Assembly (NCBI RefSeq): GCF_900177805.1
Contig: NZ_FXAX01000001.1
Location: 248,001 to 312,000, forward strand
Direction of reading: 5' to 3'
DNA length: 64,000 nucleotides
DNA from: Fibrobacter sp. UWB13
GTDB taxonomy: Bacteria; Fibrobacterota; Fibrobacteria; Fibrobacterales; Fibrobacteraceae
A model generated the notes under the pieces. The model did no database searches, was not told the origin of the DNA, and worked only from the letters and a program-made list of their open reading frames with translations. Position 1 is the stretch's first letter, and each line of letters begins with the position of its first letter. Positions 1 through 64,000 of this stretch are shown here, in pieces. Position numbers and translations under genes: made by a program.

Positions 1-243
1 TTCCAGATTGGTCATCATGGCTCTGCGGACTTGACGGTTGTCGCTCCGGGTATTGCCATGGCTCTTATCACTACGGTGGCTGGCCTTTTGGTGGCAATAC
101 CTGCCTCTGCCGGGTATAATTACTTTACCTCTAAAAATGGAAGTAATGAAACTTCGTATTACAACTTTGGATCGCAAGTTTTGAGCTTGTTCAAGAGAGG
201 TGACATGCTCGCTGTTGAAGGAGTTGCCGAGGAGGAAGCGTGA
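1..243 (+). CDS. tolQ: TolQ/ExbB-type proton channel subunit, 3' end only
   Basis: The reading frame is open from the first base, so the N-terminus lies upstream of the window. The visible 80 residues contain the last membrane helix of the MotA/TolQ/ExbB family (PGIAMALITTVAGLLVAIPA) with the family's GI(A)xALxTT pattern, then a short cytoplasmic tail rich in Glu. In the family this subunit forms the inner-membrane proton channel with TolR and powers TolA. Its stop overlaps the GTG start of tolR, and the downstream genes are the rest of the Tol-Pal system, which is why TolQ is preferred over ExbB. Confidence 0.9.
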   Translation, partial: FQIGHHGSADLTVVAPGIAMALITTVAGLLVAIPASAGYNYFTSKNGSNETSYYNFGSQVLSLFKRGDMLAVEGVAEEEA

Positions 244-656
244 AACGCAGCCGCCGTAAGGACTTAAAGCAGGAACTCAACCTCACGAACATGATTGACA
301 TCGTGTTCGCCATCTTGATTGTGTTTATTTTGTGTGCACCGTTGATGAGCCAGGGCGTGAAGGTCAATCTCCCGCAGGTCAAGGCTCCGACGATGGAACA
401 GCAGAAACTTTTGAAAGTTTCCATCACCAAGAATCTCGAAATTTTCATCGCCGATATGCAGGTGGACATGGAAAGCTTCGAGAGCATTTTCAAGTCGCTG
501 TGGAACGGCGAAATGGCTGTGGTCATCAATTCGGACGAAGCAGTAAGTTACGGCTTTGTGATGAAGGTTGTGACGCTGGTACAAAAGCTCGGTGTAACGA
601 AGCTCGGTTTCTTGACAATGACCCCAAAAGACGAACTGGTAAATGAAAAGAAATAG
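240..656 (+). CDS. tolR: TolR/ExbD-family biopolymer transport protein
   Basis: 138 residues, the usual length for TolR/ExbD. It has a basic cytoplasmic start, one membrane helix at about residues 17-39 carrying the conserved proton-path Asp (NMIDIVFAIL, Asp20), and a periplasmic domain. It couples the proton motive force to TolA together with TolQ. The GTG start at 240 overlaps the tolQ stop (GTGA) and the 3' end overlaps the next gene by 14 nt, so translation is probably coupled through the operon. Confidence 0.92.
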   Translation: MKRSRRKDLKQELNLTNMIDIVFAILIVFILCAPLMSQGVKVNLPQVKAPTMEQQKLLKVSITKNLEIFIADMQVDMESFESIFKSLWNGEMAVVINSDEAVSYGFVMKVVTLVQKLGVTKLGFLTMTPKDELVNEKK

Positions 657-1578
657 GGACCATATCCAATATTTCGAGACGGAAAACGATGGATCTTTAT
701 TCAAGATCATCGTGTGTGCTGTCGTGTTTCATTTGGCGGTTGTCGGGACTTTGATGGCTTTGCACAATATTGATTTGAGCAAGCCTGCCGAAGAAATTCC
801 CGTGTTCGAAATGGTTCAAGTCGATGAACCGGTAAAGCAGCCGGTGGCTCATGCCCCGAAGCCGGAACCTGAACCGCAGCAAGCGCCGAAGGTGGAACCG
901 CCTCCTCCGAAACAGCCCGAGCCGGTGCCGGAAACGACTCCTGAACCTGAACCCGCTCCAGAGCCGACTCCTGTGAAAACGCTAGAGCCGGAAGCTCCGC
1001 AAGTTCCTGAAGAACCTGCTCCCGAAGTGAAGCCGGATACGCCGGAACCTGTGCCTGTGCCGGAACCCAAGTCCGAAGAAAAGAAGCCGGAAGAAAAGGT
1101 CGAAAAGCCAAAGCCGGTTGAGAAGCCTGTTGAAAAGCCGGTGGAAAAGGTCGCGAAGAAAACGGTTGAAAAGAAGAAGGTCGAAAAGAAACCTGCGAAA
1201 AAGCCGAAGGATGACGACGACTTTGATATCGACGATTTGAATTTGCAGAAGTCGTTTGAATTGCCGAGCCTCAAGGCGGTAAATCCGATTGATATGGACC
1301 CGCTGATGCAGGTGTTCCTGGAACGCGCGAAGGCAAAAATCATGAGCAATTTCAATCCGCCAAATGGACTGACGATTAATCGTGATGCAAAAACGACGGT
1401 ACAGTTTACAGTTGAACGTTCTGGTACGATTACTAGTGTGTTCCTCAAGCGTTCTTCGTCGAATAGCGCATGGGACCACTTGTCGATGCGTGCGGTGAAG
1501 ATTTCGAAGTTGCCGGAACTCCCGCCGACGTACAAGGGTTCAAGTCTTGTGTTGCAATTTAACTTTACGCCGAACTAG
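643..1578 (+). CDS. tolA: TolA/TonB-like energy transducer
   Basis: 311 residues: a membrane anchor at about residues 20-43, a long Pro/Glu/Lys-rich periplasmic spacer (about 55-190, many PEP, KPVEKP and EEK repeats), and a C-terminal TonB/TolA-type domain (about 210-311) ending in LVLQFNFTPN. In this family the spacer crosses the periplasm and the C-terminal domain touches TolB/Pal or outer-membrane receptors. It overlaps tolR and lies upstream of tolB and pal, so it fills the TolA position, although the domain itself scores by eye as TonB-like. The repeats on the opposite strand make long Ser/Gly-rich spurious frames. Confidence 0.85.
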   Translation: MKRNRDHIQYFETENDGSLFKIIVCAVVFHLAVVGTLMALHNIDLSKPAEEIPVFEMVQVDEPVKQPVAHAPKPEPEPQQAPKVEPPPPKQPEPVPETTPEPEPAPEPTPVKTLEPEAPQVPEEPAPEVKPDTPEPVPVPEPKSEEKKPEEKVEKPKPVEKPVEKPVEKVAKKTVEKKKVEKKPAKKPKDDDDFDIDDLNLQKSFELPSLKAVNPIDMDPLMQVFLERAKAKIMSNFNPPNGLTINRDAKTTVQFTVERSGTITSVFLKRSSSNSAWDHLSMRAVKISKLPELPPTYKGSSLVLQFNFTPN

Positions 1579-1595
1579 AAAAAGGAGATGCCCGC

Positions 1596-1618
1596 CCTTC
1601 GACAGGCTCAGGGACCTG
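1596..1618. repeat. Half copy of dispersed palindromic repeat
   Basis: The short gap before tolB holds the sequence ttcgacaggctcaggg, the same core as the longer inverted repeats at 32283-32327 and 36432-36476. It sits inside the Tol operon without disturbing a gene. Confidence 0.6.
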
Positions 1619-1639
1619 GCTGGGTGTAGCAAATTTAAT

Positions 1640-2914
1640 ATGAATAAAATAAAATTGCTTTTTGTGTTTGTTGCGATGGCGCTTGCGGTGCCTGCGTTTG
1701 CGGTGATTGATACGATTGCTGTGGATGTGGGAATTTCGGTATTCCAGACGATGCCGATTGGCGTTGTGCCTTTTGAAGAAAATGGAAACATCAAGTGGAC
1801 AAATGAAGCTCCGCATTTGATTTTGACGCGTGATGCAAACCTCACGGGGCGTTTTGAAGCTGTGAGTTCGGATAAGTTTGACTTGGTGCTTTTTAGCAAG
1901 AAACGCGCTCGCCAGTACGTGACCGGCAATGCGACCAAGCTCCCGAACGGAAAAATCAAGCTTGATTGCTATCTGTATGCTTCCGAGACGAAGGACGTAT
2001 TGCTTGGCGAAAGCTATACCGTGAAGCCTTATGACGTGCGTCAGGCGGTGCATTCGTTCTTTGACAAGGTCGTTTATCGCTTGTTCGGGGAACGCGGTGT
2101 CGCTTCGACAAAGCTTGCTTATGTTTCGAAAATCGATGGCGTGAAACAGGTCGTGATTTCGGATTACGATGGTTTCTCCCGTCGTCAGATTACGCGTGAT
2201 TCTTCAATCAATATGATGCCGGTTTGGCAGAAGGGCAACAAGGGCCTTGTGTATGTGAACTTCCGCAAGCAACGCCCGAACCTTTACGCCATCACGTTTG
2301 GCGGCAAGGAAACTCCGCTCTTTACGCAGTTCAAGCAGACGTTTAGCCCGGCTGTAAACCCGAAGACCGGTGAACTCCTTTTCTCGGTGACGGAAGGTGC
2401 AAAGACGGAACTTTATCGCGGCGACATGAAGACCGGTTCTGCGCAGAAGTTCTTGCACTTGAAATCGAATCAGGTGAGCCCTTCTTGGAGCCCGTTTGCA
2501 AGCGAAGTGCTCTTTACGAGTGACCGTGGTGGCTCTCCGCAAGTGTACGCGGTAGGGAAGGATGGCACGGACGTGCGACGCATTACGTACATGGGCCATT
2601 ACAATGAACGTGCAAGCTGGTCCCCAGAAGGGGATCGGATTGTCTACACGTCGATGGACGATGGCAAGATGAACATTTATACTTGCGCTCTTGATGGTAC
2701 GGATATTATCCAGCTGACATCGAACGCGGGGAATAACGAACACCCGACTTGGTCGCCCGATGGCAAGCTGATTGCATTTGCAAGCGACCGCGGTGGCAAT
2801 TATCAAATTTATATTATGCGTAAAGATGGAAGTGGCGTCACTCGTATTACGAATGGTGTCGAAAATACCGCACCGACTTGGTCCTGGTTCTTTGACGATA
2901 AAAAATTTAAATAG
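1640..2914 (+). CDS. tolB: Tol-Pal system beta-propeller protein TolB
   Basis: 424 residues from the ATG at 1640, chosen because it gives a clean signal peptide (MNKIKLLFVFVAMALAVPAFA); frame upstream of it is read through the dispersed repeat and is not protein-like. An N-terminal TolB domain (about 25-170) is followed by a six-bladed beta-propeller with the typical repeats WSPFASEVLFTSDRGG, WSPEGDRIVYTS and WSPDGKLIAFASDRGG. TolB is a periplasmic protein that binds Pal and TolA and helps constrict the outer membrane at division. It is followed 11 nt later by pal. Confidence 0.95.
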   Translation: MNKIKLLFVFVAMALAVPAFAVIDTIAVDVGISVFQTMPIGVVPFEENGNIKWTNEAPHLILTRDANLTGRFEAVSSDKFDLVLFSKKRARQYVTGNATKLPNGKIKLDCYLYASETKDVLLGESYTVKPYDVRQAVHSFFDKVVYRLFGERGVASTKLAYVSKIDGVKQVVISDYDGFSRRQITRDSSINMMPVWQKGNKGLVYVNFRKQRPNLYAITFGGKETPLFTQFKQTFSPAVNPKTGELLFSVTEGAKTELYRGDMKTGSAQKFLHLKSNQVSPSWSPFASEVLFTSDRGGSPQVYAVGKDGTDVRRITYMGHYNERASWSPEGDRIVYTSMDDGKMNIYTCALDGTDIIQLTSNAGNNEHPTWSPDGKLIAFASDRGGNYQIYIMRKDGSGVTRITNGVENTAPTWSWFFDDKKFK

Positions 2915-2925
2915 AGGAGTGAATT

Positions 2926-3504
2926 ATGGGTAAGGTAATTAAACTCGCTTTGATGGGTACGGCTGTTGCACTCTTTGCTTGGGGTTGCAGCAAGGAAAAG
3001 CCTGAAACGGATCCGCAACCGCAGACGGCGCCGGAAGCTCCTGCGGATTCTACATTGAACCTCGATACGCTTGTGACGGATACGTTGAGCGCGGATTCTT
3101 TGGCACGCTTGGAAGCGGAACGCCTTGAAGCAGAACGTGCACGCTTGGAAGAATTGATCAACCGCATCATGCTCGAAGATGTTTACTTTGACTATGACCG
3201 CTCCGAATTGACCGAAAATGCAAAGCGCTTGCTTGCGCAAGTGGCTGAAATTCTGGTCAATGAAAATCGCTTTATCGTGACGGTCGAAGGTCATACGGAT
3301 GCTCGCGGTACTGAAGACTACAACATTTCTCTGGGCGCTCGCCGCTCGACGGTGGTGCGTGAGTTCTTGATTGCGTACGGCGTGGATGCCAACAGGCTTG
3401 TTTCGGTAAGCTATGGCAAGGAACGTCCGAAGGTGCAGGGAACTGACGAAACGGCGTATTCCAAGAATCGCAGAGCTCATTTCCGCGTGTCCATTGATCA
3501 ATAG
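2926..3504 (+). CDS. pal: Peptidoglycan-associated lipoprotein Pal
   Basis: 192 residues. A lipoprotein signal ends at Cys21 (LFAWGC), followed by an acidic linker and a C-terminal OmpA-like domain (about 80-190) with the motifs FDYDRSELTENAKRLL, VEGHTDARGTEDYN and LGARRS that bind diaminopimelate peptidoglycan in this family. Pal is outer-membrane anchored and is the wall-binding partner of TolB. Ribosome site gaggag lies just upstream. Confidence 0.95.
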   Translation: MGKVIKLALMGTAVALFAWGCSKEKPETDPQPQTAPEAPADSTLNLDTLVTDTLSADSLARLEAERLEAERARLEELINRIMLEDVYFDYDRSELTENAKRLLAQVAEILVNENRFIVTVEGHTDARGTEDYNISLGARRSTVVREFLIAYGVDANRLVSVSYGKERPKVQGTDETAYSKNRRAHFRVSIDQ

Positions 3505-3522
3505 TTTGGGGAGGATTTGATT

Positions 3523-4383
3523 GTGAATTTGAAGTCTTTATCTCTTGGCGTTGTTTTGGCTTCGTTTGTGCTTTCGGGGTGCAGTAGCATTACGATGTTG
3601 CGCACAAAAGAAATGCGTGCAGTCGGAGACGATGTCATTGCCAAAAATGACTCGGCGTACAAGGCTCTTTCTGCTGAAAATGCATCGCTCCGTGCAGAAC
3701 TCGATAGCGTGAAGGCGCAGCTTGATGCTTCTGCAGTGGCGCAAAAGCGCTTGCAGGCCGAAGTGACGGTGCTTTCGAATCGCATGAGTGAAGAAACGGT
3801 CCGTCGCGATACGCGTCAGGAAGAAATCATCTACCGCTTGGATTTGCTACTTGGCAAGTCTGACAAGATTTTGGCAAAGAAGGTGGTGGTGAACAACGGC
3901 GTGGCTAGCGCTGTGATGGAACCGGACGCCAATGCAGAAAAGATGATTGAAGCGGAAACGATGTTCAATGCCGCTCATTCGGATTATCACCGAGGTGAAT
4001 ACAAGCTTGCGTACAATGGCTTTAAGCAGGTTTATGAGCTTGTGAAAAAGGGCGAAATGGCGGAAGGCGCTCTCTACTGGATGTCGCTTTGTTTGATTGA
4101 AGCGAATCAGGCGGCAAAGGCAAAGACGCTCCTCACGAATCTCGTGGATTCTAATCCGAATGGGATGAAGGCTTGCGCGGGCATGTATAAGCTTGCTTCG
4201 ATTTACGGCAATGAATGCAATCTGGACCGTAAAAAGCAGTATTTGCAGATGATCCTTTCGAACAATACGTGTGCTTCGACTCCAGAACTGGAGCAGGCCG
4301 CGATTTCGTTGCAGGAAATGCTTGACTTTAAGTCTCCGGATGGGCGCTCGGCAACGGAAATTTGCAGAGAGCAGATGCGATAA
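3523..4383 (+). CDS. cpoB: CpoB/YbgF-like Tol-Pal accessory lipoprotein
   Basis: About 287 residues. The GTG at 3523 is chosen because the strong site GGGGAGGA (3508-3515) is 7 nt before it, whereas the upstream TTG at 3517 is only 1 nt away. A lipobox (VLSGC) is followed by a probable coiled coil (about 30-95, SAENASLRAELDSVKAQL) and a TPR-type helical region (about 140-285, FNAAHSDYHRGEYKLAYNGF). CpoB/YbgF coordinates peptidoglycan synthesis with Tol action; E. coli CpoB is soluble, so lipid anchoring is a difference. Last gene of the operon. Confidence 0.82.
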   Translation: MNLKSLSLGVVLASFVLSGCSSITMLRTKEMRAVGDDVIAKNDSAYKALSAENASLRAELDSVKAQLDASAVAQKRLQAEVTVLSNRMSEETVRRDTRQEEIIYRLDLLLGKSDKILAKKVVVNNGVASAVMEPDANAEKMIEAETMFNAAHSDYHRGEYKLAYNGFKQVYELVKKGEMAEGALYWMSLCLIEANQAAKAKTLLTNLVDSNPNGMKACAGMYKLASIYGNECNLDRKKQYLQMILSNNTCASTPELEQAAISLQEMLDFKSPDGRSATEICREQMR

Positions 4384-4390
4384 ATACGAA

Positions 4391-4415
4391 AAAAGCCGGC
4401 TGGGAGCCGGCTTTT
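4391..4415. terminator. Bidirectional intrinsic terminator between tol operon and murA
   Basis: A perfect 10-bp stem (AAAAGCCGGC / GCCGGCTTTT) with a 5-nt loop lies between the convergent cpoB and murA genes; A and T runs on both sides suit termination in both directions. Confidence 0.85.
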
Positions 4416-4425
4416 GTAATTGCTT

Positions 4426-4461
4426 GGACCCTATCGTTCGCCTTGCGGCTCCTCCAGGGTG
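4426..4461. repeat. Dispersed repeat copy (GGACCCTATCG...GGGTGACA type)
   Basis: The gap downstream of the terminator carries ggaccctatcgttcgcc and ctccagggtgaca, an imperfect palindromic unit of the same general class (TGTCAxCCTG...GGxTCC ends) as those at 30017 and 41022. Confidence 0.5.
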
Positions 4462-4471
4462 ACAAAATTTT

Positions 4472-5749
4472 TTAATCGTCGCGGGCGTCTGGGTTGAAAC
4501 GCTTGACGGTCGCACCGATCTTAGCCATCTTAGCTTCGAAATCTTCGTAACCGCGGTCGAGGTGGTAAATACGGCTGATGGTCGTTTCACCTTCGGCAAT
4601 GAGACCAGCGAGAACGAGAGCAGCGCTTGCGCGGAGGTCGGAACCCATGATGTCTGCACCTTCGAGCGGGAGACCGCCCTTGATTGTAGCGGTGTTGCCG
4701 TTCAGCTGGATAGATGCGCCCAAGCGTTCGAGTTCAGCGATATGCTTGAAACGGTCGTTATAAACCGTGTCTTGCACGAGGCTGTTCCCTGGAATGGAGA
4801 GGAGCGTTGCCATGAACGGGGCCTGCATATCGGTCGGGAATCCCGGGAACGGGAGCGTCACAAGGCTCATCGGCTTGAGTTCCTGCTGGCGGGCATCGAC
4901 TTCGGCCCAGTCGGCACCGACGTTCACCTTGCAACCGATTTCACGGAATGCGTCGAGCGTAGAGGCGATGTGTTCCGGAATGATGCGAGTGACTTTCACG
5001 CGGCCGCGCGTGATGGCGGCGGCGCAGAGGAACGTGCCTGCTTCAATGCGGTCCGGGATGGTGACGCCTGTACCCGGGCGGAGCGATTCGACGCCCTGGA
5101 CGGTAAGGGTGCGCGTTCCGCGGCCCTGGATTTTGGCGCCCATGCTTGTGAGGAAGTCGATGAGGTTGTCAATTTCGGGTTCGAGGGCGGCATTCTGCAA
5201 GACGCTCACGCCCTTGGCAAGTGTTGCTGCCATCAAGACGTTGACTGTTGCACCGACGCTAGAAATCGGGAAGTTGAAGTTACCACCGGGGAGGCGGCCT
5301 TCGCATGTGGCTTCGACATAGCCGTGAGTGACGGTAATCTTTGCACCGAGCGCTTCGAGACCTTTGAGGTGCAGGTCAACGGGGCGCGGGCCCCAGGCGC
5401 ATCCGCCGGGGAGCGAAACGCGGCAACGTCCGAATCTGGCGACGAGAGGGCCGAGCACGTAGAAGCTTGCGCGCATGGTCTTCACAAGTTCATACGGAGC
5501 TTCGAGATGGTCTACACCGCGGGTGTCGATTCTCAGGACGTGGCTTCCGCCGTTGATGTGGCAACCGATCACGCGGAGCACATCGGACATGGTCTTCATG
5601 TCTTTCAAGTGCGGAACGTTTGTGATTTCAGAAACGCCATCGGCGAGGAGCGCTGCAGCCATCACGGCAAGCACGGCGTTTTTGGCACCAGAAATTTCAA
5701 CTTCACCATTGACCGGTGCTTTCACTTGCGGAACAATAAACTGATCCAT
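4472..5749 (-). CDS. murA: UDP-N-acetylglucosamine 1-carboxyvinyltransferase MurA
   Basis: 425 residues, full family length. MurA transfers enolpyruvate from PEP to UDP-GlcNAc, the first committed step of peptidoglycan synthesis, in the cytoplasm. Visible landmarks are the substrate-binding Lys (SGAKNAVLAVM, Lys23) and the catalytic loop PGGCAWGPRPVDLHLKGLE with Cys117, the residue alkylated by fosfomycin in sensitive enzymes. It starts 5 nt downstream of the RDD gene, so both are likely co-transcribed. Confidence 0.97.
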   Translation of the reverse strand: MDQFIVPQVKAPVNGEVEISGAKNAVLAVMAAALLADGVSEITNVPHLKDMKTMSDVLRVIGCHINGGSHVLRIDTRGVDHLEAPYELVKTMRASFYVLGPLVARFGRCRVSLPGGCAWGPRPVDLHLKGLEALGAKITVTHGYVEATCEGRLPGGNFNFPISSVGATVNVLMAATLAKGVSVLQNAALEPEIDNLIDFLTSMGAKIQGRGTRTLTVQGVESLRPGTGVTIPDRIEAGTFLCAAAITRGRVKVTRIIPEHIASTLDAFREIGCKVNVGADWAEVDARQQELKPMSLVTLPFPGFPTDMQAPFMATLLSIPGNSLVQDTVYNDRFKHIAELERLGASIQLNGNTATIKGGLPLEGADIMGSDLRASAALVLAGLIAEGETTISRIYHLDRGYEDFEAKMAKIGATVKRFNPDARDD

Positions 5750-5754
5750 ATAAA

Positions 5755-6519
5755 TTAAACCTCTTTATTTTCTTTTTGTTCGATGGCATTATGAACGACA
5801 CGAGTCTGTGCGATAAAGTCGTGTAACGCTCTCTTTTGCGGATCGATAAGGACAATCAGGTAACCCAGACCATAAAAAATGAGTGTCGCTTGCGTGACGA
5901 TGCTTGCCACAAAGCGGAAAAATGAGAAAGCCCAAGAGAGCTTTTCGCCATTTGCCATTTCGACATGAATGCGCAAGAGCTTTTTGCCCGGTGTGGCGCC
6001 CCAAACCGCGTGGAAAACGATAAAGTAAATTGCCTGTACAACGCTCCAAATCGTAAAGAACGTGGACATTCCGGGGAGTTCGAGCGCCTTGGAAACGAGT
6101 TCCGTGGAGGCGGGGTTGTCGATGTACTGGTTTACGATTTCGGAAACGGCGTTCAAGTCCAGCATTCCTGCCAAACTCATGACGTAAAGGAACAACGCAC
6201 CGACTATAGAAAGAATTAAGTTGTCTATAATAAACGCGTTCGCGCGTACAAAAAATCCTGCGTAGCGTTTACGGTTTAGCTTGCTCTGGAGAAGCGTTTC
6301 AATCGTCTGCTTGAGGAGTTCTTCTTCGGTTGGCTCCGGGGGTTCGCTTGCTTCGGGAAAATCCTTCCATGCTTTCCAATTAGTTTCGCCGGAGTGCCAG
6401 ACTAAAGTTTCGTCTTTTATCTTGCCTTCGTTGACAAAATCTCTAATTTCATCGATAGAATAAGGACCTTGACGCCTATCCCCGTCGGTGATTGATGTAT
6501 CGATATAAAACCATTTCAT
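5755..6519 (-). CDS. GYF_2 and RDD domain membrane protein
   Basis: 254 residues. The N-terminal 60 residues (WFYIDTS, GPYSIDEIRDFVNEGKI, DETLVWHSG) match the GYF_2 type domain, a presumed protein-binding module. From about residue 90 an RDD domain follows with hydrophobic helices and the pattern FVRANAFIIDNLILS, ending with ALHDFIAQTRVV. RDD proteins are integral membrane proteins, some proposed to be ion antiporters; the function here is not known. It precedes murA closely and diverges from the rapA-like gene across 66 bp. Confidence 0.85.
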   Translation of the reverse strand: MKWFYIDTSITDGDRRQGPYSIDEIRDFVNEGKIKDETLVWHSGETNWKAWKDFPEASEPPEPTEEELLKQTIETLLQSKLNRKRYAGFFVRANAFIIDNLILSIVGALFLYVMSLAGMLDLNAVSEIVNQYIDNPASTELVSKALELPGMSTFFTIWSVVQAIYFIVFHAVWGATPGKKLLRIHVEMANGEKLSWAFSFFRFVASIVTQATLIFYGLGYLIVLIDPQKRALHDFIAQTRVVHNAIEQKENKEV

Positions 6520-6585
6520 GTTGAGGAATAATTTAGTAAAAAGTTCGCAAGCCGAATTTTCGAAAAAATCCTAAATTTACAGGTT

Positions 6586-9576
6586 ATGATGATGTTTAAA
6601 ATTGGTCAGCGCTACGTAAGCCAAGCCGAACCTACCCTGGGGCTTGGTATTGTATCTGAAGTTCAGGGCCGTACTGTTAAAATTTTGTTCCCGTCTATCG
6701 GTCAAGCTCGTATTTACAGGACCGATGAAGCTCCGATTGAACGTTTTGTTTTGCAAGTGGGTGAAACCGTCAAGAGCGAAAAAGGTGTCTCCTTCGTGGT
6801 GGACTCCGTTCGCGAAGATGCGGGTATCATGGTTTATGTCGGGCGTAATGGCAAAGAGATGAAGGAATCCGAGCTGAGCTCGAAGATTTCGACCGCTCGA
6901 CCGGCAGTGCTGTTTAAGGCCTTGGCTGATGACGAAGTTTGCTCGTCACGTGATTTTTTGCGTCATGAAGATGCGATGGAAATGTATTACAAGTGGACGT
7001 CTTCGCCGGTTCGTGGCATGATTGGCCCGCGTGTGAACATGATCCCGCATCAGTATTACCTTTGCTACCGTGCCTGCTCTAGCTCGACGCTCCCGAGGCT
7101 TATGCTTTCGGACGAAGTGGGCTTGGGTAAGACGATTGAAGCGGGCATGATTTGGCATGCTCTCAAGTCGAGAGGCCGCATCCAGCGTACGCTCGTGATT
7201 GTTCCGGAAACGCTGAAGCACCAGTGGATGATTGAAATGAAGCGCCGTTTCAACCAGCTCTTTACGCTGGTGGACGAAGGCTACATCCGTGGCTTGTTTG
7301 TGGGTGTCGCAAAAGACGAGACGAAGCCCAATCCGTTCATGCAGAGTAATGACATCATCGTGTCCATCGACTTTTTGATGGCTCAGCCTGCATTGATTGA
7401 AGACCTCTTGAAGACGAACTGGGATATGACCATCATCGATGAAGCACACCATCTGGTGTGCGAGGATGGTTTTACGAGCCACGAGTACATGCTCGCAAAT
7501 AGGGTGATTGGTCGCTCTAAGGGTGTTTTGCTTTTGACCGGTACGCCCTTGCAGCTCCATCCGGAATCGCAGTTCAACCGTCTCAAGATGCTCGACCCGG
7601 TGCGCTTTGCAGACTATAACGATTTTATCAAGGACCAGGAAGCTTACCTCAAGCTTGTGCGAGATTTAAATAAGCTTCCGACCGACCCGAACCACCACAT
7701 GAGCTGGGACGACTTGTACGAATGCGTTCCGAAGAACTCGCAAATTCGCCCGTGGCTGGAACAGGAAAATTCAAAGTCGATGACCGCAGGCGAATGGATG
7801 CGCCGCATTGTCGATGGCATGGGTACGGGTTCTGTGGTGTTCCGCAATACGCGTAAGGGCGTGGGCGGATTCCCGAAGCGTGTGCTCGATGAAATTCCGC
7901 TCGAACCGAATCCGGCTTACCGTGAAATGGTGGATGTCGCTGCCGACCGCGACTTGGAAGCATCGACCGACATTCAGGAAAATGGCCTCCTCTGCACGAG
8001 GTTCTCCGACGCATGGGCGATGGACGAACGCTTTGTGTGGCTTAAGGGATTCCTCAAGGAATACAAGAACGAAAAGGTTTTGCTGATTTGCGAATCCATC
8101 CAGGTGGTGCAGGCACTTGAAACTTTGCTCCTTGAATTCTTGGGCGAAGGTGCGTTTGTGATGTTCCACGAAGATATGAGCATCATGGCGCGTGACAAGG
8201 CTGCGGCAAACTTCAGCAAGCCCGATGGCGCAAACTTGCTCATCGCTTCTGAAATTGGTTCTGAAGGCCGTAACTTCCAGTTCTCGCATCACTTGGTCTT
8301 GTTCGACTTGCCGCTTGATGCCGCTCTTGTGGAACAGCGTATTGGCCGCTTGGACCGCATTGGTCAGGACAAGGACATCATCATCCACGTGCCGTACGTG
8401 AAGGGCTCTGGCCAGGAAGTGATGTTCCGCTGGTACAACGAAGGTTTGAATTCGTTTGGCGCTCCGCTCATGAGCGGTGGTGAACTCTTCCTCAAGTACA
8501 CGGAATCCTTGATTGAAGCTTTGGCAACGCCGCGCGCTAGCCTTGAAAACTTTGTGAAGAACGTCATCCCGCAGGTCAAGAAAGACTGCGAGCAGATGCG
8601 TAAGCATATCGAAAACGGCCGTGACCGCTTGCTGGAATTTAACTCCCGCAATCCTGAAAAGGCAAAGGAAATCACGGACGAAATTCGTGAACTTGATGCC
8701 GAGCCGGAACTCAAGAATCTCGTGTTTGATTCCTTGATGAATCGCGGACTCGATGTTGAAAAGAGCTCTGTGCAGGATTGCTTCCTCATTACGATGGGAC
8801 CGCAGGTTGAAGCGGGCTCTGTGCCGGGCATGCCTGATTTGGCAATGGCTGCGGCGAGTGCTGGCGGTGGCCGCGTGAATAGCCAGACGGATCTCTGTGG
8901 CGAAGGTAGTGGAGAAGGTGACGGCGATGGTCGCGTGAGCGGTGGCACTTGCATGACGGTCACGTTCGATCGCGATGTCGCGATGACGCACGACGATATT
9001 GAATTTATCAGCTTGGACCATCCGCTGGCTCAGGGCGTGTTCGATTACGAAACGAGCTTTGGTCGTGGAACGGTGTCTTGTGCCATTTGGCCGAACTCCG
9101 GTTTGCGTGGGCTCATGATGCAGTACAACTTTGCTGTGGAACTCCCGGTGTCCGAAGAATGGGGCTGTGCCGATATTGCAGGGCCGAAGTATTTCAAGGT
9201 GTTGGTGAATGCGAAGGGCGAAAACATGTCCGAACATTTCGATGCGCTTTCGAATGCGGCGCTCAAGGATGTTGGTGTTCCGCAGGGCAATGCGGCTGTC
9301 GATATGACGCTCCGTTACTTTGCTAAGGATGGTCTTGCTAAGGCTCGCTTGATTGTGTCTGAACAGGCTAAGAAATATGCTGAAGAAGCGGCGAATGCCG
9401 TGGAAGCGCGTTCGGAACAGGAATACCAGCGCATGAACCATTTGCTCTCGATGCGTGGCAAGGCGGGTACGAGCGAAGCTTTGAAGCAGCTTCGCAAGAA
9501 CGTGCAGGAACGCAAGAAAATTGTGGCTAATCCGCAGCTCCGCCTTGATGCCATTCGCTTGGTGGTGTGCAAGTAA
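6586..9576 (+). CDS. rapA: RapA-like SNF2-family ATPase (RNA polymerase recycling type)
   Basis: 996 residues. The N-terminus (KIGQRYVSQAEPTLGLGIV) resembles the Tudor-like part of RapA/HepA. SNF2 helicase motifs follow in order: Walker A LSDEVGLGKTIEAGMI (near residue 168), motif II IIDEAHH, motif III LLTGTPLQ, and motif VI VEQRIGRLDRIGQ (near 585). The C-terminal third is helical with a RapA-type domain. In E. coli RapA helps recycle RNA polymerase. No RNA-polymerase gene is adjacent, so the exact role is inferred from the family. A Gly/Ser-rich acidic stretch at about residues 760-790 is unusual. Confidence 0.85.
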   Translation: MMMFKIGQRYVSQAEPTLGLGIVSEVQGRTVKILFPSIGQARIYRTDEAPIERFVLQVGETVKSEKGVSFVVDSVREDAGIMVYVGRNGKEMKESELSSKISTARPAVLFKALADDEVCSSRDFLRHEDAMEMYYKWTSSPVRGMIGPRVNMIPHQYYLCYRACSSSTLPRLMLSDEVGLGKTIEAGMIWHALKSRGRIQRTLVIVPETLKHQWMIEMKRRFNQLFTLVDEGYIRGLFVGVAKDETKPNPFMQSNDIIVSIDFLMAQPALIEDLLKTNWDMTIIDEAHHLVCEDGFTSHEYMLANRVIGRSKGVLLLTGTPLQLHPESQFNRLKMLDPVRFADYNDFIKDQEAYLKLVRDLNKLPTDPNHHMSWDDLYECVPKNSQIRPWLEQENSKSMTAGEWMRRIVDGMGTGSVVFRNTRKGVGGFPKRVLDEIPLEPNPAYREMVDVAADRDLEASTDIQENGLLCTRFSDAWAMDERFVWLKGFLKEYKNEKVLLICESIQVVQALETLLLEFLGEGAFVMFHEDMSIMARDKAAANFSKPDGANLLIASEIGSEGRNFQFSHHLVLFDLPLDAALVEQRIGRLDRIGQDKDIIIHVPYVKGSGQEVMFRWYNEGLNSFGAPLMSGGELFLKYTESLIEALATPRASLENFVKNVIPQVKKDCEQMRKHIENGRDRLLEFNSRNPEKAKEITDEIRELDAEPELKNLVFDSLMNRGLDVEKSSVQDCFLITMGPQVEAGSVPGMPDLAMAAASAGGGRVNSQTDLCGEGSGEGDGDGRVSGGTCMTVTFDRDVAMTHDDIEFISLDHPLAQGVFDYETSFGRGTVSCAIWPNSGLRGLMMQYNFAVELPVSEEWGCADIAGPKYFKVLVNAKGENMSEHFDALSNAALKDVGVPQGNAAVDMTLRYFAKDGLAKARLIVSEQAKKYAEEAANAVEARSEQEYQRMNHLLSMRGKAGTSEALKQLRKNVQERKKIVANPQLRLDAIRLVVCK

Positions 9577-9605
9577 ACTATTGACTAATAACTAACGACT
9601 GAAAA
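9575..9605. repeat. Heptad-period ACTAA tract
   Basis: The whole rapA-proB gap is a degenerate 7-bp periodic tract (tattgac taataac taacgac tgaaaaa). Three more tracts of the same kind are in the window at 14183, 18812 and 35382. Confidence 0.6.
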
Positions 9606-10745
9606 ATGAGTGAATTAAGAAAGAACATTTTAGATGAAGCTCGCCGCGTGGTGGTGAAGATTGGTTCTCGCATTCTCGTGGATTCCGAGCGTGGTGGCGT
9701 TCGTACGCGTTACATCCAGAAGCTAGCGGATTCCGTGGCTCGCTTGATGGATGCAGGCAAGGAAGTCGTCATTGTCACGAGTGGCGCTGTGGGTACGGGC
9801 ATGGCTGAACTGGGTTACGCTCAAAAGCCGACCGTGCTTGCCGAAAAGCAGGCTTGCGCTGCCGTGGGTCAGATTGACCTCATGTACGCTTATCGCGAAA
9901 TGTTCCGCTGGGTGCAACTCTCCGTCGGTCAGATTCTCTTGTCTGCAGAAGACTTCCGCGACCGCGCGCGTTACAAGAATTTGCAGAACACCATCAAAGC
10001 AATGCTTGCACGTAAGATTGTTCCGATCATTAACGAGAACGACTCCTTGGCCGTTGCCGAAATCAAGGTGGGCGATAACGACAAGCTTTCAAGCGATGTG
10101 GCGCTGTTCCTCGATGCTGACTTGCTCCTCATCTTTACGGATGAAGATGGCTTGTTCGATGACAATCCGAAGAAGAATCCGAACGCTCGCTTGTTGAACT
10201 TTGTTCCTGAAATCACGCCTGCGATTTTGGCTTTGGCCGGAAAGCCCGGCGAAGCCGGTTCCGCTGTCAGTACTGGCGGCATGAGGAGCAAGCTCGAAGC
10301 CATTCGCAATGTGACGAAGAGTGGCGCGAATGCATTCCTCGCTAGCGGTATGAAGGTCCTCCCGCATCAGGTGTTCTTTGAAAATGCAACAGGAACTTTG
10401 TTCGCAGGCTCCAAGAAAAAACTCAATAGCCGTCAGCGCTGGCTGAGTTTCATTACGACGCCGCGTGGAAGCGTGATTGTCGATGAAGGTGGCGTGAAGG
10501 CTTTGCGTGAAAATCATTCGAGCTTGTTGCCGGTTGGCGTGATTGCGGTACAGAAGCATTTTGACAAGGGCGACTTGATTGAAGTCCAGGACGAAAAGAA
10601 GAATCCTGTGGCGCGCGGTGTCGCTGGTTTTGATAGCGAAACGCTCAAGCTTGTGCTCCGCAAGAAGACTGCCCAAGTGCACGAAATCTTGGGCAAGAAT
10701 GTTCCGGATGAACTTATCCACAAGAACGACTTGGTTGTATTCTAA
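9606..10745 (+). CDS. proB: Glutamate 5-kinase ProB with PUA domain
   Basis: 379 residues, usual for the two-domain enzyme. It phosphorylates glutamate at the gamma position, the first step of proline synthesis. The amino-acid-kinase domain (about 12-255) shows VVVKIGSRIL, VTSGAVGTGM, IINENDSLAV and FTDEDGLFDDNPK; the C-terminal PUA domain (about 280-372) shows GSVIVDEGGVKAL and DLIEVQDEKKNPVARGV. No proA is adjacent. Confidence 0.95.
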   Translation: MSELRKNILDEARRVVVKIGSRILVDSERGGVRTRYIQKLADSVARLMDAGKEVVIVTSGAVGTGMAELGYAQKPTVLAEKQACAAVGQIDLMYAYREMFRWVQLSVGQILLSAEDFRDRARYKNLQNTIKAMLARKIVPIINENDSLAVAEIKVGDNDKLSSDVALFLDADLLLIFTDEDGLFDDNPKKNPNARLLNFVPEITPAILALAGKPGEAGSAVSTGGMRSKLEAIRNVTKSGANAFLASGMKVLPHQVFFENATGTLFAGSKKKLNSRQRWLSFITTPRGSVIVDEGGVKALRENHSSLLPVGVIAVQKHFDKGDLIEVQDEKKNPVARGVAGFDSETLKLVLRKKTAQVHEILGKNVPDELIHKNDLVVF

Positions 10746-10786
10746 TTAGGTGACTTTAGACCGCTTTAGACAAAAGGATCAAACGT

Positions 10787-11491
10787 ATGGCTGAAGATCA
10801 GAATGTCGAAGAACTGGCCGAAGAATCGGCGGAACTCCCGAAAGTTGAAAGTAGGGAAGACCTGGCTCGTATTATACAGGCGCTCGTCTTTGCGTCTCCG
10901 GATGTCGTGACGCTCAAGAAGCTTCGCGAAATTCTCGGCGATTTTTTGGATGCTCGTTCTGTGGCGGATGCGCTCATTACCGCGAACGATTCTTTGAACA
11001 AGATTCAGTCTCCGTTTGAAATTGTGGAACAGGCGGGCGGTTACCGCTTTAGAACACGTGCAAAGTATTATCCGTGGGTGCGCAAGCTCTTCCCGGAAGC
11101 AAATGCCCGCAGGCTTAGCCAGGCGGCTCTTGAAACGCTTGCCGTGATTGCTTATCAGCAGCCGATTACAAAGGCCGCGATTGAACAGGTTCGTGGCGTT
11201 TCGTCTGCGGATGGTCCGATCCGTAACTTGCTTGACAAAGGCTTTATTACTTTGGGTGCAAGAGCCGAAACTGTTGGTAACCCTTATACTTACGTGACCA
11301 CGCAGGAATTTTTGAAATACTTTGGTATCAATCGCATTCCAGAAGACTTGCCGCGTTTGCGCGAATTCAGTGAACTTTTGGAAGCGGGCGCTTTGGTGCC
11401 GCAGTACTCCAAGCCTGATAACGCTCCGGAAGAACCGACTCCGCTCGAAGAATCGACTGATCAGATTGAATTGTCTATGGGAGATGCTTAA
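10787..11491 (+). CDS. scpB: Segregation and condensation protein ScpB
   Basis: 234 residues with an acidic N-terminus, two winged-helix units (about 22-190) and the family signature LSQAALETLAVIAYQQPITKAAIEQVRGV. ScpB works with ScpA and SMC in chromosome condensation. ScpA is not in this window. The stop overlaps the mutS start (TAATG), suggesting coupling. Confidence 0.93.
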   Translation: MAEDQNVEELAEESAELPKVESREDLARIIQALVFASPDVVTLKKLREILGDFLDARSVADALITANDSLNKIQSPFEIVEQAGGYRFRTRAKYYPWVRKLFPEANARRLSQAALETLAVIAYQQPITKAAIEQVRGVSSADGPIRNLLDKGFITLGARAETVGNPYTYVTTQEFLKYFGINRIPEDLPRLREFSELLEAGALVPQYSKPDNAPEEPTPLEESTDQIELSMGDA

Positions 11492-14130
11492 TGGCCGTTA
11501 CTCCGTTGATGCAGCAATATTACGAAATCAAGAAAGAAAATCCTGGCTGCATTTTGTTTTTCCGCATGGGCGACTTCTTTGAGCTTTTTGAAGATGACGC
11601 TGTAATCGCCTCGAAAATTTTAGGTTTAACGCTCACGAGCCGCAATAACGGTGCCTCCGGTGCAACGCCTTTGTGCGGGTTCCCGCACCACGCTGCCGAA
11701 CGCTATGTGCCAAAGATGGTGGCTGCCGGCTACCGCATCGCCATTTGCGAACAGGTCGAAGACCCGAAACTTGCAAAGGGCATTGTCAAGCGCGACATTG
11801 TTGAAATCATCAGCGCCGGCACGGCGATGAACGAAGAAAACCTCAATGCGAAAGAGGCGAATTACCTTTGCGCTTATGTGCCTGCGACAAGTGATGATGG
11901 CAAGGGCGGAAACGGAGATGTGGCTGCGTTTGCGATTGCTGATGTGACGACGGGTTATTTGGCGACGTGCCGTAGCAGTGTGCAGGCTTTCGAATGCGAA
12001 TTCAGCCGTCGCATGCCCAAGGAAATCGTGATTCCCGAAGGGACGACGATTCCATCTGCGATTATGGACTTGATCAAGGCCGAAAACGTCTTGGTCACTG
12101 AACTCCCGGCGATTTTGTTTGCAGAAGACCAGGCAAAGGATGTGCTCTTTACGCACTTCAAGGTCGAAGCGCTCGATGGCCTTGGCTTGGATGGCCGCGT
12201 TTTTGAAACGTCCGTGACGGGTGCTTTGCTCCAATATTTGATCAACCAGAAAAAGTCCGAACTGTCGCACTTTACGACGCTCGAGATTTTGAATCTGGAC
12301 GATTACATGACGCTCGATCCGAGCACGCTTCGCAATTTGGAACTCGTTCGTCCGCTGAATGCTGACGATTATTCCAGCACGCTTTGCTCGGTACTTGACT
12401 TTACGGTGACGGCAATGGGTGGGCGTACGCTCAAGGACTGGGTGAGCCATCCGTTGATTGCTGTGGACCGCATCCGAGAACGCGAAGAAGCGGTGGGCGA
12501 ACTTGTCCAGAATCCTGTGGCGCTTGATGAACTCAAGGAATCCTTGACGTCGATTCTCGATATGGAGCGCTTGATGGGCCGTGTCGGTAGCGGTCGTGCA
12601 AATGCGCGTGACCTCGCGGGAATGGGACGTTCTCTTTCGCAGGCATCAAAGGTCGCTGACGTTTTGGAAGGCTTGCATGCGCCGCTTTTTGAAGGTCTAC
12701 GCGAAACGTTGAATGCAGCAAAGGGCCGTGGCGAAGACTTGCTCAAGTACTTCAATGATGACTTGCCGATGACCGTGCGCGAAGGCGGTATGATCCGCCC
12801 GGGTGCAAGTTCAGAACTTGATGCGATGAACGAGGACATCAAGGAACGCCGTGAATGGATTGCTTCGTTGGAAGGACGTGAACGCGAACGCCTCGGAATC
12901 CCGTCATTGAAGGTCGGTTACAACCGCGTGTTCGGTTACTACATCGAAATCACGAAGGCGCAGATGGCTAAGGCCACGCAGCCGATTCCGGACGAGTACA
13001 TCCGCAAGCAGACAACGGTGAACGGCGAACGCTATATCACGCCTGAGATGAAGGAATGCGAATCCGTCATCAGCAATGCTGAAGTCAACATCCATGCGCT
13101 AGAATACAAGATTTTCTGCGAACTTCGCGAACGCGTGAACAGCTGGCGTGCCGAACTCCAGGGCATTGCCGATGCGATTGCCCGAGTCGATAGCTTGTAC
13201 AGCTTTGCCCGCGCGGCCCGCAAGTACAATTACGTTTGCCCGGAAGTTTTTGAAGGGACGGGTATTGAAATTCGTGGCGGTTTCCATCCGGTGATTGTTG
13301 CGGTGAACCCCGATTTGAACTTTGTCCCGAACGATGTTACGCTCTCGCCGGACGGTACGCGACTGATGCTCATTACAGGTCCGAACATGGCCGGTAAATC
13401 GACGTACTTGCGCCAGACGGGGCTTATTGTGCTCATGGCGCAGATTGGCTGCTTTGTGCCGGCTGAAAGTGCGCGCATTGGCGTGGTGGACCGCATCTTT
13501 ACGCGTGTGGGCGCTAGCGACCGCTTGAGCCGTGGCCTCAGTACGTTCATGGTCGAGATGATCGAAACGGCGAATATCCTCCGCAATGCGACGCCGCATA
13601 GCCTTGTGCTGCTCGATGAAATCGGTCGCGGTACGAGTACGTTTGACGGCCTCTCGATTGCGTGGGCGATTGTCGAGACGCTCCACAGCGAGCCTGCCCG
13701 CATGGCGCTCACGCTGTTTGCAACGCACTATCACGAATTGACGGGGCTTGTGGAATCGCTGGAACACGCCGGGAACTTCCAGGTTGCCGTGCAGGAAAAG
13801 GGCGACAAGCTCACGTTCTTGCATAAGATTCTAGAAGGCGCTTGCGATTCAAGCTATGGTATTCACGTCGCTGAGATGGCGGGGCTCCCACCTAACGTGG
13901 TGCGCCGAGCTCGCAAGATTTTGCTCCGTTTGGAAAAGCAGAAGATTGACCCGAGCGACGAGGCGCAAAACAAAAAAATCAAGGCGCAGCCGCAGATGGA
14001 CTTGTTTGCACCGCCAGACGAGAACACGCTCTTGCTCAAGGATGAAATTCGCAGGCTCAAGCCCGAGGAAATGACCCCGATGCAAGCGCTGCAACGCCTC
14101 ATGGACCTGAAGGAAAATTACGGGAAATAG
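11491..14130 (+). CDS. mutS: DNA mismatch repair protein MutS
   Basis: 879 residues, full length. The mismatch-reading Phe-x-Glu motif is in FFRMGDFFELFEDDA near residue 35. The ABC-type ATPase carries Walker A TGPNMAGKSTYLRQ (near 632), the signature region GLSTFMVEMIETANIL, Walker B LVLLDEIGRGTSTFDG and the downstream ATHYHEL histidine. The C-terminal helix-turn-helix tail keeps LLLKDEIRRL. It recognises mismatches and recruits MutL; mutL is not in view. Confidence 0.97.
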   Translation: MAVTPLMQQYYEIKKENPGCILFFRMGDFFELFEDDAVIASKILGLTLTSRNNGASGATPLCGFPHHAAERYVPKMVAAGYRIAICEQVEDPKLAKGIVKRDIVEIISAGTAMNEENLNAKEANYLCAYVPATSDDGKGGNGDVAAFAIADVTTGYLATCRSSVQAFECEFSRRMPKEIVIPEGTTIPSAIMDLIKAENVLVTELPAILFAEDQAKDVLFTHFKVEALDGLGLDGRVFETSVTGALLQYLINQKKSELSHFTTLEILNLDDYMTLDPSTLRNLELVRPLNADDYSSTLCSVLDFTVTAMGGRTLKDWVSHPLIAVDRIREREEAVGELVQNPVALDELKESLTSILDMERLMGRVGSGRANARDLAGMGRSLSQASKVADVLEGLHAPLFEGLRETLNAAKGRGEDLLKYFNDDLPMTVREGGMIRPGASSELDAMNEDIKERREWIASLEGRERERLGIPSLKVGYNRVFGYYIEITKAQMAKATQPIPDEYIRKQTTVNGERYITPEMKECESVISNAEVNIHALEYKIFCELRERVNSWRAELQGIADAIARVDSLYSFARAARKYNYVCPEVFEGTGIEIRGGFHPVIVAVNPDLNFVPNDVTLSPDGTRLMLITGPNMAGKSTYLRQTGLIVLMAQIGCFVPAESARIGVVDRIFTRVGASDRLSRGLSTFMVEMIETANILRNATPHSLVLLDEIGRGTSTFDGLSIAWAIVETLHSEPARMALTLFATHYHELTGLVESLEHAGNFQVAVQEKGDKLTFLHKILEGACDSSYGIHVAEMAGLPPNVVRRARKILLRLEKQKIDPSDEAQNKKIKAQPQMDLFAPPDENTLLLKDEIRRLKPEEMTPMQALQRLMDLKENYGK

Positions 14131-14134
14131 AAAT

Positions 14135-14213
14135 TAGTCAATGGTCTTTAGATAAATGCAGCGAAACTGCAATAATAAAACTACTGACTAATGACTAAGA
14201 ACTAACAACTAAA
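14135..14213. repeat. Heptad-period tracts before the HD-type gene
   Basis: The gap has a short leading tract (ttagtca atggtct) and a trailing one (gactaat gactaag aactaac aactaaa) running up to the next start codon, both 7-bp periodic, separated by a small inverted repeat (tgcag ... ctgca). Confidence 0.6.
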
Positions 14214-14215
14214 AT

Positions 14216-14719
14216 ATGATTGATTTCGCGGCTTTAATGAACTTTGCTTTTGAAAATCGGCTCTACGAGTCCGAGGTTCATGGCATTGAGCATTGGCATC
14301 AGGTGGAGTACAATGGGCTCCTCCTGGCGAAAAAGACTGGCGCCGACATTGACGTAGTGCGCTTGTTTGCGATTTTCCACGACTCGCAGCGTTTGGATGA
14401 TGCGTACGACCGTGAACATGGTGCACGCGGCGCAGAATTTGCACAGCGCTGTCGTGAAGAAAAGCGCTTTGAGCTGGACGATGAGCGCTTTGGCTGGCTC
14501 TATGATGCTTGCCGCCTCCACACGATTCAGCCGCGTACAGGAATTGTTACGATAGACACGTGCTTTGATGCGGACCGTCTGGATTTGGGCCGTGTCGGGT
14601 TCCCGCTGAATCCCCAAAAGATGGCGACGGAATGGGGTGCAAAAATAGCCCAGAAGTCTCTCACTTCGGGCTATTCCGTATTCCACATGCGCGAGTGGAT
14701 CCGCAAATTGGTGCTTTAA
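14216..14719 (+). CDS. HD-superfamily hydrolase-like protein
   Basis: 167 residues. Spaced His and Asp residues follow the HD phosphohydrolase order: HGIEHWHQVEYNGLL, then LFAIFHDSQR (the HD pair), EHGARGAEFA, and a late Asp in FDADRLDLGRVG. These would bind a metal ion for phosphate-ester hydrolysis. Substrate unknown. The gene follows mutS after a repeat tract and abuts ridA tail to tail with no spacer at all. Confidence 0.7.
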   Translation: MIDFAALMNFAFENRLYESEVHGIEHWHQVEYNGLLLAKKTGADIDVVRLFAIFHDSQRLDDAYDREHGARGAEFAQRCREEKRFELDDERFGWLYDACRLHTIQPRTGIVTIDTCFDADRLDLGRVGFPLNPQKMATEWGAKIAQKSLTSGYSVFHMREWIRKLVL

Positions 14720-15187
14720 TTATTCCTTAATTGCCTGGAACGTGCAGCTGATTTCGACGGCGACATTCTTCGGGAGTGTCGAAACGCCGACTGCCGTACG
14801 GGCGTGCTTTCCATTTTCTCCGAGAATCTGTACAGCGAGTTCGCTAGCGCCATTCAGTACAATCGGCTGGTCGTGGAAATCGTTTGCGGATTGCACAAAA
14901 CCCTGGATCTGAACGAGGCGGAGTGTTTCGCCGGCTTTCAACTGCGTAAGGGCGGCGGCAATGTTGTTCAAGAAGCAAATCTGTGCGGCTTCCTTAGCTT
15001 TTTCCACAGAAATCTGGTTCGGGACGACGCCTGTAAAAGCGGAAAAGTCGCCCTTTACAGACGGCAACTGCCCAGAAACAATAATCGTATCGCCAAAGCG
15101 CGTTGCCGGGACATAAGCGGCAACTGGTGCGGGGCAGGCGGGGAGCGTCAGCCCCAATTCTTGGAATTTAGAGACAATTTGACTCAT
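14720..15187 (-). CDS. ridA: RidA/YjgF-family protein
   Basis: 155 residues, matching the longer RidA subgroup annotated as 'YjgF_endoribonc' rather than the ~128-residue archetype. The motifs FGDTIIVSGQLPSVKG and LGENGKHARTAVGVSTLPKNVAVEISCTF are present; the Arg (HARTAVG) corresponds to the residue that binds imine carboxylates in RidA. RidA deaminates reactive enamines and imines made by PLP enzymes. Single gene, own promoter probably in the 15188-15260 stretch. Confidence 0.88.
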   Translation of the reverse strand: MSQIVSKFQELGLTLPACPAPVAAYVPATRFGDTIIVSGQLPSVKGDFSAFTGVVPNQISVEKAKEAAQICFLNNIAAALTQLKAGETLRLVQIQGFVQSANDFHDQPIVLNGASELAVQILGENGKHARTAVGVSTLPKNVAVEISCTFQAIKE

Positions 15188-15264
15188 GTAATCTCCTTGT
15201 TTTTGCGCCTTTAATATACAATAATTGAGATGCGTTTGGAGCGTTTATGTCTCGCTAATTAAAA

Positions 15265-15288
15265 CCCGCACACGTTTTTGTGTGCGGG
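15265..15288 (-). terminator. Intrinsic terminator of the acyltransferase fusion gene
   Basis: Nine-bp perfect stem (CCCGCACAC / GTGTGCGGG), 6-nt loop, followed on the minus strand by TTTTAATT. Confidence 0.8.
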
Positions 15289-15313
15289 TATATTTTAAGG
15301 CTATTAGTGGCGA

Positions 15314-18300
15314 TTACTTCTTCTCGACTAATTCCGTGGCGAGCTTCTTCATTCCGTTGAAGTCCCACTTGCCGCTTCCGAGCTTCGGGATGGCTTCAAC
15401 GCAGAACACGGAACCCGGCTGCATGAGTGGCGGGATGCCTGACTTGCGGAGGCTTCTCGAAATTTCTTCGGTGTCGAGCGTTGCGTCGCCCTTGACGAGG
15501 AGCACGATGCGTTCGCCCTTCACAGAATCTGGAACGGCGGTGATGGCGAATTCGTGGTCGCCCATGATGCCCGTTTCTGCAATGCGGAGTTCCACAGCAG
15601 TGAGCGAAATCATTTCGCCGCCGAGTTTTGCAAAGCGGCTGTAGCGGCCGAGAATCTTGACGAAGCCGTCTTCGGTGATGGTACACTTGTCTCCGGTCTT
15701 GTACCAGCGGCGACCATCCACTTCAAAAATGACGGCATCAGTTTTAGCTTCATCGCGGAGGTAACCCTTCATCACTTGCGGGCCTGTGATGACGAGCATG
15801 CCTTCTTCACCCGGAGCCAAGAATTCGTTTGTCTCGGGGTTAATAATGGCGCCTGTTGAACCAGGGACAACCATGCCGATGCTCGAGTGGTCGCAGCACT
15901 TTTCCATCGTCAAGAAGTCATCCAGCAAAACGTTCGGAGCATTGAGCGTGGCAAGCGGCGTGAGTTCCGTACAGCCGTAGCCTTCGTAGATGTCCTTGCC
16001 GAACTTGAGCTTGAAGGTCTCGCGCATTTCGGGGCGGAGCTTTTCTGCACCGGCAATCACGTAGCGCAAAGAGTCGAGGCACATCGGGTGTACCCAGCGG
16101 TTGATGGCGATGGCGCGGAGGAACGTCGGGGTGCCCATGAGGATGGTTGCCTTGTATTCGGCGCACACGCGAGCAAGCGTCTTGATGTCAGTTGGGTCGG
16201 GACAGAGCACCATCGGTACACCGTCCAAAAGCGGCATCATGAACGTCATCGTAAAGCCGAACGAGTGGAAGAGCGGGAGGAGGGAAGTCATCACGTCGGT
16301 GCGGCAAAGCCTGATGACGTGGTCTCCTTGCTGGGCGTTGGAAATCACGTTCTTGTGCGTGAGTTCTACACCTTTCGGCGTACCTTCAGAACCGGAACTG
16401 AACAAGATAACGGCATCATCGGTTAACTTAGATGTGGTGAACCAGAAATCTCTCAAAAGCTTCTTGGGGAATGTAAGGACGATGAACGATTCGAGCAGGC
16501 GGCAGAAGGTACTGATTTTCTGTTCTTCTTCGTCGATGTAGAACATCTGGCATTTTTCGGCAAGCTGCTTGAAGTCCGGGTTCTTGCCGCAGAGCTTGTC
16601 AAAGAAGGCTCGGGACGTGACAATTGTCGAAAGTTCAGCCTTGTCAATGCAGCCGATAAGCGTGTCGACGGGCGAGGTGTAGTTCAAGTTGACCGTCGTC
16701 TTTCCGCAACCGAGGATGGACATAATGCCGAGGGCTGCGTCGCGGCTTGTGGGGAGCATGAAGCCTACATTTTGGTCATTCTTGGTGAGCGACTTGATTT
16801 TTTTGCCGAAGTAGTGGCAGAGGCGAATCATCTCGTAGCCGTTCACGTGGCGGCCGGCAGGGTCAATCAAGATTGGGCGGGAGCGGCGCTTGCGCATGGC
16901 GCGGTACCAGAGCGGAATGATACTTGCGGAATGGTCCATAGCCATGTTCCAAATATCCGTGCCCAAGTTTTGCAGATCCTTGCGGATGACGTTTTCGGGC
17001 GTGGTGGCGGGCATGGCCTTGCCAAAGCCTACGCTGATGACGCGGTTGAAATACTGCGGACGGTTCACGCATTCGGAGGCGTGGCTGTAGCGGCTGCCCC
17101 AGAGACCTTGTATGTAGAACGGGACGAGCTGAGCGTTAGTGCCTTCAATTGCCTTGCTGTAGTCGAGCGAGAACTTGGAAACAAATGGCGTCTTGGAAAC
17201 TTCGCCTTCGGGGAAGATGACCACCGCTTCGCCCTTCAATAGCGCCTCGTGGATTTTTTCCATGGCTTCGCTGGGGTCGCGGCGGTTGATGTTGATGACC
17301 GACTTGCCGTGAGAGAACCAGCGCAAGTACCAATCTGCAAACGTGTTCCTGTTGCTTGCGATGAGGAGCGTGCGCGGAGAGGCCATCTGGAGCACGGCCC
17401 AGTCGATGAAGCTAAAGTGCGGACCCACCAAAAGGAGCGGGCCGGATTCGGGCATGTTCTGGATGCCGTGGACCTTGACCTTATAGCGGAACACGTATGA
17501 GAATGCAAAGCGGAGCCCGGCGCGGAGGAGCGTCATCGGGGTGCGCTTGAGCGTGAACACGAACGTGAGGGCGAGGATTACGGCGAGGAAGAACATCTGC
17601 TTGTGGAGGCTGAGTTCGGTCATGAGGAAGAGGATGACTTGGAAGCCGAGCAAGATGAACAGGAAGCTCATCTGAATCATGAACGAAACGGCGTGGATGC
17701 GGCCAGATGTGTCTGGGCGTGTGACGTTTTGGATGACCGTGCGGAGGATGACGAATGCGGAGCCTGCCCAGAAGGCGATGAATGCGTAGAGGAACGCAAG
17801 GACGTACTGGTTATTGATGAATGGCGTTATAATCATCGTGATGGAAGACGCAATGGCGGCAAGCGGGATAAGGCCTGTTTCCACGAAGTTCTTGGAGGAC
17901 TTGGCTGCGCTGATAGCGCCAATGACGTAACCGATTCCGGTGAAGATGAACGTCCACTGGAAAAGTGTCGTGCTTTGCGTGCCCGTCATGTTCTGCGAAA
18001 TCATGATGAGGAACTGCGTCACGCTCCAGAAAGCGGCAATACCGAGCATCGAGAGCTTGAGCATCGGGTTCGACCAGGTCGAAGAGAAATTGCGCATGGG
18101 GGAGCGAAGCTTCACGAACTTGTTCTGCTTGCAGATGCGAATGCAGAACGACGAAATTGCAGCGAAAAGTCCAACAGCGGAGAGGATGAATGGGAGGAGC
18201 GAGTAGCTAATGGTCGAGCTGTCGTTCGGACTGTAGTCAAACGTGAGGAAGGATATAATTGTGATACCGAGCGCCATGAAAATCAAGTGCTTGGCGTTGA

Positions 18301-18712
18301 TTTTCACGAGGTCGTTCCCGTCGGTGATTTCTTTCATGAGGCCGATTTTTGCCGGATTGAAAATCGAGAGGAAAATGCCGTACAGGAACAGGAATGCAAA
18401 TGCGCCAAAGTCGAGTCTATCGCCAAAGAAGAATGCGATGAGCAAAACGGAGATTGCCATGCCGATGGAGGTCCAACCCATGACTTTGCTCTTGGGGAAA
18501 CGGCCGGCGAAGTAACTTGCCACATGCATCATGATGATGCTCGGCGAGAACATGGCGAACTGAAGTAGAAGGCTCAGCCAGAAAAACCGTGCACCCTCGG
18601 AGTTGAAGGTTATCCATCTTTGGAAGTGGATGAATAAACCCAGTTGCATAAAAGATGTTAAAAATACAGCTATGTAATAGGGAACTTCGCCAGGGCAAGT
18701 AGTACGTTTCAT
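15314..18712 (-). CDS. aas: LplT-PlsC-Aas-like fusion: MFS transporter, acyltransferase and acyl-ACP/CoA ligase
   Basis: 1132 residues. Residues about 1-395 are a 10-12 helix major-facilitator module (LplT-like). Residues about 420-600 are a PlsC-type 1-acyl-glycerophosphate acyltransferase with the HX4D motif GPHFSFIDW and VVIFPEGEVSKT. Residues about 625-1130 are an AMP-forming ligase with the P-loop VILFSSGSEGTPKG, YGCTELTPLA and WYKTGDKCTITEDGFVKILGR. In Enterobacteria LplT flips lysophospholipid inward and Aas re-acylates it; here all activities sit in one chain, which suggests lysophospholipid rescue at the inner membrane. Known architecture in other phyla. Confidence 0.88.
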   Translation of the reverse strand: MKRTTCPGEVPYYIAVFLTSFMQLGLFIHFQRWITFNSEGARFFWLSLLLQFAMFSPSIIMMHVASYFAGRFPKSKVMGWTSIGMAISVLLIAFFFGDRLDFGAFAFLFLYGIFLSIFNPAKIGLMKEITDGNDLVKINAKHLIFMALGITIISFLTFDYSPNDSSTISYSLLPFILSAVGLFAAISSFCIRICKQNKFVKLRSPMRNFSSTWSNPMLKLSMLGIAAFWSVTQFLIMISQNMTGTQSTTLFQWTFIFTGIGYVIGAISAAKSSKNFVETGLIPLAAIASSITMIITPFINNQYVLAFLYAFIAFWAGSAFVILRTVIQNVTRPDTSGRIHAVSFMIQMSFLFILLGFQVILFLMTELSLHKQMFFLAVILALTFVFTLKRTPMTLLRAGLRFAFSYVFRYKVKVHGIQNMPESGPLLLVGPHFSFIDWAVLQMASPRTLLIASNRNTFADWYLRWFSHGKSVININRRDPSEAMEKIHEALLKGEAVVIFPEGEVSKTPFVSKFSLDYSKAIEGTNAQLVPFYIQGLWGSRYSHASECVNRPQYFNRVISVGFGKAMPATTPENVIRKDLQNLGTDIWNMAMDHSASIIPLWYRAMRKRRSRPILIDPAGRHVNGYEMIRLCHYFGKKIKSLTKNDQNVGFMLPTSRDAALGIMSILGCGKTTVNLNYTSPVDTLIGCIDKAELSTIVTSRAFFDKLCGKNPDFKQLAEKCQMFYIDEEEQKISTFCRLLESFIVLTFPKKLLRDFWFTTSKLTDDAVILFSSGSEGTPKGVELTHKNVISNAQQGDHVIRLCRTDVMTSLLPLFHSFGFTMTFMMPLLDGVPMVLCPDPTDIKTLARVCAEYKATILMGTPTFLRAIAINRWVHPMCLDSLRYVIAGAEKLRPEMRETFKLKFGKDIYEGYGCTELTPLATLNAPNVLLDDFLTMEKCCDHSSIGMVVPGSTGAIINPETNEFLAPGEEGMLVITGPQVMKGYLRDEAKTDAVIFEVDGRRWYKTGDKCTITEDGFVKILGRYSRFAKLGGEMISLTAVELRIAETGIMGDHEFAITAVPDSVKGERIVLLVKGDATLDTEEISRSLRKSGIPPLMQPGSVFCVEAIPKLGSGKWDFNGMKKLATELVEKK

Positions 18713-18787
18713 ATAGGTTGTTTAGTATAAAAATTGTTCAAAAATGCGAGGTAAATATAGTAATGATTAGAGGGGGTAAAAAAAGCG

Positions 18788-18809
18788 ATGCCCGCGCGGT
18801 GGCGGGCAT
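18788..18809 (-). terminator. Intrinsic terminator after the NSS transporter small subunit
   Basis: Stem ATGCCCGC / GCGGGCAT followed on the minus strand by CGCTTTTTTT. Confidence 0.8.
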
Positions 18810-18811
18810 GA

Positions 18812-18862
18812 TACTAACGACCAATGGCTGATGACCATTGACTAAAGACTATTGACTAACAA
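18812..18862. repeat. Heptad-period ACTAA tract
   Basis: About seven degenerate 7-bp units (for example tgaccat tgactaa agactat tgactaa caactac) fill the space between the terminator and the end of the small transporter subunit gene. Confidence 0.65.
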
Positions 18863-18967
18863 CTACTTCTTAAACACTTTATAGAAGCAGAATGCGCAGA
18901 GCCCGATGATGGCGCCCCAAGCGCAAATCATGAAAACGAGTCCGCCTGTAGTGAATTCAGCGTCCAT
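18863..18967 (-). CDS. MetS-like small subunit of NSS-family transporter
   Basis: A 34-residue peptide with one hydrophobic helix (GLVFMICAWGAIIGLCAF) and a basic tail (YKVFKK), starting 3 nt after the stop of the NSS transporter. Size, topology, tail and position match the MetS-type small subunits found beside NSS amino-acid importers such as MetP of Corynebacterium. Too short for most gene finders. Likely translated from the same mRNA and inserted in the inner membrane with the large subunit. Confidence 0.85.
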   Translation of the reverse strand: MDAEFTTGGLVFMICAWGAIIGLCAFCFYKVFKK

Positions 18968-18970
18968 TTT

Positions 18971-20656
18971 TTAGCCCTCCATGTTTTCGTCAGAGTTACC
19001 GATTTCCATCTTCTTGATGCTCTTGCTGCGGCCCTTTTCTGCGGGACCACCCTTGCGCCAGGCATAGGCGATGGCGAGGTTCAAAAGCAAGAAAAGCACG
19101 AGCAAGAATCCGCGGAATGCCCACGTGAATCCGATTTGCGGGAACGTGTGTCCGAGGAATGTGACCGTTGCGTTCGGGTCCACGTTGCTAAGCGTGATGA
19201 ACGGGAGACCGTCCGTGAGTGTGAACGAAACTAAGAGCACAATCAGGTAAATCGGGCAGACGTAAAGAATAATTGGGCGGAGGAAGCGCGGGAGCTTGAG
19301 AAGCGAGCCATCGTTCATGGTGGCAAAAGCTTCATTTTCGCCCGGTTCCACAACCACTTCGGTTGGGAGGTCGCCATTTTCCTGGGCTTTCTTGGCGTTG
19401 CGGCGTCCGAGCACGAGGCTAAAGAGAACGGCCTGGATCATGCCCACGAACACGATGAGGTACGTACCGCCCCAGAAGTCGAGTTCATCGACGGTGCCTG
19501 CGGCGAGGCCGAAAATAGCGGTGAGGCTACCGATAAAGGTAATCGTGCTGACCGTCGTGACGGACTTTTTACGCGTAAACTTGAGGTCGTCTTCGCAGAA
19601 GCTGATGAGCGGCTGGATGATGGAAATGGCGCTCGTGATGCCTGCAAAGAAGAGCATCGTGAACCAAACCGTCTGAAGCACGCCACCGAACGGGAGCGTT
19701 CCGAAAACGTAAGGCATCGTCTGGAATCCAAGACCGAACGTGCCGAGCTTGGCGCATTCTTCGATGTTTGCGCCTGCGATAAGCACTGCCATCGGGATCA
19801 CGACCGTACCACCAATAATCACTTCGGCAAATCCGTTCGTTGCGCTTGCCGTGAGCGAAGAAAGCACGAGGTCTTCCTTTGGCTTGAGGTAGCTTGCGTA
19901 GCAGAAGATGATGGCCATACCGAGGCTCATCGTGAAGAACACCTGGCCTGCAGCGGCCATCCATACCTTCGGGCTAGCGAGCTCCGAGAAATCTGGGTTC
20001 CACATGAAGGCAAGTCCCTTGCCGATGCCTGGGAGCGTGAGCACGCGGACCACAAGCACAAGGCCCAAAATCAAGAGGATCGGCATGCAAATCTTGTTGG
20101 CGCGTTCAATGCCCTTGCGCACACCGAACGAAAGCACAATCATGTTCGCGATAAATGTAATGAGGAAGAAGATGATGGCGACCGGGATGCCTCCGACGCA
20201 AGTCTTGAGCATAATGTAATTGCCGAAGAATTCCGTCATTTTTTCCGGCCCCTGCGCGACAACGTCCATCAACGTGCCTGTTGCCGAGTAGAATGCGAAT
20301 GCCAAAATCCAGGACTGGATAAATCCGTAGTAGAAAATGATGAAAATCGGCGGGAGGAGTCCGAGCGAGCCCAGGTACTTTGCCCACTTCTTTTTCTTTT
20401 GGAAAATCACGTGGTACGTGCTTGGGGAGGTGCCGTAATTGTGGTAGCCTGCGTAACGGCCAAGCGTCCATTCAATCCAGGCGAGCGGAATCCCGAGGAA
20501 CACAAACGCAATGAGGTAGGGGATGATGAATGCGCCGCCGCCATTGGTAGCCGCCTGCACAGGGAATCGAAGAAAATTGCCAAGACCGACTGCGGAACCA
20601 GCGACTGCGAGGATGACCCCGAGTTTGGAACCCCAGTTTTCACGATTATTTGCCAT
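18971..20656 (-). CDS. Sodium-dependent NSS-family amino acid transporter
   Basis: 561 residues with about 12 membrane helices. The N-terminal signature NRENWGSKLGVILAVAGSAV followed by GLGNFLRFP is the first helix of the neurotransmitter:sodium symporter family, containing the Na+ and substrate binding residues. A cytoplasmic loop near residues 430-450 separates the last helices. Substrate is not predictable; bacterial relatives import tryptophan, tyrosine, methionine or alanine. Pairing with the 34-residue small subunit points to the MetP-like group. Confidence 0.92.
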   Translation of the reverse strand: MANNRENWGSKLGVILAVAGSAVGLGNFLRFPVQAATNGGGAFIIPYLIAFVFLGIPLAWIEWTLGRYAGYHNYGTSPSTYHVIFQKKKKWAKYLGSLGLLPPIFIIFYYGFIQSWILAFAFYSATGTLMDVVAQGPEKMTEFFGNYIMLKTCVGGIPVAIIFFLITFIANMIVLSFGVRKGIERANKICMPILLILGLVLVVRVLTLPGIGKGLAFMWNPDFSELASPKVWMAAAGQVFFTMSLGMAIIFCYASYLKPKEDLVLSSLTASATNGFAEVIIGGTVVIPMAVLIAGANIEECAKLGTFGLGFQTMPYVFGTLPFGGVLQTVWFTMLFFAGITSAISIIQPLISFCEDDLKFTRKKSVTTVSTITFIGSLTAIFGLAAGTVDELDFWGGTYLIVFVGMIQAVLFSLVLGRRNAKKAQENGDLPTEVVVEPGENEAFATMNDGSLLKLPRFLRPIILYVCPIYLIVLLVSFTLTDGLPFITLSNVDPNATVTFLGHTFPQIGFTWAFRGFLLVLFLLLNLAIAYAWRKGGPAEKGRSKSIKKMEIGNSDENMEG

Positions 20657-20763
20657 GTTCTTTTCCTAAAATTTGAGCCGAAGCTCAGTGAATATCGTGT
20701 TAAATTTAGTTATTCCTCGAAAAATGGCAACTTTGAAAAATGTTACGTGTGGGGGGATAAAAA

Positions 20764-20793
20764 AAAGCGCAGGCCCGGATGAGTCTGCGCTTT
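20764..20793 (-). terminator. Intrinsic terminator of the aconitase gene
   Basis: Stem AAAGCGCAG / CTGCGCTTT with a 12-nt loop, followed on the minus strand by a run of T. Confidence 0.75.
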
Positions 20794-20812
20794 GGTTAAT
20801 GGCGATATGCGC

Positions 20813-23086
20813 TTACTTATTGTTCGCGCGGATCAAGTTGAGGGCGGAGCCTGCCTTGAACCATGCCCACTGCTGTTCGTTGTAGGTGTGGCTGAGGGCG
20901 ATGTTATCCACAGAGCCATCCTTGTGGTGGGCAACGAGCGTGAACTCGGAACCCGGAGCGAACTTGGTGAGGCCAACGATGTCGAACACGTCCTGTTCCT
21001 GGATCTTGTCGTAGTCGGCGGCGTTCTTGAAGGTGAGGGCGAGCATGCCCTGCTTCTTGAGGTTCGTTTCGTGAATGCGGGCGAAGCTCTTCACGATCAC
21101 GGCCTTCACGCCGAGGAAGCGCGGTTCCATGGCGGCATGTTCGCGGCTGGAACCTTCACCGTAGTTTTCGTCACCGATCACGATAGAGCCCGTGCCCTTG
21201 GCCTTGTAAATCTTGGCAAGTTCCGGAACTTCCTTGTAGCTACCGCACTGGCAGAGAACCTTGTTCGTTTCGCCATTGAAGGCATTCACAGCGCCGATGA
21301 GCATGTTGTTCGAAATGTTTTCGAGGTGACCGCGGTAGTTGAGCCACGGACCAGCCATAGAAATGTGGTCGGTGGTGCACTTGCCCTTCGCCTTGATGAG
21401 GAGCGGGGCGCCCGCGATGTCCTTGCCGTCCCAAGCCGCGAACGGGGCGAGAGCCTGGAGGCGCTTGCTTGTCGGGTTGATGGAAACGGTGATGTTGGAG
21501 CCGTCAGCAGCCGGAGCCTGGTAGCCAGCGTCCTTCACGTCGAAGCCCTTCGGCGGGAGTTCGCACTGTTCCGGCGGGTCGAGCTTCACGGCCTTGCCTT
21601 CGTTGTTCACGAGGGTGTCGGTCATCGGGTTGAAGCGGATGTCGCCAGAGAGGGCGGCGATCACAGCCATGAGCGGGGAGGCAACGAAAGCGTGCGTGTT
21701 CGGGTTGCCGTCAGCGCGCTTGGCGAAGTTGCGGTTAAAGCTGTGGACGATGGTGTTGAGTTCCTTCTTGTCGGCACCGGCGCGGTCCCAGCGGCCAATG
21801 CAAGGACCGCAAGCGTTTGTCATGATTGTTGCACCGAACTGCTTGAACAAGTCGATGAGACCATCGCGTTCAGCAGTGTAGCGAACTTGTTCGGAACCCG
21901 GGTTGATGAGGAGCGGGCACTTCGGGGAAAGACCCTTGGCGAGAGCCTGCTTGATCATGTTGGCTGCCATGTAGAGGTCTTCGTAGCTGGAGTTCGTGCA
22001 AGAACCGATGAGGGCGGCACTCACGACCGGCGTAGATTCCGGCTTCGTTTCGGTAGCCTTGAGGGATTCTGCCATGTCGGTCACGGCGTAGGCGCGGTCC
22101 GGGCTGAACGGGCCGTTGAAGTGCGGCACGAGCGTGCTCAGGTCAATTTCCACAACGCGGTCAAAATACTTTTCCGGTTCGGCTTCAACTTCCGGGTCGG
22201 CCTTGAGGTCGGCGGCAATCTTGTCGGCGGCGTCAGCGACGTCGGCACGGCCAGTAGCGCGGAGGTAACGGTTCATGGAATCGTCGTAGCTGAAGGTGGA
22301 GCAGGTTGCGCCCACTTCGGCACCCATGTTGGCAATTGTTGCCTTGCCGGTAGCGGAGAGGCTGCGAGCGCCTTCGCCAAAGTATTCGATAATGGCGTTG
22401 GTGCCACCCTTAACGGTGAGGATGCCTGCGAGCTTGAGGATGATGTCCTTGGCGGTAGCGAAGCCCTGGAGCTTGCCGGTGAGCTTCACGCCGATCATCT
22501 TCGGGTACTTGAGTTCCCACGGGAGGCCGACCATGGCATCCACGGCGTCTGCACCGCCCACGCCAATCGCGAGCATGCCGAGGCCGCCGGCGTTCACGGT
22601 GTGGGAGTCGGTACCAATCATCATTCCGCCTGGGAAGGCATAGTTTTCGAGCACCACCTGGTGGATGATGCCTGCACCCGGGAGCCAGCAGTCAATGCCG
22701 TACTTGGCAGAGACGGACTGCAAGAAGTCGTACACTTCCTTGCTTTCTTCCTTGGCGCGGGGGAGGTCCTTTTCGACACCTTCGCGAGCGATAATCAAGT
22801 GGTCGCAGTGCACGGAACTCGGCACAGCCACGCGGGACTTGCCTGCAGTCGTGAACTGGAGGAGGGCCATCTGGGCAGTTGCGTCTTGCATGGCCACGCG
22901 GTCCGGGTGGAATTCGGCAAAATCAGCGCCGCGCTTGTAGGTTCTGTTTTCTGCGCCATCGATCAGGTGGCTGTAGAGAATCTTCTCGGCGAGAGTGAGC
23001 GGGCGGCCAAGCTGCTTGCGGGCAACAGCGACGCGTGCAGGAATGCGAGCGTATGTGGCCTGGATCATGTCGAAATTAAAAAGCAT
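20813..23086 (-). CDS. acnA: Aconitate hydratase, mitochondrial type
   Basis: 757 residues. It isomerises citrate to isocitrate in the TCA cycle. The [4Fe-4S] ligands are visible as Cys in [11 protein letters not shown] and the pair in [11 protein letters not shown]. Other landmarks are [23 protein letters not shown], and the C-terminal swivel-domain motif [15 protein letters not shown]. The sequence style (757 residues, [20 protein letters not shown]) fits the mitochondrial-like aconitases of Bacteroidota and Fibrobacterota rather than AcnB. Single gene with terminator. A long antisense frame over its full length is a codon-bias shadow. Confidence 0.95.
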
Positions 23087-23194
23087 AGTTACCTCATGAA
23101 TTTAACGACAAAAAAGATAGAAATTTTAGCATAAAAAGGGGGGAGGGTTCCCCCTCGCTCCAGCCTTGCCCTGTGTCATTCCGTGCGTACATTG

Positions 23195-23240
23195 TGTCAC
23201 CTTGAGCGGAGTGCAAAGCACGGAGTCGAATGGGTCTAGG
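23195..23240. repeat. Dispersed repeat copy (tgtcaccttgagcgg type)
   Basis: The 215-bp gap upstream of acnA contains tgtcaccttgagcgg ... ggagtcgaatgggtctagg, related to the units at 30017 and 41022. Next to it (23250-23280) is a GC-rich hairpin cluster (cccccacagcggggg) that may terminate the 23302-24576 gene. Confidence 0.55.
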
Positions 23241-23301
23241 GCAAGTCTTACACGACCCCCACAGCGGGGGCCACCCCCGCAACGCCCTCGGAATGAAAGC
23301 T

Positions 23302-24576
23302 TTATTCTTTCAGTTCTCCGCTACAAGGGTATTGCTTGAGCCACTCTATAATTTGCTCTTTGGTGTGCTTTTCGGAACAGATTTCCGGATAGATTTTAGG
23401 TTCGATTTCTTCTGGATCAAGACCGAAGTTCATGGCAGCCCAAAAGCCGATTCCAGAACCGACTCCGATTGCAAGGCCTGCTAAAGGATTTGCTGTAACC
23501 TGAATTCCGACTAAAGACAATAAGACTCCTTCAAGTATGGACGACCCAAGAAGATTCTTTCGTTCCATCTGTTGACAGTAATCCAGCGAATCAACTGAAA
23601 TTTGATACAACATTTTGCCGTAATCTTGCTTTAGCCATACTGTGTTGCTCTCTTCGTTATAGCAAATTCCTTTGGAAGTTACTGCAATAATCGAATCGTT
23701 TGGGCGGAAAATTGTGGAAATTGTTTGTGAACTGCCTGCTACATGAAACCAATGGCGTTTTATCGTATGGAACGAATTTGTATCGGCCAAAGTTGTTTTT
23801 AAGGTTTTCATTTTTTCTGTGTTCTTGTTTGCCTCTTTTCTTATGTCATCATTTCCGCCAATTGGTATTGCTCCTGAAAATCCCCATAAATCGACAGTAA
23901 AGGCAAAGCGGTTTCGCTTTTCATCAATGTCGCGACCATAGCGGAATTCTAACGATATTTTTGCTTTTTCGCCAATGGGACGGGTGGTGTAAATTCCTCC
24001 GCCAACTTCGGTATAAAATTTGGGGCGAGGTCTTGGATAACGGTCTATTTTCGTTCCTTCTTCATCGACATAATAAAGTTCTCTGCCGTTTCTAGAAATG
24101 TGTTCTGTGAATCCAATTTTCCATGTATTGTTGATAGGAATTTGTTCGATAAGCATGCCTCCTCCAGTGTAATTAGCGAAGAACATTTTGTCTTCTGTTT
24201 TGCTGAGTGGTGCCCAAAATAAGCCATGTGTATTTGCCCATCCCGTCAAGCCAAAGTAAGGCGAGACAAAACCGCCTTGCAAAAAGGGCGTAAATGTCTG
24301 GAGTCCAAACCCGAAGGTGAAATAGCCTCCGCTGATGTATCTTGCAAATGTTGCGTCGCCCCACCATTCGGCATGGCTTTTATGGCTGTAGCTGTTTCTT
24401 TCGTGGTTGCCGTTATCGAGTTGTCCTGCATAATAAGAAAATGCAATGCTGTTTACGGCATTGTCGCTTTTGTAGCTGTCCATGTAAGATGCTGCCGGGG
24501 GAGGCCGCATAATGGAACTGCAACTTGCCAAAAATAGTGCGAATGCTATAATAAATAATCTTGTTCTAAATGTCAT
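23302..24576 (-). CDS. Hypothetical lipoprotein, cassette copy 2 (protein B)
   Basis: 424 residues. Lipoprotein signal with lipobox FLASC, then SSIMRPPPAASYMDSY. The central part is rich in aromatic and Gly beta-strand-like stretches (YISGGYFTFGFGLQTFTPF), with a Gly-rich hydrophobic segment near the C-terminus (LAGLAIGVGSGIGFWAAM) and a Cys-containing tail (YPEICSEKHTKEQIIEWLKQ). A close paralog lies at 25704-26987. It overlaps the preceding gene by 4 nt. No family recognised; likely envelope-located. Confidence 0.75.
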   Translation of the reverse strand: MTFRTRLFIIAFALFLASCSSIMRPPPAASYMDSYKSDNAVNSIAFSYYAGQLDNGNHERNSYSHKSHAEWWGDATFARYISGGYFTFGFGLQTFTPFLQGGFVSPYFGLTGWANTHGLFWAPLSKTEDKMFFANYTGGGMLIEQIPINNTWKIGFTEHISRNGRELYYVDEEGTKIDRYPRPRPKFYTEVGGGIYTTRPIGEKAKISLEFRYGRDIDEKRNRFAFTVDLWGFSGAIPIGGNDDIRKEANKNTEKMKTLKTTLADTNSFHTIKRHWFHVAGSSQTISTIFRPNDSIIAVTSKGICYNEESNTVWLKQDYGKMLYQISVDSLDYCQQMERKNLLGSSILEGVLLSLVGIQVTANPLAGLAIGVGSGIGFWAAMNFGLDPEEIEPKIYPEICSEKHTKEQIIEWLKQYPCSGELKE

Positions 24577-25412
24577 AGGAGTACACTAAAAGAAAAGGCA
24601 AAGTACATTAAAGAATTGTTGTCGGTCCGTATTCCCATTTCGAAAGAACTTAAAAATGCGTAGTGTCCTTTTCTGTTAGATTCATTCAATAAAGGTGAGT
24701 TAGAGTAAATTAAAAAATCTAGTCCGTAATAAAATATATTTTCTTCGATATTGTGTTTTCCGCTGTATTGTGGTGTGCTTGAATTGAAGATTTTGTTATC
24801 GGTATTCGAATATTCTTCTTTGTAGCCTACGTTCAAAAAATGCATTTGGCGAATTCCGCCGTGGGTTCCAAAGCCTATTCCGTGATTACTCATGAATCCC
24901 ATGAATCCGCCTCCCAAATTGAAAGAACCTGTAAACAGATTTTGGCTTGAGTAATGGCCCAAAGAAAGATCGTAGGCAGCCCCAAGATAAAACGGGCCGA
25001 TCCATTGCACAATCGTGGGCGAAATTCCGACTTCAAGTGCCATGGCGTAATGGGAATTTAAAAATAGCCCACCACCTAAGAAATGTCCGTCCCAGTTTTC
25101 GTCCCCTTCGGGATTCTGAGTCTTGGGCCATGTCCATTTGAAAAGGTTGAAGTCTATAAGAAATTGAGCACCATCAATGTCTTCGCTTTTGACAAAATGA
25201 TGCGGTGTTTTGCAGTCGCCAATATGGGAGTCTGAATCTTTTTGGGGGTCGCATAAGACATAGGAACCGCCAAACGTAATTGAATGCGACGTTCCGGGTG
25301 CGATTTGTTTGGCCAAGATTGCTTGAGGAACATAGCTTGATGCCAAGATGACATCGCCTGCCCAGACGATAACGCTTGCCAAAAGAATTAAAAAAAAGAA
25401 GAGTTTACGCAT
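24573..25412 (-). CDS. Hypothetical exported protein, cassette copy 2 (protein A)
   Basis: 279 residues with a cleavable signal (MRKLFFFLILLASVIVWAGD). Alternating hydrophobic/aromatic segments (GGGLFLNSHYAMALEVGISP, IGPFYLGAAYDLSLGHYSSQ) and a final aromatic strand FAFSFSVLL suggest an outer-membrane beta-barrel. Paralog of 26984-27859; both are the first gene of a two-gene unit whose second gene overlaps by ATGA. Function unknown. Confidence 0.75.
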   Translation of the reverse strand: MRKLFFFLILLASVIVWAGDVILASSYVPQAILAKQIAPGTSHSITFGGSYVLCDPQKDSDSHIGDCKTPHHFVKSEDIDGAQFLIDFNLFKWTWPKTQNPEGDENWDGHFLGGGLFLNSHYAMALEVGISPTIVQWIGPFYLGAAYDLSLGHYSSQNLFTGSFNLGGGFMGFMSNHGIGFGTHGGIRQMHFLNVGYKEEYSNTDNKIFNSSTPQYSGKHNIEENIFYYGLDFLIYSNSPLLNESNRKGHYAFLSSFEMGIRTDNNSLMYFAFSFSVLL

Positions 25413-25692
25413 ATTTTCAGCTAAAGTTTAAAAAAAAATTAAACTGTATTTGTGATGTGGAATCGTAGTTTATGATAAAGAGACATAAATCTTGTGTTGA
25501 TAGACTTTTTTTTCTAGATGAACGTATTTTATGCAAATAAACTTGATGGAACTTGTGCACTGGGGAACAATTTTATATTTTCAATGTAATCATGTCTGTA
25601 ATATCTACGTCCCAAAAGGTTCTCCCTGGCGATAACAAGGATATTGCATTTTCTGTCCGCTGTGTGAAAAATTAAAGTTTTTTTGTTTGTGA

Positions 25693-25717
25693 AAACCGCT
25701 ATTTTATGGGGCGGTTT
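25693..25717 (-). terminator. Hairpin around the stop of cassette copy 1
   Basis: AAACCGC / GCGGTTT stem with the stop codon of the 25704-26987 gene in the loop, followed on the minus strand by TTTTCACAAAC. The remaining gap up to 25413 is AT-rich and shows no gene; it presumably holds the promoter for cassette copy 2. Confidence 0.5.
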
Positions 25718-26987
25718 GTTGTAAATCTCCACCGCACGGGTATTGCTTGAGCCACTCAATAATTTGCTCCTTGGGGTGCTTTTCGGAACAGAGTTCGGGA
25801 TAAACTTTCGGAGCGAGTTCTTCTGGATCAAAGCCAAAGTTAAAAAGTGCCCAAATTCCGGTGCCAAAACTGGCTCCTATTGCAATGGCAGCAGGGAAAT
25901 TCCCCGTAGTTTGAGCTGCAATCAAGAACCCGAGAAGCCCTTCTAAAAGGGTTGTTCCCAACAGGTTTTTGCGTTCCATCTCTTGGCAATAGTCAATCGA
26001 ATCGGCGGATACTTGGTACAACATTTTGCCGTAGTCTTGCTTGAGCCAAACGGTATTGTTTTTTTCGTTATAACAAATTCCTTTGGTGGTGCTAGCTGTA
26101 ACGTTTTTAACGGGGTGGTATATGGTTGAAATCGTTTGAGAGCTGTCGCTGAAACGGAACCAGCGTCGTTTTATCGTATGTAGCGTATCTGTTCGTGCGC
26201 TGTCGATAGATGCTGTTTCTATGTTTTTCATTTTTTCGAGATTCTTTGCAGCTGCTTTCCTTATTTCGTCATTTCCGCCGAATGAGAATGGCGAGGAAAA
26301 TCCCCAAAAGTCTATCGTTATTGCAAAACGATTACGCTTTTCATCGAGGTCTCTGCCATAACGGAGCTCAAACGACATTTTGCAATTTTCTCCAACAGCG
26401 CCGGTTATAAAAAGGCCTCCGCCAACTTCTGTATAAAATTTAGGCTCAGGATTCGGAATCCATATTTGTCTAAATCTACCGCCGTTATCGATTTCGCGAC
26501 CGTTCCTTGACAAATGTTGCGTAAAGCCTAATTTCCATTTGTCATTGATCGGAATCTGCTCGATAAGCATTCCTCCGCCGGAATAGCGGGTGAAAAATGT
26601 GCTGGAATCATGCATTGGAGCGTACAAAATTGCAAATGCGTTGCCCCATCCTGTGATGCCGAAATACGGGGAGGCAAAACCAGCTTGCACGATTGGAGTG
26701 AGTGATTGCAGTCCGTATCCGAAAGTGAAGTAATCGCCGCTGATAAATCTTTCGAAAGAGGCGTCGCCCCACCATTCCGTGTTGTGACCGTCTTCATCGC
26801 GAACGCCATTTTTAAGTTGCCCTGCATAATATGAAAAACTGACGTTGTTAATGACATCGTTTCTTCCATAGCTGTCCATAAAAGCGGCTGCTGGAGGCGG
26901 GCGCGTGATAGAACTGCAACTAGCAAGGAATATCGCTAATGCGATTGCTAAAAAAGAACGTATCCAATGATTTAAGATTATTTTCAT
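25704..26987 (-). CDS. Hypothetical lipoprotein, cassette copy 1 (protein B)
   Basis: 427 residues with lipobox FLASC and SSITRPPPAAAFMDSYG. It aligns by eye along its full length with 23302-24576 (shared SYYAGQL, GGGMLIEQIPIN, FYTEVGGG, LRYGRDLDEKRNRFA, GICYNE, WLKQDYGKMLYQ, MERKNLLG, EEL/EIxPKxYPE). Overlaps protein A copy 1 by 4 nt (ATGA), so translation is coupled. Confidence 0.75.
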   Translation of the reverse strand: MKIILNHWIRSFLAIALAIFLASCSSITRPPPAAAFMDSYGRNDVINNVSFSYYAGQLKNGVRDEDGHNTEWWGDASFERFISGDYFTFGYGLQSLTPIVQAGFASPYFGITGWGNAFAILYAPMHDSSTFFTRYSGGGMLIEQIPINDKWKLGFTQHLSRNGREIDNGGRFRQIWIPNPEPKFYTEVGGGLFITGAVGENCKMSFELRYGRDLDEKRNRFAITIDFWGFSSPFSFGGNDEIRKAAAKNLEKMKNIETASIDSARTDTLHTIKRRWFRFSDSSQTISTIYHPVKNVTASTTKGICYNEKNNTVWLKQDYGKMLYQVSADSIDYCQEMERKNLLGTTLLEGLLGFLIAAQTTGNFPAAIAIGASFGTGIWALFNFGFDPEELAPKVYPELCSEKHPKEQIIEWLKQYPCGGDLQQTAP

Positions 26988-27859
26988 AGGAGTAAACTAA
27001 ACGAAAAGGACCAGTAAATGACGGGATTTGTTTCTGTATGAAGTCCCATTTCGTATGACATAATAGAGAAAAAGTGCTGTTTTTGATTCGCTTCTTTTAG
27101 TAAAGGCAAATTTGAATAATTGGCGAATTCAAGACCGTAATAGAATATCCATTTGTGTAATTTATAGCCATATGAAAATCTGGTGGCAGGATTTCCGTTC
27201 AGATTTTCGCCGGCATTGATGATGTGCAATTGACGTAATCCGGCGTGAGCGCCAAAGGCTAGACCATGGTTATTCATGAAAAACATGGTTCCGCCACCCA
27301 AATTGAGCGAACCGGAGAAGTTGTTTGTGCTGGCCCCTGCATCAAAATGGTAAGTGTAGTTGACGTTATAATCTTTTCTTTCTCTGTTATAGCCGAAGTA
27401 ATGACCGAAAGACAGATCATATGCGGCACCAACGTATATTGGTCCGAGCCATTGCACGATGATGGGGGAGATTCCAATTTCTAACGGGATGGAGTAATGC
27501 GTGGTCAGGAACATCCCTCCGCCAAAGGTGTGACCATACCAGTTTTCTGCACCTTCGGTGTTTTCTGTTTTGGGCCAAGTGATGTTGTATAAGTTGATGT
27601 CAAGGCGGGCGTTGAATCCGCTGATTTTATCTTCTCCGTATTCGCGTTCGCTTCGGCAAAAATCGGAATGCATCGCTTTTGGGGTGGATGGGTCACATGC
27701 TCCAAGCGAGTTTCCTATGGTAAACAGGTATCTTACTCCAGGTGCGATTTGCTTAGCTGCCATAGCAGGGGGCACTATGCTGGGGGCTAAAACGACATCG
27801 TCTTCAGCCCATGTGATCGCACATGCAAAAATGATGAATAAAAGAATGATTTTACGCAT
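26984..27859 (-). CDS. Hypothetical exported protein, cassette copy 1 (protein A)
   Basis: 291 residues with a signal peptide (MRKIILLFIIFACAITWAED). Same pattern as 24573-25412: VLAPSIVPPAMAAKQIAPG, ISPIIVQWLGPIYVGAAYDL, NFSGSLNLGGG, HGLAFGAHAGLRQLH, and a terminal FSFSLLL strand typical of barrels. The two copies differ mostly in a loop near residues 155-175. Unknown function, probably outer membrane. Confidence 0.75.
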   Translation of the reverse strand: MRKIILLFIIFACAITWAEDDVVLAPSIVPPAMAAKQIAPGVRYLFTIGNSLGACDPSTPKAMHSDFCRSEREYGEDKISGFNARLDINLYNITWPKTENTEGAENWYGHTFGGGMFLTTHYSIPLEIGISPIIVQWLGPIYVGAAYDLSFGHYFGYNRERKDYNVNYTYHFDAGASTNNFSGSLNLGGGTMFFMNNHGLAFGAHAGLRQLHIINAGENLNGNPATRFSYGYKLHKWIFYYGLEFANYSNLPLLKEANQKQHFFSIMSYEMGLHTETNPVIYWSFSFSLLL

Positions 27860-27903
27860 AATGTTTTTCAGCTAAAGTCTAGAAAAATAAATAACATAAA
27901 AAA

Positions 27904-27925
27904 CTCACCAATGGATTTTGGTGAG
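27904..27925 (-). terminator. Intrinsic terminator after trpA
   Basis: Stem CTCACCAA / TTGGTGAG followed on the minus strand by TTTTTTATG. Confidence 0.8.
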
Positions 27926-27972
27926 CTTTATAAGTAATGCGTGAGCGATGCGCTCCTGAAATGCGCGGATTT

Positions 27973-28725
27973 TTACTTGCCGGCGATTTCTTTGGCTTTT
28001 GCTTCGATGGCGGCGATGGCTTTTGCGCGGCCTTCGGCGGTATCTTCGTTGGCAAGCACGATGTTCACGAACACGGAACCTGCGACCACAGCGTACACGT
28101 GCTTTGAAAGCACCTTGGACTGTTCGCCGTTGCGGATGCCGAAGCCGCCGAGAACTTTGGCGCCGTGCTTACCGACCGTGTCGATAAAGTCGAGTGTTGC
28201 CTGGTCAATGGTGGTTTCGCTTCCGGTTGTACCTGCGCGAAGGGCGGCGTAGATGTACTTGAAACCGGCTGAAGCCATTGTTTCAAGGCGTTCCTTGGTC
28301 ATGCTGGGTGCTGCCACCGGGATGTTTTCGAGTCCGTGCTTCTTGCAAGCTTCGGTGAGACCTTCATCATGGTCGAATGGCAAGTCCGGAATGATGCAGG
28401 CGGAAACGCCCGCGTCCTTGCACATCTTGACGAAGTTTTCGACGCCCGGCGTAAAGGCGAGGGAGCCGTAAGTCATGATGTAAATCGGCGTCTCGGGGTG
28501 ACGTTCGTGAATCTGCTTCACGATGGCAAGGCCCTGCTTGGTAGAATAGCCTTTTTCGAGAGCGATGGTGGATGCCGTCTGGATGGCGGGACCGTCGGCG
28601 CTAGGGTCGCTGAAGGCAAGTTGGATTTCAAGGATGTTGGCGCCACCCTTCACAAGTGCGTCGGCGATGGCGATAGAAGTTTCAGCGTCAGGAAAACCCG
28701 CAATAAGATGAGACATTAAATTCAT
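27973..28725 (-). CDS. trpA: Tryptophan synthase alpha chain
   Basis: 250 residues from the ATG at 28725, chosen because AAGGAAG lies upstream at good spacing, 5 nt after the trpB stop. It cleaves indole-3-glycerol phosphate to indole. Catalytic Glu and Asp are in LEIQLAFSDPSADGP; other motifs are YIMTYGSLAF, PDLPFDHDEGL and KVLGGFGIRNGEQ. The N-terminus (MNLMSHLIAGFPDAETS) is about 15-20 residues shorter than E. coli TrpA and lacks its first helix. Confidence 0.95.
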   Translation of the reverse strand: MNLMSHLIAGFPDAETSIAIADALVKGGANILEIQLAFSDPSADGPAIQTASTIALEKGYSTKQGLAIVKQIHERHPETPIYIMTYGSLAFTPGVENFVKMCKDAGVSACIIPDLPFDHDEGLTEACKKHGLENIPVAAPSMTKERLETMASAGFKYIYAALRAGTTGSETTIDQATLDFIDTVGKHGAKVLGGFGIRNGEQSKVLSKHVYAVVAGSVFVNIVLANEDTAEGRAKAIAAIEAKAKEIAGK

Positions 28726-28730
28726 GGTGA

Positions 28731-30008
28731 TTACTTCCTTGTCATAATTTCGGCGTCGTGGATGTCTTCGTTGTTTTCGAGGCGAACAAGTTCGGCCTTG
28801 AGGAATTCCTTCCACTTTTCGGGGCGGAACACGGGGCTCGTGATAAAGATGTCCTTGTCGCCGCGGCCACTCATGTTGATGACGAGAGCCTTGTCCTTCG
28901 GGAGCTCCTTCGCAATTTTCATAGCGGCGGCGCCGGCGTGAGCGCTTTCGAGGGCGAACAAAATCCCTTCGTTACGTGCAAAGAACTTGACGGCTTCAAG
29001 AGCTTCCTTGTCGAGAATTGCCGTGAATTCCACGCGGCCAGATTCGCCGAGGGCGGCGAGCTGCGGGCCGATTCCCATGTAGTCGAGGCCTGCGGAAATG
29101 GAGCGCGTCGGCATAGATTGACCGTCTTCGTCAATGAGGAAACGGCTCTTGTAACCCTGCACGATGCCTTCGCGGCTGGCGTTACCCGTCATGCGGGCTG
29201 CGTTTTCGCCAACGTTCGGGCCAACGCCACCGGCTTCTGCACCAATCAAACGCACGTTCGCATCGTTGATAAACGGCGTGAACACGCCGATGGAATTGCT
29301 ACCGCCTCCGACGCAAGCGACAACGGCAGCAATGTCGATGTTGCGTTCTGCGGCCTGGCGCTTGACTTCTTCACCGATAATCGACTGGAAGGTACGAACG
29401 ATATCCGGGAACGGGGCTGGGCCGAGTGCGGAACCAAGCACGTAATGAGTGTTTTTGAAATTCGTGGCCCAGTCGCGCATGGCTTCGTTCACGGCATCCT
29501 TGAGCGTGCGGCTACCGCTCGTGACCGGAACGACCTTTGCACCGTACATTTCCATGGTGGCCACGTTCGGCTGCTGGCGGCGCACATCGACTTCTCCCAT
29601 GTACACCACGCATTCGAGGCCGAGCTTTGCGCAAGCGGCGGCAGTGGCGAGCCCGTGCTGACCGGCGCCTGTTTCGGCGATGATGCGGGTCTTGCCCATC
29701 TTCTTGGCCAAAAGGCACTGACCGATAGCGTTGTTGATCTTGTGGGCACCCGTGTTGGCGAGACCTTCGAGTTTGATGTAAATCTGCGCACCGCCCAAAA
29801 GCTTGGTTGCTGTCGGAGCGAAGTACAGCGGAGTTTCGCGGCCAATGTAGTCGCGCTGGATGATGCGGAGTTCTTCGAGGAATTCCGGATCGTGGATGTA
29901 CTTGTTGAATGCCGCTTCGAGGTCGTCGAGCGGGCGGCGGATGATTTCGGCAACGTACTTGCCGCCGAACTTGTCAAAAAAACCGTTGTTAGAAGTTGTA
30001 GAGGTCAT
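28731..30008 (-). CDS. trpB: Tryptophan synthase beta chain
   Basis: 425 residues. It joins indole and serine using PLP. The PLP lysine is in GAHKINNAIGQCLLAK, the phosphate-binding loop in CVGGGSNSIGVF, and RETPLYFAPTATKL and GAGQHGLATA are also present. It is the first structural gene after the trp attenuator and is followed by trpA. Confidence 0.97.
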   Translation of the reverse strand: MTSTTSNNGFFDKFGGKYVAEIIRRPLDDLEAAFNKYIHDPEFLEELRIIQRDYIGRETPLYFAPTATKLLGGAQIYIKLEGLANTGAHKINNAIGQCLLAKKMGKTRIIAETGAGQHGLATAAACAKLGLECVVYMGEVDVRRQQPNVATMEMYGAKVVPVTSGSRTLKDAVNEAMRDWATNFKNTHYVLGSALGPAPFPDIVRTFQSIIGEEVKRQAAERNIDIAAVVACVGGGSNSIGVFTPFINDANVRLIGAEAGGVGPNVGENAARMTGNASREGIVQGYKSRFLIDEDGQSMPTRSISAGLDYMGIGPQLAALGESGRVEFTAILDKEALEAVKFFARNEGILFALESAHAGAAAMKIAKELPKDKALVINMSGRGDKDIFITSPVFRPEKWKEFLKAELVRLENNEDIHDAEIMTRK

Positions 30009-30016
30009 TGTTGTTC

Positions 30017-30060
30017 TGTCATCCTGAGCGATGGGCGGAGCCCGAAGTCGAAGGATCTAG
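30017..30060. repeat. Dispersed repeat copy (TGTCATCCTGAGC...GAAGGATCTAG)
   Basis: Lies between the trp terminator and the trpB start. Ends tgtcatcctgagcg and gtcgaaggatctag; nearly the same ends occur at 41022-41060. Confidence 0.7.
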
Positions 30061-30110
30061 TTAAGGGTTAAAGTCTCTATGCCTGCTGAGGCGCTGCGAG
30101 TCCAGAAACC

Positions 30111-30143
30111 AAAAAAATCGGCTTCCGGAGAGTCCCGAAAGCC
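30111..30143 (-). terminator. trp attenuator terminator (3:4 hairpin)
   Basis: Nine-bp stem GGCTTTCGG / CCGGAAGCC (one G-T pair), loop GACTCT, then GATTTTTTT. Its 5' part, GGGACTCT, is exactly complementary to AGAGTCC in the preceding 1:2 hairpin, so an antiterminator can compete with it. Confidence 0.88.
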
Positions 30144-30179
30144 TTTTACAAACACTTGATGAAATCAGCAAACCGGACT

Positions 30180-30236
30180 CTATTTCGTAGAGCCCCACCA
30201 CCAACGGTTGAAACGGATTACTGCGTTCATCTTCAT
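30180..30236 (-). CDS. trpL: trp leader peptide
   Basis: An 18-codon frame, MKMNAVIRFNRWWWGSTK, with three consecutive Trp codons (30195-30203) just before a hairpin (GGGCTCTA / TAGAGTCC) that includes the stop codon, then the terminator at 30111-30143. This is the classical attenuation layout: stalling at the Trp codons would free AGAGTCC to pair with GGACTCT and prevent termination before trpBA. The first ATG lies about 7 nt from the -10 box, so the transcript may be leaderless or start at the second ATG. Confidence 0.88.
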   Translation of the reverse strand: MKMNAVIRFNRWWWGSTK

Positions 30237-30242
30237 ACTATA

Positions 30243-30271
30243 AATGTAGGAATGGTAATTTAATTTGGCAA
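30243..30271 (-). promoter_or_regulatory. Promoter of the trp leader
   Basis: TTGCCA (30266-30271), 17-bp spacer, TACATT (30243-30248), reading on the minus strand directly into trpL. It lies in and just before the 3' end of the upstream lipoprotein gene region. Confidence 0.65.
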
Positions 30272-30280
30272 GGGGTGGTT

Positions 30281-31435
30281 TTATTTTTTCTTGCCTTCGA
30301 GGTATTCCGTGATTTTGGGGACCATCAGCGACTTGCGGCTGATTTTTTCGGCGGAGAAGTAAACGCCTTCGCTGAAAAGTTCTCCGAATGCACTTTCGGC
30401 GATTTTTTTAGCGGTGGCTTCGTAATCGCCTGTAGCGTAGATGATGGTGTAGGAGCCCGATTCGATGAACGGTGTTTCGGCCGCGGTCTCCGGATCCGGA
30501 TTCGGGTCGTGTCCGTCAACCTTGGCAAAGAGAATGTCGCGCTTCTTTTCTTTGGCAATTTCGGGCATCACGGCGGCGAGACGTTTAAAGAAATCCTTCT
30601 TGGTCGAATCGACATACCAGTCGTTGCTTGCGATTCCGATTTTGACGCCTTCGATTTCGTAATCCTTGTAGTCGGAGAGGAAAATTTCTTTGTCCGTCAT
30701 GCCGTAGTAATCGTGCGACGCATCGTCCATTTCGCGGGAGAGCTTGGCGACGCTATCGGGGGAAAGCTTGAGCTGTTCGATGAGGCTTTTCCATGCAGAC
30801 GAATCTAAAGTCGAGGATGCAACTTTGGTCAAGTTGCGCGTGTCAGAAAGGATGCCCGCCAAAAGAATCTTGGCCATGTCGTTATCGATTTTGACGTCGG
30901 CCTTTTTGTAGAGATCCCAAATGATGGTGCAGGCGGAACCGATAATTTGACGGTTCACGTAAGTGTCGGAGGTGACTTTTTCATCAAGGTCGCCAGGAAT
31001 GTGGTGGTCGATAATCTGGAGAATCTTAGCCTCTTTGACACCTTCGACGGATTGCGCGGATTCGGCGTGGTCGGTGAGGATGAGACGCGTACCGGCTTTT
31101 ACGGATTTCATTTCCTCGGGAACTTTGAAACCGAATTTTTCGACAATGTAGGCGGTCTCTCGGTTGATGGGGCTTACGATTTTGGCTACGGCGTTGTGGC
31201 CCAAGGCGCGCATGAGCGCAGCGTAACTCATAGCCGAAGTGACGGCATCGACATCAGGAGTCTTGTGCCCGATGACAAATGTGGTGTCGGAACCCCAGTC
31301 CAAGGCGTTGACGGTGTTTTTGAATTCTTCTCCTTCGTTGTTTGAGTCAGAAGAAGTGCTGTCGCCGCAAGCGCAAAGAAGTGCACTTGAGAGACAAACG
31401 GAAAGAATGTTGTTGAAAATAGTTTGTTTGTTCAT
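30281..31435 (-). CDS. DHH-family phosphoesterase, family II pyrophosphatase-like, lipid-anchored
   Basis: 384 residues from the ATG at 31435, chosen because it begins a lipoprotein signal (lipobox LLCAC). The body matches family II (manganese) inorganic pyrophosphatase: FVIGHKTPDVDAV, LTDHAES, IIDHHIPGD, GILSDTRNL, and near the C-terminus the substrate-binding ISRKSLMVPK. The DHH domain is about 45-240 and DHHA2 about 245-380. Family II pyrophosphatases are normally cytoplasmic, so an exported lipoprotein form is odd. It lies between two copies of a trp-type leader. Confidence 0.82.
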   Translation of the reverse strand: MNKQTIFNNILSVCLSSALLCACGDSTSSDSNNEGEEFKNTVNALDWGSDTTFVIGHKTPDVDAVTSAMSYAALMRALGHNAVAKIVSPINRETAYIVEKFGFKVPEEMKSVKAGTRLILTDHAESAQSVEGVKEAKILQIIDHHIPGDLDEKVTSDTYVNRQIIGSACTIIWDLYKKADVKIDNDMAKILLAGILSDTRNLTKVASSTLDSSAWKSLIEQLKLSPDSVAKLSREMDDASHDYYGMTDKEIFLSDYKDYEIEGVKIGIASNDWYVDSTKKDFFKRLAAVMPEIAKEKKRDILFAKVDGHDPNPDPETAAETPFIESGSYTIIYATGDYEATAKKIAESAFGELFSEGVYFSAEKISRKSLMVPKITEYLEGKKK

Positions 31436-31499
31436 AAGCTGAAAAATAGTTTTTTTCGCTTTTTGCGGGATTTTGTAAATTTTTATTTCATTTGCGGTT

Positions 31500-31660
31500 G
31501 CAGAGGCGCTGCAAAATGAAGATGCAAAAAAATAGGCTTCCGGCACATTCCGGAAGCCATTGAATCAAACACTTGATGAAACCAGTGAATCCGTTCCGTT
31601 TTACGGGAACCCCTCCCGCAAGCGGTCTGAGTGGATTACCGATTTCACCTTTACGTATAT
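31500..31660 (-). ncRNA. Trp-less paralog of the trp leader
   Basis: This stretch aligns with the trp leader (30085-30240): shared GTAATCC, ACCGYT, TTTCATCAAGTGTTTG, the terminator, and GCAGCGCCTC beyond it. Where trpL has TGGTGGTGG this copy reads TTGCGGGAGGGG, so no Trp codons remain; the aligned frame would start GTG at 31648 and stop at a TAA after 15 codons. A promoter lies directly upstream and the lipoprotein gene directly downstream. It may be a decayed duplicate or a leader that senses another signal. Confidence 0.7.
31526..31558 (-). terminator. Terminator of the second trp-type leader
   Basis: Perfect stem GGCTTCCGG / CCGGAAGCC with loop AATGTG, followed by TATTTTTTT on the minus strand; nearly the same hairpin as the trp attenuator. 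It lies about 90 nt before the lipoprotein start. Confidence 0.85.
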
Positions 31661-31661
31661 C

Positions 31662-31690
31662 AATATACACTGTAATTCGTTGATTGTCAA
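31662..31690 (-). promoter_or_regulatory. Sigma70-type promoter of the second leader
   Basis: TTGACA (31685-31690), exactly 17-bp spacer, TATATT (31662-31667): a near-consensus promoter reading into the leader and the pyrophosphatase-like gene. Confidence 0.8.
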
Positions 31691-31745
31691 TAGGTTACGA
31701 TAGCTTTTTTGTAAATTTTTGGTACGATTTTAGTGCGGTATAGAA

Positions 31746-31771
31746 AAAGCCTATCTTGGAGGATAGGCTTT
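31746..31771 (-). terminator. Intrinsic terminator after trpCF
   Basis: Perfect 10-bp stem AAAGCCTATC / GATAGGCTTT, then TTTCTATACC on the minus strand. It isolates trpCF from the downstream leader. Confidence 0.85.
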
Positions 31772-31796
31772 ACTTGTAATCGCAATTTCTTGAATG

Positions 31797-33410
31797 CTAT
31801 TTTGCAGCGAATTCCGCAAACAGCGCTTTCATCTTGTCATGATTCTTGATTCCGGGGGCGTCTTCGATGCCGCTAGATACGTCGATGAGTTCGGGGTGGA
31901 ACTTTTCGCAGATTGTGGCGACATTTTCTGGATTGATGCCGCCGGCGAGCCAGAGCGGGGCTCCGTTTGCTTTTTCGCGGAGGAGCGATTCGGGGATGGT
32001 CTTGCCGGTGCCGCCGGGGATGCCTTCGACCTTGGCGTCCAGCAAAATGCGGGGTTCGCCGTTTTTGCGGAGGCTTGCGACGTAATCGAAGTCTTCGGGG
32101 GCGCCTACGCATGCTGCGCAGTAGTAGGGGAGGGCTGCGCTGCAAGATTCCGCGAGTGCGTCGGAATTGTGCGGATCAACGCCGTGGAATTGTACGGCGT
32201 CGAGCACGCCTTCTTGGGCGAGCTTGATGGCTGTTTTGCCTTCGACGGAATTGGGGTCGGTAATCACGCCAACGAGTAGTGGTTCGACAGGCTCACCAAC
32301 CTTATTTAGGTTCCTGAGCTTGTCGAAGGGCTCAGGATGACACGTGCGGATTTTTGCGGCGAAGTTTCGCACGAATTCTTCGGTGGTGAGTCTCTTGGTG
32401 GTGCTGAACACGAAACCGAGCATGTCGGCGCCGAGTTCGGCGGCGAGGAGACCGTCTTCTTCACGTGTGATGCCGCAGATTTTCACGAGCGGGCGGCGCG
32501 CATCTTGTGGGCGCGCATCTTGTGATGAGGCTGCGCGAGTCTCGTTGTTGGCAAACTTGCGTTCGGCGAATTTCTTCCAGAACTGTCCACGGGCGTTTTC
32601 GCATCCGCTTTCGAATGCGCTGACCACGTCTTTGGCGAGCGGCGGATTCTTGGCGACGGCTTCACCGACGAGAATTCCCGTGAATCCGAGATTGCGGGCG
32701 TATGTCGCATCGGCGGCGCTCAGAATGCCAGATTCAAAAACGGCTTTGGCGGGGAGCTTGCTGCGAACGCTTGCGGGAATCAGCGGGTCCGTGTGGAATG
32801 TGGCGAGGTCGCGGGAATTGACGCCAGCAACGATCGTCTTGGCGGCTGCATCACCGAGAGCGGCTGTCACAACGGCAAGCTTGCGGAAATCGTCAGCTTC
32901 GCGGACTTCAACGAATGCCTGAATGCCGAACTTCTGAGCACGCTGTGCCATTTTCACGAGCTGTTCGTCGTCGAGGATGCGGGCGATGAGTAATACGGCA
33001 TCGGCGCCACAGCGGTAAGCGATATCGATTTCGTCTTCGAATAAAAGGAAATCTTTGCGGAGAACAGCGCACGTGTGCAAACCTTGCTGACGGCGGCGTT
33101 CCATCAAGTCCGCTACGGCAATCAAGTCACGCAGCGAACCCTTGAAAAAGTTCATTTCGGTCAGCACGGAGACCGCTTGAGCGTGTGCTTCGGCGTAAGT
33201 CGTGGCGAGTTCCACCGGATTTAAGTCAGGTGCGATGTCTCCCTTGGATGGCGAAGCCCTCTTGACCTCAAGGATGGCTCCTGCGTTACCCAAAAATTCA
33301 GTATGACCAACGCGACGCGCCTCGGGAATATCAATGTTGAAATTCAGTCCAAGTCTATCGATGTCTTCGCGGCGCATCCGCACGATTTTTTGCAAAATAT
33401 CTTCGCTCAT
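31797..33410 (-). CDS. trpCF: Fused indole-3-glycerol phosphate synthase / phosphoribosylanthranilate isomerase
   Basis: 537 residues. Residues about 1-260 are TrpC, with catalytic Lys in LEVKRASPSKGD, VLRKDFLLF, VGVNSRDLATF-like AGVNSRDL, and FESGILSAAD. Residues about 312-537 are TrpF, with catalytic Cys in LVKICGITREEDG and the C-terminal phosphate-binding LIDVSSGIEDAPGIKNHDK. Together they convert phosphoribosyl-anthranilate to indole-3-glycerol phosphate. The TrpF half contains an extra segment of about 22 residues (CHPEPFDKLRNLNKVGEPVE) encoded by a dispersed palindromic repeat at 32283-32343 that keeps the frame open. A linker with SSQDARPQDARR joins the halves. Confidence 0.95.
   Translation of the reverse strand: MSEDILQKIVRMRREDIDRLGLNFNIDIPEARRVGHTEFLGNAGAILEVKRASPSKGDIAPDLNPVELATTYAEAHAQAVSVLTEMNFFKGSLRDLIAVADLMERRRQQGLHTCAVLRKDFLLFEDEIDIAYRCGADAVLLIARILDDEQLVKMAQRAQKFGIQAFVEVREADDFRKLAVVTAALGDAAAKTIVAGVNSRDLATFHTDPLIPASVRSKLPAKAVFESGILSAADATYARNLGFTGILVGEAVAKNPPLAKDVVSAFESGCENARGQFWKKFAERKFANNETRAASSQDARPQDARRPLVKICGITREEDGLLAAELGADMLGFVFSTTKRLTTEEFVRNFAAKIRTCHPEPFDKLRNLNKVGEPVEPLLVGVITDPNSVEGKTAIKLAQEGVLDAVQFHGVDPHNSDALAESCSAALPYYCAACVGAPEDFDYVASLRKNGEPRILLDAKVEGIPGGTGKTIPESLLREKANGAPLWLAGGINPENVATICEKFHPELIDVSSGIEDAPGIKNHDKMKALFAEFAAK
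32283..32343. repeat. Palindromic repeat inserted in frame inside trpF
   Basis: Arms ttcgacaggctca (32283-32295) and tgagcttgtcgaa (32315-32327) form a 13-bp inverted repeat with one mismatch, followed by ggctcaggatgaca. The same unit is intergenic at 36432-36476. Confidence 0.85.
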
Positions 33411-33577
33411 AATTCCTCTACGCCAATTGTAGAAAAATTTAAGGCGCGTTCTAATAAAATACTGTTTTAGTAGGAGTTTTGGAGTTGTCTATAGAGGACA
33501 CTTTGAGTTGTGTGGGGCTTTTTTTTGATGCGTTTTCTAGTTCGGCGGCTTAAATTTAAAGAAAAAAGGGATGTGCT

Positions 33578-35323
33578 ATGAATTATTTGCTTTCTAAAAC
33601 GATACGTGTGGCCGCAACTTTCGCGGCTTTGGCTGTCACAACGGCTGCGGTTCCTGCGTTTGCGGTGACTTCGCCGGATTTTCCGATGGCGGGTTTTGCC
33701 ACGCAGAATGGCGGCACTACGGGCGGCAAGGGCTACTCCGAGGTCACGGTCGACAACGTGAATGACCTCAAGAGCTACGCCAAGGCGGGCAACAAGATTA
33801 TCTACGTGAAGCCGGGCACGTACATGGGGCCGGTGGAAGTCGGTAGCAACGTGACGATTTACGGTTACCAGGGCGCCATTATCGCGCAGCCTACTTCGGG
33901 CAGTGCCATGAAACTGAGCGGTTCGAAGAACGTCATCATCCGCAACCTGAAATTCAAGGGTGTGGGCGCACACGATGACGATGACGAAGATTGCCTCCAG
34001 GTGAATCACGAATCGAAGAATGTGTGGATTGACCACGTGGATGTCTACGACGGTCACGACGGCAACTTGGATATTACCAACGCCTCGGACTTTGTGACGA
34101 TTTCGTGGACCAAGTTCAGCTACACTTCGGCATCGAGTGGTCATCAGTTCAGCAACCTGATTGGTAACAGCAAGACAAAGACGAGCGACCGCGGACACCT
34201 GAATGTGACGATTCACCATACGTGGTGGGCTGACGGCGTGGTCGAACGCATGCCGCGTGTGCGATTTGGCAAGGTACATGTGGCGAACAACCTCTTCGAC
34301 AGCAAGAATGCGAGCTATTGCGTGCGAGCCGCTATCGAGGCGAATATTCGCATTGAGAAAAATGTGTTTATCGGTGTGCAGAAGGCTCTTGACTTGTACA
34401 CGAGCGATGGCGCTATTACGGCTGCCCAGATGATTAGCAACTACGAAGAAAATGTGAAAAAGCAACAGGCGGGTACGGGAACCGCATTTACGCCACCTTA
34501 TTCTATGAGCTTGACTGATGTGAGTACGCAGGCAAAGGCTTATGCCCTTCGCGATTCTATTAAGCTGTATGCAGGAGCGACGCTCCCAGATCCGGGGAAA
34601 TCTCAGACGGTAACGCCCGCATCTTCTTCGAGCGAAGTACAGTCTAGTTCCAGCGTGGCTGTGTCTAGTTCAAGTATTGCGAAATCCAGCAGCAGTGTCG
34701 CGCAGTCCAGCTCCTCGCAGGCTGTATCTAGTTCCTCGCAGGGGGAGGTTGTTTCTGGAACGGCGACGCTTACTAAGCACGGCTCGGGTAGCGCCAAGCA
34801 ACAAGTCAAGCAAGGTGAATCTATCGAAGAATTCTACTTTACTGTCGCTGGCGCCACGGGTGCGACTGTTACGGGACTCCCCGAAGGTATTGTGGGAACA
34901 ATGAAGGGTAGTGATTTCTACATCTCAGGTAAGGTCGCTCAAAATGCTGCTGTGGGGGCGTACAACTTTACCATAACGACAACTGGGGCTACGACAAATG
35001 CAACCAAGAGCGGAACTATTACGGTTATTGGTGCAAATGGAGAGGTTGCAGAGTCTAGCTCTAGTAAAGTCGAATCAAGCTCTAGCTCGGAGCAGGGCAC
35101 GACTTCGTTGGATGTCGCTACGATTGCTCCGCATTTCAATGTCACTGTCGACGGTCGAGTTCTTACCGTACAAGGAACAACGCAGGCGGCGTATCTCCTG
35201 GATGCCCAGGGCAGGCTTATGGCAAAACAGTCCTTGAGTGGCGATTGCTCGATAACCGTTCCTCGTGCGGGCATGTACCTCTTGCGAGTCGGTAACGAGA
35301 CGCGACGCATAACTGTTCGATAA
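33578..35323 (+). CDS. Secreted pectate lyase, PL1 family, with C-terminal sorting-like domain
   Basis: 581 residues. Signal peptide about 1-30 (ending VPAFA). Catalytic parallel beta-helix about 35-330 with PL1 motifs: calcium-site acids in DDDDEDCLQVNHESKNVWID, WTKFSY, and VVERMPRVRFGKVHVANN with the catalytic Arg region. Two Ser-rich linkers (about 345-385 and 488-506) flank an Ig-like domain of about 90 residues, and the last 70 residues (AAYLLDAQGRLMAKQSL, GMYLLRVGNETRRITV) resemble a T9SS type A sorting domain. It would cleave polygalacturonate outside the cell; terminator follows. Confidence 0.9.
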   Translation: MNYLLSKTIRVAATFAALAVTTAAVPAFAVTSPDFPMAGFATQNGGTTGGKGYSEVTVDNVNDLKSYAKAGNKIIYVKPGTYMGPVEVGSNVTIYGYQGAIIAQPTSGSAMKLSGSKNVIIRNLKFKGVGAHDDDDEDCLQVNHESKNVWIDHVDVYDGHDGNLDITNASDFVTISWTKFSYTSASSGHQFSNLIGNSKTKTSDRGHLNVTIHHTWWADGVVERMPRVRFGKVHVANNLFDSKNASYCVRAAIEANIRIEKNVFIGVQKALDLYTSDGAITAAQMISNYEENVKKQQAGTGTAFTPPYSMSLTDVSTQAKAYALRDSIKLYAGATLPDPGKSQTVTPASSSSEVQSSSSVAVSSSSIAKSSSSVAQSSSSQAVSSSSQGEVVSGTATLTKHGSGSAKQQVKQGESIEEFYFTVAGATGATVTGLPEGIVGTMKGSDFYISGKVAQNAAVGAYNFTITTTGATTNATKSGTITVIGANGEVAESSSSKVESSSSSEQGTTSLDVATIAPHFNVTVDGRVLTVQGTTQAAYLLDAQGRLMAKQSLSGDCSITVPRAGMYLLRVGNETRRITVR

Positions 35324-35343
35324 TCTTATCTTAAAATAAATTG

Positions 35344-35373
35344 AAAACCCGTGCTCGTTCGAGTGCGGGTTTT
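35344..35373 (+). terminator. Intrinsic terminator after pectate lyase
   Basis: Stem AAAACCCG ... CGGGTTTT extended by a CTCG/CGAG inner stem, followed by TGTCCTTTTT. Confidence 0.8.
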
Positions 35374-35381
35374 GTCCTTTT

Positions 35382-35437
35382 TACTTCCTACTAACCACTA
35401 TTTACTAACTACTTCCTACCGCCTACTTCCTACTAAA
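35382..35437. repeat. Heptad-period tract (tActaCT type)
   Basis: About eight degenerate 7-bp units (cctacta accacta tttacta actactt cctaccg cctactt cctacta) fill the gap and run into the 3' end of cysE. Confidence 0.65.
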
Positions 35438-36395
35438 TAATATAGTACCACTCGTCGCTTTGCTGGAGCTCTTCTGTCTTGTGCTTGCTATTGGTGGTTG
35501 AAACGTAATCCATTTCAAGATTCTTGAGGCTGACGCGAGTGTTGGCCTCGATGGATCGCGTGATGAAGGCATTGCCGCCGATAATTGCGTTTTCGCCAAC
35601 AACGGTATCTCCGCCGAGAATGGATGCTCCCGCGTAAATAGTGACGTTGTCTTGAATGGTGGGGTGACGCTTTTTGCCGGAGAGCTTTTGTCCGCCGCGA
35701 GTTGAAAGTGCGCCGAGCGTGACGCCTTGGTAAATCTTGACGTTCTTGCCGATGACTGCGGTTTCGCCAATCACGATGCCTGTGCCGTGATCGATAAAGA
35801 AGTATTTGCCGATGGTTGCACCCGGATGGATGTCGATGCCCGTTTTGGAATGGGCATATTCGGTCATGAGTCGCGGGAGAACCGGAACGTGTAAAAGATA
35901 AAGTTCGTGGGCGATGCGGTAAATGGTTGTCGCCATGAGACCGGGGTAGGCAAGGATAATCTCGTCAAGGCAACCGGCAGCAGGGTCGCCGTCAAAAGCG
36001 GCGTGTAAATCGGTTTCCAAGAATTCGCGAATTTGCGGAATCTTGGCGAAAAATTCCTTACAAATTCTATAGCTTTCAATTTTGCGCTCGTCCGAGGTCA
36101 TGGAACCGCGCAATTTACAGTAATCCAGCGCAATTGCCACCTGTTTGTGGAGGTGGTAGAACGTATCTTCGATAAGAACTGCAAAGCTGTTCTTGGGATT
36201 GTAAATCTTATGCGAACGATCTCTGAAGTGTCCAGGATAAACGACTCGAATCAGATTTTGCAAAATTGTCTGGATTTCGGCCTGGTCGGGTCGATTGTAA
36301 ATATCGATATTGTCGATATGCTTGCCGCGATTGTAATCGTCGAAAATAATTTGTACGGCTTTTTCAACTTCAGATTCTTGGATAAGTTCGTGCAT
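35433..36395 (-). CDS. cysE: Serine O-acetyltransferase
   Basis: 320 residues. A helical N-terminal domain (about 1-180) precedes a left-handed beta-helix of hexapeptide repeats with the SAT signatures HSKTGIDIHPGATIGKYFFI, DHGTGIVIGETAVIGKNV and YQGVTLGALS. It acetylates serine to O-acetylserine, the carbon acceptor for cysteine. It lies downstream of the cysteine desulfurase and encapsulin genes, consistent with SAT genes known beside family 2A encapsulins. A dispersed repeat separates it from the desulfurase gene. Confidence 0.93.
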   Translation of the reverse strand: MHELIQESEVEKAVQIIFDDYNRGKHIDNIDIYNRPDQAEIQTILQNLIRVVYPGHFRDRSHKIYNPKNSFAVLIEDTFYHLHKQVAIALDYCKLRGSMTSDERKIESYRICKEFFAKIPQIREFLETDLHAAFDGDPAAGCLDEIILAYPGLMATTIYRIAHELYLLHVPVLPRLMTEYAHSKTGIDIHPGATIGKYFFIDHGTGIVIGETAVIGKNVKIYQGVTLGALSTRGGQKLSGKKRHPTIQDNVTIYAGASILGGDTVVGENAIIGGNAFITRSIEANTRVSLKNLEMDYVSTTNSKHKTEELQQSDEWYYII

Positions 36396-36431
36396 AAGTC
36401 AAATTTGTTGAAAGAGTATTACGGCGTTCAC

Positions 36432-36476
36432 TTCGACAAGCTCAGTGAACTTGTTTAGGTCCCTGAGCCTGCCGAA
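36432..36476. repeat. Dispersed palindromic repeat between cysE and the desulfurase gene
   Basis: Arms ttcgacaagctca (36432-36444) and tgagcctgccgaa (36464-36476) form an imperfect inverted repeat, the same element as the one inside trpF. Confidence 0.8.
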
Positions 36477-36494
36477 GGGCCGTCTTTGTCTAAC

Positions 36495-38237
36495 CTACGC
36501 GAATGTCTTCAACGCTCTTACGAGGGCGTCGATGTCATCCGGTGAGTTGTACAATGCGAGAGTGGGGCGCACGGTACTTTCGTAGCCGAAATGGCGGAGA
36601 ACCGGCTGAGCGCAGTGATGCCCGGTGCGTACGGCAACGCCATATGCGTCGAGTCTCTTGCCCACTTCTTCGTCGGAATAACCGTCGAGCTTGAAGGCAA
36701 GCGCAGATGCCTTGTTGAGTGCGGTTCCCACAAGGTGGAGACCCTTGACTGTCTTCAATTCCTTGAGGCCGTACTGCAACAGTTCATGTTCCCAGCGGAA
36801 TACGCAGGGCATCCCGATTTCAGTGAGGTACTGGAGGGCTGCACCGAGGCCAACAGCGTCGGCGATGCTTCCGGTACCTGCTTCGAATTTGTTCGGAATT
36901 CCGTTGTAAATCGTGCGTTCGAACGTTACGTCCGCAATCATGTTGCCGCCGCCATGGTAAGGTCTTGCCGCTTCGAGCAATTCCTTCTTGCCATAGACAA
37001 CGCCGATACCGGTCGGTGCAAACACCTTGTGTCCAGAGAACACGAAGAAGTCTGCATCGAGGGCTGCAACGTTTACCGGGATGTGAGCGATGGACTGAGC
37101 GCCGTCAATGAGGATTCTCACGCCGTGTCTATGAGCAATGGCAATGAGTTCTTCAATCGGGGTCACAGTGCCGAGCACGTTCGAGACGTGCGTCACGGAA
37201 ACGAACTTGGTGCGCTTCGTGAACAAAGCTTCGTAATCGTGGAGCTTGAGCTGACCAGTAGAATCGCACGGAATCACCTTGATGATGGCACCCGTTTCTT
37301 CGGCAATGAGCTGCCAAGGAACGATGTTGGCGTGGTGTTCCAAAATGGAGACGATGATTTCGTCACCCGGCTGGAGCGTCGGCTTCACGTAGGCGTTTGC
37401 AACCAAGTTAATGGCTTCGGTCGTACCGCGAACGAAAACAACTTCCTGAGAAGACGGAGCTCCGATAAAGTCACGAACAATGTTGCGTGCATTTTCGTAG
37501 GCGTCTGTCGATGCGGCAGCAAGCGTGTGAGCGCCACGGTGAACGTTGGAGTTTTCGTTTTCGTAGTAGTACTTGAGGCGGTCAATGACGACCTGCGGGC
37601 GCTGCGTCGTTGCACCGTTGTCGAGCCAAACGAGCGGATGACCGTTGATCTGCTTCGAAAGAATCGGGAAGTCCGAACGGATCTGGGCAAGAGTCTTGGA
37701 ACCGATGCGGATCGATTCGTTGCGGGAATTCGAGCCGCTGTTTGCAGAACCCGTCTTCACAGAATCGCCACCGAGGGACGTCGGAGCGTCGATTGGGCGC
37801 GCGTTCTGGGCAGCCTGCGTCTTGGACACGACCTTCGGGGAGTAACCCTGAGCCGGTGCGGGGGCTGTCGGAATATCGCTCAGCTGCGATGCAAACTGCG
37901 ATTCGGGAACCGCAGGAGCTTCAACCGTGTTGAGCCAGGTGTCTGTAGAACTTCCGCCATAGGCAAACGGAGCCGAGGATGTCGGCTGGTCGCCATAGGT
38001 CGCAAAGGGGTGTTCCCAGTCGAAGGCTGGAGTCTGGCTGATGGCTGCGGCACCCTGAGCTGCACTGACGCCCTGAGCGGCAGATGCATTCTGCGCTTCG
38101 GGAGCGGCGGGGGGTGCTGCATATGCGCTATCCGTCAAATCCGGGAAATACGCATTTGCCAATTGCTCCAGTTCAGCCGCATTGGGAACTCCAGCGAGTT
38201 CTTCCAGCGATCTGGTTTCTGGATTATTCGTAGTCAT
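36495..38237 (-). CDS. SufS-type cysteine desulfurase with encapsulin cargo-loading N-terminus
   Basis: 580 residues from the ATG at 38237; an upstream ATG at 38258 would add 7. Residues about 1-180 are low-complexity, rich in Ala, Pro, Gln and Ser. The catalytic domain begins at IRSDFPILSKQINGHPLVWL and has GATTQRPQ, the PLP lysine in FVFSGHKVFAPTG, and the active-site Cys in RTGHHCAQPVLRHFG (Cys542). It removes sulfur from cysteine as a persulfide. The long disordered N-terminus matches the known cargo desulfurase of family 2A encapsulins, and the gene overlaps the shell gene by 14 nt. Confidence 0.93.
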   Translation of the reverse strand: MTTNNPETRSLEELAGVPNAAELEQLANAYFPDLTDSAYAAPPAAPEAQNASAAQGVSAAQGAAAISQTPAFDWEHPFATYGDQPTSSAPFAYGGSSTDTWLNTVEAPAVPESQFASQLSDIPTAPAPAQGYSPKVVSKTQAAQNARPIDAPTSLGGDSVKTGSANSGSNSRNESIRIGSKTLAQIRSDFPILSKQINGHPLVWLDNGATTQRPQVVIDRLKYYYENENSNVHRGAHTLAAASTDAYENARNIVRDFIGAPSSQEVVFVRGTTEAINLVANAYVKPTLQPGDEIIVSILEHHANIVPWQLIAEETGAIIKVIPCDSTGQLKLHDYEALFTKRTKFVSVTHVSNVLGTVTPIEELIAIAHRHGVRILIDGAQSIAHIPVNVAALDADFFVFSGHKVFAPTGIGVVYGKKELLEAARPYHGGGNMIADVTFERTIYNGIPNKFEAGTGSIADAVGLGAALQYLTEIGMPCVFRWEHELLQYGLKELKTVKGLHLVGTALNKASALAFKLDGYSDEEVGKRLDAYGVAVRTGHHCAQPVLRHFGYESTVRPTLALYNSPDDIDALVRALKTFA

Positions 38238-39186
38238 AGTATTCGCCAACCTCGACATCTTCTAACACGGCGATAGCGTCGTCTGCGAGAATTGCGGCAG
38301 AGCAGTACAGAGACAAGAGGTAAGATGCAACGCCCTTGTTGTCGATACCGCGGAAACGCACAGAGAGGCCACGGGAGTGTTCGTTCTTGAGACCGGCCTG
38401 GAAGAGACCGATAACGCCGCGCTTGGCTTCGCCAGTACGGACGAGGAGAATATTGGTCTTGCCACCCTGAGACTTCGGGTTCTTCACGCCATCGACAAGG
38501 AGCTTGTCGGTCGGAACGAGAGGAATGCCGCGCCAGGTGAGGAATCTGCTACCGGCGAGGTCTACAACGACAGGCGGCACGCCACGGCGGGTGCATTCAC
38601 GGGCGAATGCGGCAATAGCACGCGGGTGGGCGAGGAAGAAGGACGGTTCCTTCCAAACCTTGGAGATGAGTTCGTCGAGATCGTCCGGAGTCGGGCGGCC
38701 GTCGGCACGGAGCGGCTGGATGCGCTGGGAATCGGCCACGTTCTTCAGCAGGCCGTAGTCATCGTTGTTGATGAGCTGGCTTTCCTGACGTTCGCGGAGA
38801 GATTCGATAGCGAGACCGAGCTGTTCCTGAACCTGATCATACGGGGAGCTGTAAACGTCTTCGATAGCGGTGTTGACGTTGATGATCGTGGAGATGGAGT
38901 TGAGCTTGTATTCGCGCGGTTCGGTTTCGTATTCGACGTAGCCTTCCGGGATAATGTCAGACTTCTTGGTAGCGCTGCAAAGAACGTCGAGCGGTGTCTG
39001 GCCTTCGACGACCTTGTTCACGCGGAAAAGACCTGTTTCGAGACCCTTGAATTCAAGGAACTTGGTGAGCCACTTGGGCGTGAGCGCGCCAAATTGCGGC
39101 TTGGTCTTGGTGACGTTCGCCAGGTTGTAAGCGGCCTTGGCGCCGAGGGCATTAATGCCCGTGTTCTTTTCTGCTTCATTTGCCAT
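38224..39186 (-). CDS. Family 2A encapsulin shell protein
   Basis: 320 residues, HK97-fold type. The sequence pattern matches the SrpI/family 2A encapsulins: ALTPKWLTKFLEFKGLETG, an extended arm, IIPEGYVEYETEPREYKLNS, and SRFLTWRGIPLVPTDKLLVD in the P/A-domain region, ending DVEVGEYYDYE. These proteins assemble into icosahedral shells that enclose a cysteine desulfurase and have been reported to store elemental sulfur. Overlap with the desulfurase gene and nearby cysE support the assignment. The 155-bp leader has an inverted repeat at 39224-39258. Confidence 0.92.
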   Translation of the reverse strand: MANEAEKNTGINALGAKAAYNLANVTKTKPQFGALTPKWLTKFLEFKGLETGLFRVNKVVEGQTPLDVLCSATKKSDIIPEGYVEYETEPREYKLNSISTIINVNTAIEDVYSSPYDQVQEQLGLAIESLRERQESQLINNDDYGLLKNVADSQRIQPLRADGRPTPDDLDELISKVWKEPSFFLAHPRAIAAFARECTRRGVPPVVVDLAGSRFLTWRGIPLVPTDKLLVDGVKNPKSQGGKTNILLVRTGEAKRGVIGLFQAGLKNEHSRGLSVRFRGIDNKGVASYLLSLYCSAAILADDAIAVLEDVEVGEYYDYE

Positions 39187-39223
39187 AATGGTTTACCTCT
39201 TATTGTTAGTTGTGTTTAAAACT

Positions 39224-39258
39224 ATTTTCCTAGTATTTAGATGTGAATATTAGAAAAT
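39224..39258 (-). promoter_or_regulatory. Inverted repeat upstream of the encapsulin gene
   Basis: ATTTTC and GAAAAT arms separated by 23 bp, 38 bp before the start codon. The half-site resembles the CTATAGAAAAT element of the three sulfur promoters nearby. Possible operator; no clear -35/-10 pair chosen. Confidence 0.35.
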
Positions 39259-39341
39259 AATAAGCTTATTTTGTTGTTACGAGAATCTGCCCTTGTCGAA
39301 AAATTTTTTTGACATAGCTTTTCCCTATTCAATGCCCTACG

Positions 39342-40820
39342 TTATAACCAAGCGCCTTCGTGTGAGAACATGATATCTTTCATCGCGTCGATACCGCCCT
39401 TTAAGTTGTACAGAGGACCGGTGTAACCCGCTTCGCGCAAGGTGTTGATGGCAAGTTCGCTACGCTTGCCTTGTTTACAAATGAAAATCGTATCCTTATT
39501 TGGATCGAGTTCCTTTTGTCTGCGAACGAGCTGTCCGATAGGAATCACGATGGCGTTCGGGAAACGCAAAATCGCGCGTTCGTGCGGCTCGCGGACGTCA
39601 ACAATTGTGATGTCGTCGCCGTTGTCGATGCGCTTGGCGAGTTCTTCGGGCGTGAATCCTTCCACTGGAGTTTCGTTTGTGGTCTTCAATCCGCAAAGGT
39701 CTTCGTAGTCGATATCTTCGACGTTTGTGATTGTCGGATTGTTACCGCAAATCGGGCAATGGCAATCGCGTTCGACCTTGAAAATTCTCGAAGATAAGTA
39801 CAAACTATCCACGTGGAGAATTTTGCCGTTCAGGTGTTCACCGATGCCCAAAATGAGCTTGAGCGCTTCGTTTGCCTGGATGCTGCCGATGATTCCCGGG
39901 AGCGGGCTGATGGCACCGCCTTCTGCGCAGGAGGGGATGAGCCCTGCCGGCGGAGGGGATGGGTATTGGCAACGCAAGCATGGACCGCCATCCAAGTTGA
40001 AAATGCCGACTTGGCCTTCGAACTGGTAAATCGCGCCGAACACAAGCGGAATGCCGTGCAGAGCGCAAGCGTCGTTGATCAGGTAGCGAGTCTTGTAGTT
40101 GTCCGTGCAGTCAATAACGAGATCGTAGCCTTCAATTTCGGCTTCGATGTTCGATGCGTCGAGCTGTTCCCTGACGGCTTCAAAGACGATATTCTTGTTG
40201 ATGTTTTTGACTTTGTCCTTTGCAGAGGCGACCTTCGGACGCTTGACGTCGCGTGTGCCGTGCAATACCTGGCTTTGCAAGTTTTCGAGCGAGACTTCGT
40301 CGAAGTCGATGGCCTTGATGGTGCCAACGCCTGCGGCGGCGAGATACTGGATCACCGGAGAGCCGAGTGCGCCAACGCCAATGACGACGACTTTTGCGGC
40401 CTTGATGCGCTTTTGGCCCTTGACGCCGATGTCTTTGAGCATCAGGTGCTTGCCGAAGCGTTCAATTTCGCTATCGTCAAAAGCGACTTCCTTGCGTCTT
40501 TCGTCAGAAATCAAGCTTTCGACGTGTTTGCTTTGCGATTCTTCAATCGGTGCGCCGCCTGCGATGGCGGGCAAGAGCAAAATTTCAGAATCGTCTTCAA
40601 GTGTGGCGTCCCAGAGTGTATCGACGTTCAAATTCTTGCCGTTGAGGTATATTTTGATGAAACTTCTGAGCTTGTTGTTTTCATCAAAAAGGACTTTTTC
40701 TCCTTCTGGATAAGTACTTATTAAATTGGCGAGAGCCTTTCTAACCGTGTTTTCGGGGACGCTGACTTGCTCGTTTTTCCCGAAGAAATTCCTAAGGGTT
40801 GCTGATATATAAATTCTCAC
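39342..40820 (-). CDS. Sulfur-carrier / E1-like adenylyltransferase / rhodanese fusion
   Basis: 492 residues from a GTG with GGAG upstream. Residues 1-90 are a MoaD/ThiS-like beta-grasp domain whose Gly-Gly (LLPAIAGGAP, Gly88-89) is internal. Residues about 118-365 are a ThiF/MoeB E1 domain with the nucleotide loop VVIGVGALGSP, CTDNYKTRYLIND and zinc cysteines CLRC / CPIC. Residues about 387-492 are a rhodanese domain with active Cys448 (FICKQGKRS). Carrier, activator and sulfur donor are thus in one chain; free carrier would need cleavage after Gly89. It lies just upstream of the encapsulin gene and has its own conserved sulfur promoter. Confidence 0.9.
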   Translation of the reverse strand: MRIYISATLRNFFGKNEQVSVPENTVRKALANLISTYPEGEKVLFDENNKLRSFIKIYLNGKNLNVDTLWDATLEDDSEILLLPAIAGGAPIEESQSKHVESLISDERRKEVAFDDSEIERFGKHLMLKDIGVKGQKRIKAAKVVVIGVGALGSPVIQYLAAAGVGTIKAIDFDEVSLENLQSQVLHGTRDVKRPKVASAKDKVKNINKNIVFEAVREQLDASNIEAEIEGYDLVIDCTDNYKTRYLINDACALHGIPLVFGAIYQFEGQVGIFNLDGGPCLRCQYPSPPPAGLIPSCAEGGAISPLPGIIGSIQANEALKLILGIGEHLNGKILHVDSLYLSSRIFKVERDCHCPICGNNPTITNVEDIDYEDLCGLKTTNETPVEGFTPEELAKRIDNGDDITIVDVREPHERAILRFPNAIVIPIGQLVRRQKELDPNKDTIFICKQGKRSELAINTLREAGYTGPLYNLKGGIDAMKDIMFSHEGAWL

Positions 40821-40896
40821 TTTTTTCTCCGTACATTAAAAAGTGTTTGCTCCGTACAAATTTTCCCACAATAGTTGTAGGATTTTTTCGTGCTGA

Positions 40897-40965
40897 AATA
40901 TAGAACGTAAAAACGCGTTTGTCCAATACTTAATTTTTATGCGGACTTATTGATTTTTTCTATAG
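40897..40965 (-). promoter_or_regulatory. Sulfur-cluster promoter module, copy 1
   Basis: CTATAG (40960-40965), AAATTAAGTATTGGAC with the -35 region (40921-40926), 18-bp gap and TATATT (40897-40902). Identical 69-bp geometry occurs at 44894 and 46299. Confidence 0.8.
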
Positions 40966-41021
40966 CTCGGAGGCTTTTTGTTGTCGTAGGTTATTACTGT
41001 TGTTGGCGGATGGGATGAAGT

Positions 41022-41060
41022 TGTCATCCTGAGCGAAACGTAGTGGAGTCGAAGGATCCA
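41022..41060. repeat. Dispersed repeat copy (TGTCATCCTGAGC...GAAGGATCC)
   Basis: Same ends as the copy at 30017. It fills the gap between the sulfur promoter and the FISUMP gene; the rest of 40966-41147 shows no other gene. Confidence 0.7.
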
Positions 41061-41147
41061 GTGACGTTTTTTTTTTGCGGTGTCAAGCCGGATCTTTCCG
41101 GCATCGCCTTCTTGTATTTTTTTTGGAAATGTATTATATTTACAATT

Positions 41148-41903
41148 ATGAAAAATACCTTGTTCATTATTTTGCCCGCTCTGCTTTTTGTTGCTTGCGG
41201 TAACGATTCGTCAACTTCGGCTAATAATTCGAATGATGATATTTCATCTAAATCCAGTAGCAGTCAAATGTCTGTTTTGTCATCGTCAGACAAGGTTGCT
41301 GATGTGATTGGGAACTCCATGACGGACTCTCGTGACGGGCAAAAATACAAGATTGTGAAAATTGGTTCGCAGGTTTGGATGGCTCAGAACCTGAACTACG
41401 AAATGGCCGACAGCTACTGCTACGAAAATTATGCCGGCAGTTGCACCAAGTACGGCCGCCTTTACACGTGGGCGGCGGCCATGGACAGTGCTGGTATATG
41501 GAGTACGACCGGCAAGGGTTGCGGATATGGCAAGATATGCTCGCCGACATACCCTGTTCGCGGTGTGTGCCCTAGCGGCTGGCACCTGCCGACCCAAACG
41601 GAATGGAACACCCTGTTCACGGTGGTGGGCGGATCATCGGTAGCCGGGGAAAAACTCAAGTCTACATCAGGTTGGTATAATAATGGCAACGGCACGGATG
41701 GTTTCGGTTTCTCGGCACTCCCTGCAGGCTACAGGCGCTACTATGGATTCAGCGGCGGGAACAACTGCGCTGGCTTCTGGAGTGCCTCTGAGCACGATAG
41801 CAACGACGCCTACTACATATACTTGAGCATCGACAATGTCGGTGCGTACCTGGAATTAAGCCTCAAGGACAACGCGTTTTCAGTTCGTTGCCTGAAGGAT
41901 TAG
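41148..41903 (+). CDS. FISUMP-domain lipoprotein (Fibrobacter major paralogous family)
   Basis: 251 residues from the ATG at 41148, chosen for its lipoprotein signal (ILPALLFVAC). A Ser/Asn-rich spacer is followed by the FISUMP domain (about 55-251): DGQKYKIVKIGSQVWMAQNL, GRLYTWAAAMD, VCPSGWHLPTQTEWN, LPAGYR and a final FSVRCLKD. This paralogous domain is very abundant in Fibrobacter surface proteins; its function is unknown. It is the only plus-strand gene in the sulfur region, so it is probably an insertion. Confidence 0.88.
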   Translation: MKNTLFIILPALLFVACGNDSSTSANNSNDDISSKSSSSQMSVLSSSDKVADVIGNSMTDSRDGQKYKIVKIGSQVWMAQNLNYEMADSYCYENYAGSCTKYGRLYTWAAAMDSAGIWSTTGKGCGYGKICSPTYPVRGVCPSGWHLPTQTEWNTLFTVVGGSSVAGEKLKSTSGWYNNGNGTDGFGFSALPAGYRRYYGFSGGNNCAGFWSASEHDSNDAYYIYLSIDNVGAYLELSLKDNAFSVRCLKD

Positions 41904-41910
41904 CAACAAG

Positions 41911-41958
41911 GGACTCCACAGGAGTCCATTAGAAAAACGGATAGCCTTTGGGCTATCC
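41911..41958 (+). terminator. Two hairpins after the FISUMP gene
   Basis: GGACTCC/GGAGTCC (41911-41927) and GGATAGCC/GGCTATCC (41939-41958), the second followed by TAAATGTTTT. It also lies beyond the end of the convergent toxin gene, so may serve both. Confidence 0.6.
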
Positions 41959-41966
41959 TAAATGTT

Positions 41967-42242
41967 TTAGAATAAATCGCTATGTGAGCCTGTTGCTGTT
42001 AAACTCAAAATGAGTTCATTGTCCTTGTACTTGTATATCAGTAACCAGTCGTTTTGAATGTGACATTCTCGGTATCCGTTCCAATTAGATACCAGTGGAT
42101 GGTCCTTGTATTTTTCTGGGAGAGGCTCGCCTTTTGCAAGAATCTCAATGACGGTTCGCAACAAATTTATGTCACGTCCTCTCTTTTTTGCCAATTTGTA
42201 TTCTTTCTTGAAACGAGAGGTGTATTCGATTTGATATGCCAT
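41967..42242 (-). CDS. yafQ: YafQ/RelE-family mRNA interferase toxin
   Basis: 91 residues, typical length. Motifs RFKKEYKLAKKRGRD, LPEKYKDHPL, GYRECHIQNDWLLIYKY and the C-terminal TATGSHSDLF match YafQ, including the C-terminal His of the catalytic site. YafQ toxins cleave mRNA at the ribosome. Starts directly after the antitoxin stop. Confidence 0.92.
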   Translation of the reverse strand: MAYQIEYTSRFKKEYKLAKKRGRDINLLRTVIEILAKGEPLPEKYKDHPLVSNWNGYRECHIQNDWLLIYKYKDNELILSLTATGSHSDLF

Positions 42243-42470
42243 CTATTCCTTCGCATCAAGATCAGCAAATAGAGCTTCTACGGAATCGAACTTCTTTGCG
42301 TTCGGATCGTTGAGCATGGCTTCGCTTTCTTTGATGGCGGCGGTTAATTCATCGGATGGTTTCTTTTTCATTTGATGCTGAATCATCAATCCGTCGATAA
42401 AGGCGTCGATGATGGCAAGATATTCCTCAGGCACTTTTCTGATTTTTTCTTCGATTTCAGAATATGTCAT
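42243..42470 (-). CDS. Antitoxin partner of YafQ
   Basis: 75 residues from the ATG at 42470, preceded by a strong GGAGG site. Contains EEKIRKVPEEYLAIIDAFID and an acidic C-terminus (FDSVEALFADLDAKE) that would bind the toxin. It is not an obvious DinJ; assigned by position and by the acidic tail common to RelB-type antitoxins. Likely represses its own operon. Confidence 0.8.
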   Translation of the reverse strand: MTYSEIEEKIRKVPEEYLAIIDAFIDGLMIQHQMKKKPSDELTAAIKESEAMLNDPNAKKFDSVEALFADLDAKE

Positions 42471-42683
42471 AAAAGCCTCCGGAAAAACAGACTTCATTAA
42501 AATATATTTTTTCCCTTGAGCGTGAACTTTGGTGTTGCTTGGCATTATCCTTTTAGACCTCTTTTTTTTAAGTTCGAGGTAAATCTACAAACGGAAATCT
42601 CAAAAAACGGAATCAGCCTAAATTTTGCAACCAACCGTTAGCAAGAATGATGGAAAAATATTTTTACAACAGAATCTCTTAAC

Positions 42684-43064
42684 TCATTTCCTATAGCTTT
42701 TCACATCCACGACTTCGCCGTTTTGCACAGACATGATGACGTATTCGAGGCCGGGGACCATGTATTTTTCGTCTTCTTTGGAGAGAATGGCGGGGCAGTC
42801 GGGGTGCGAATGGTAAATGCCGACAATCTCAAGGCCGCGGACTTCAAGTTCTTGCTCCAAGTGGTAAAGATATAGCGGGTCTATTTTGAAGTGGACTGCT
42901 TTTTGCCCTTGAAACTGGTTCTCGGCTTCGCGAATTTCGGTGACTTCGATTTCGCCCCTTTCGGACTTTTTACCCACCAAAATGCCGCAGCATTCGTTCG
43001 GATATGCTTTTTTGGCTGCTAAAACCATTTGTTCATAAATGTTTTTACTATATTTGGCCATCAT
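42684..43064 (-). CDS. JAMM/MPN metalloprotease 1
   Basis: 126 residues with the complete JAMM zinc motif: Glu24 in YPNECCGIL, His85, His87 and Asp98 in HSHPDCPAILSKED. Small bacterial JAMM proteins cleave residues after the Gly-Gly of sulfur carriers or release products from them (for example Mec with CysO). It follows JAMM 2 after a hairpin, so its expression may depend on read-through. Confidence 0.9.
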   Translation of the reverse strand: MMAKYSKNIYEQMVLAAKKAYPNECCGILVGKKSERGEIEVTEIREAENQFQGQKAVHFKIDPLYLYHLEQELEVRGLEIVGIYHSHPDCPAILSKEDEKYMVPGLEYVIMSVQNGEVVDVKSYRK

Positions 43065-43085
43065 TAAAATTTCCCCTATAAAAAA

Positions 43086-43126
43086 GCGCCCCCGGAATCG
43101 GAATTTCAGAAGGATCCCAGGGGCGC
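43086..43126 (-). terminator. Hairpin between the two JAMM genes
   Basis: GCGCCCC / GGGGCGC stem with a 27-nt loop that can fold further, then a T run on the minus strand. Would end or attenuate transcription before JAMM 1. Confidence 0.7.
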
Positions 43127-43144
43127 CACTTGTACGGAGACCTT

Positions 43145-43555
43145 TTACCCTATCACCAAGCCTTCGTTCGTGGCGTTGTCGCCTTCGATATGGAACGAAT
43201 TGAGCACCGGATTTTCACGATCCATCAGCGAAAGAATCAAGTAGCTTGCCTTGCTGTCGAAAGCGAGGCGCTTGTCTTCTTGCGACGGGCGCGACGGGGA
43301 CTCGGGGTGGGAATGCCAGTTACCAAGCGGGGATAGGTCGTTTTGGCGCATATCCTTGATGGCGGCTAAGTGTTCCTTGGGGTCAAGCGAAAAGTGCTCA
43401 TTGGAATGGTCAATATTCGTGAGCAGGTAAATCTTTTCAATATGCTTGTCGTTCCCCTCAATTTTCCCGGCAATCAGCCCGCAAGCCTCTTCGGGGAGGT
43501 TCTTCTGGGCATGCTCCAGGATTTTTTGATAATTATCTTTTGAAATTGTAATCAT
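43145..43555 (-). CDS. JAMM/MPN metalloprotease 2
   Basis: 136 residues with a full JAMM motif: Glu23 in LPEEACGLIAG, His81, His83 and Asp94 in HSHPESPSRPSQED. Similar to the HcyD/Mec group. It lies 9 nt after the E1 gene, in the operon with the carrier, so it is the best candidate to trim the carrier's terminal residue(s). Confidence 0.9.
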   Translation of the reverse strand: MITISKDNYQKILEHAQKNLPEEACGLIAGKIEGNDKHIEKIYLLTNIDHSNEHFSLDPKEHLAAIKDMRQNDLSPLGNWHSHPESPSRPSQEDKRLAFDSKASYLILSLMDRENPVLNSFHIEGDNATNEGLVIG

Positions 43556-43564
43556 TGAAATTCC

Positions 43565-44374
43565 TTAGTGCTTCATCTCACAGACGGCTTGTTCGTAGTC
43601 GATCAGATGGTCAATCGTCGGGTGGTCACCGCAGACTGCGCAATCCTTCGTGTTCGTCGGGAGCTTGATCTTGCGGAATTCCATTGTGAGCGCATTGTAG
43701 GTGAGCAAGTAGCCCGTGAGCAAATTGCCAACACCGAGAATGTACTTGACGGCTTCCATGGCCTGGAGGCTTCCGATAACACCGCCCATAGCGCCGATCA
43801 CGCCTGCCTGCTTGCAAGTCGGCACGGCATCTTTCGGAGGGGGTTCCTTGAAGACGCAGCGGTAGCACGGACCTTGACCCGGAACGTACGTCATGAGCTG
43901 CCCCTGGAAGCGGATAATGCCCGCGTGAGAGAACGGCTTCTTGGCCATGACGCAAGCGTCGTTGATGAGGAACTTTGCCGGGAAGTTGTCGGTTCCATCA
44001 ATGATAAAATCGTAATCCTTGATGAGGTCCATGATGTTTTCGCTAGTGACGAACGTGTGGTACGTAATCACCTTGACATCCGGATTCATCGCTTCCATCG
44101 TTTCCTTGGCGGACTGCACCTTGGGCTTGCCCACGTCCTTTGTCGCGTGGATAATCTGGCGCTGCAAATTGGAAAGGTCAACGACGTCTGCATCGGCAAT
44201 GCCGATGGTGCCAACGCCTGCGGCAGCGAGGTACATAGCGACAGGAGCACCGAGGCCACCTGCGCCAATGACAAGCACCTTGGCGTTCAAAAGCTTCTTC
44301 TGGCCCTTTGCGCCCACTTCCTTGAGGATGATGTGGCGGGAATAGCGTTCGAGTTGTTCGTTAGTAAAAGCCAT
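43565..44374 (-). CDS. ThiF/MoeB/HcyF-like E1 adenylyltransferase
   Basis: 269 residues. Features: RYSRHIILKEVG, nucleotide loop VLVIGAGGLGAP, IDGTDNFPAKFLINDACV and two zinc CxxC pairs (CYRCVF, CAVCGDHP). It would adenylate the C-terminal Gly of the carrier so that sulfur can be added as a thiocarboxylate. Its start overlaps the carrier stop by one base (TAATG), implying coupled translation. Confidence 0.92.
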   Translation of the reverse strand: MAFTNEQLERYSRHIILKEVGAKGQKKLLNAKVLVIGAGGLGAPVAMYLAAAGVGTIGIADADVVDLSNLQRQIIHATKDVGKPKVQSAKETMEAMNPDVKVITYHTFVTSENIMDLIKDYDFIIDGTDNFPAKFLINDACVMAKKPFSHAGIIRFQGQLMTYVPGQGPCYRCVFKEPPPKDAVPTCKQAGVIGAMGGVIGSLQAMEAVKYILGVGNLLTGYLLTYNALTMEFRKIKLPTNTKDCAVCGDHPTIDHLIDYEQAVCEMKH

Positions 44375-44580
44375 TACTGACCACCTCCCATGAAGTAGAG
44401 GAATTCGACGTTGTCGCCGTCCTTGAGGGCGGTTGTTGCGAAATTGTCGTTTTCAACAAATTCATCGTTCAGGGAAACGGTCACGTATTGCGGTGTTTCG
44501 ACCTTTTCTTGTTCAATGAGTTCTGCGACGGTGAGGCCGTCTTTAACTTCTTTCTTGTTTCCTGCAACAGTAATAATCAT
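44374..44580 (-). CDS. ThiS/MoaD-like sulfur carrier with C-terminal GGGQ
   Basis: 68 residues, beta-grasp fold (MIITVAGNKKEVKDGLTVAE, VTVSLNDEFVE, DGDNVEFLYFMGGG). Standard carriers end in Gly-Gly; this one ends GGGQ, so at least one residue must be removed before activation, as in carriers paired with JAMM proteases (Wolinella HcyS/HcyD). The gene is followed directly by E1 and JAMM genes, which supports that scheme. Probably supplies sulfide for homocysteine or cysteine. Confidence 0.9.
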   Translation of the reverse strand: MIITVAGNKKEVKDGLTVAELIEQEKVETPQYVTVSLNDEFVENDNFATTALKDGDNVEFLYFMGGGQ

Positions 44581-44613
44581 GTTTGAAATTCCTTTTTGGT
44601 TAAAAATTATTGG

Positions 44614-44862
44614 TTAGTCCCCGACTTTTTTCACAAAGAGCGTAAAGGTTCCGTCCTGATTGTCGTTGAGCTTGAGGATTTCGTGACCTTCTTCCTTGAG
44701 GCTGCGCGGCACATTCTGCACCGGTTCGCCGTCGTTCAGGCGGATTGCGAGAATCTGACCTTCGTCAAGTTCTTCGATAGCGACTTTAGCCTTGACAAAT
44801 GTAGTGGGGCATTTGACGTCGGTGACGTCGACGGTATCGTCTACTTTAATTTCTTCTGACAT
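44614..44862 (-). CDS. TusA-like sulfurtransferase
   Basis: 82 residues. A TusA/SirA-type fold with the active Cys in VKCPTTFVKAKVAIEEL; the second Pro of the CPxP motif is replaced by Thr. TusA relatives carry persulfide sulfur. It is the first gene of the carrier operon, directly after the conserved sulfur promoter, so it may pass sulfur from a desulfurase or rhodanese to the carrier. Confidence 0.85.
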   Translation of the reverse strand: MSEEIKVDDTVDVTDVKCPTTFVKAKVAIEELDEGQILAIRLNDGEPVQNVPRSLKEEGHEILKLNDNQDGTFTLFVKKVGD

Positions 44863-44893
44863 TTTTTATCTCCGTACTTTAATTTTGATGCTA

Positions 44894-44962
44894 AATATAG
44901 AACGCGTTTTTTAACTTGTCCAATACTTAATTTTTATGCTGAGTTATTGAAATTTTCTATAG
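44894..44962 (-). promoter_or_regulatory. Sulfur-cluster promoter module, copy 2
   Basis: CTATAG (44957-44962), AAATTAAGTATTGGAC with -35 at 44918-44923, 18-bp gap, TATATT (44894-44899); 69 bp, as in copies 1 and 3. Confidence 0.8.
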
Positions 44963-44973
44963 GTTGCTCGCGG

Positions 44974-45010
44974 ATTCTTCGACTACGCTGCGCTTCGCTC
45001 AGAATGACAC
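44974..45010. repeat. Dispersed repeat copy (ttcttcgactacgctgcg...agaatgacac)
   Basis: Short imperfect palindrome between the promoter module and the end of the sulfhydrylase gene; same class as the 30017 copy. Confidence 0.55.
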
Positions 45011-45028
45011 CTTTTGGGGGCTGTCCTT

Positions 45029-46258
45029 CTACGAAATTTGCTTTATAGCTTGTTCGAAATCTTCCTTGAGGTCGGCAATATCTTCGATGCCTACGCTGAT
45101 GCGGATGGAACCTTCGAATACGCCTGCGTTTTCTTTTTGCAGTTTGGTACTGTGCGTGAAAATCGTGCTATCCGGGTGGATGACGAGTGTGCGCAAGTCG
45201 CCAATGTTCGTGGCTATTGTAGCGTATTTCAAGTTGTTGATGAGCTTGAAAGCCTTTTCCTTGGAGCCTGCGTCAATCGAGATGATGGCGCCGCCCTTGC
45301 CGTTAAACTGCTTTTGAACGAGATCGTAATAGGGATTGCCTTTCAATGCGGGGTAGTTGACCTTGATGCCTTCGAAACCCTGCAAAAATTCAGCGAGTTG
45401 CAAGGCGTTATCGCAAAGGCGTTCCATGCGGAGTCCGAGAGTTTCAAGCCCGAGCGAGTTCAGGAATGCGGTAGCGGGTGCGAGACAACAACCAATATTG
45501 CGCCAGACACCGTTGCGGAGCTTCGCGAGGTACGCAAACTTGCTAAAGCGCTTGTATTCTTCCAAGCCCTTGTATTTGGTGTAATCCCACTTGAATTTTC
45601 CGCTATCGACGATGATGCCGCTGATGGCACTGCCGTTTCCGTTGATGTACTTGGAAGAGGAGTGGACAACGATATCTGCGCCAAAGTCAAAAGGATGAAC
45701 AAGGTAAGGAGTTGCCGTCGTGCTGTCGACAATCAGCGGGACGCCTGCTTCGTGTGCGACATCTGCAACGCTTTGAATATCAACGACATTGAGTTTCGGG
45801 TTGCCGATAAGTTCTGTAAAAACTGCCTTGGTCTTATCGCTCAATTGCGAACGAACGCTCTCAGCGGTAACTTCTGTGACGTAACGGGTTTTAATGCCGA
45901 ATGCTTCCAAATCATGGAACAAGTCAATCGTGCCGCCAAACAATGCCGTACTTGCAATAACTTCGTCGCCGGACTGCAAAATGTTCAAGAGCGACATCGT
46001 CACGGCAGCCATGCCCGACGAGCAGGCTATGGCTCCAATGCCCTTTTCAAGAGATGCAATGCGCCTTTCGAAAGAATCTGTCGTGGGGTTTCCAATGCGC
46101 GTATATGCAAAACCCGGAGCCCTATTGTTAAAAACAGCTTCGAGTTTCTCTGCGGATTCTTGCGAAAATGCACTGACTTGATAAATAGGGGTAAGCGTAG
46201 AGCCGGTACTTCGTTCACTTTCAAAATTATGATGCAATAAAGTCGTATTAAAATCCAT
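45029..46258 (-). CDS. metY: O-acetylhomoserine sulfhydrylase-like Cys/Met PLP enzyme
   Basis: 409 residues, Cys/Met-metabolism PLP family. Signs: STGSTLTPIYQVSAF, AYTRIGNPTTDSFERRIASL, SGMAAVTMSLLNIL, PLIVDSTTATPYLVHPFDFG and the PLP lysine in VVHSSSKYINGNGSA. The family makes homocysteine from O-acetylhomoserine and sulfide; in Wolinella the sulfur comes from a protein thiocarboxylate. Its own copy of the sulfur promoter and the neighbouring carrier genes favour that here. Cystathionine gamma-synthase activity is the alternative. Confidence 0.88.
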   Translation of the reverse strand: MDFNTTLLHHNFESERSTGSTLTPIYQVSAFSQESAEKLEAVFNNRAPGFAYTRIGNPTTDSFERRIASLEKGIGAIACSSGMAAVTMSLLNILQSGDEVIASTALFGGTIDLFHDLEAFGIKTRYVTEVTAESVRSQLSDKTKAVFTELIGNPKLNVVDIQSVADVAHEAGVPLIVDSTTATPYLVHPFDFGADIVVHSSSKYINGNGSAISGIIVDSGKFKWDYTKYKGLEEYKRFSKFAYLAKLRNGVWRNIGCCLAPATAFLNSLGLETLGLRMERLCDNALQLAEFLQGFEGIKVNYPALKGNPYYDLVQKQFNGKGGAIISIDAGSKEKAFKLINNLKYATIATNIGDLRTLVIHPDSTIFTHSTKLQKENAGVFEGSIRISVGIEDIADLKEDFEQAIKQIS

Positions 46259-46298
46259 TCAACATTCTCCGTACATAATCCTATAAATTTTGTGGGTA

Positions 46299-46367
46299 AA
46301 TATAGAACGCAAATGTGTAATTGTCCAATACTAATTTTATATGGCTTTTAATAGGTATTTTCTATAG
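46299..46367 (-). promoter_or_regulatory. Sulfur-cluster promoter module, copy 3
   Basis: CTATAG (46362-46367), AAATTAGTATTGGAC with -35 at 46323-46328, 18-bp gap, TATATT (46299-46304). All three leaders also share GTACGGAGA at the ribosome site. Confidence 0.8.
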
Positions 46368-46397
46368 GAAAGAGGTTTTTGGTTGCTATAAAAAAAA

Positions 46398-46418
46398 CTC
46401 GCTCAGCTATTGAACGAG
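46398..46418 (-). terminator. Intrinsic terminator after the sulfate-binding gene
   Basis: Eight-bp stem (CTCGTTCA / TGAGCGAG, one wobble) followed by GTTTTTTTT on the minus strand. Confidence 0.75.
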
Positions 46419-46466
46419 GTGCTTCTATAACTAGGATTTTGTTACTTTATTTGCGCTTTGAAATGC

Positions 46467-47492
46467 TTAATTTTTCTCGTAAATCTGGTCGAAAATCCCA
46501 TACTCGGAAAAGTGCGTCTTCTGTGCATTTTCCCAACCGCCAAAATGCTCAATCGTAATCAGATTGACATTCTGATCGAATTCTTTGTACTCGTCAAGAA
46601 TCGCCTTGTTTGTCGGACGGTAATGATGCTTTGCCGCAACATGCTGCGCTTCGTCAGAGTATAGATAATTCAGGTATTCCGTCGCAAGTTTACGTGTGTT
46701 GCGCTTGTCTACAATCTTGTCTACAATCGCGACAGATGGCTCTGCTAAAATGCTCACACTCGGCATCACGATTTCGTAATCCTTAGGATAGTCCTTGAGC
46801 GAAAGGAACGCCTCGTTTTCCCAAGATAGCAACACATCGCCCTTGTGCTCTTCAATGAACGTATTTGTAGAACCGCGCGCCCCCGAAGCGAGGTCAAGAA
46901 CATTCTGGTATAGCTTCTTCATGAATCCCTTGATTTGCGCTTCGTCGCCGTTGAACTGCTTTTCTGCATAAGCCCAGGCCGCGAGATAATTCCAGCGCGC
47001 ACCGCCCGAAGTTTTGGGATCTGGCGTGATGATGCCGATGCCGTCCTTGACGAGATCGTTCCAGTCCTTGATTTTCTTGGGATTCCCCTTGCGCACGAGA
47101 AACACAATCGTCGAAGTGTAAGGAGCGCTGTTGCGCGGGAATTCCTTGATCCAGCCGTTTTCAATAAGCCCTGCGTCACGGACAATGTCCACGTCGTATT
47201 CCAGCGCGAGCGTGACCACATCCGCTTCAAGCCCGTTCACCACCTCAAGCGCCTGCTTGCCCGAACCGCCATGAAACTGCGTGATCTTCACATCTTTGCC
47301 GGTAGCCTCTTTCCAATGCTTCATAAAAATATGATTGTAATTGGAATAGAATTCACGCGTCGGGTCGTAAGACACGTTGATAAGCGAGTTGTTCTCAATC
47401 TCGGGAGCCTTTTCCGAACTGCAACCGAAAAAACAACCCGCGCCCACCACCAGCGCCACCGCAAAAACCGTCTTGAAAAAATGCAGATTCAT
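46467..47492 (-). CDS. sbp: Sulfate/thiosulfate ABC transporter substrate-binding lipoprotein
   Basis: 341 residues from the ATG at 47492 (AAGGAA upstream). Lipoprotein signal with lipobox FFGC. Body matches Sbp/CysP: NVSYDPTREFYSNYNHIF, QFHGGSGKQALEVVNGL, DVVTLALEYDVD, TPDPKTSGGARWNYLAAW and a late YRPTNKAILDEY. It would capture sulfate in the periplasm. Permease and ATPase genes (cysTWA) are not in the window, so the transporter is completed elsewhere. Confidence 0.92.
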   Translation of the reverse strand: MNLHFFKTVFAVALVVGAGCFFGCSSEKAPEIENNSLINVSYDPTREFYSNYNHIFMKHWKEATGKDVKITQFHGGSGKQALEVVNGLEADVVTLALEYDVDIVRDAGLIENGWIKEFPRNSAPYTSTIVFLVRKGNPKKIKDWNDLVKDGIGIITPDPKTSGGARWNYLAAWAYAEKQFNGDEAQIKGFMKKLYQNVLDLASGARGSTNTFIEEHKGDVLLSWENEAFLSLKDYPKDYEIVMPSVSILAEPSVAIVDKIVDKRNTRKLATEYLNYLYSDEAQHVAAKHHYRPTNKAILDEYKEFDQNVNLITIEHFGGWENAQKTHFSEYGIFDQIYEKN

Positions 47493-47607
47493 AGTGAAAT
47501 TCCTTCTTATTGAGAATGATAGTAATATTTTATTCCCAATATGTTTGTTTTTCTTGCGCATGGTAACAAAATGTGTATTATTTTCTTATTTTTATTGTAA
47601 TCCAATT

Positions 47608-48468
47608 ATGTCTGAAACAGAGCAAAAACAATACTGGACAATGAAAATTAAGCCACATGAAAAACTGTGGCATATTGATTTCAAGGAAATCTGGCATTAC
47701 CGCGACCTGATAGAACTGTTCGTCAGGCGCAATATCGTGGTGCAGTATAAGCAGACCATACTGGGGCCGCTTTGGTATCTGATACAACCCATTTTGACCG
47801 TTATCATGAATATGGTGGTGTTTGGAAATATTGCTAAGATGAGTACCGACGGGATGCCCCAGGCCTTGTTTTATATGGCTGGCAACATCTGCTGGTTCTA
47901 TTTCTCTAACTGTCTGAACCAGTCGTCAAACACTTTCGTAGCCAACCAGAATATGTTCGGCAAGGTCTATTTTCCCCGTTTGGTGGTGCCCATCGCTGTG
48001 GTGATATCCAATCTGTTGCGATTTGTCATTCAGGTAGGACTCTTTGTGGTGCTCTATCTCTATTTCTTTGTGAAGGGTGCTCCGATTGCCCCTAATTGGA
48101 CTATTCTGCTTACTCCCCTCTTGGTCATGATGCTGGCTGGCCTTGGTCTTGGCTTTGGAATTCTGATCTCCTCGCTTACCACGAAGTATCGCGACTTCAC
48201 GATTCTCTTCACTTTTATCGTCCAACTCTGGATGTATGCTACGCCTATTGTCTATCCACTCAGCATGGTGGAAGAAGGGCCCCTACGCACACTGATTATG
48301 GCCAACCCGATGACCTCCATTATCGAGGCTTTCAAGTATGCCACGTTGGGACAGGGCTATTTCTCATGGTTCGCCTTAGGCTATAGTTTCTTGTTTATGA
48401 GTGTACTGCTGCTATTCAGCGTCGTTATATTTAATAAGGTACAACGTAATTTTATGGATACTGTATGA
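47608..48468 (+). CDS. wzm: Wzm-type polysaccharide ABC transporter permease
   Basis: 286 residues from the ATG at 47608. About six membrane helices, with the ABC-2 landmarks RDLIELFVRRNIVVQYKQT, LGPLWYLIQPI and YATPIVYPL. Exports lipid-linked polysaccharide across the inner membrane with the Wzt ATPase, whose start overlaps the stop (ATGA). First gene of a visibly AT-richer block that reads like Bacteroidota genes and lacks clear Shine-Dalgarno sites. Confidence 0.93.
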   Translation: MSETEQKQYWTMKIKPHEKLWHIDFKEIWHYRDLIELFVRRNIVVQYKQTILGPLWYLIQPILTVIMNMVVFGNIAKMSTDGMPQALFYMAGNICWFYFSNCLNQSSNTFVANQNMFGKVYFPRLVVPIAVVISNLLRFVIQVGLFVVLYLYFFVKGAPIAPNWTILLTPLLVMMLAGLGLGFGILISSLTTKYRDFTILFTFIVQLWMYATPIVYPLSMVEEGPLRTLIMANPMTSIIEAFKYATLGQGYFSWFALGYSFLFMSVLLLFSVVIFNKVQRNFMDTV

Positions 48469-49733
48469 AGGCTATTGAGTTTAATCATGTAGGCAAGCAA
48501 TATCGCTTGGGGCTGGTATCCACAGGTACCTTCAAAAATGACTTGAGTCGTTGGTGGGCCATGAATGTCTTGGGCAAGGAAGATCCCTTCCTGAAGATTG
48601 GCGATACCAACATACGTTCCACGAAGGGCGACAGCGATTTTGTATGGGCGCTGAAGGATATCAATTTCAGTGTGGAGCAAGGCGATGTAGTAGGCATCAT
48701 TGGCAAGAATGGCGCAGGTAAGAGTACCTTGCTGAAATTACTCTCTCGTGTGACTGCTCCAACCGTTGGCGAGATTAACGTCTGCGGTCGTATTGCCTCA
48801 CTGCTTGAAGTAGGTACAGGCTTCCACCCAGAGATGACAGGTCGTGAGAACATCTATATGAATGGTGCCATCATGGGCATGACCAAGGCAGAGATTACCC
48901 GCAAACTCGACGAAATCGTTGATTTCTCTGGTTGCGAGCGTTATATCGACACCCCCGTCAAGCGCTATTCGTCGGGTATGAAGGTGCGCTTAGGGTTTGC
49001 TGTTGCCGCTCATTTGGAGCCAGAGATTCTGGTAGTTGATGAGGTACTGGCCGTAGGCGATGCCGAATTTCAGAAGAAAGCTATCGGCAAGATGCAGGAT
49101 GTGTCGAAAGGGCAAGGAAGGACTGTTCTTTTTGTAAGTCATAATATGGCTGCAGTCCGTAGTCTCTGTCAGAAGGGTGTCGTCCTTCGCGATGGCATGA
49201 CGGCTTTCATCGGCACAGTCGATGAAGCCGTCAATCATTATATGGAATCATCTACCTCTCAAGCGGAGGAACAGAAACTGATGACCGATTGCATCCAAGA
49301 ATGCAAGAGTTTCTTGAAAATTAGCGAAATCCAGATAAACAACACGCCATATAACTTCACATCCCTCAACCATGGTCAGGAAGTATTTGATGTGCTTGTC
49401 AAGGGTAATACCAGTGAACCCATGAGGTGTGACATCAAGTTGGTCATAAAAAAGTTGGATGGAACTCCAATGGCATGTTATATGGAAGGTCGTTATAAAG
49501 GGCATCTTAACGATATTCCACCTAGTGAATTTGCCATTGAGCGCCACATTCGTCTTCCCAAATACATGGCTGATGGCGCTTATACCATAGACATGGCTTT
49601 ATACGAACCCAATTGTCAGGTGTTTTTTAAAGCGCCCAATTGCCAGACCATCCGTGTTGAAGGTTTTTATGACCAATTTGCGCACCCAATCAACCTTTCA
49701 AGGGATGGTTTTTGGGGCCTGGAATCAGTATAA
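48465..49733 (+). CDS. wzt: Wzt-type polysaccharide ABC transporter ATPase with C-terminal glycan-binding domain
   Basis: 422 residues. ATPase (about 1-245): Walker A IIGKNGAGKSTLLKLL, signature KRYSSGMKVRLGF, Walker B LVVDEVLAVGD and the switch His VSHNM. The remaining 175 residues form a beta-rich domain (EVFDVLVKGNTSEPMRCDIK) like the O-antigen-binding domain that selects capped chains in Wzt. So export probably depends on a terminal modification. Confidence 0.93.
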   Translation: MKAIEFNHVGKQYRLGLVSTGTFKNDLSRWWAMNVLGKEDPFLKIGDTNIRSTKGDSDFVWALKDINFSVEQGDVVGIIGKNGAGKSTLLKLLSRVTAPTVGEINVCGRIASLLEVGTGFHPEMTGRENIYMNGAIMGMTKAEITRKLDEIVDFSGCERYIDTPVKRYSSGMKVRLGFAVAAHLEPEILVVDEVLAVGDAEFQKKAIGKMQDVSKGQGRTVLFVSHNMAAVRSLCQKGVVLRDGMTAFIGTVDEAVNHYMESSTSQAEEQKLMTDCIQECKSFLKISEIQINNTPYNFTSLNHGQEVFDVLVKGNTSEPMRCDIKLVIKKLDGTPMACYMEGRYKGHLNDIPPSEFAIERHIRLPKYMADGAYTIDMALYEPNCQVFFKAPNCQTIRVEGFYDQFAHPINLSRDGFWGLESV

Positions 49734-49757
49734 TTAATAATTTGATAGACATTAGTG

Positions 49758-50606
49758 ATGGAATATAGAATTTACTATCCTCAAATACCAAACATGGGTG
49801 ATTTGCTTAATAAAGACATGCTTGAGTCTTTATTTCAAATTAAAGTTCAAAGAGTAAGTAAAAAAGAAAGTAATATATTTGCCATTGGCAGTTCTTTATC
49901 ATCTGCACTTCGACTTCGTGCGCTGTATTCAGTCAATTTTAAAAGACAAATAAAACAAGTAATAATAAAATTATTCAATATTGATCCTTTTTATATTTGG
50001 GGAACTGGTTTCATGGATTATAATACTAAAGAAGAGAATATAGTTCAATTTAGAAATCTTAAGTTTTTATCATTGAGAGGAAATCTTTCTAAAAATAGAG
50101 TTGAGAGAGTTTTAGGAGAAGATCTTAATATACCTACAGGTGATGGAGGATTGCTTGTTGACAGATGGATTGGTGAAAAACCGCCAAAGAAATATCGTTT
50201 AGGAATTATTCCTCATTACAAAGAAAAGGATTCGCCATTTGTTGGTGAAATGAAGAAAAAATATTCTGATTCAGTAATCATTGATTTGGGAAAGAAGCCA
50301 ATAGATGTGGTCAAGGAAATAGCATCATGTGAAACCATATTGTCAAGTAGTTTGCATGGATTGATAGTAGCAGATAGTTTTCATATCCCCAATAAGCATA
50401 TACTCTTGTATCCTTATGGAGAGAGAATGTTGGGTGACGGATTTAAGTTTGCCGACTATTATTCATCATATGGATTGAAAGACAACCCTATAGATGTGAC
50501 GACAACCACTTGGCCAACTATTCAGTCTATTATAGATGATTATTGCATAGAGCCTTCTGTTGTTGAAAAGAAGAAAGATGAAATCTTTTCGGTCTTCCCT
50601 AGATAA
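49758..50606 (+). CDS. Polysaccharide pyruvyltransferase-like protein
   Basis: 282 residues from the second of two possible starts (GTG 49755 / ATG 49758). Motifs NMGDLLNKDML, FIWGTGF-like FYIWGTGFMDYN, LSLRGNLSKNRV, TGDGGLLVDRW and ILSSSLHGLIVADSF are those of the polysaccharide pyruvyltransferase family, which adds pyruvate ketals from PEP to sugars. Very AT-rich coding. Target sugar unknown. Confidence 0.8.
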   Translation: MEYRIYYPQIPNMGDLLNKDMLESLFQIKVQRVSKKESNIFAIGSSLSSALRLRALYSVNFKRQIKQVIIKLFNIDPFYIWGTGFMDYNTKEENIVQFRNLKFLSLRGNLSKNRVERVLGEDLNIPTGDGGLLVDRWIGEKPPKKYRLGIIPHYKEKDSPFVGEMKKKYSDSVIIDLGKKPIDVVKEIASCETILSSSLHGLIVADSFHIPNKHILLYPYGERMLGDGFKFADYYSSYGLKDNPIDVTTTTWPTIQSIIDDYCIEPSVVEKKKDEIFSVFPR

Positions 50607-50631
50607 ACTATATAAATAAGTCTACCTATAA

Positions 50632-51567
50632 ATGAGTAAGATGTTATTTAGTATCATAATTCCTCATTACGATATTCCAGACTTGCTGATGCGCTGTCTG
50701 AAATCAATACCTGTATCTGAAGATATACAGGTGATCGTGGTGGATGACAACAGTCCAGATGCCGATACGTATTTGGAAAGATATCCAGAACTGTCGCGTC
50801 CTTATTTGGAGTTTATCAGAACGACAAAAGGCGGAGGCGCTGGCTATGCTCGCAATATAGGATTGGATCATGCAAAGGGTGAATGGTTGCTATTTGCTGA
50901 CGCCGATGACTTCTTTGTGGAAGACATGTATGATATCATTACTTCAAATTCAGACTCAGAAGCAGATGTCATTTATTTCAAGAAAGAATCTGTACTTTCA
51001 GAAAATATTATCCAAAAAACAGATAGGGATATTAATATTGATAGGATAGTTGATAATTATTATGCGAATGGTGACGAATGGCCTTTAAAATTTATGTATT
51101 GTCCTACATGGGGCAAGATGATCAAAAGAGATTTGATTAATAAATATAACATCCGCTTTGAAGAAATAAGATACTCAAATGATGTGTTTTTCTCTTTGTT
51201 TGTAGGATATCATGCTGAAACTATTGAGGTAGTTAATAAAGTCCTTTATGTCTTGACTTCCCGCCCCGATTCGTTAGTGGCTAATTATTGTTCAAAACCA
51301 AATGAGTTAAGAATAAGGTCAGAAGTGCATTATCGTTCTGATCTGTTTTTGCATCAGCATCAAATGTGTAAGGAAAGGTCCATGAAAAAATATTTGTTAC
51401 TCATGTTCAATAATGACCGGAAACTGTTCAAATACTACTTCTTTAAACTTGATGAGATTTATCCGTCAAAGTTATCGGCACTGCGGGATTTTTGCAAGAA
51501 CAAACCCCTAAGATTCAAGATTAAATTCTATTTATATTCATTTTTAGTATGGACAAGGATTCTGTAA
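50632..51567 (+). CDS. GT2 glycosyltransferase, tandem paralog 1
   Basis: 311 residues. GT-A fold of family GT2: SIIIPHYDIPDLLMRCLKSI, VIVVDDNSPDADTYLERYPE, GGGAGYARNIGLDHAKG and the metal-binding FADADDFF. The first 105 residues are almost the same in five consecutive genes, while the middle (about 110-230) differs and the tail (LFKYYFFKLDEIYPSKLSAL) is again shared. Cytoplasmic sugar transfer to the growing glycan is expected. Donor and acceptor unknown. Confidence 0.88.
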   Translation: MSKMLFSIIIPHYDIPDLLMRCLKSIPVSEDIQVIVVDDNSPDADTYLERYPELSRPYLEFIRTTKGGGAGYARNIGLDHAKGEWLLFADADDFFVEDMYDIITSNSDSEADVIYFKKESVLSENIIQKTDRDINIDRIVDNYYANGDEWPLKFMYCPTWGKMIKRDLINKYNIRFEEIRYSNDVFFSLFVGYHAETIEVVNKVLYVLTSRPDSLVANYCSKPNELRIRSEVHYRSDLFLHQHQMCKERSMKKYLLLMFNNDRKLFKYYFFKLDEIYPSKLSALRDFCKNKPLRFKIKFYLYSFLVWTRIL

Positions 51568-52523
51568 GTATTGTCGCAAATATTAAAACGATGACTCCAA
51601 CGTATAGTATCATCATACCCCATAAAGGCATTCCGGATTTGCTGATGCGATGCTTGAGGTCAATACCTGTATCTGAGGATATCCAGGTGATTGTGGTGGA
51701 TGACAACAGTGTGGGTGCTGACACCTATTTGGAAAGATACTCAGAGCTGTCACGCCCTTATCTGGAGTTTGTCAGAACGACTAAGGGCGGAGGAGCTGGC
51801 TATGCCAGGAATGTAGGACTGGAGCATGCTAAAGGCAAATGGCTGCTGTTTGCCGATGCGGATGACTTCTTTGTTGAAGATATGCATGACATCATCAGCT
51901 CATACGTTGATTCGGAAGCAGATGTCATATACTTCAAAAACAAGGCGGTTCTTTCGGAGAATATAAACATAGAATCAAATCGATGTTCTTGGATGAATAG
52001 AAAGATTGATCAGTGTTTGAAAGATGGTGATGAATGGCCTGTAAGATTTAAGTTGTTTGTTCCATGGGCCAAGATGGTAAAAAGGGATTTAGTTGTTAAA
52101 TACAATATCCGATTTGACGAAGTAGTGTATTCGGCTGATGTATATTTTTCCATGCTTGTTGGTTATCATGCAGGAATCATCAAGGTTGCAAATATAACCC
52201 TATATGTCGTGACTTTTCGTCCCAAATCATTAAGTGCAGAATTTTGCACCAAGCCAGGTGAATTGAAAACAAGGGCAGAAGTGTTTTTCCGAGAAGAAAA
52301 ATTCTTGATTAGGCATAATATCTGTAGAGTTAGGTCTATGAGAAAATATTTATTGATAATGTTGAAGAAAGACCATTCTTTATTCAAATATTACTTTTAT
52401 AAATTAGACGAATTATATCCATCAAAACTATTGGCATTGCTTGATATTAGCAAAGGTACATCTCTGTTTATTAAAATCAAGTTGTATATATATTCATTGC
52501 TGATATGGGCAAGGATTCTGTGA
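51549..52523 (+). CDS. GT2 glycosyltransferase, tandem paralog 2
   Basis: 324 residues if started at 51549, overlapping paralog 1 by 19 nt; a start at 51591 (MTPTYSIIIPHKGIPDLLMR) would give the length usual for the set and avoid the overlap. No ribosome site decides. Catalytic segments as in paralog 1 (VVDDNSVGADTYLERYSE, FADADDFFVED). Its middle region is clearly different from paralog 1. Confidence 0.85.
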   Translation: MDKDSVSIVANIKTMTPTYSIIIPHKGIPDLLMRCLRSIPVSEDIQVIVVDDNSVGADTYLERYSELSRPYLEFVRTTKGGGAGYARNVGLEHAKGKWLLFADADDFFVEDMHDIISSYVDSEADVIYFKNKAVLSENINIESNRCSWMNRKIDQCLKDGDEWPVRFKLFVPWAKMVKRDLVVKYNIRFDEVVYSADVYFSMLVGYHAGIIKVANITLYVVTFRPKSLSAEFCTKPGELKTRAEVFFREEKFLIRHNICRVRSMRKYLLIMLKKDHSLFKYYFYKLDELYPSKLLALLDISKGTSLFIKIKLYIYSLLIWARIL

Positions 52524-52536
52524 ATATTCAACAAAC

Positions 52537-53478
52537 ATGAAAACAATGCATCCTACATTTAGTATTATCATTCCTCATAAAGAGATACCGGATCTTCTAA
52601 TGCGGTGCTTACAGTCAATCCCTGTATCTGAGGACATTCAAGTGATTGTGGTAGACGACAATAGTGCAGATGCTGACACCTACTTGGAGAGGTATCCGGA
52701 ACTGTCACGCCCCTATCTGGAGTTTATCAGAACGACAAAAGGTGGAGGTGCAGGCTATGCCAGGAATGTAGGATTAGACCATGCTAAAGGGAAATGGATA
52801 TTGTTTGCTGATTCGGATGACTTCTTTGTTGAAGACATGTATGATATCATCTGCTCATACGTTGATTCAGAAACAGATGTTATATACTTTAAATCTAATT
52901 CGGTTCTTTCAGCAGATATAAATAGAGAAGCAAAACGGAATGCTCATGTAAACAAAATAATTAATCAATACCTGATAGACGGTGACGAGTGGCCTATTAG
53001 AGCACAAATGTATGTACCATGGGGTAAAATGGTTAAAAGAGATGTGATGGTCAAACACGACATCCGTTTTGACGAAGTAATGTATGCTGATGATGCTTAC
53101 TGTTCTTTACAGATAGGCTATTACGCAAGGACAATTCAGGTTGTTAATAGGGTCCTTTACGTTGTCACTTCTCGTCCTGATTCCCAGATGTCAGATTTTT
53201 GTTTAAAGCCCAATGAGTTGAAACTTAGAGCAGAGGCAGCCTTTCGGATGGACAAATTTATGCTGCAAAATGATTTTTGTAGAGAGCATCGATTGAAATT
53301 TTTTTTAGTTAAGATGTTAACGCATGACAGGAGGTTGTTCAAGTACTACTTCTTCAAGTTGGAAGAAATCTATCCGTCAAAGTTATCGGCATTACGGGAT
53401 ATTTGCAAGAATAGTCCCCGAAGATTCAAGATTAAATTCTATTTATATTCATTATTGGTATGGACAAGACTCCTGTAA
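52537..53478 (+). CDS. GT2 glycosyltransferase, tandem paralog 3
   Basis: 313 residues. Same GT2 pattern; the acidic motif reads FADSDDFF rather than FADADDFF. Otherwise N-terminal residues match paralogs 1 and 2 closely (VVDDNSADADTYLERYPE). The last residues (YLYSLLVWTRLL) and junction sequence repeat those of the other copies, showing that the duplicated unit included the junction. Confidence 0.86.
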   Translation: MKTMHPTFSIIIPHKEIPDLLMRCLQSIPVSEDIQVIVVDDNSADADTYLERYPELSRPYLEFIRTTKGGGAGYARNVGLDHAKGKWILFADSDDFFVEDMYDIICSYVDSETDVIYFKSNSVLSADINREAKRNAHVNKIINQYLIDGDEWPIRAQMYVPWGKMVKRDVMVKHDIRFDEVMYADDAYCSLQIGYYARTIQVVNRVLYVVTSRPDSQMSDFCLKPNELKLRAEAAFRMDKFMLQNDFCREHRLKFFLVKMLTHDRRLFKYYFFKLEEIYPSKLSALRDICKNSPRRFKIKFYLYSLLVWTRLL

Positions 53479-54443
53479 GTATTATGGCAAATATAAAATC
53501 TATGTGTCCTACGTTTAGTATCATCATACCTCACTACGATATTCCGGACTTGCTGATGCGCTGTCTGAAGTCAATACCTGTATCTGAAGATATTCAGGTG
53601 ATTGTAGTGGATGATAACAGCCCTGATGCAGATACCTATTTGGAAAGATATCCAGAGCTGTCTCGTCCATACTTAGAGTTTATTCGTGCTTCTAAGAATG
53701 GAGGGGCTGGATATGCCCGAAATATCGGATTAGATCATGCAAAAGGGAAATGGCTGTTGTTTGCAGATGCAGATGACTTCTTTGTGGGCAATATGTATGA
53801 TATTATTAATACGCATGTAGAATCTGACGCCGATGTTATCTATTTCCAGAAACGGGCAGTTTATTCTGATAATCTGAACTGCAAATCATCCAGAAGTGGC
53901 TATATTGATAAAATAATGGATATTTATCTCAAAACGGGTGATGAGGTGCCAGTAAGAACCAGATATAATGTACCATGGGGTAAAATGATTAAGAAAAGTC
54001 TGGTAGAGAATCATCACATTTGTTTTGAAGAAATCAAGTATTCTAATGACATTCTTTTTTCCGTACATGTAGGTTGTTTAGCAAAGAAGATCGAAGCCAT
54101 TGATACTGTTCTATATGTCGTGACATATCATGAAGGTTCAGCGACTTATGAATTTTGTAAAAAACCTGATGAATTAAGAATTAGAGCAGGAGCTGCATTC
54201 AGATATGATTCTTTTTTATTTCAACACAATATGAGCCAAGGAAGAGAAATTGTATCTTACATAAAAAGGATGTTAAGCCAGGACAGGAATTTATTTAAGT
54301 ACTACTTCATAAGATTGGACGAAATCTATACATCAAAGATAGCCGCGCTCAAAGACATCACTAAAGGTTGTTCTTGTAGATTCAAAATCAAATTGTATTT
54401 TTATTCGTTTAAAATATGGATAAGCCGCTGTTTAGTATCATAA
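53460..54443 (+). CDS. GT2 glycosyltransferase, tandem paralog 4
   Basis: 327 residues from 53460; a later ATG (53502, MCPTFSIII) is possible. The GGGAG loop reads NGGAGYARNIGL after FIRASK, linking it to paralog 5 (FIRAPKNGGAGY). The middle region is unique (YNVPWGKMIKKSLVENHHIC). Overlaps the next gene by 28 nt. Confidence 0.85.
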   Translation: MDKTPVSIMANIKSMCPTFSIIIPHYDIPDLLMRCLKSIPVSEDIQVIVVDDNSPDADTYLERYPELSRPYLEFIRASKNGGAGYARNIGLDHAKGKWLLFADADDFFVGNMYDIINTHVESDADVIYFQKRAVYSDNLNCKSSRSGYIDKIMDIYLKTGDEVPVRTRYNVPWGKMIKKSLVENHHICFEEIKYSNDILFSVHVGCLAKKIEAIDTVLYVVTYHEGSATYEFCKKPDELRIRAGAAFRYDSFLFQHNMSQGREIVSYIKRMLSQDRNLFKYYFIRLDEIYTSKIAALKDITKGCSCRFKIKLYFYSFKIWISRCLVS

Positions 54444-55348
54444 TTCCTCATTACGATATTCCAGACTTGCTGATGCGCTGTCTGAAATCCATCCCTGTGT
54501 CTGAAGACATTCAGGTGATCGTAGTGGATGATGATAGCCTAGATGCAGACACATATTTGGAAAGATATCCAGAACTTTCCCGTCCTTTCCTCGAATTTAT
54601 TCGTGCACCTAAAAATGGAGGGGCTGGTTATGCCAGGAATATCGGTTTAGATCATGCAAAAGGAAAATGGCTCCTGTTTGCAGATGCAGATGACTTTTTT
54701 GTTGAAGATATGTATGATTTGATATTATCCGATATTGATTCAGAAGCAGATATCATTTTCTTCAAAAAGAAGTCGGTTCTTTCTGATAATGTTAATATAG
54801 AAACAGTTAGGGATCCTCATATAAATAGGAGAATTGATCAATATCTTTCGGATGGTGATGAATGGTATATAAGAGTTAGGCTGGATGTTCCATGGGGCAA
54901 AATGATGAAAAGGGATTTGATAAACAAATACAATATTCGATTTGACGAAGTAATGTATGGTAATGATATAATATTTTCTATGCAATCTGGTTATTATGCT
55001 AAAAGCATTAAAGTTATCAATGAAATCCTTTATGTTAGTACTTCCCGCCCTAATTCATTAGCAGATGATTTTTGTTCTAAGCCTAGAGAGTTAGAGATAA
55101 GGGCGGAGGTGGCTTTTATGGCTGACAGATTTTTGATACGAAATAAATATGATAGAGAACGTAGGTTAAAGCCTTATCTATGGAGGATGTTAAAACAGGA
55201 TCGAAGGTTGTTCAAATATTATTTTTATAAGCTTGACGAAATATATCCTTCAAAATTGAAAGCACTAAATGACCTGCGTAAAGGGCATTCTATCATATAT
55301 CAAGTGCTATTATACATATACTTTTTCTGGTTATGGATAATTCGTTAG
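54416..55348 (+). CDS. GT2 glycosyltransferase, tandem paralog 5
   Basis: 310 residues starting MDKPLFSIIIPHYDIPDLLM. Shares the N-terminal block with paralog 4 and has FADADDFFVEDMYDLIL. The middle resembles paralogs 1 and 3 in places (IRFDEVMYGNDIIFSM). Overlaps paralog 4 and the following GT2 gene (16 nt). Confidence 0.86.
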   Translation: MDKPLFSIIIPHYDIPDLLMRCLKSIPVSEDIQVIVVDDDSLDADTYLERYPELSRPFLEFIRAPKNGGAGYARNIGLDHAKGKWLLFADADDFFVEDMYDLILSDIDSEADIIFFKKKSVLSDNVNIETVRDPHINRRIDQYLSDGDEWYIRVRLDVPWGKMMKRDLINKYNIRFDEVMYGNDIIFSMQSGYYAKSIKVINEILYVSTSRPNSLADDFCSKPRELEIRAEVAFMADRFLIRNKYDRERRLKPYLWRMLKQDRRLFKYYFYKLDEIYPSKLKALNDLRKGHSIIYQVLLYIYFFWLWIIR

Positions 55349-56370
55349 TCAGTATAATAGTCCCTGTATATAACACGGCAGAATACGTTGAAGAATGTGT
55401 TCAGTCTGTTCTGTCGCAATCATACAAGAATATTGAGCTGATTCTTGTGAATGATGGAAGTACAGATGGCTCTGGTGATATTTGCAAGAAGTATGAGAAT
55501 CGTCCCAATGTGATATACATTGAGCAAGATAACCTTGGAACTACAGCAGCAAGAAGACGGGGTGTAGAAAAATCTCATGGTGAGTGGATTATGTTCGTGG
55601 ATTCTGATGATATACTTTTGGATAACGGATTAGAGTATATGGTTGAACTATCTGAAAAAACGAACATTGTTCTTAGTGGACATACACATAACATCAATTT
55701 AATCCAAAAGCTTCCAGATATAATAAGTAAAGATGAGTATTTAAAAATGATTTATACAAGGGACATTTATGTGGCACCATTTGGTCGCCTGTTTCACAAA
55801 TCATTATTTAATGAAAGAACTTTAGCGTTTCCCCGTTACTATGTCCTTGGAGAGGATTATTTAATGAATTTACAAATCGCAATAGATAATAAGGAAGATA
55901 TAAGAGTATATAAACAGTCAATGTATTATAGAAGATACAACCCCCTATCAACTATGCACATAAATTCTCTAACCTTTGACTATTGTCAAAAGATATGTGG
56001 TTTAGCTGATAATATGGTAATGGGAGTTTGGGGAAATAGGTTTCCATTGTTGCAAATGAAACAACGAATGGTGTTCTTTAATCTGACTCTGAAAGATGTT
56101 CGATATCACAGCGACTCCCACCATCCGTTTGTCAAAGATATAAAGCGCTATATGGATGAGTCAGGTGTATGGAGGCCCATGGACAGATGGTTGTTAAGTG
56201 TGTCATCTCCTTGGGCTGTTAAAACTGTGTGGAATCTACGGAAGGTTTGGATGAGGCTGGAACATCCATCTATGTTTTTGCGTGACTTAAAAAAATGGCT
56301 GGGATGGTGCATATACCTTATATTATGGACTCGACAAGGAACAGCGGGTAAAGATTTTTTCAAAAAATAA
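55333..56370 (+). CDS. GT2 glycosyltransferase, unrelated to the tandem set
   Basis: 345 residues. Classical GT2 start VSIIVPVYNTAEYVEECVQS, ILVNDGSTDGSGDICKKYE and FVDSDDILL. Its sequence is not a copy of the five preceding genes. The C-terminus is basic and aromatic (LKKWLGWCIYLILWTRQG), perhaps membrane-associated. Overlaps paralog 5. Confidence 0.88.
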   Translation: MDNSLVSIIVPVYNTAEYVEECVQSVLSQSYKNIELILVNDGSTDGSGDICKKYENRPNVIYIEQDNLGTTAARRRGVEKSHGEWIMFVDSDDILLDNGLEYMVELSEKTNIVLSGHTHNINLIQKLPDIISKDEYLKMIYTRDIYVAPFGRLFHKSLFNERTLAFPRYYVLGEDYLMNLQIAIDNKEDIRVYKQSMYYRRYNPLSTMHINSLTFDYCQKICGLADNMVMGVWGNRFPLLQMKQRMVFFNLTLKDVRYHSDSHHPFVKDIKRYMDESGVWRPMDRWLLSVSSPWAVKTVWNLRKVWMRLEHPSMFLRDLKKWLGWCIYLILWTRQGTAGKDFFKK

Positions 56371-56449
56371 CATTATTTCCATTTTTGGAGCATTGCATTT
56401 TAGTTATTTGTTATAATTGTATTACAAATACATAACGTAAACATTTCAA

Positions 56450-57700
56450 ATGAATTCAAAGTTGTGGAAAATAGCAAAGCCTGTGGTCAGGCCTGTGTTG
56501 GCGAAGGGCGTGCAGATCCTCTTCTATTTGCTACGCATGTTCCCTATAAAGAATAACAAGGTGTTGGTAAGTGTTTTTGAGGGTAGACGCTATGACGACA
56601 ACCAAAAATTCATTATGGAGGAGTTGCATAAGCTTCGGCCTGATATGGATGTTGTTTGGGTGAGAAGGCGTCGTTATAATTACGAGTTGCCTTCGTGGAT
56701 GAGGTCCGTAAATTGGCGCAGTTGGAAATGGCTGTATGAATATGTGACCGCAAAGATTTGGATTGATAATGGTACATTGCCTGACTATTTTGTTAAGCGT
56801 AAGGGACAGATGTATATAGAAACCTGGCATGGTGGGCTAGGAATCAAGAAAGTGGCGATGGATGAAGTTGGTGCGTTGGCTAAGATCAGGAACGACCGCA
56901 GATACCTAAAAGGGACATCTTTGGCTGACGTGTATATCTCGAATTCCGACCACCTGTCGATTATCTATCGCAGGGCATTCAATTATCATGGGCCTATCTG
57001 GAAATGCGGCTATCCGAAAAACGATATGCTGGTGCAGAACAACCCTAAGGAGGGAATGAAGGCTCGTAAGGACTTAGGCATTCCTTCTGATCATAAAGTG
57101 CTGCTCTATGCGCCTACTTGGCGATTGCGCTTTGCAGAAAATCATTATATCGACATGAATGTATATGATTTGGATATACAGCGTCTGAAGAAGACTCTGG
57201 CGAACAAATTTGGCGGTGAATGGATGATGCTCATCAGATTCCACCCATTGCAGCGCCTCTATGCCAAAGACTTTCAAGAGGCGCATCCAGAGGTAAAGAA
57301 TGTGACGGACTATCAGGATATGCAACGGTTACTGATGGCGACGGATGTGATGGTAAGTGACTATTCGAGCTGTATTTTTGATGCTGCCTTGAGGCGGATT
57401 CCCTGCTTTGCATACGCAACAGACTTCGAACAGTATAAGAATGAAGAACGCGGCGTGTATTACGAAATGGATGAACTTCCGTTTCCATACGCCAAGAATA
57501 ATGACGAGATGGAACAAAATGTGAAGGCTTTCGACATGGATGGCTATCTGAAAAAGTGGGACGCCTTTGCTGTGAGAATGGGACTTAACGAGACTGGCCA
57601 TTCGGCTAAGGACATTGCAGAGAAAATGGCAGAGTTCTTAGATGGCAAGACCGTAGAATGGCAAAATGATTATCCAATACAAATAACGCAATCGATATGA
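56450..57700 (+). CDS. CDP-glycerol/ribitol phosphotransferase-like protein (TagB/TarF family)
   Basis: 416 residues. Family signatures: YIETWHGGLGIKKVAMD (the catalytic WHG), VYISNSDHLSIIYRRAF, CGYPKNDML, LLYAPTWR, IRFHP and VMVSDYSSCIFDAAL. These enzymes add polyol phosphate units from CDP-glycerol or CDP-ribitol to a glycan. The next gene encodes a cytidylyltransferase, fitting a teichoic-acid-like phosphate decoration. Overlaps that gene by 4 nt. Confidence 0.9.
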   Translation: MNSKLWKIAKPVVRPVLAKGVQILFYLLRMFPIKNNKVLVSVFEGRRYDDNQKFIMEELHKLRPDMDVVWVRRRRYNYELPSWMRSVNWRSWKWLYEYVTAKIWIDNGTLPDYFVKRKGQMYIETWHGGLGIKKVAMDEVGALAKIRNDRRYLKGTSLADVYISNSDHLSIIYRRAFNYHGPIWKCGYPKNDMLVQNNPKEGMKARKDLGIPSDHKVLLYAPTWRLRFAENHYIDMNVYDLDIQRLKKTLANKFGGEWMMLIRFHPLQRLYAKDFQEAHPEVKNVTDYQDMQRLLMATDVMVSDYSSCIFDAALRRIPCFAYATDFEQYKNEERGVYYEMDELPFPYAKNNDEMEQNVKAFDMDGYLKKWDAFAVRMGLNETGHSAKDIAEKMAEFLDGKTVEWQNDYPIQITQSI

Positions 57701-58413
57701 ACATAGCAGTAATATTTGCAGGTGGGCAAGGACACAGACTTTATAATCATAGTCGCCCCAAGCAGTTTTTTGAGTATCGTGGGAAACCTATCGTGGTTTA
57801 TACCATCGAGGTGTTTCAGCATATTCAGGAAGTTGATGCCATTGTGGTGGTCTGTCTGGAAGACTGGATTCCTTATCTGCGTAGTCAGGTGGAAAAATAT
57901 GGATTGACTAAAGTTATAGATATTGTTCCAGGTGGCGAAAAGGGACAAGACTCCATTTATAATGGACTGCAGTGCGTTAAGCAACATTTCCCAGAAGATT
58001 CTTTGGTGCTGATACATGACGGTGTGCGTCCTTTAGCGATGGAGAAAACGATTATTGAATGTATAGAAGTTGCCAAGAAGAAAGGTAACAGCATTGCTTG
58101 TGTGCCATCGACAGAGACTATCGTAATTAAGAAGAATGATGGCTCGCTGGAGGAACCTGAGCGAGACTCTGTTCTGATGGTTCGGGCTCCACAATGTTTT
58201 GTACTGAAAGATGTGCTGGAGGCTCACCAAAAGGCTTTGGCTGATGGCTTGCATGATTTCGTAGATACTTTTTCGATGATGAAACATTATTGTTATGAGT
58301 TGCATACGATTCTTGGAACTGCCGAGAATATCAAGATTACGACGCCTGCTGACTTTTTTATGTTTAAATCTATTATAGAGGCTAGGGAAGAGGGAGCTGT
58401 ATTTGGTCTTTAA
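57697..58413 (+). CDS. IspD/TarI-family cytidylyltransferase
   Basis: 238 residues. NTP-binding AVIFAGGQGHRLYNHSRPKQFF, then VPGGEKGQDSIYNGLQ, LIHDGVRPLA and the C-terminal LGTAENIKITTPADFF. The family includes IspD and the ribitol-phosphate enzyme TarI; context with a CDP-polyol transferase favours making an activated polyol phosphate here. A replacement or extra IspD is the alternative. Confidence 0.87.
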   Translation: MNIAVIFAGGQGHRLYNHSRPKQFFEYRGKPIVVYTIEVFQHIQEVDAIVVVCLEDWIPYLRSQVEKYGLTKVIDIVPGGEKGQDSIYNGLQCVKQHFPEDSLVLIHDGVRPLAMEKTIIECIEVAKKKGNSIACVPSTETIVIKKNDGSLEEPERDSVLMVRAPQCFVLKDVLEAHQKALADGLHDFVDTFSMMKHYCYELHTILGTAENIKITTPADFFMFKSIIEAREEGAVFGL

Positions 58414-58424
58414 AAAGGTGTATA

Positions 58425-59621
58425 GTGAAAGACGAAATTGTCATAAATGATTTGCAGGGGATGTGTGAGGCTGGGTTGCCTTGGCGTGAACTTGACGGAA
58501 AAACGGTTCTTGTTACTGGGGCGACAGGTATGTTGGCCTCGTATGTGACTTGGCTGCTGCTTTATTTGCATGAGCATGTGGGCATCAATGTTTCTGTAGT
58601 AGCTCTTTGCAGAAATCGCCAGAGTGCAGAGCAATATTTTGGCTCGTATTTTGATAAGCCTTATTTCAATTTGTTGATTCAGGATGTTTGTGAGCCTATC
58701 GTTTATAAGGAAAGGGTAGACTACGTATTCCATTTGGCGGGGAATGCAAGCCCGCATTTCATCAATTCTGATCCTGTTGGAATCATGAAGTGTAATTTGC
58801 TAGGGACGATGAATGTGCTTGATTGGGCTCGTGAATCGAAAGTCGCAAAAGTCATCTTTGCCTCCACACGTGAGGTCTATGGAAAGAACGAAGACACCGA
58901 GCTGTTGGATGAGCATGCTTATGGAACGCTTGATCCTCTAGATGACAGGTCGTGCTATCCTGAATGCAAGCGTGCTGCAGAAACTTTGCTGAGAAGCTAT
59001 TTTCTGCAATATGGTGTCCCTTATAACGTCGTTCGTATTGCGCACTCGTATGGCCCGACGATGAAGTTGGAAAATGATGGAAGAGTGATGGCAGACCTGT
59101 TGGGCGATGTCGTGGCGGGCAGGGATATTGTTTTGAAAAGCAGTGGTGATGCTGTTCGCGCATTCCTTTATGTGACTGATGCAGTCTTGGGTATGTTTAC
59201 GGTACTTTTTAAGGGGAATGCTTGTGCGGCCTATAATTTGGCGAATGAATCCGAGCCAATCAGTGTTAAGGATTTAGCTCAAATGTTGGCCAGTTCAAGA
59301 AGTGATAAGTCTATTCAGGTGGTGATAAATAAAGGCGAACAGAAAGGCTACTGCGCCTATCGCCGCACGGCTTTAGATACGACTGCCATAGAGCATCTTG
59401 GATGGAAACCTCAGGTTTCTCTTAGTGAAGGAATCAGTCGCGTGTTAGCGTCTGTTTTATTTTTTGTTAAAAGACAAATTATTTTGACTTTATCCAAGGA
59501 TTCTACGGTAAAAAAGGAAAATAAGGGACGCCCAATTCTAGGACTTGCGAAGGGAAAGTGGAAATACCCTGATGATATCAATTTGCATGATGATGAAATT
59601 GCAGATGCTTTTGGGGTATAA
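58425..59621 (+). CDS. NAD-dependent epimerase/dehydratase with an antitoxin-like C-terminal tail
   Basis: 398 residues from a GTG. Extended SDR: KTVLVTGATGMLASYV (Rossmann loop, Gly motif), FHLAGNASP, FASTREVYG, and YxxxK-type CYPECKRAAETLL, with RIAHSYGP. It ends at about residue 335 by homology. The extra tail (RPILGLAKGKWKYPDD, then INLHDDEIADAF) has the pattern of VapB/Phd-type antitoxin C-termini, and a broken PIN toxin follows at the next base. So an epimerase gene seems fused in frame to the remains of an antitoxin gene. Confidence 0.85.
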   Translation: MKDEIVINDLQGMCEAGLPWRELDGKTVLVTGATGMLASYVTWLLLYLHEHVGINVSVVALCRNRQSAEQYFGSYFDKPYFNLLIQDVCEPIVYKERVDYVFHLAGNASPHFINSDPVGIMKCNLLGTMNVLDWARESKVAKVIFASTREVYGKNEDTELLDEHAYGTLDPLDDRSCYPECKRAAETLLRSYFLQYGVPYNVVRIAHSYGPTMKLENDGRVMADLLGDVVAGRDIVLKSSGDAVRAFLYVTDAVLGMFTVLFKGNACAAYNLANESEPISVKDLAQMLASSRSDKSIQVVINKGEQKGYCAYRRTALDTTAIEHLGWKPQVSLSEGISRVLASVLFFVKRQIILTLSKDSTVKKENKGRPILGLAKGKWKYPDDINLHDDEIADAFGV

Positions 59622-59844
59622 ATGAGAATATTGGTTGATGCTCATATTCTTGTTTGGATGCATACATTCGATTTATTATAGTGCTGTTAGCATTTGGGAA
59701 TCCGAAATGAAGCATAATTTGCATCCTGAAGATTTTCCATTTTCAGGCAGAGAACTGAATGCTCTTTCGGAAAAAGCAAATTTGAATTGTTGTGTCGGTA
59801 TAGAATTTTCCTCACTTCACAATCCCAATGGCGCAATACAGTAG
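59622..59844 (+). pseudogene. Broken PIN-domain (VapC-like) toxin
   Basis: Starts with MRILVDAHILVWMHTF, the normal opening of a PIN toxin, but stops after 19 codons. Another frame continues with YYSAVSIWESEMKHNL and FSGRELNALSEKANL, which matches the middle of the same family. The segment between is lost, and the active-site Asp residues beyond are missing. It overlaps the end of the LysE gene. Confidence 0.75.
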
Positions 59845-60408
59845 CGAGAGTCCCATGAGCGTGTAGAAAATTCTGTGGTGCTTTTTGAAAAGCCCTTGCA
59901 GTAAAACGCCTGCGAAAAGCCACGCCAAATTGCAGATGGGGCCTGTAAGCGGCAATAGTATGCCGAACAGCAGCAAGTGCGGAAAATCTTGGTGGTAGGG
60001 GAGAATGTAGGTTGTGATTGCCGTGAGGCAGAACACCATGATTTTGATGTTCGTGAGTTGCACGAAAAGACCTGTGCGGAAGCTGCCGGTTGTGCGGCTG
60101 TTGCGGATTTCTTCGAGAGGCTTGAACGCTTGAATTAAAAGGCTGATTGCCAAATATGCAATGTAAATTGCTCCGACGAAAGCAAATACCCGGATGAAAT
60201 TTTCAAAAGCACTACTGATAAAATAAACTATAAAAACAGATGCTAGCGAGACGATTGTGTATCCGGTGAAAAGTCCGTACCATTGCTTTATGGCGACGCT
60301 TTTCCCGCTTCCCATCGCTACTGAGAGTGAACAGAGGTTCGCGGGTCCCGGGGTAATTCCCGAGACGAATGCGTATAGTAAAAAAGAAAGTGCTACTTCT
60401 AATGACAC
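59812..60408 (-). CDS. LysE/RhtB-family amino acid exporter
   Basis: 198 residues, about six helices. The family N-terminus is clear: LLYAFVSGITPGPANLCSLS, with the conserved GxTPGPxN. Middle QLTNIKIMVFCLTAITTYIL. Exports amino acids or related small molecules; substrate not predictable. Converges on the toxin remnant. Confidence 0.87.
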   Translation of the reverse strand: MSLEVALSFLLYAFVSGITPGPANLCSLSVAMGSGKSVAIKQWYGLFTGYTIVSLASVFIVYFISSAFENFIRVFAFVGAIYIAYLAISLLIQAFKPLEEIRNSRTTGSFRTGLFVQLTNIKIMVFCLTAITTYILPYHQDFPHLLLFGILLPLTGPICNLAWLFAGVLLQGLFKKHHRIFYTLMGLSLLYCAIGIVK

Positions 60409-60427
60409 TAAGCGACCTGTTCAGTGG

Positions 60428-61417
60428 TTATTCGTCTTTGCTTTCTATAGCCCACGTGAAGCCTGCGTTTTCGATTTGGCGGAATGTGGCTTCTAGGCTT
60501 TGACCGCCTTCGGTGAGGTAACCCGAAGCGAAAATGGAATCGGCGACTTTGAAGAGTTCCTTTTCGTGTCCTTTGAAATAGACTTCGCGACCGGCGGCGC
60601 AGCGGATGTCCGATTTCGGGAGCAATAGACGGGCTAGGCAAAGGATTTTGATGCCGTATTCGAATGTGAGTCCGGAAATGTCGCGGTTGGCGAGGCGTGT
60701 GCCTTTGACCGGCAACAAAAAGTTTATGGGGACGGATTCTGGATTGATGGCGACCAAGTCAAAAAGCATATCGACCACGTCTTCTTTGGATTCGCCCATG
60801 CCAATGATTCCGCCGCAGCATATTTCAAAGCCGATGCTCTGCAACATGCGAATGTTTTGGATGCGTCGCTCGTATGTGTGGGTGCTGCAAATTTCGGGGT
60901 AAAAACGGCGGCTCGTATTCAAGTTGTGGTTGATGCGGTCAAGGCCTGCCGCCTTTAAAATGCGGGCTTGGTGCTCGGTCAAGAATCCGATGGAACAGCA
61001 AATGTGCGTGCCCGATTTCTTCATGTGCGCAATGCGTTCGGCGAGTTCTTCAATTTCTTTGTCTGTGAAGCCCATGCCCGAAAGCCCGATGCAATGCCTA
61101 GACAGGTGAAATTCATCAACAAGATTATTGTCGCTGTAGAGCTTGTCGTCCGAAACGCTTTTGTATTTTTCAATGGGCGCTTGGGAATCGCGAGATTGGG
61201 CGCAATAGGCGCAATTTTGAGTGCAGTTGCCGCTACGGACATTCGTCAAAAGCTGGATGTTGACACGGTTGCCTTTGTATTTCGTGCGTAATTTGAATGC
61301 GGCTTCGATTAACAAATCTAGCTGGTTGTTTGGAAAATTTAAAATTTGCAAACATTCTTCGCGAGTAAGGGTTTTGCTTTCGTCCCAGTCTTTTGTCAAA
61401 TAATCTGTAATTGTCAT
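60428..61417 (-). CDS. bioB: Biotin synthase
   Basis: 329 residues from the ATG at 61417; a frame reaching TTG 61459 reads through a repeat-like sequence and is less likely. Radical-SAM motif CTQNCAYC in VRSGNCTQNCAYCAQSRDS, then GIGLSGMGF-like HCIGLSGMGFTDKEIEEL, NHNLNTSRRFYPEIC and GGIIGMGESKEDVVD. It inserts sulfur into dethiobiotin. No other bio genes in the window. Confidence 0.94.
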   Translation of the reverse strand: MTITDYLTKDWDESKTLTREECLQILNFPNNQLDLLIEAAFKLRTKYKGNRVNIQLLTNVRSGNCTQNCAYCAQSRDSQAPIEKYKSVSDDKLYSDNNLVDEFHLSRHCIGLSGMGFTDKEIEELAERIAHMKKSGTHICCSIGFLTEHQARILKAAGLDRINHNLNTSRRFYPEICSTHTYERRIQNIRMLQSIGFEICCGGIIGMGESKEDVVDMLFDLVAINPESVPINFLLPVKGTRLANRDISGLTFEYGIKILCLARLLLPKSDIRCAAGREVYFKGHEKELFKVADSIFASGYLTEGGQSLEATFRQIENAGFTWAIESKDE

Positions 61418-61457
61418 TCCTAAACTACCGTCATTGAGCTTGTTGAATTTTGGTGAC
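61413..61457. repeat. Possible dispersed repeat copy before bioB
   Basis: The bioB leader reads gtcattcc...gtcattgagcttgttgaa...ggtgaca, a weak match to the dispersed family. Confidence 0.3.
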
Positions 61458-61536
61458 AAATATAAAAGCCAAGTTAATGCTTGGCTAATACAAAAAAGCT
61501 ATGGCTTGTAGGGGCGTTATTCAAGAAATTGAATGC

Positions 61537-61871
61537 TCAATGGTGATGGTGGTGACCTTCGTGCATTGAATCCATGTGGTGTGCAGGGGGTTGAACCTCG
61601 GAAACTGCCTTCGCCTTGGGCTTGTAGCCAGCAATTCCCGGGTCAACCATCCCGAAGATCATGGCAATGTGAGATAGCACGAGAAATGCGGCGAGTAGAA
61701 GAATAGCGTATGTCGTTCTTTTCTGCTCAACAACTTTGCGGAATAAAAGTTTCAAGTTCAAAAGTGCAAGCAATATCATCGGGATGCCCGCAAGGATATA
61801 AGAGAATATGGCTACGACGTCAATCCATGTTCTGAATTCATCAGCAGATCCATATAGTGAGTAGAGTACAT
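61537..61871 (-). pseudogene. Frameshifted small His-rich membrane protein
   Basis: A strong start (AAAAGGA, 6 nt, ATG at 61871) opens a frame that stops after 19 codons. Another frame over the next stretch encodes ADEFRTWIDVVAIFSY followed by ILAGIPMILLALLNL, a second helix and a His-rich end (HHMDSMHEGHHHHH). A single-base shift near 61840 would join them into a ~110-residue, two-helix protein, perhaps metal-related. As it stands only an 80-residue part (ATG 61779, no ribosome site) is intact. Confidence 0.6.
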
Positions 61872-61983
61872 GTTGTATCCTTTTTGTTATGGGTTTGACT
61901 TATTCTCCATTTCGTAAAGCAATGTACAAAAAGAAATTATCAAAAGTGTTATTGAAAATTTTGATATCTAGCGCTAAGAAAAA

Positions 61984-62000
61984 GTGTAATTTTTTTACAC
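61984..62000 (-). terminator. Terminator overlapping the cupin gene stop
   Basis: GTGTAA / TTACAC stem with T run after it on the minus strand; the stop codon is inside the stem. Confidence 0.65.
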
Positions 62001-62597
62001 ATATTTTGAAAGCGTTTTGACGTCTTTACCGCTCCACGTGTAGAGCGCGAGCATGGGTTCGTGTTCGGTTTGCATGGAGTGAATGTGATTGGACGGGTGC
62101 AGTACAAACTCTCCAGGACCGCGTACTTTTGAGATTCCGTCTAATGTCCAGATGGCGTGTCCGGACAAAATGACGTACAGTTCTGTGGCGGGGTGCAAGT
62201 GGGAGGGGTAAAAGGTGTTTTTGCCTAGGAGCGTAAAACCGAAACAAAAATGCTCGTCGTGATAGGGCGCTTCTGGACCGAGAATTTCTCCCCATCCCAT
62301 TTGATCGGCCAAATCAGGCATGTCGGGGCGCGGCTCGTAATTGTATTTCCACGGCAAATAGGGGAGGGCGGGCTCCAAAGCTTTTAGCAAATCTGCAGTT
62401 TCAGGGTTCCCGTGCTTGATAGCTTCTCCAATGTAGCGGATTAGCGGCGAGTCGTTTTTTTCAAATTTTCCAATTGGCTTTGGAATGTCTCGGACTGCAA
62501 AATTGGCGGCTTCAAGCCCGATTTTGTCGTCGATTTTGGCTCTCTTGAAAAGAAACTTTTGGGATTCTTCAATTAAATTGTGGATAACATTTTTCAT
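61995..62597 (-). CDS. DMSP lyase (DddL-type) cupin-family protein
   Basis: 200 residues. The C-terminal cupin has the metal residues in the order of DddL: His133, His135 and Glu139 with Tyr141 in PSHLHPATELYVILSG, and His in LHPSNHIHSM. Flanking LPYLPWKYNY, GWGEILGPEAPYHDEHF and MLALYTWSG also follow DMSP lyases as remembered. DddL splits DMSP into dimethyl sulfide and acrylate. Many cupin relatives have other substrates, so function is tentative. It follows a methyltransferase and a Cys/Met enzyme. Confidence 0.75.
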   Translation of the reverse strand: MKNVIHNLIEESQKFLFKRAKIDDKIGLEAANFAVRDIPKPIGKFEKNDSPLIRYIGEAIKHGNPETADLLKALEPALPYLPWKYNYEPRPDMPDLADQMGWGEILGPEAPYHDEHFCFGFTLLGKNTFYPSHLHPATELYVILSGHAIWTLDGISKVRGPGEFVLHPSNHIHSMQTEHEPMLALYTWSGKDVKTLSKYV

Positions 62598-62604
62598 GGA
62601 ACCT

Positions 62605-63564
62605 CTATTTTAAACTTGATTTTAACACGGCGACGGTATGGCCGATGACTTCGCCTTTTTTGAACGCTTCGTATGCGGCGGTTGCGGTAAGCTTTACGGA
62701 ATCGAGAGTTTTTTCAATTTCAAAAGCCCGTTTGCCGGAATCCTTGACAGAAATGTTTGCGAATGCTTTTTGCAAGTCTTCAGCGCGGTAGAATCTGAAC
62801 GGGCCGAGGCCAGCTTTTTCTTGCGCGGCGTATCCCGAAATCACATCTTCCGGCTCGGCTTGGACTTTCCAGGAATACGTGAAAATTTCAGAACGGAGTC
62901 CGGCGAGTTCGCCAAGCTTGATGAATGCGCTGAGTGGAACGCGCCCGCCGAGCGTGGAATAGACGGCGCCGTTTTGTGCCAAATAATCGCGAGCCTGCTT
63001 GAGTGCGAGGTAATGCAAGTCGAGCATTTGCTCGTGAACGAATTCGGGAATAGCTTCTTCGCGCTTTTCCAAGTAATGGCCGCTATTGCGTTTGTCTTCA
63101 ATCTTTGTGTTGTTTGCGAGCGGCACGTTGGGGAGGTTCTCGTAAATCACGTCGTAATTTCGCTTGCCGTTTTGGAGCGGTTGCAAAAGGTCGCCGTTGC
63201 CGAATTCAAATTCGATTTTGGAGGTCTCTTTGATATTGCTTCGAACGTTCTGTGCAGCGGCGGCGACAACGCTTCTTTGCAAATCCGTGAAGCCTACGCG
63301 CTTTGCTCCCAAAAGTTCAATGCCGGTCAACACGTCAATGCCGGAGCCTGTGCCGATGGAAACGAATGAATCAATATCGTGACCCAATTTTTCGCGAATC
63401 AGCTTGAATGCGGGGGCTGCAATGTAGGCGACCCAGTCGCTTTTAATGTCTTCTGTTTTCGGCAGGTAGGCGTGATCGGCAACTTCAATAGAGAGGTAAT
63501 CTTTGATGTGCTTTGTCGCACCATTTAATGCAAGGTATTTATTGACATCTACAACGATACTCAT
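62605..63564 (-). CDS. SAM-dependent methyltransferase, MmtN/plant MMT-like
   Basis: 319 residues. SAM-binding motif SIGTGSGIDVLTGIELLGAK and acidic GFTDLQ; the substrate motif is NLPNVP in place of the usual NPPY. The C-terminal part (YSTLGGRVPLSAFIKLGELA, TATAAYEAFKKGEVIGH) recalls the N-terminal domain of plant methionine S-methyltransferase and bacterial MmtN. Start overlaps the stop of the PLP gene by one base. Place between a PLP Cys/Met enzyme and a DMSP-lyase-like cupin supports sulfonium metabolism. Function is inferred. Confidence 0.7.
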   Translation of the reverse strand: MSIVVDVNKYLALNGATKHIKDYLSIEVADHAYLPKTEDIKSDWVAYIAAPAFKLIREKLGHDIDSFVSIGTGSGIDVLTGIELLGAKRVGFTDLQRSVVAAAAQNVRSNIKETSKIEFEFGNGDLLQPLQNGKRNYDVIYENLPNVPLANNTKIEDKRNSGHYLEKREEAIPEFVHEQMLDLHYLALKQARDYLAQNGAVYSTLGGRVPLSAFIKLGELAGLRSEIFTYSWKVQAEPEDVISGYAAQEKAGLGPFRFYRAEDLQKAFANISVKDSGKRAFEIEKTLDSVKLTATAAYEAFKKGEVIGHTVAVLKSSLK

Positions 63565-64000
63565 TACTTACCGCCTTTGGTGCTTGCATTGATAGCTTGT
63601 TCGAAGTCAGCGATGATGTCGCGCGGGTCTTCGATGCCAACGGATACGCGGATCATATCTTCGGGGATGCCTGCGGCGAGTCTGTCCTTCGGCGAAAGCT
63701 GCGAATGGGTGCTTGTTGCCGGGTGCAAAACGCTTGTGCGTGCATCGCCAACGTGAACGACGAGGGCTGCGACTTTCAAAGCTTTGACAAACGAGCGGAT
63801 GGCTGCTCTGCCACCTTTGAGGCCGAATGTGAGTACGCCGCTGCCGCCTTGATAATCAAAGTATTTGCGGATGCGCTTGAAATATGGGCTAGATTTGAGT
63901 CCCGGATAGCTGACCCAATTCACGGCGGGGTGCTTGGACAAAAATTCTGCCAATGCGAGGGCGTTGTTGCTGTGTTGCGGCATTCGCAAATGGAGCGTTT
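63564..64000 (-). CDS. Cys/Met-metabolism PLP enzyme, C-terminal part
   Basis: The frame is open to the window edge, so only the last 145 residues are visible. TLHLRMPQHSNNALALAEFL, VNWVSYPGLKSSPYFKRIRK, GGSGVLTFGLKGG, HVGDARTSVLHPATSTHSQL and IRVSVGIEDPRDIIADFEQA are typical for O-acetylhomoserine sulfhydrylase and methionine gamma-lyase. Distinct from the 45029-46258 enzyme. PLP lysine lies outside. Stop overlaps the methyltransferase start (TAATG), suggesting one operon. Confidence 0.9.
   Translation of the reverse strand, partial: TLHLRMPQHSNNALALAEFLSKHPAVNWVSYPGLKSSPYFKRIRKYFDYQGGSGVLTFGLKGGRAAIRSFVKALKVAALVVHVGDARTSVLHPATSTHSQLSPKDRLAAGIPEDMIRVSVGIEDPRDIIADFEQAINASTKGGK

Follow-up and report, generated by a model that had tools for sequence, protein, structure and literature searches.

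In Sinorhizobium meliloti, the terminated trpL RNA, rnTrpL, acts in trans and destabilises trpDC mRNA, and its 5' end starts with the ATG of trpL (PMC7298713). OmrA and OmrB are a duplicated pair of small RNAs (sRNAs), both trans-acting (PMC12692685). The element described below lies near the tryptophan synthase genes of Fibrobacter sp. UWB13 and recalls each of these systems in some respects.

The origin of bacterial small RNA genes is poorly documented, and to our knowledge little is known of RNA regulation in the phylum of Fibrobacter. Here, we describe a comparative analysis of an element, called leader2 throughout, at positions 31500-31690 of a Fibrobacter sp. UWB13 window (the whole stretch of DNA analysed, 64,000 nucleotides of contig NZ_FXAX01000001.1). 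We present evidence that leader2 descends from the attenuator of the neighbouring trpBA genes, has shed the tryptophan sensor, and has kept a conserved RNA fold together with a sequence motif that is also found in its parent.

Results

leader2 and the trpL attenuator are diverged paralogues

Reading and alignment of the minus strand show that 31500-31690 and the trpL attenuator at 30085-30271 are paralogues that have diverged. The gene order on that strand is trpCF, leader2 (31690-31526), a gene for a pyrophosphatase-like lipoprotein (31435-30281), trpL (30271-30112), trpB and trpA. The features are as follows.

31797..33410, minus strand: trpCF, upstream neighbour of leader2 here; other genomes have other genes there
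31672..31698, unstranded: dyad-symmetric operator-like element GTAACCTATTGACAATCAACGAATTAC over the -35 region, core TAA-N4-TTG-N5-CAA-N4-TTA
31662..31690, minus strand: leader2 promoter TTGACA-17-TATATT, from sequence; -35 at 31685-31690, -10 at 31662-31667
31526..31655, minus strand: predicted leader2 RNA, ~130 nt, its start placed from the -10 and its end from the terminator
31633..31649, minus strand: 5' arm of the long stem P1 (GGUGAAAUCGGUAAUCC), from folding in every copy and covariation
31593..31632, minus strand: P1 apical region, with hairpin(s) of variable sequence and with TTGCGGGAGGGG where trpL has its Trp codons, from alignment and folding
31575..31592, minus strand: 3' arm of P1 (GGAUUCACUGGUUUCAUC), from folding and covariation
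31566..31578, minus strand: CAUCAAGUGUUUG, end of P1 and the single-stranded linker, common to trpL, from genome search and, in all genomes, co-occurrence with the copy in trpL
31526..31558, minus strand: leader2 intrinsic terminator, stem GGCTTCCGGaatgtgCCGGAAGCC then a T run, from sequence; present in every copy, with variable sequence
30281..31435, minus strand: lipoprotein DHH-DHHA2 (pyrophosphatase-like) gene, an accessory insertion between leader2 and trpL, from Pfam and presence or absence
30112..30271, minus strand: trpL, parental ribosome-type attenuator before trpB; promoter 30243-30271, motif 30149-30161, terminator stem 30120-30143
30180-30236, minus strand: trpL leader ORF (MKMNAVIRFNRWWWGSTK), beginning directly after the -10
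28731..30008, minus strand: trpB, the gene led by trpL, Pfam among the evidence
~27973-28725, minus strand: trpA, after trpB, read from the sequence

Judged by its sequence, trpL is a classical attenuator, in which a hairpin (GGGCUCU/AGAGUCC) follows the leader ORF and AGAGUCC can alternatively pair with GGACUCU in the terminator. The leader2 promoter stands in the register of the trpL promoter (TTGCCA-17-TACATT), the two having position and spacing in common but not sequence; TTTCATCAAGTGTTTG is the same in both elements, and TGGTGGTGGGGC of trpL has given way to TTGCGGGAGGGG. Realignment thus confirms the original prediction that the two elements correspond in promoter spacing, TTTCATCAAGTGTTTG and terminator and that the stretch of Trp codons has been replaced. 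The prediction had carried the alignment beyond the terminators as well; the sequence in question, GCAGCGCCTC, is indeed present, but it follows leader2 and trpL only in a few close relatives and therefore lies outside the conserved element.

When leader2 was compared by BLAST with the whole 3.8-Mb genome, trpL was the second-best match (E 2.9e-8), and profile E-values were ~1e-14 to 1e-15. Exactly two occurrences of CATCAAGTGTTTR exist in the genome, one in leader2 and one in trpL. Together these results place the similarity well above chance. The 13-mer CAUCAAGUGUUUG is likewise confined in this genome to the two elements, which are also all that an RNA covariance model found in it.

Two other features of the trp loci were noted. 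The interval 30015-30060, between trpL and trpB, resembles a dispersed intergenic repeat (TCATCCTGAGCG..GAAGTCGAAGGATCTA). The trpE operon of this genome has its own WW leader/attenuator (MMNFVTSATMNRRWWRGL; L253, G000:C1 ~329000-329700) with a P1-like enclosing stem, a feature that the trp leaders of Fibrobacter may have in common; a link between leader2 and the trpE leader was considered and rejected, the stem there being of different sequence and no motif being shared.

The tryptophan sensor is missing from leader2

A covariance search located leader2 in 49 of 80 Fibrobacter genomes, as a single copy except in G006, which has two; beyond trpL and one borderline match the RNA model gave nothing else in the 80 genomes. 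In a coding test on 49 aligned copies, the position of the trpL start codon was never ATG, tandem Trp codons (WW) were absent throughout and no conserved peptide was found, the residual frame ranging from 2 to 48 residues with frameshifts and stops. Some copies contain a frame of 15-21 amino acids, and peptide coding was rejected on the lack of a conserved frame among the 49. Nor was an antiterminator detected in leader2, where pairing between the 5' arm of the terminator and upstream sequence was about that of shuffled sequences (mean z -0.49, compared with -2.30 for trpL). leader2 has retained an intrinsic terminator, present in every copy, and lacks the other three features that define an attenuator, namely leader peptide, Trp codons and antiterminator. 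It should not be classed as an attenuator.

In G095 (L107, ~2560), trpL is without ~50 bp including the -10 and start codon and leader2 is intact; this is either a real deletion or an assembly error.

The fold and parts of the sequence are conserved

Pairwise variation was computed over 42 leader2 copies. The yardstick was trpB of these genomes, whose fourfold sites differ by 0.38 (38%). The -10 is invariant (0.00) and the -35 varies by 5% (0.05). Inside the RNA, TTTCATC shows no variation (0.00), AAGTGTTT varies by 0.03 and the 5' stem base by 0.08; the terminator is free to vary in sequence (0.41). The long closing stem P1 forms in every copy (~-25 to -35 kcal/mol) and is followed by single-stranded AAGUGUUU, which is also retained. 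In alignment A2, 98.2% of the cells pair, and two-sided changes that keep a pair number 47, against 15.1 in shuffles (0 of 500 as high) and at most 9 in slid structures; the pairs scored come mainly from P1, those of the apical region being less certain since two sequence types differ there.

The comparison among genomes shows that purifying selection maintains leader2 in 49 or more Fibrobacter genomes, and that leader2 is a constrained noncoding RNA, with a promoter of its own, which derives from trpL and is incapable of attenuation of the usual kind. The loss of start codon and Trp codons, and the short frames of some copies, might be read as the marks of a non-functional relic or of a small-protein gene. 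Purifying selection and covariation, and the interruption of the frames by stops and frameshifts, make either reading scarcely credible. That leader2 is no dead copy had been proposed at the outset; the random decay in relatives that would contradict this was not found in the 49 genomes, in which the element is conserved and covaries.

leader2 accompanies trpL and trpB across the genus

Wherever both leaders are readable, they share a strand and leader2 is the upstream one. The arrangement could be counted in 45 genomes with both elements readable: in 30 leader2 abuts the trpL promoter, with no gene between and only ~10-70 bp from its end to the -35 region of trpL, and in 15 other genes intervene. 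Both leader2 and its motif are retained where 1.2-3 kb of intervening genes, some on the opposite strand, precede trpL. The gene on the upstream side also varies (trpCF, a symporter-like gene or unrelated genes). Because intervening and upstream genes vary in this way, the fixed companion of leader2 is trpL-trpB and not the pyrophosphatase.

The original prediction had offered two roles for the element, one of which was control of the pyrophosphatase-like lipoprotein gene. That gene does follow leader2 here and in about ten relatives, and in the G003 group its ATG comes directly after the leader2 terminator. It is, however, one of several insertions: 30 genomes have leader2 right before trpL with no such gene, other genes substitute for it elsewhere, leader2 stays beside trpL-trpBA with or without it, and no antiterminator was detected. 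We regard this role as very improbable. The other role, that of a small RNA, is preferable in light of conservation, covariation and the lack of a conserved peptide and of an antitermination switch.

As to the interval itself, it is a variable cargo site that may be empty or hold one or two pyrophosphatase-like genes, opposite-strand lipoprotein genes, or combinations of these (L088, L089, L092, L120, L111, L093, L113). The DHH-DHHA2 pyrophosphatase-like gene, whose lipobox was read from the sequence, is patchy across the genus and sometimes tandem (30281-31435 here; L005/L014 in G006; L150 in G019), and its product is apparently an exported lipoprotein of the pyrophosphatase type.

As leader2 and trpL are closely linked in most genomes, a role in cis is conceivable, in which leader2 would be an upstream promoter and terminator in tandem with trpL. 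It would then work through insulation, through interference between promoters or through regulated readthrough, and its RNA would have no function in trans. The constant strand and order of the two elements, and the short spacing in 30 of 45 genomes, are as such a role would have it. It is nevertheless rather unlikely in our estimation: leader2 is retained with 1.2-3 kb of genes, including opposite-strand genes, in between; it has no antitermination switch; and a cis role leaves unexplained why the RNA fold and AAGUGUUU are conserved and why trpL has the motif in common with leader2. Action in trans is favoured by the persistence of leader2 and motif across such intervening genes and by the free change of the upstream genes.

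leader2 and trpL have a motif in common

The stem base and linker, UUUCAUCAAGUGUUU, are the same in leader2 and the adjoining trpL, except that a few genomes differ by a single base. The core of this motif, CATCAAGTGYTT, occurs in 47 of 47 trpL leaders where leader2 is present. Where leader2 is absent, none of 14 Trp leaders (13 at trpB and one at trpCF) has the core, and these read, for example, CATCAAGAGATTTG, CATCAAAACGTTTG or CAACAAATAGTTTTG at the site. Extra trp leaders before trpCF in G055 and G079, both of which have leader2, lack the core, and attenuation therefore does not need the motif. A Trp-codon leader immediately before trpCF was seen in some genomes (L101 in G018, L130 in G055 and L143 in G079).

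In a trpBA tree, the genomes that lack leader2 nest within those bearing it, and in an rpoB tree they fall in two separate places inside the leader2-bearing genomes; this nesting fits a joint loss of leader2 and the trpL motif. The same altered motif in G012, G042, G083 and G089 suggests transfer of the locus, so that independent co-losses may number as few as one, and shared ancestry weakens the evidence from co-occurrence.

P1 base and linker are the sole parts identical in the two RNAs, whose apical parts vary freely. This, and the want of the motif in trpL where leader2 is absent, are as expected if leader2 were a decoy, a sponge for an RNA-binding factor that targets the P1 base and AUCAAGUGUUU of trpL. 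Such a decoy, a specific form of the explanation preferred below, is possible rather than probable; the two RNAs might instead share a base-pairing target. The exact complement of the motif, AAACACTTGAT, occurred at chance level beyond both leaders in 16 genomes, with no recurring site that could be a base-pairing target.

Alternatively, trpBA attenuation might be altered by pairing between the 5' P1 arm of leader2 and the 3' P1 arm of trpL. The cross duplex has a mean energy of -20.4 kcal/mol, about that of P1 in each RNA alone (-21.5 and -20.6). Any paralogue sharing the stem would be expected to form such a duplex, however; its energy is no better within than between genomes, there is no signal of leader2-trpL co-evolution, and P1 of leader2 is closed, with no obvious toehold. 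Strand exchange of this kind therefore seems unlikely.

A dyad-symmetric element covers the -35 region of leader2

The leader2 -35 lies at the centre of a 25-bp dyad-symmetric element, TAA-N4-TTG-N5-CAA-N4-TTA. Across 49 copies TAA, TTG and CAA never vary and TTA hardly does. Forms flanked by G or C occur among the copies in both orientations (GTAA..TTAC and CTAA..TTAG). The whole genome contains 7 sites with one mismatch, against 0 in reversed-pattern controls. The dyad is absent from trpL, and the leader2 site is the single match in the window. Sites include a divergent intergenic region beside a MKFVFLCDANYLKGD.. gene in several species. leader2 has what resembles the operator of a dimeric regulator.

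Across the genus, each genome has ~4-13 sites of the palindrome (G/C)TAA-N4-TTGA-N3-TCAA-N4-TTA(G/C), which often lies between divergent genes (L329, L336, L347 and others) and is likely the operator of a regulator.

Discussion

The explanation that we consider best, and on balance probable, is that leader2 is a dedicated small noncoding RNA gene, a duplicate of trpL with its own promoter, acting in trans via the partner of the terminated trpL RNA. To judge from its sequence, leader2 has what is expected of an sRNA gene: promoter, terminator, conserved fold and no coding potential. Its transcription, its partner and its target are inferred. The trpL attenuator would have been duplicated beside trpBA to give leader2, which would be transcribed as an RNA of ~130 nt that always terminates, with its output set by a regulator at the -35 dyad and not by tryptophan. 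The RNA might then act in trans via the P1 base and AUCAAGUGUUU, the feature still exactly common to the terminated trpL RNA, so that both RNAs could meet the same partner, whether an RNA-binding protein, a nuclease or a target RNA. By mimicking the action of the terminated trpL RNA, or by competing with trpL for the partner, leader2 could tune trpBA. A broader proposal, which we hold with slightly less than even confidence, is that of a genus-wide sRNA family that arose from a trp attenuator by shedding the sensor and gaining an operator, acts in trans on a partner shared with the terminated trpL RNA, and gives the tryptophan synthase genes a second, tryptophan-independent input.

If so, leader2 may show the birth of a new RNA regulator from an old RNA switch. 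Parent and offspring adjoin in dozens of genomes, with offspring-less genomes nested among them, and the parts retained or dropped in each copy hint at what an RNA needs for a new task. The 15-mer common to both RNAs provides a direct handle in the search for an RNA partner.

No family in Rfam 15 matches leader2 at the gathering score, lax E-values giving only chance-level matches, and we found no report of a leader2-type element in Fibrobacter in the literature. We would class leader2 as a candidate for a new family of sRNA genes in Fibrobacter, derived from an attenuator. It has in common with the ribosome-dependent trp attenuator, represented by the neighbouring trpL, its ancestry, P1, UUUCAUCAAGUGUUU, promoter spacing and terminator position, but it is without leader peptide, control codons and alternative terminator pairing. 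The nearest known analogue is rnTrpL/peTrpL of S. meliloti. Like rnTrpL, leader2 is homologous to a terminated amino-acid leader RNA. However, the S. meliloti sRNA is none other than the trpL transcript after attenuation, with the leader peptide encoded in it (PMC7298713), whereas leader2 is a separate gene beside an intact trpL, with its own promoter and dyad and without start codon, Trp codons or antiterminator. As with OmrA and OmrB, two homologous RNAs have sequence in common and differ in expression, a difference that is predicted in our case; unlike that pair, one of the two copies in Fibrobacter, trpL, is still a cis attenuator (PMC12692685).
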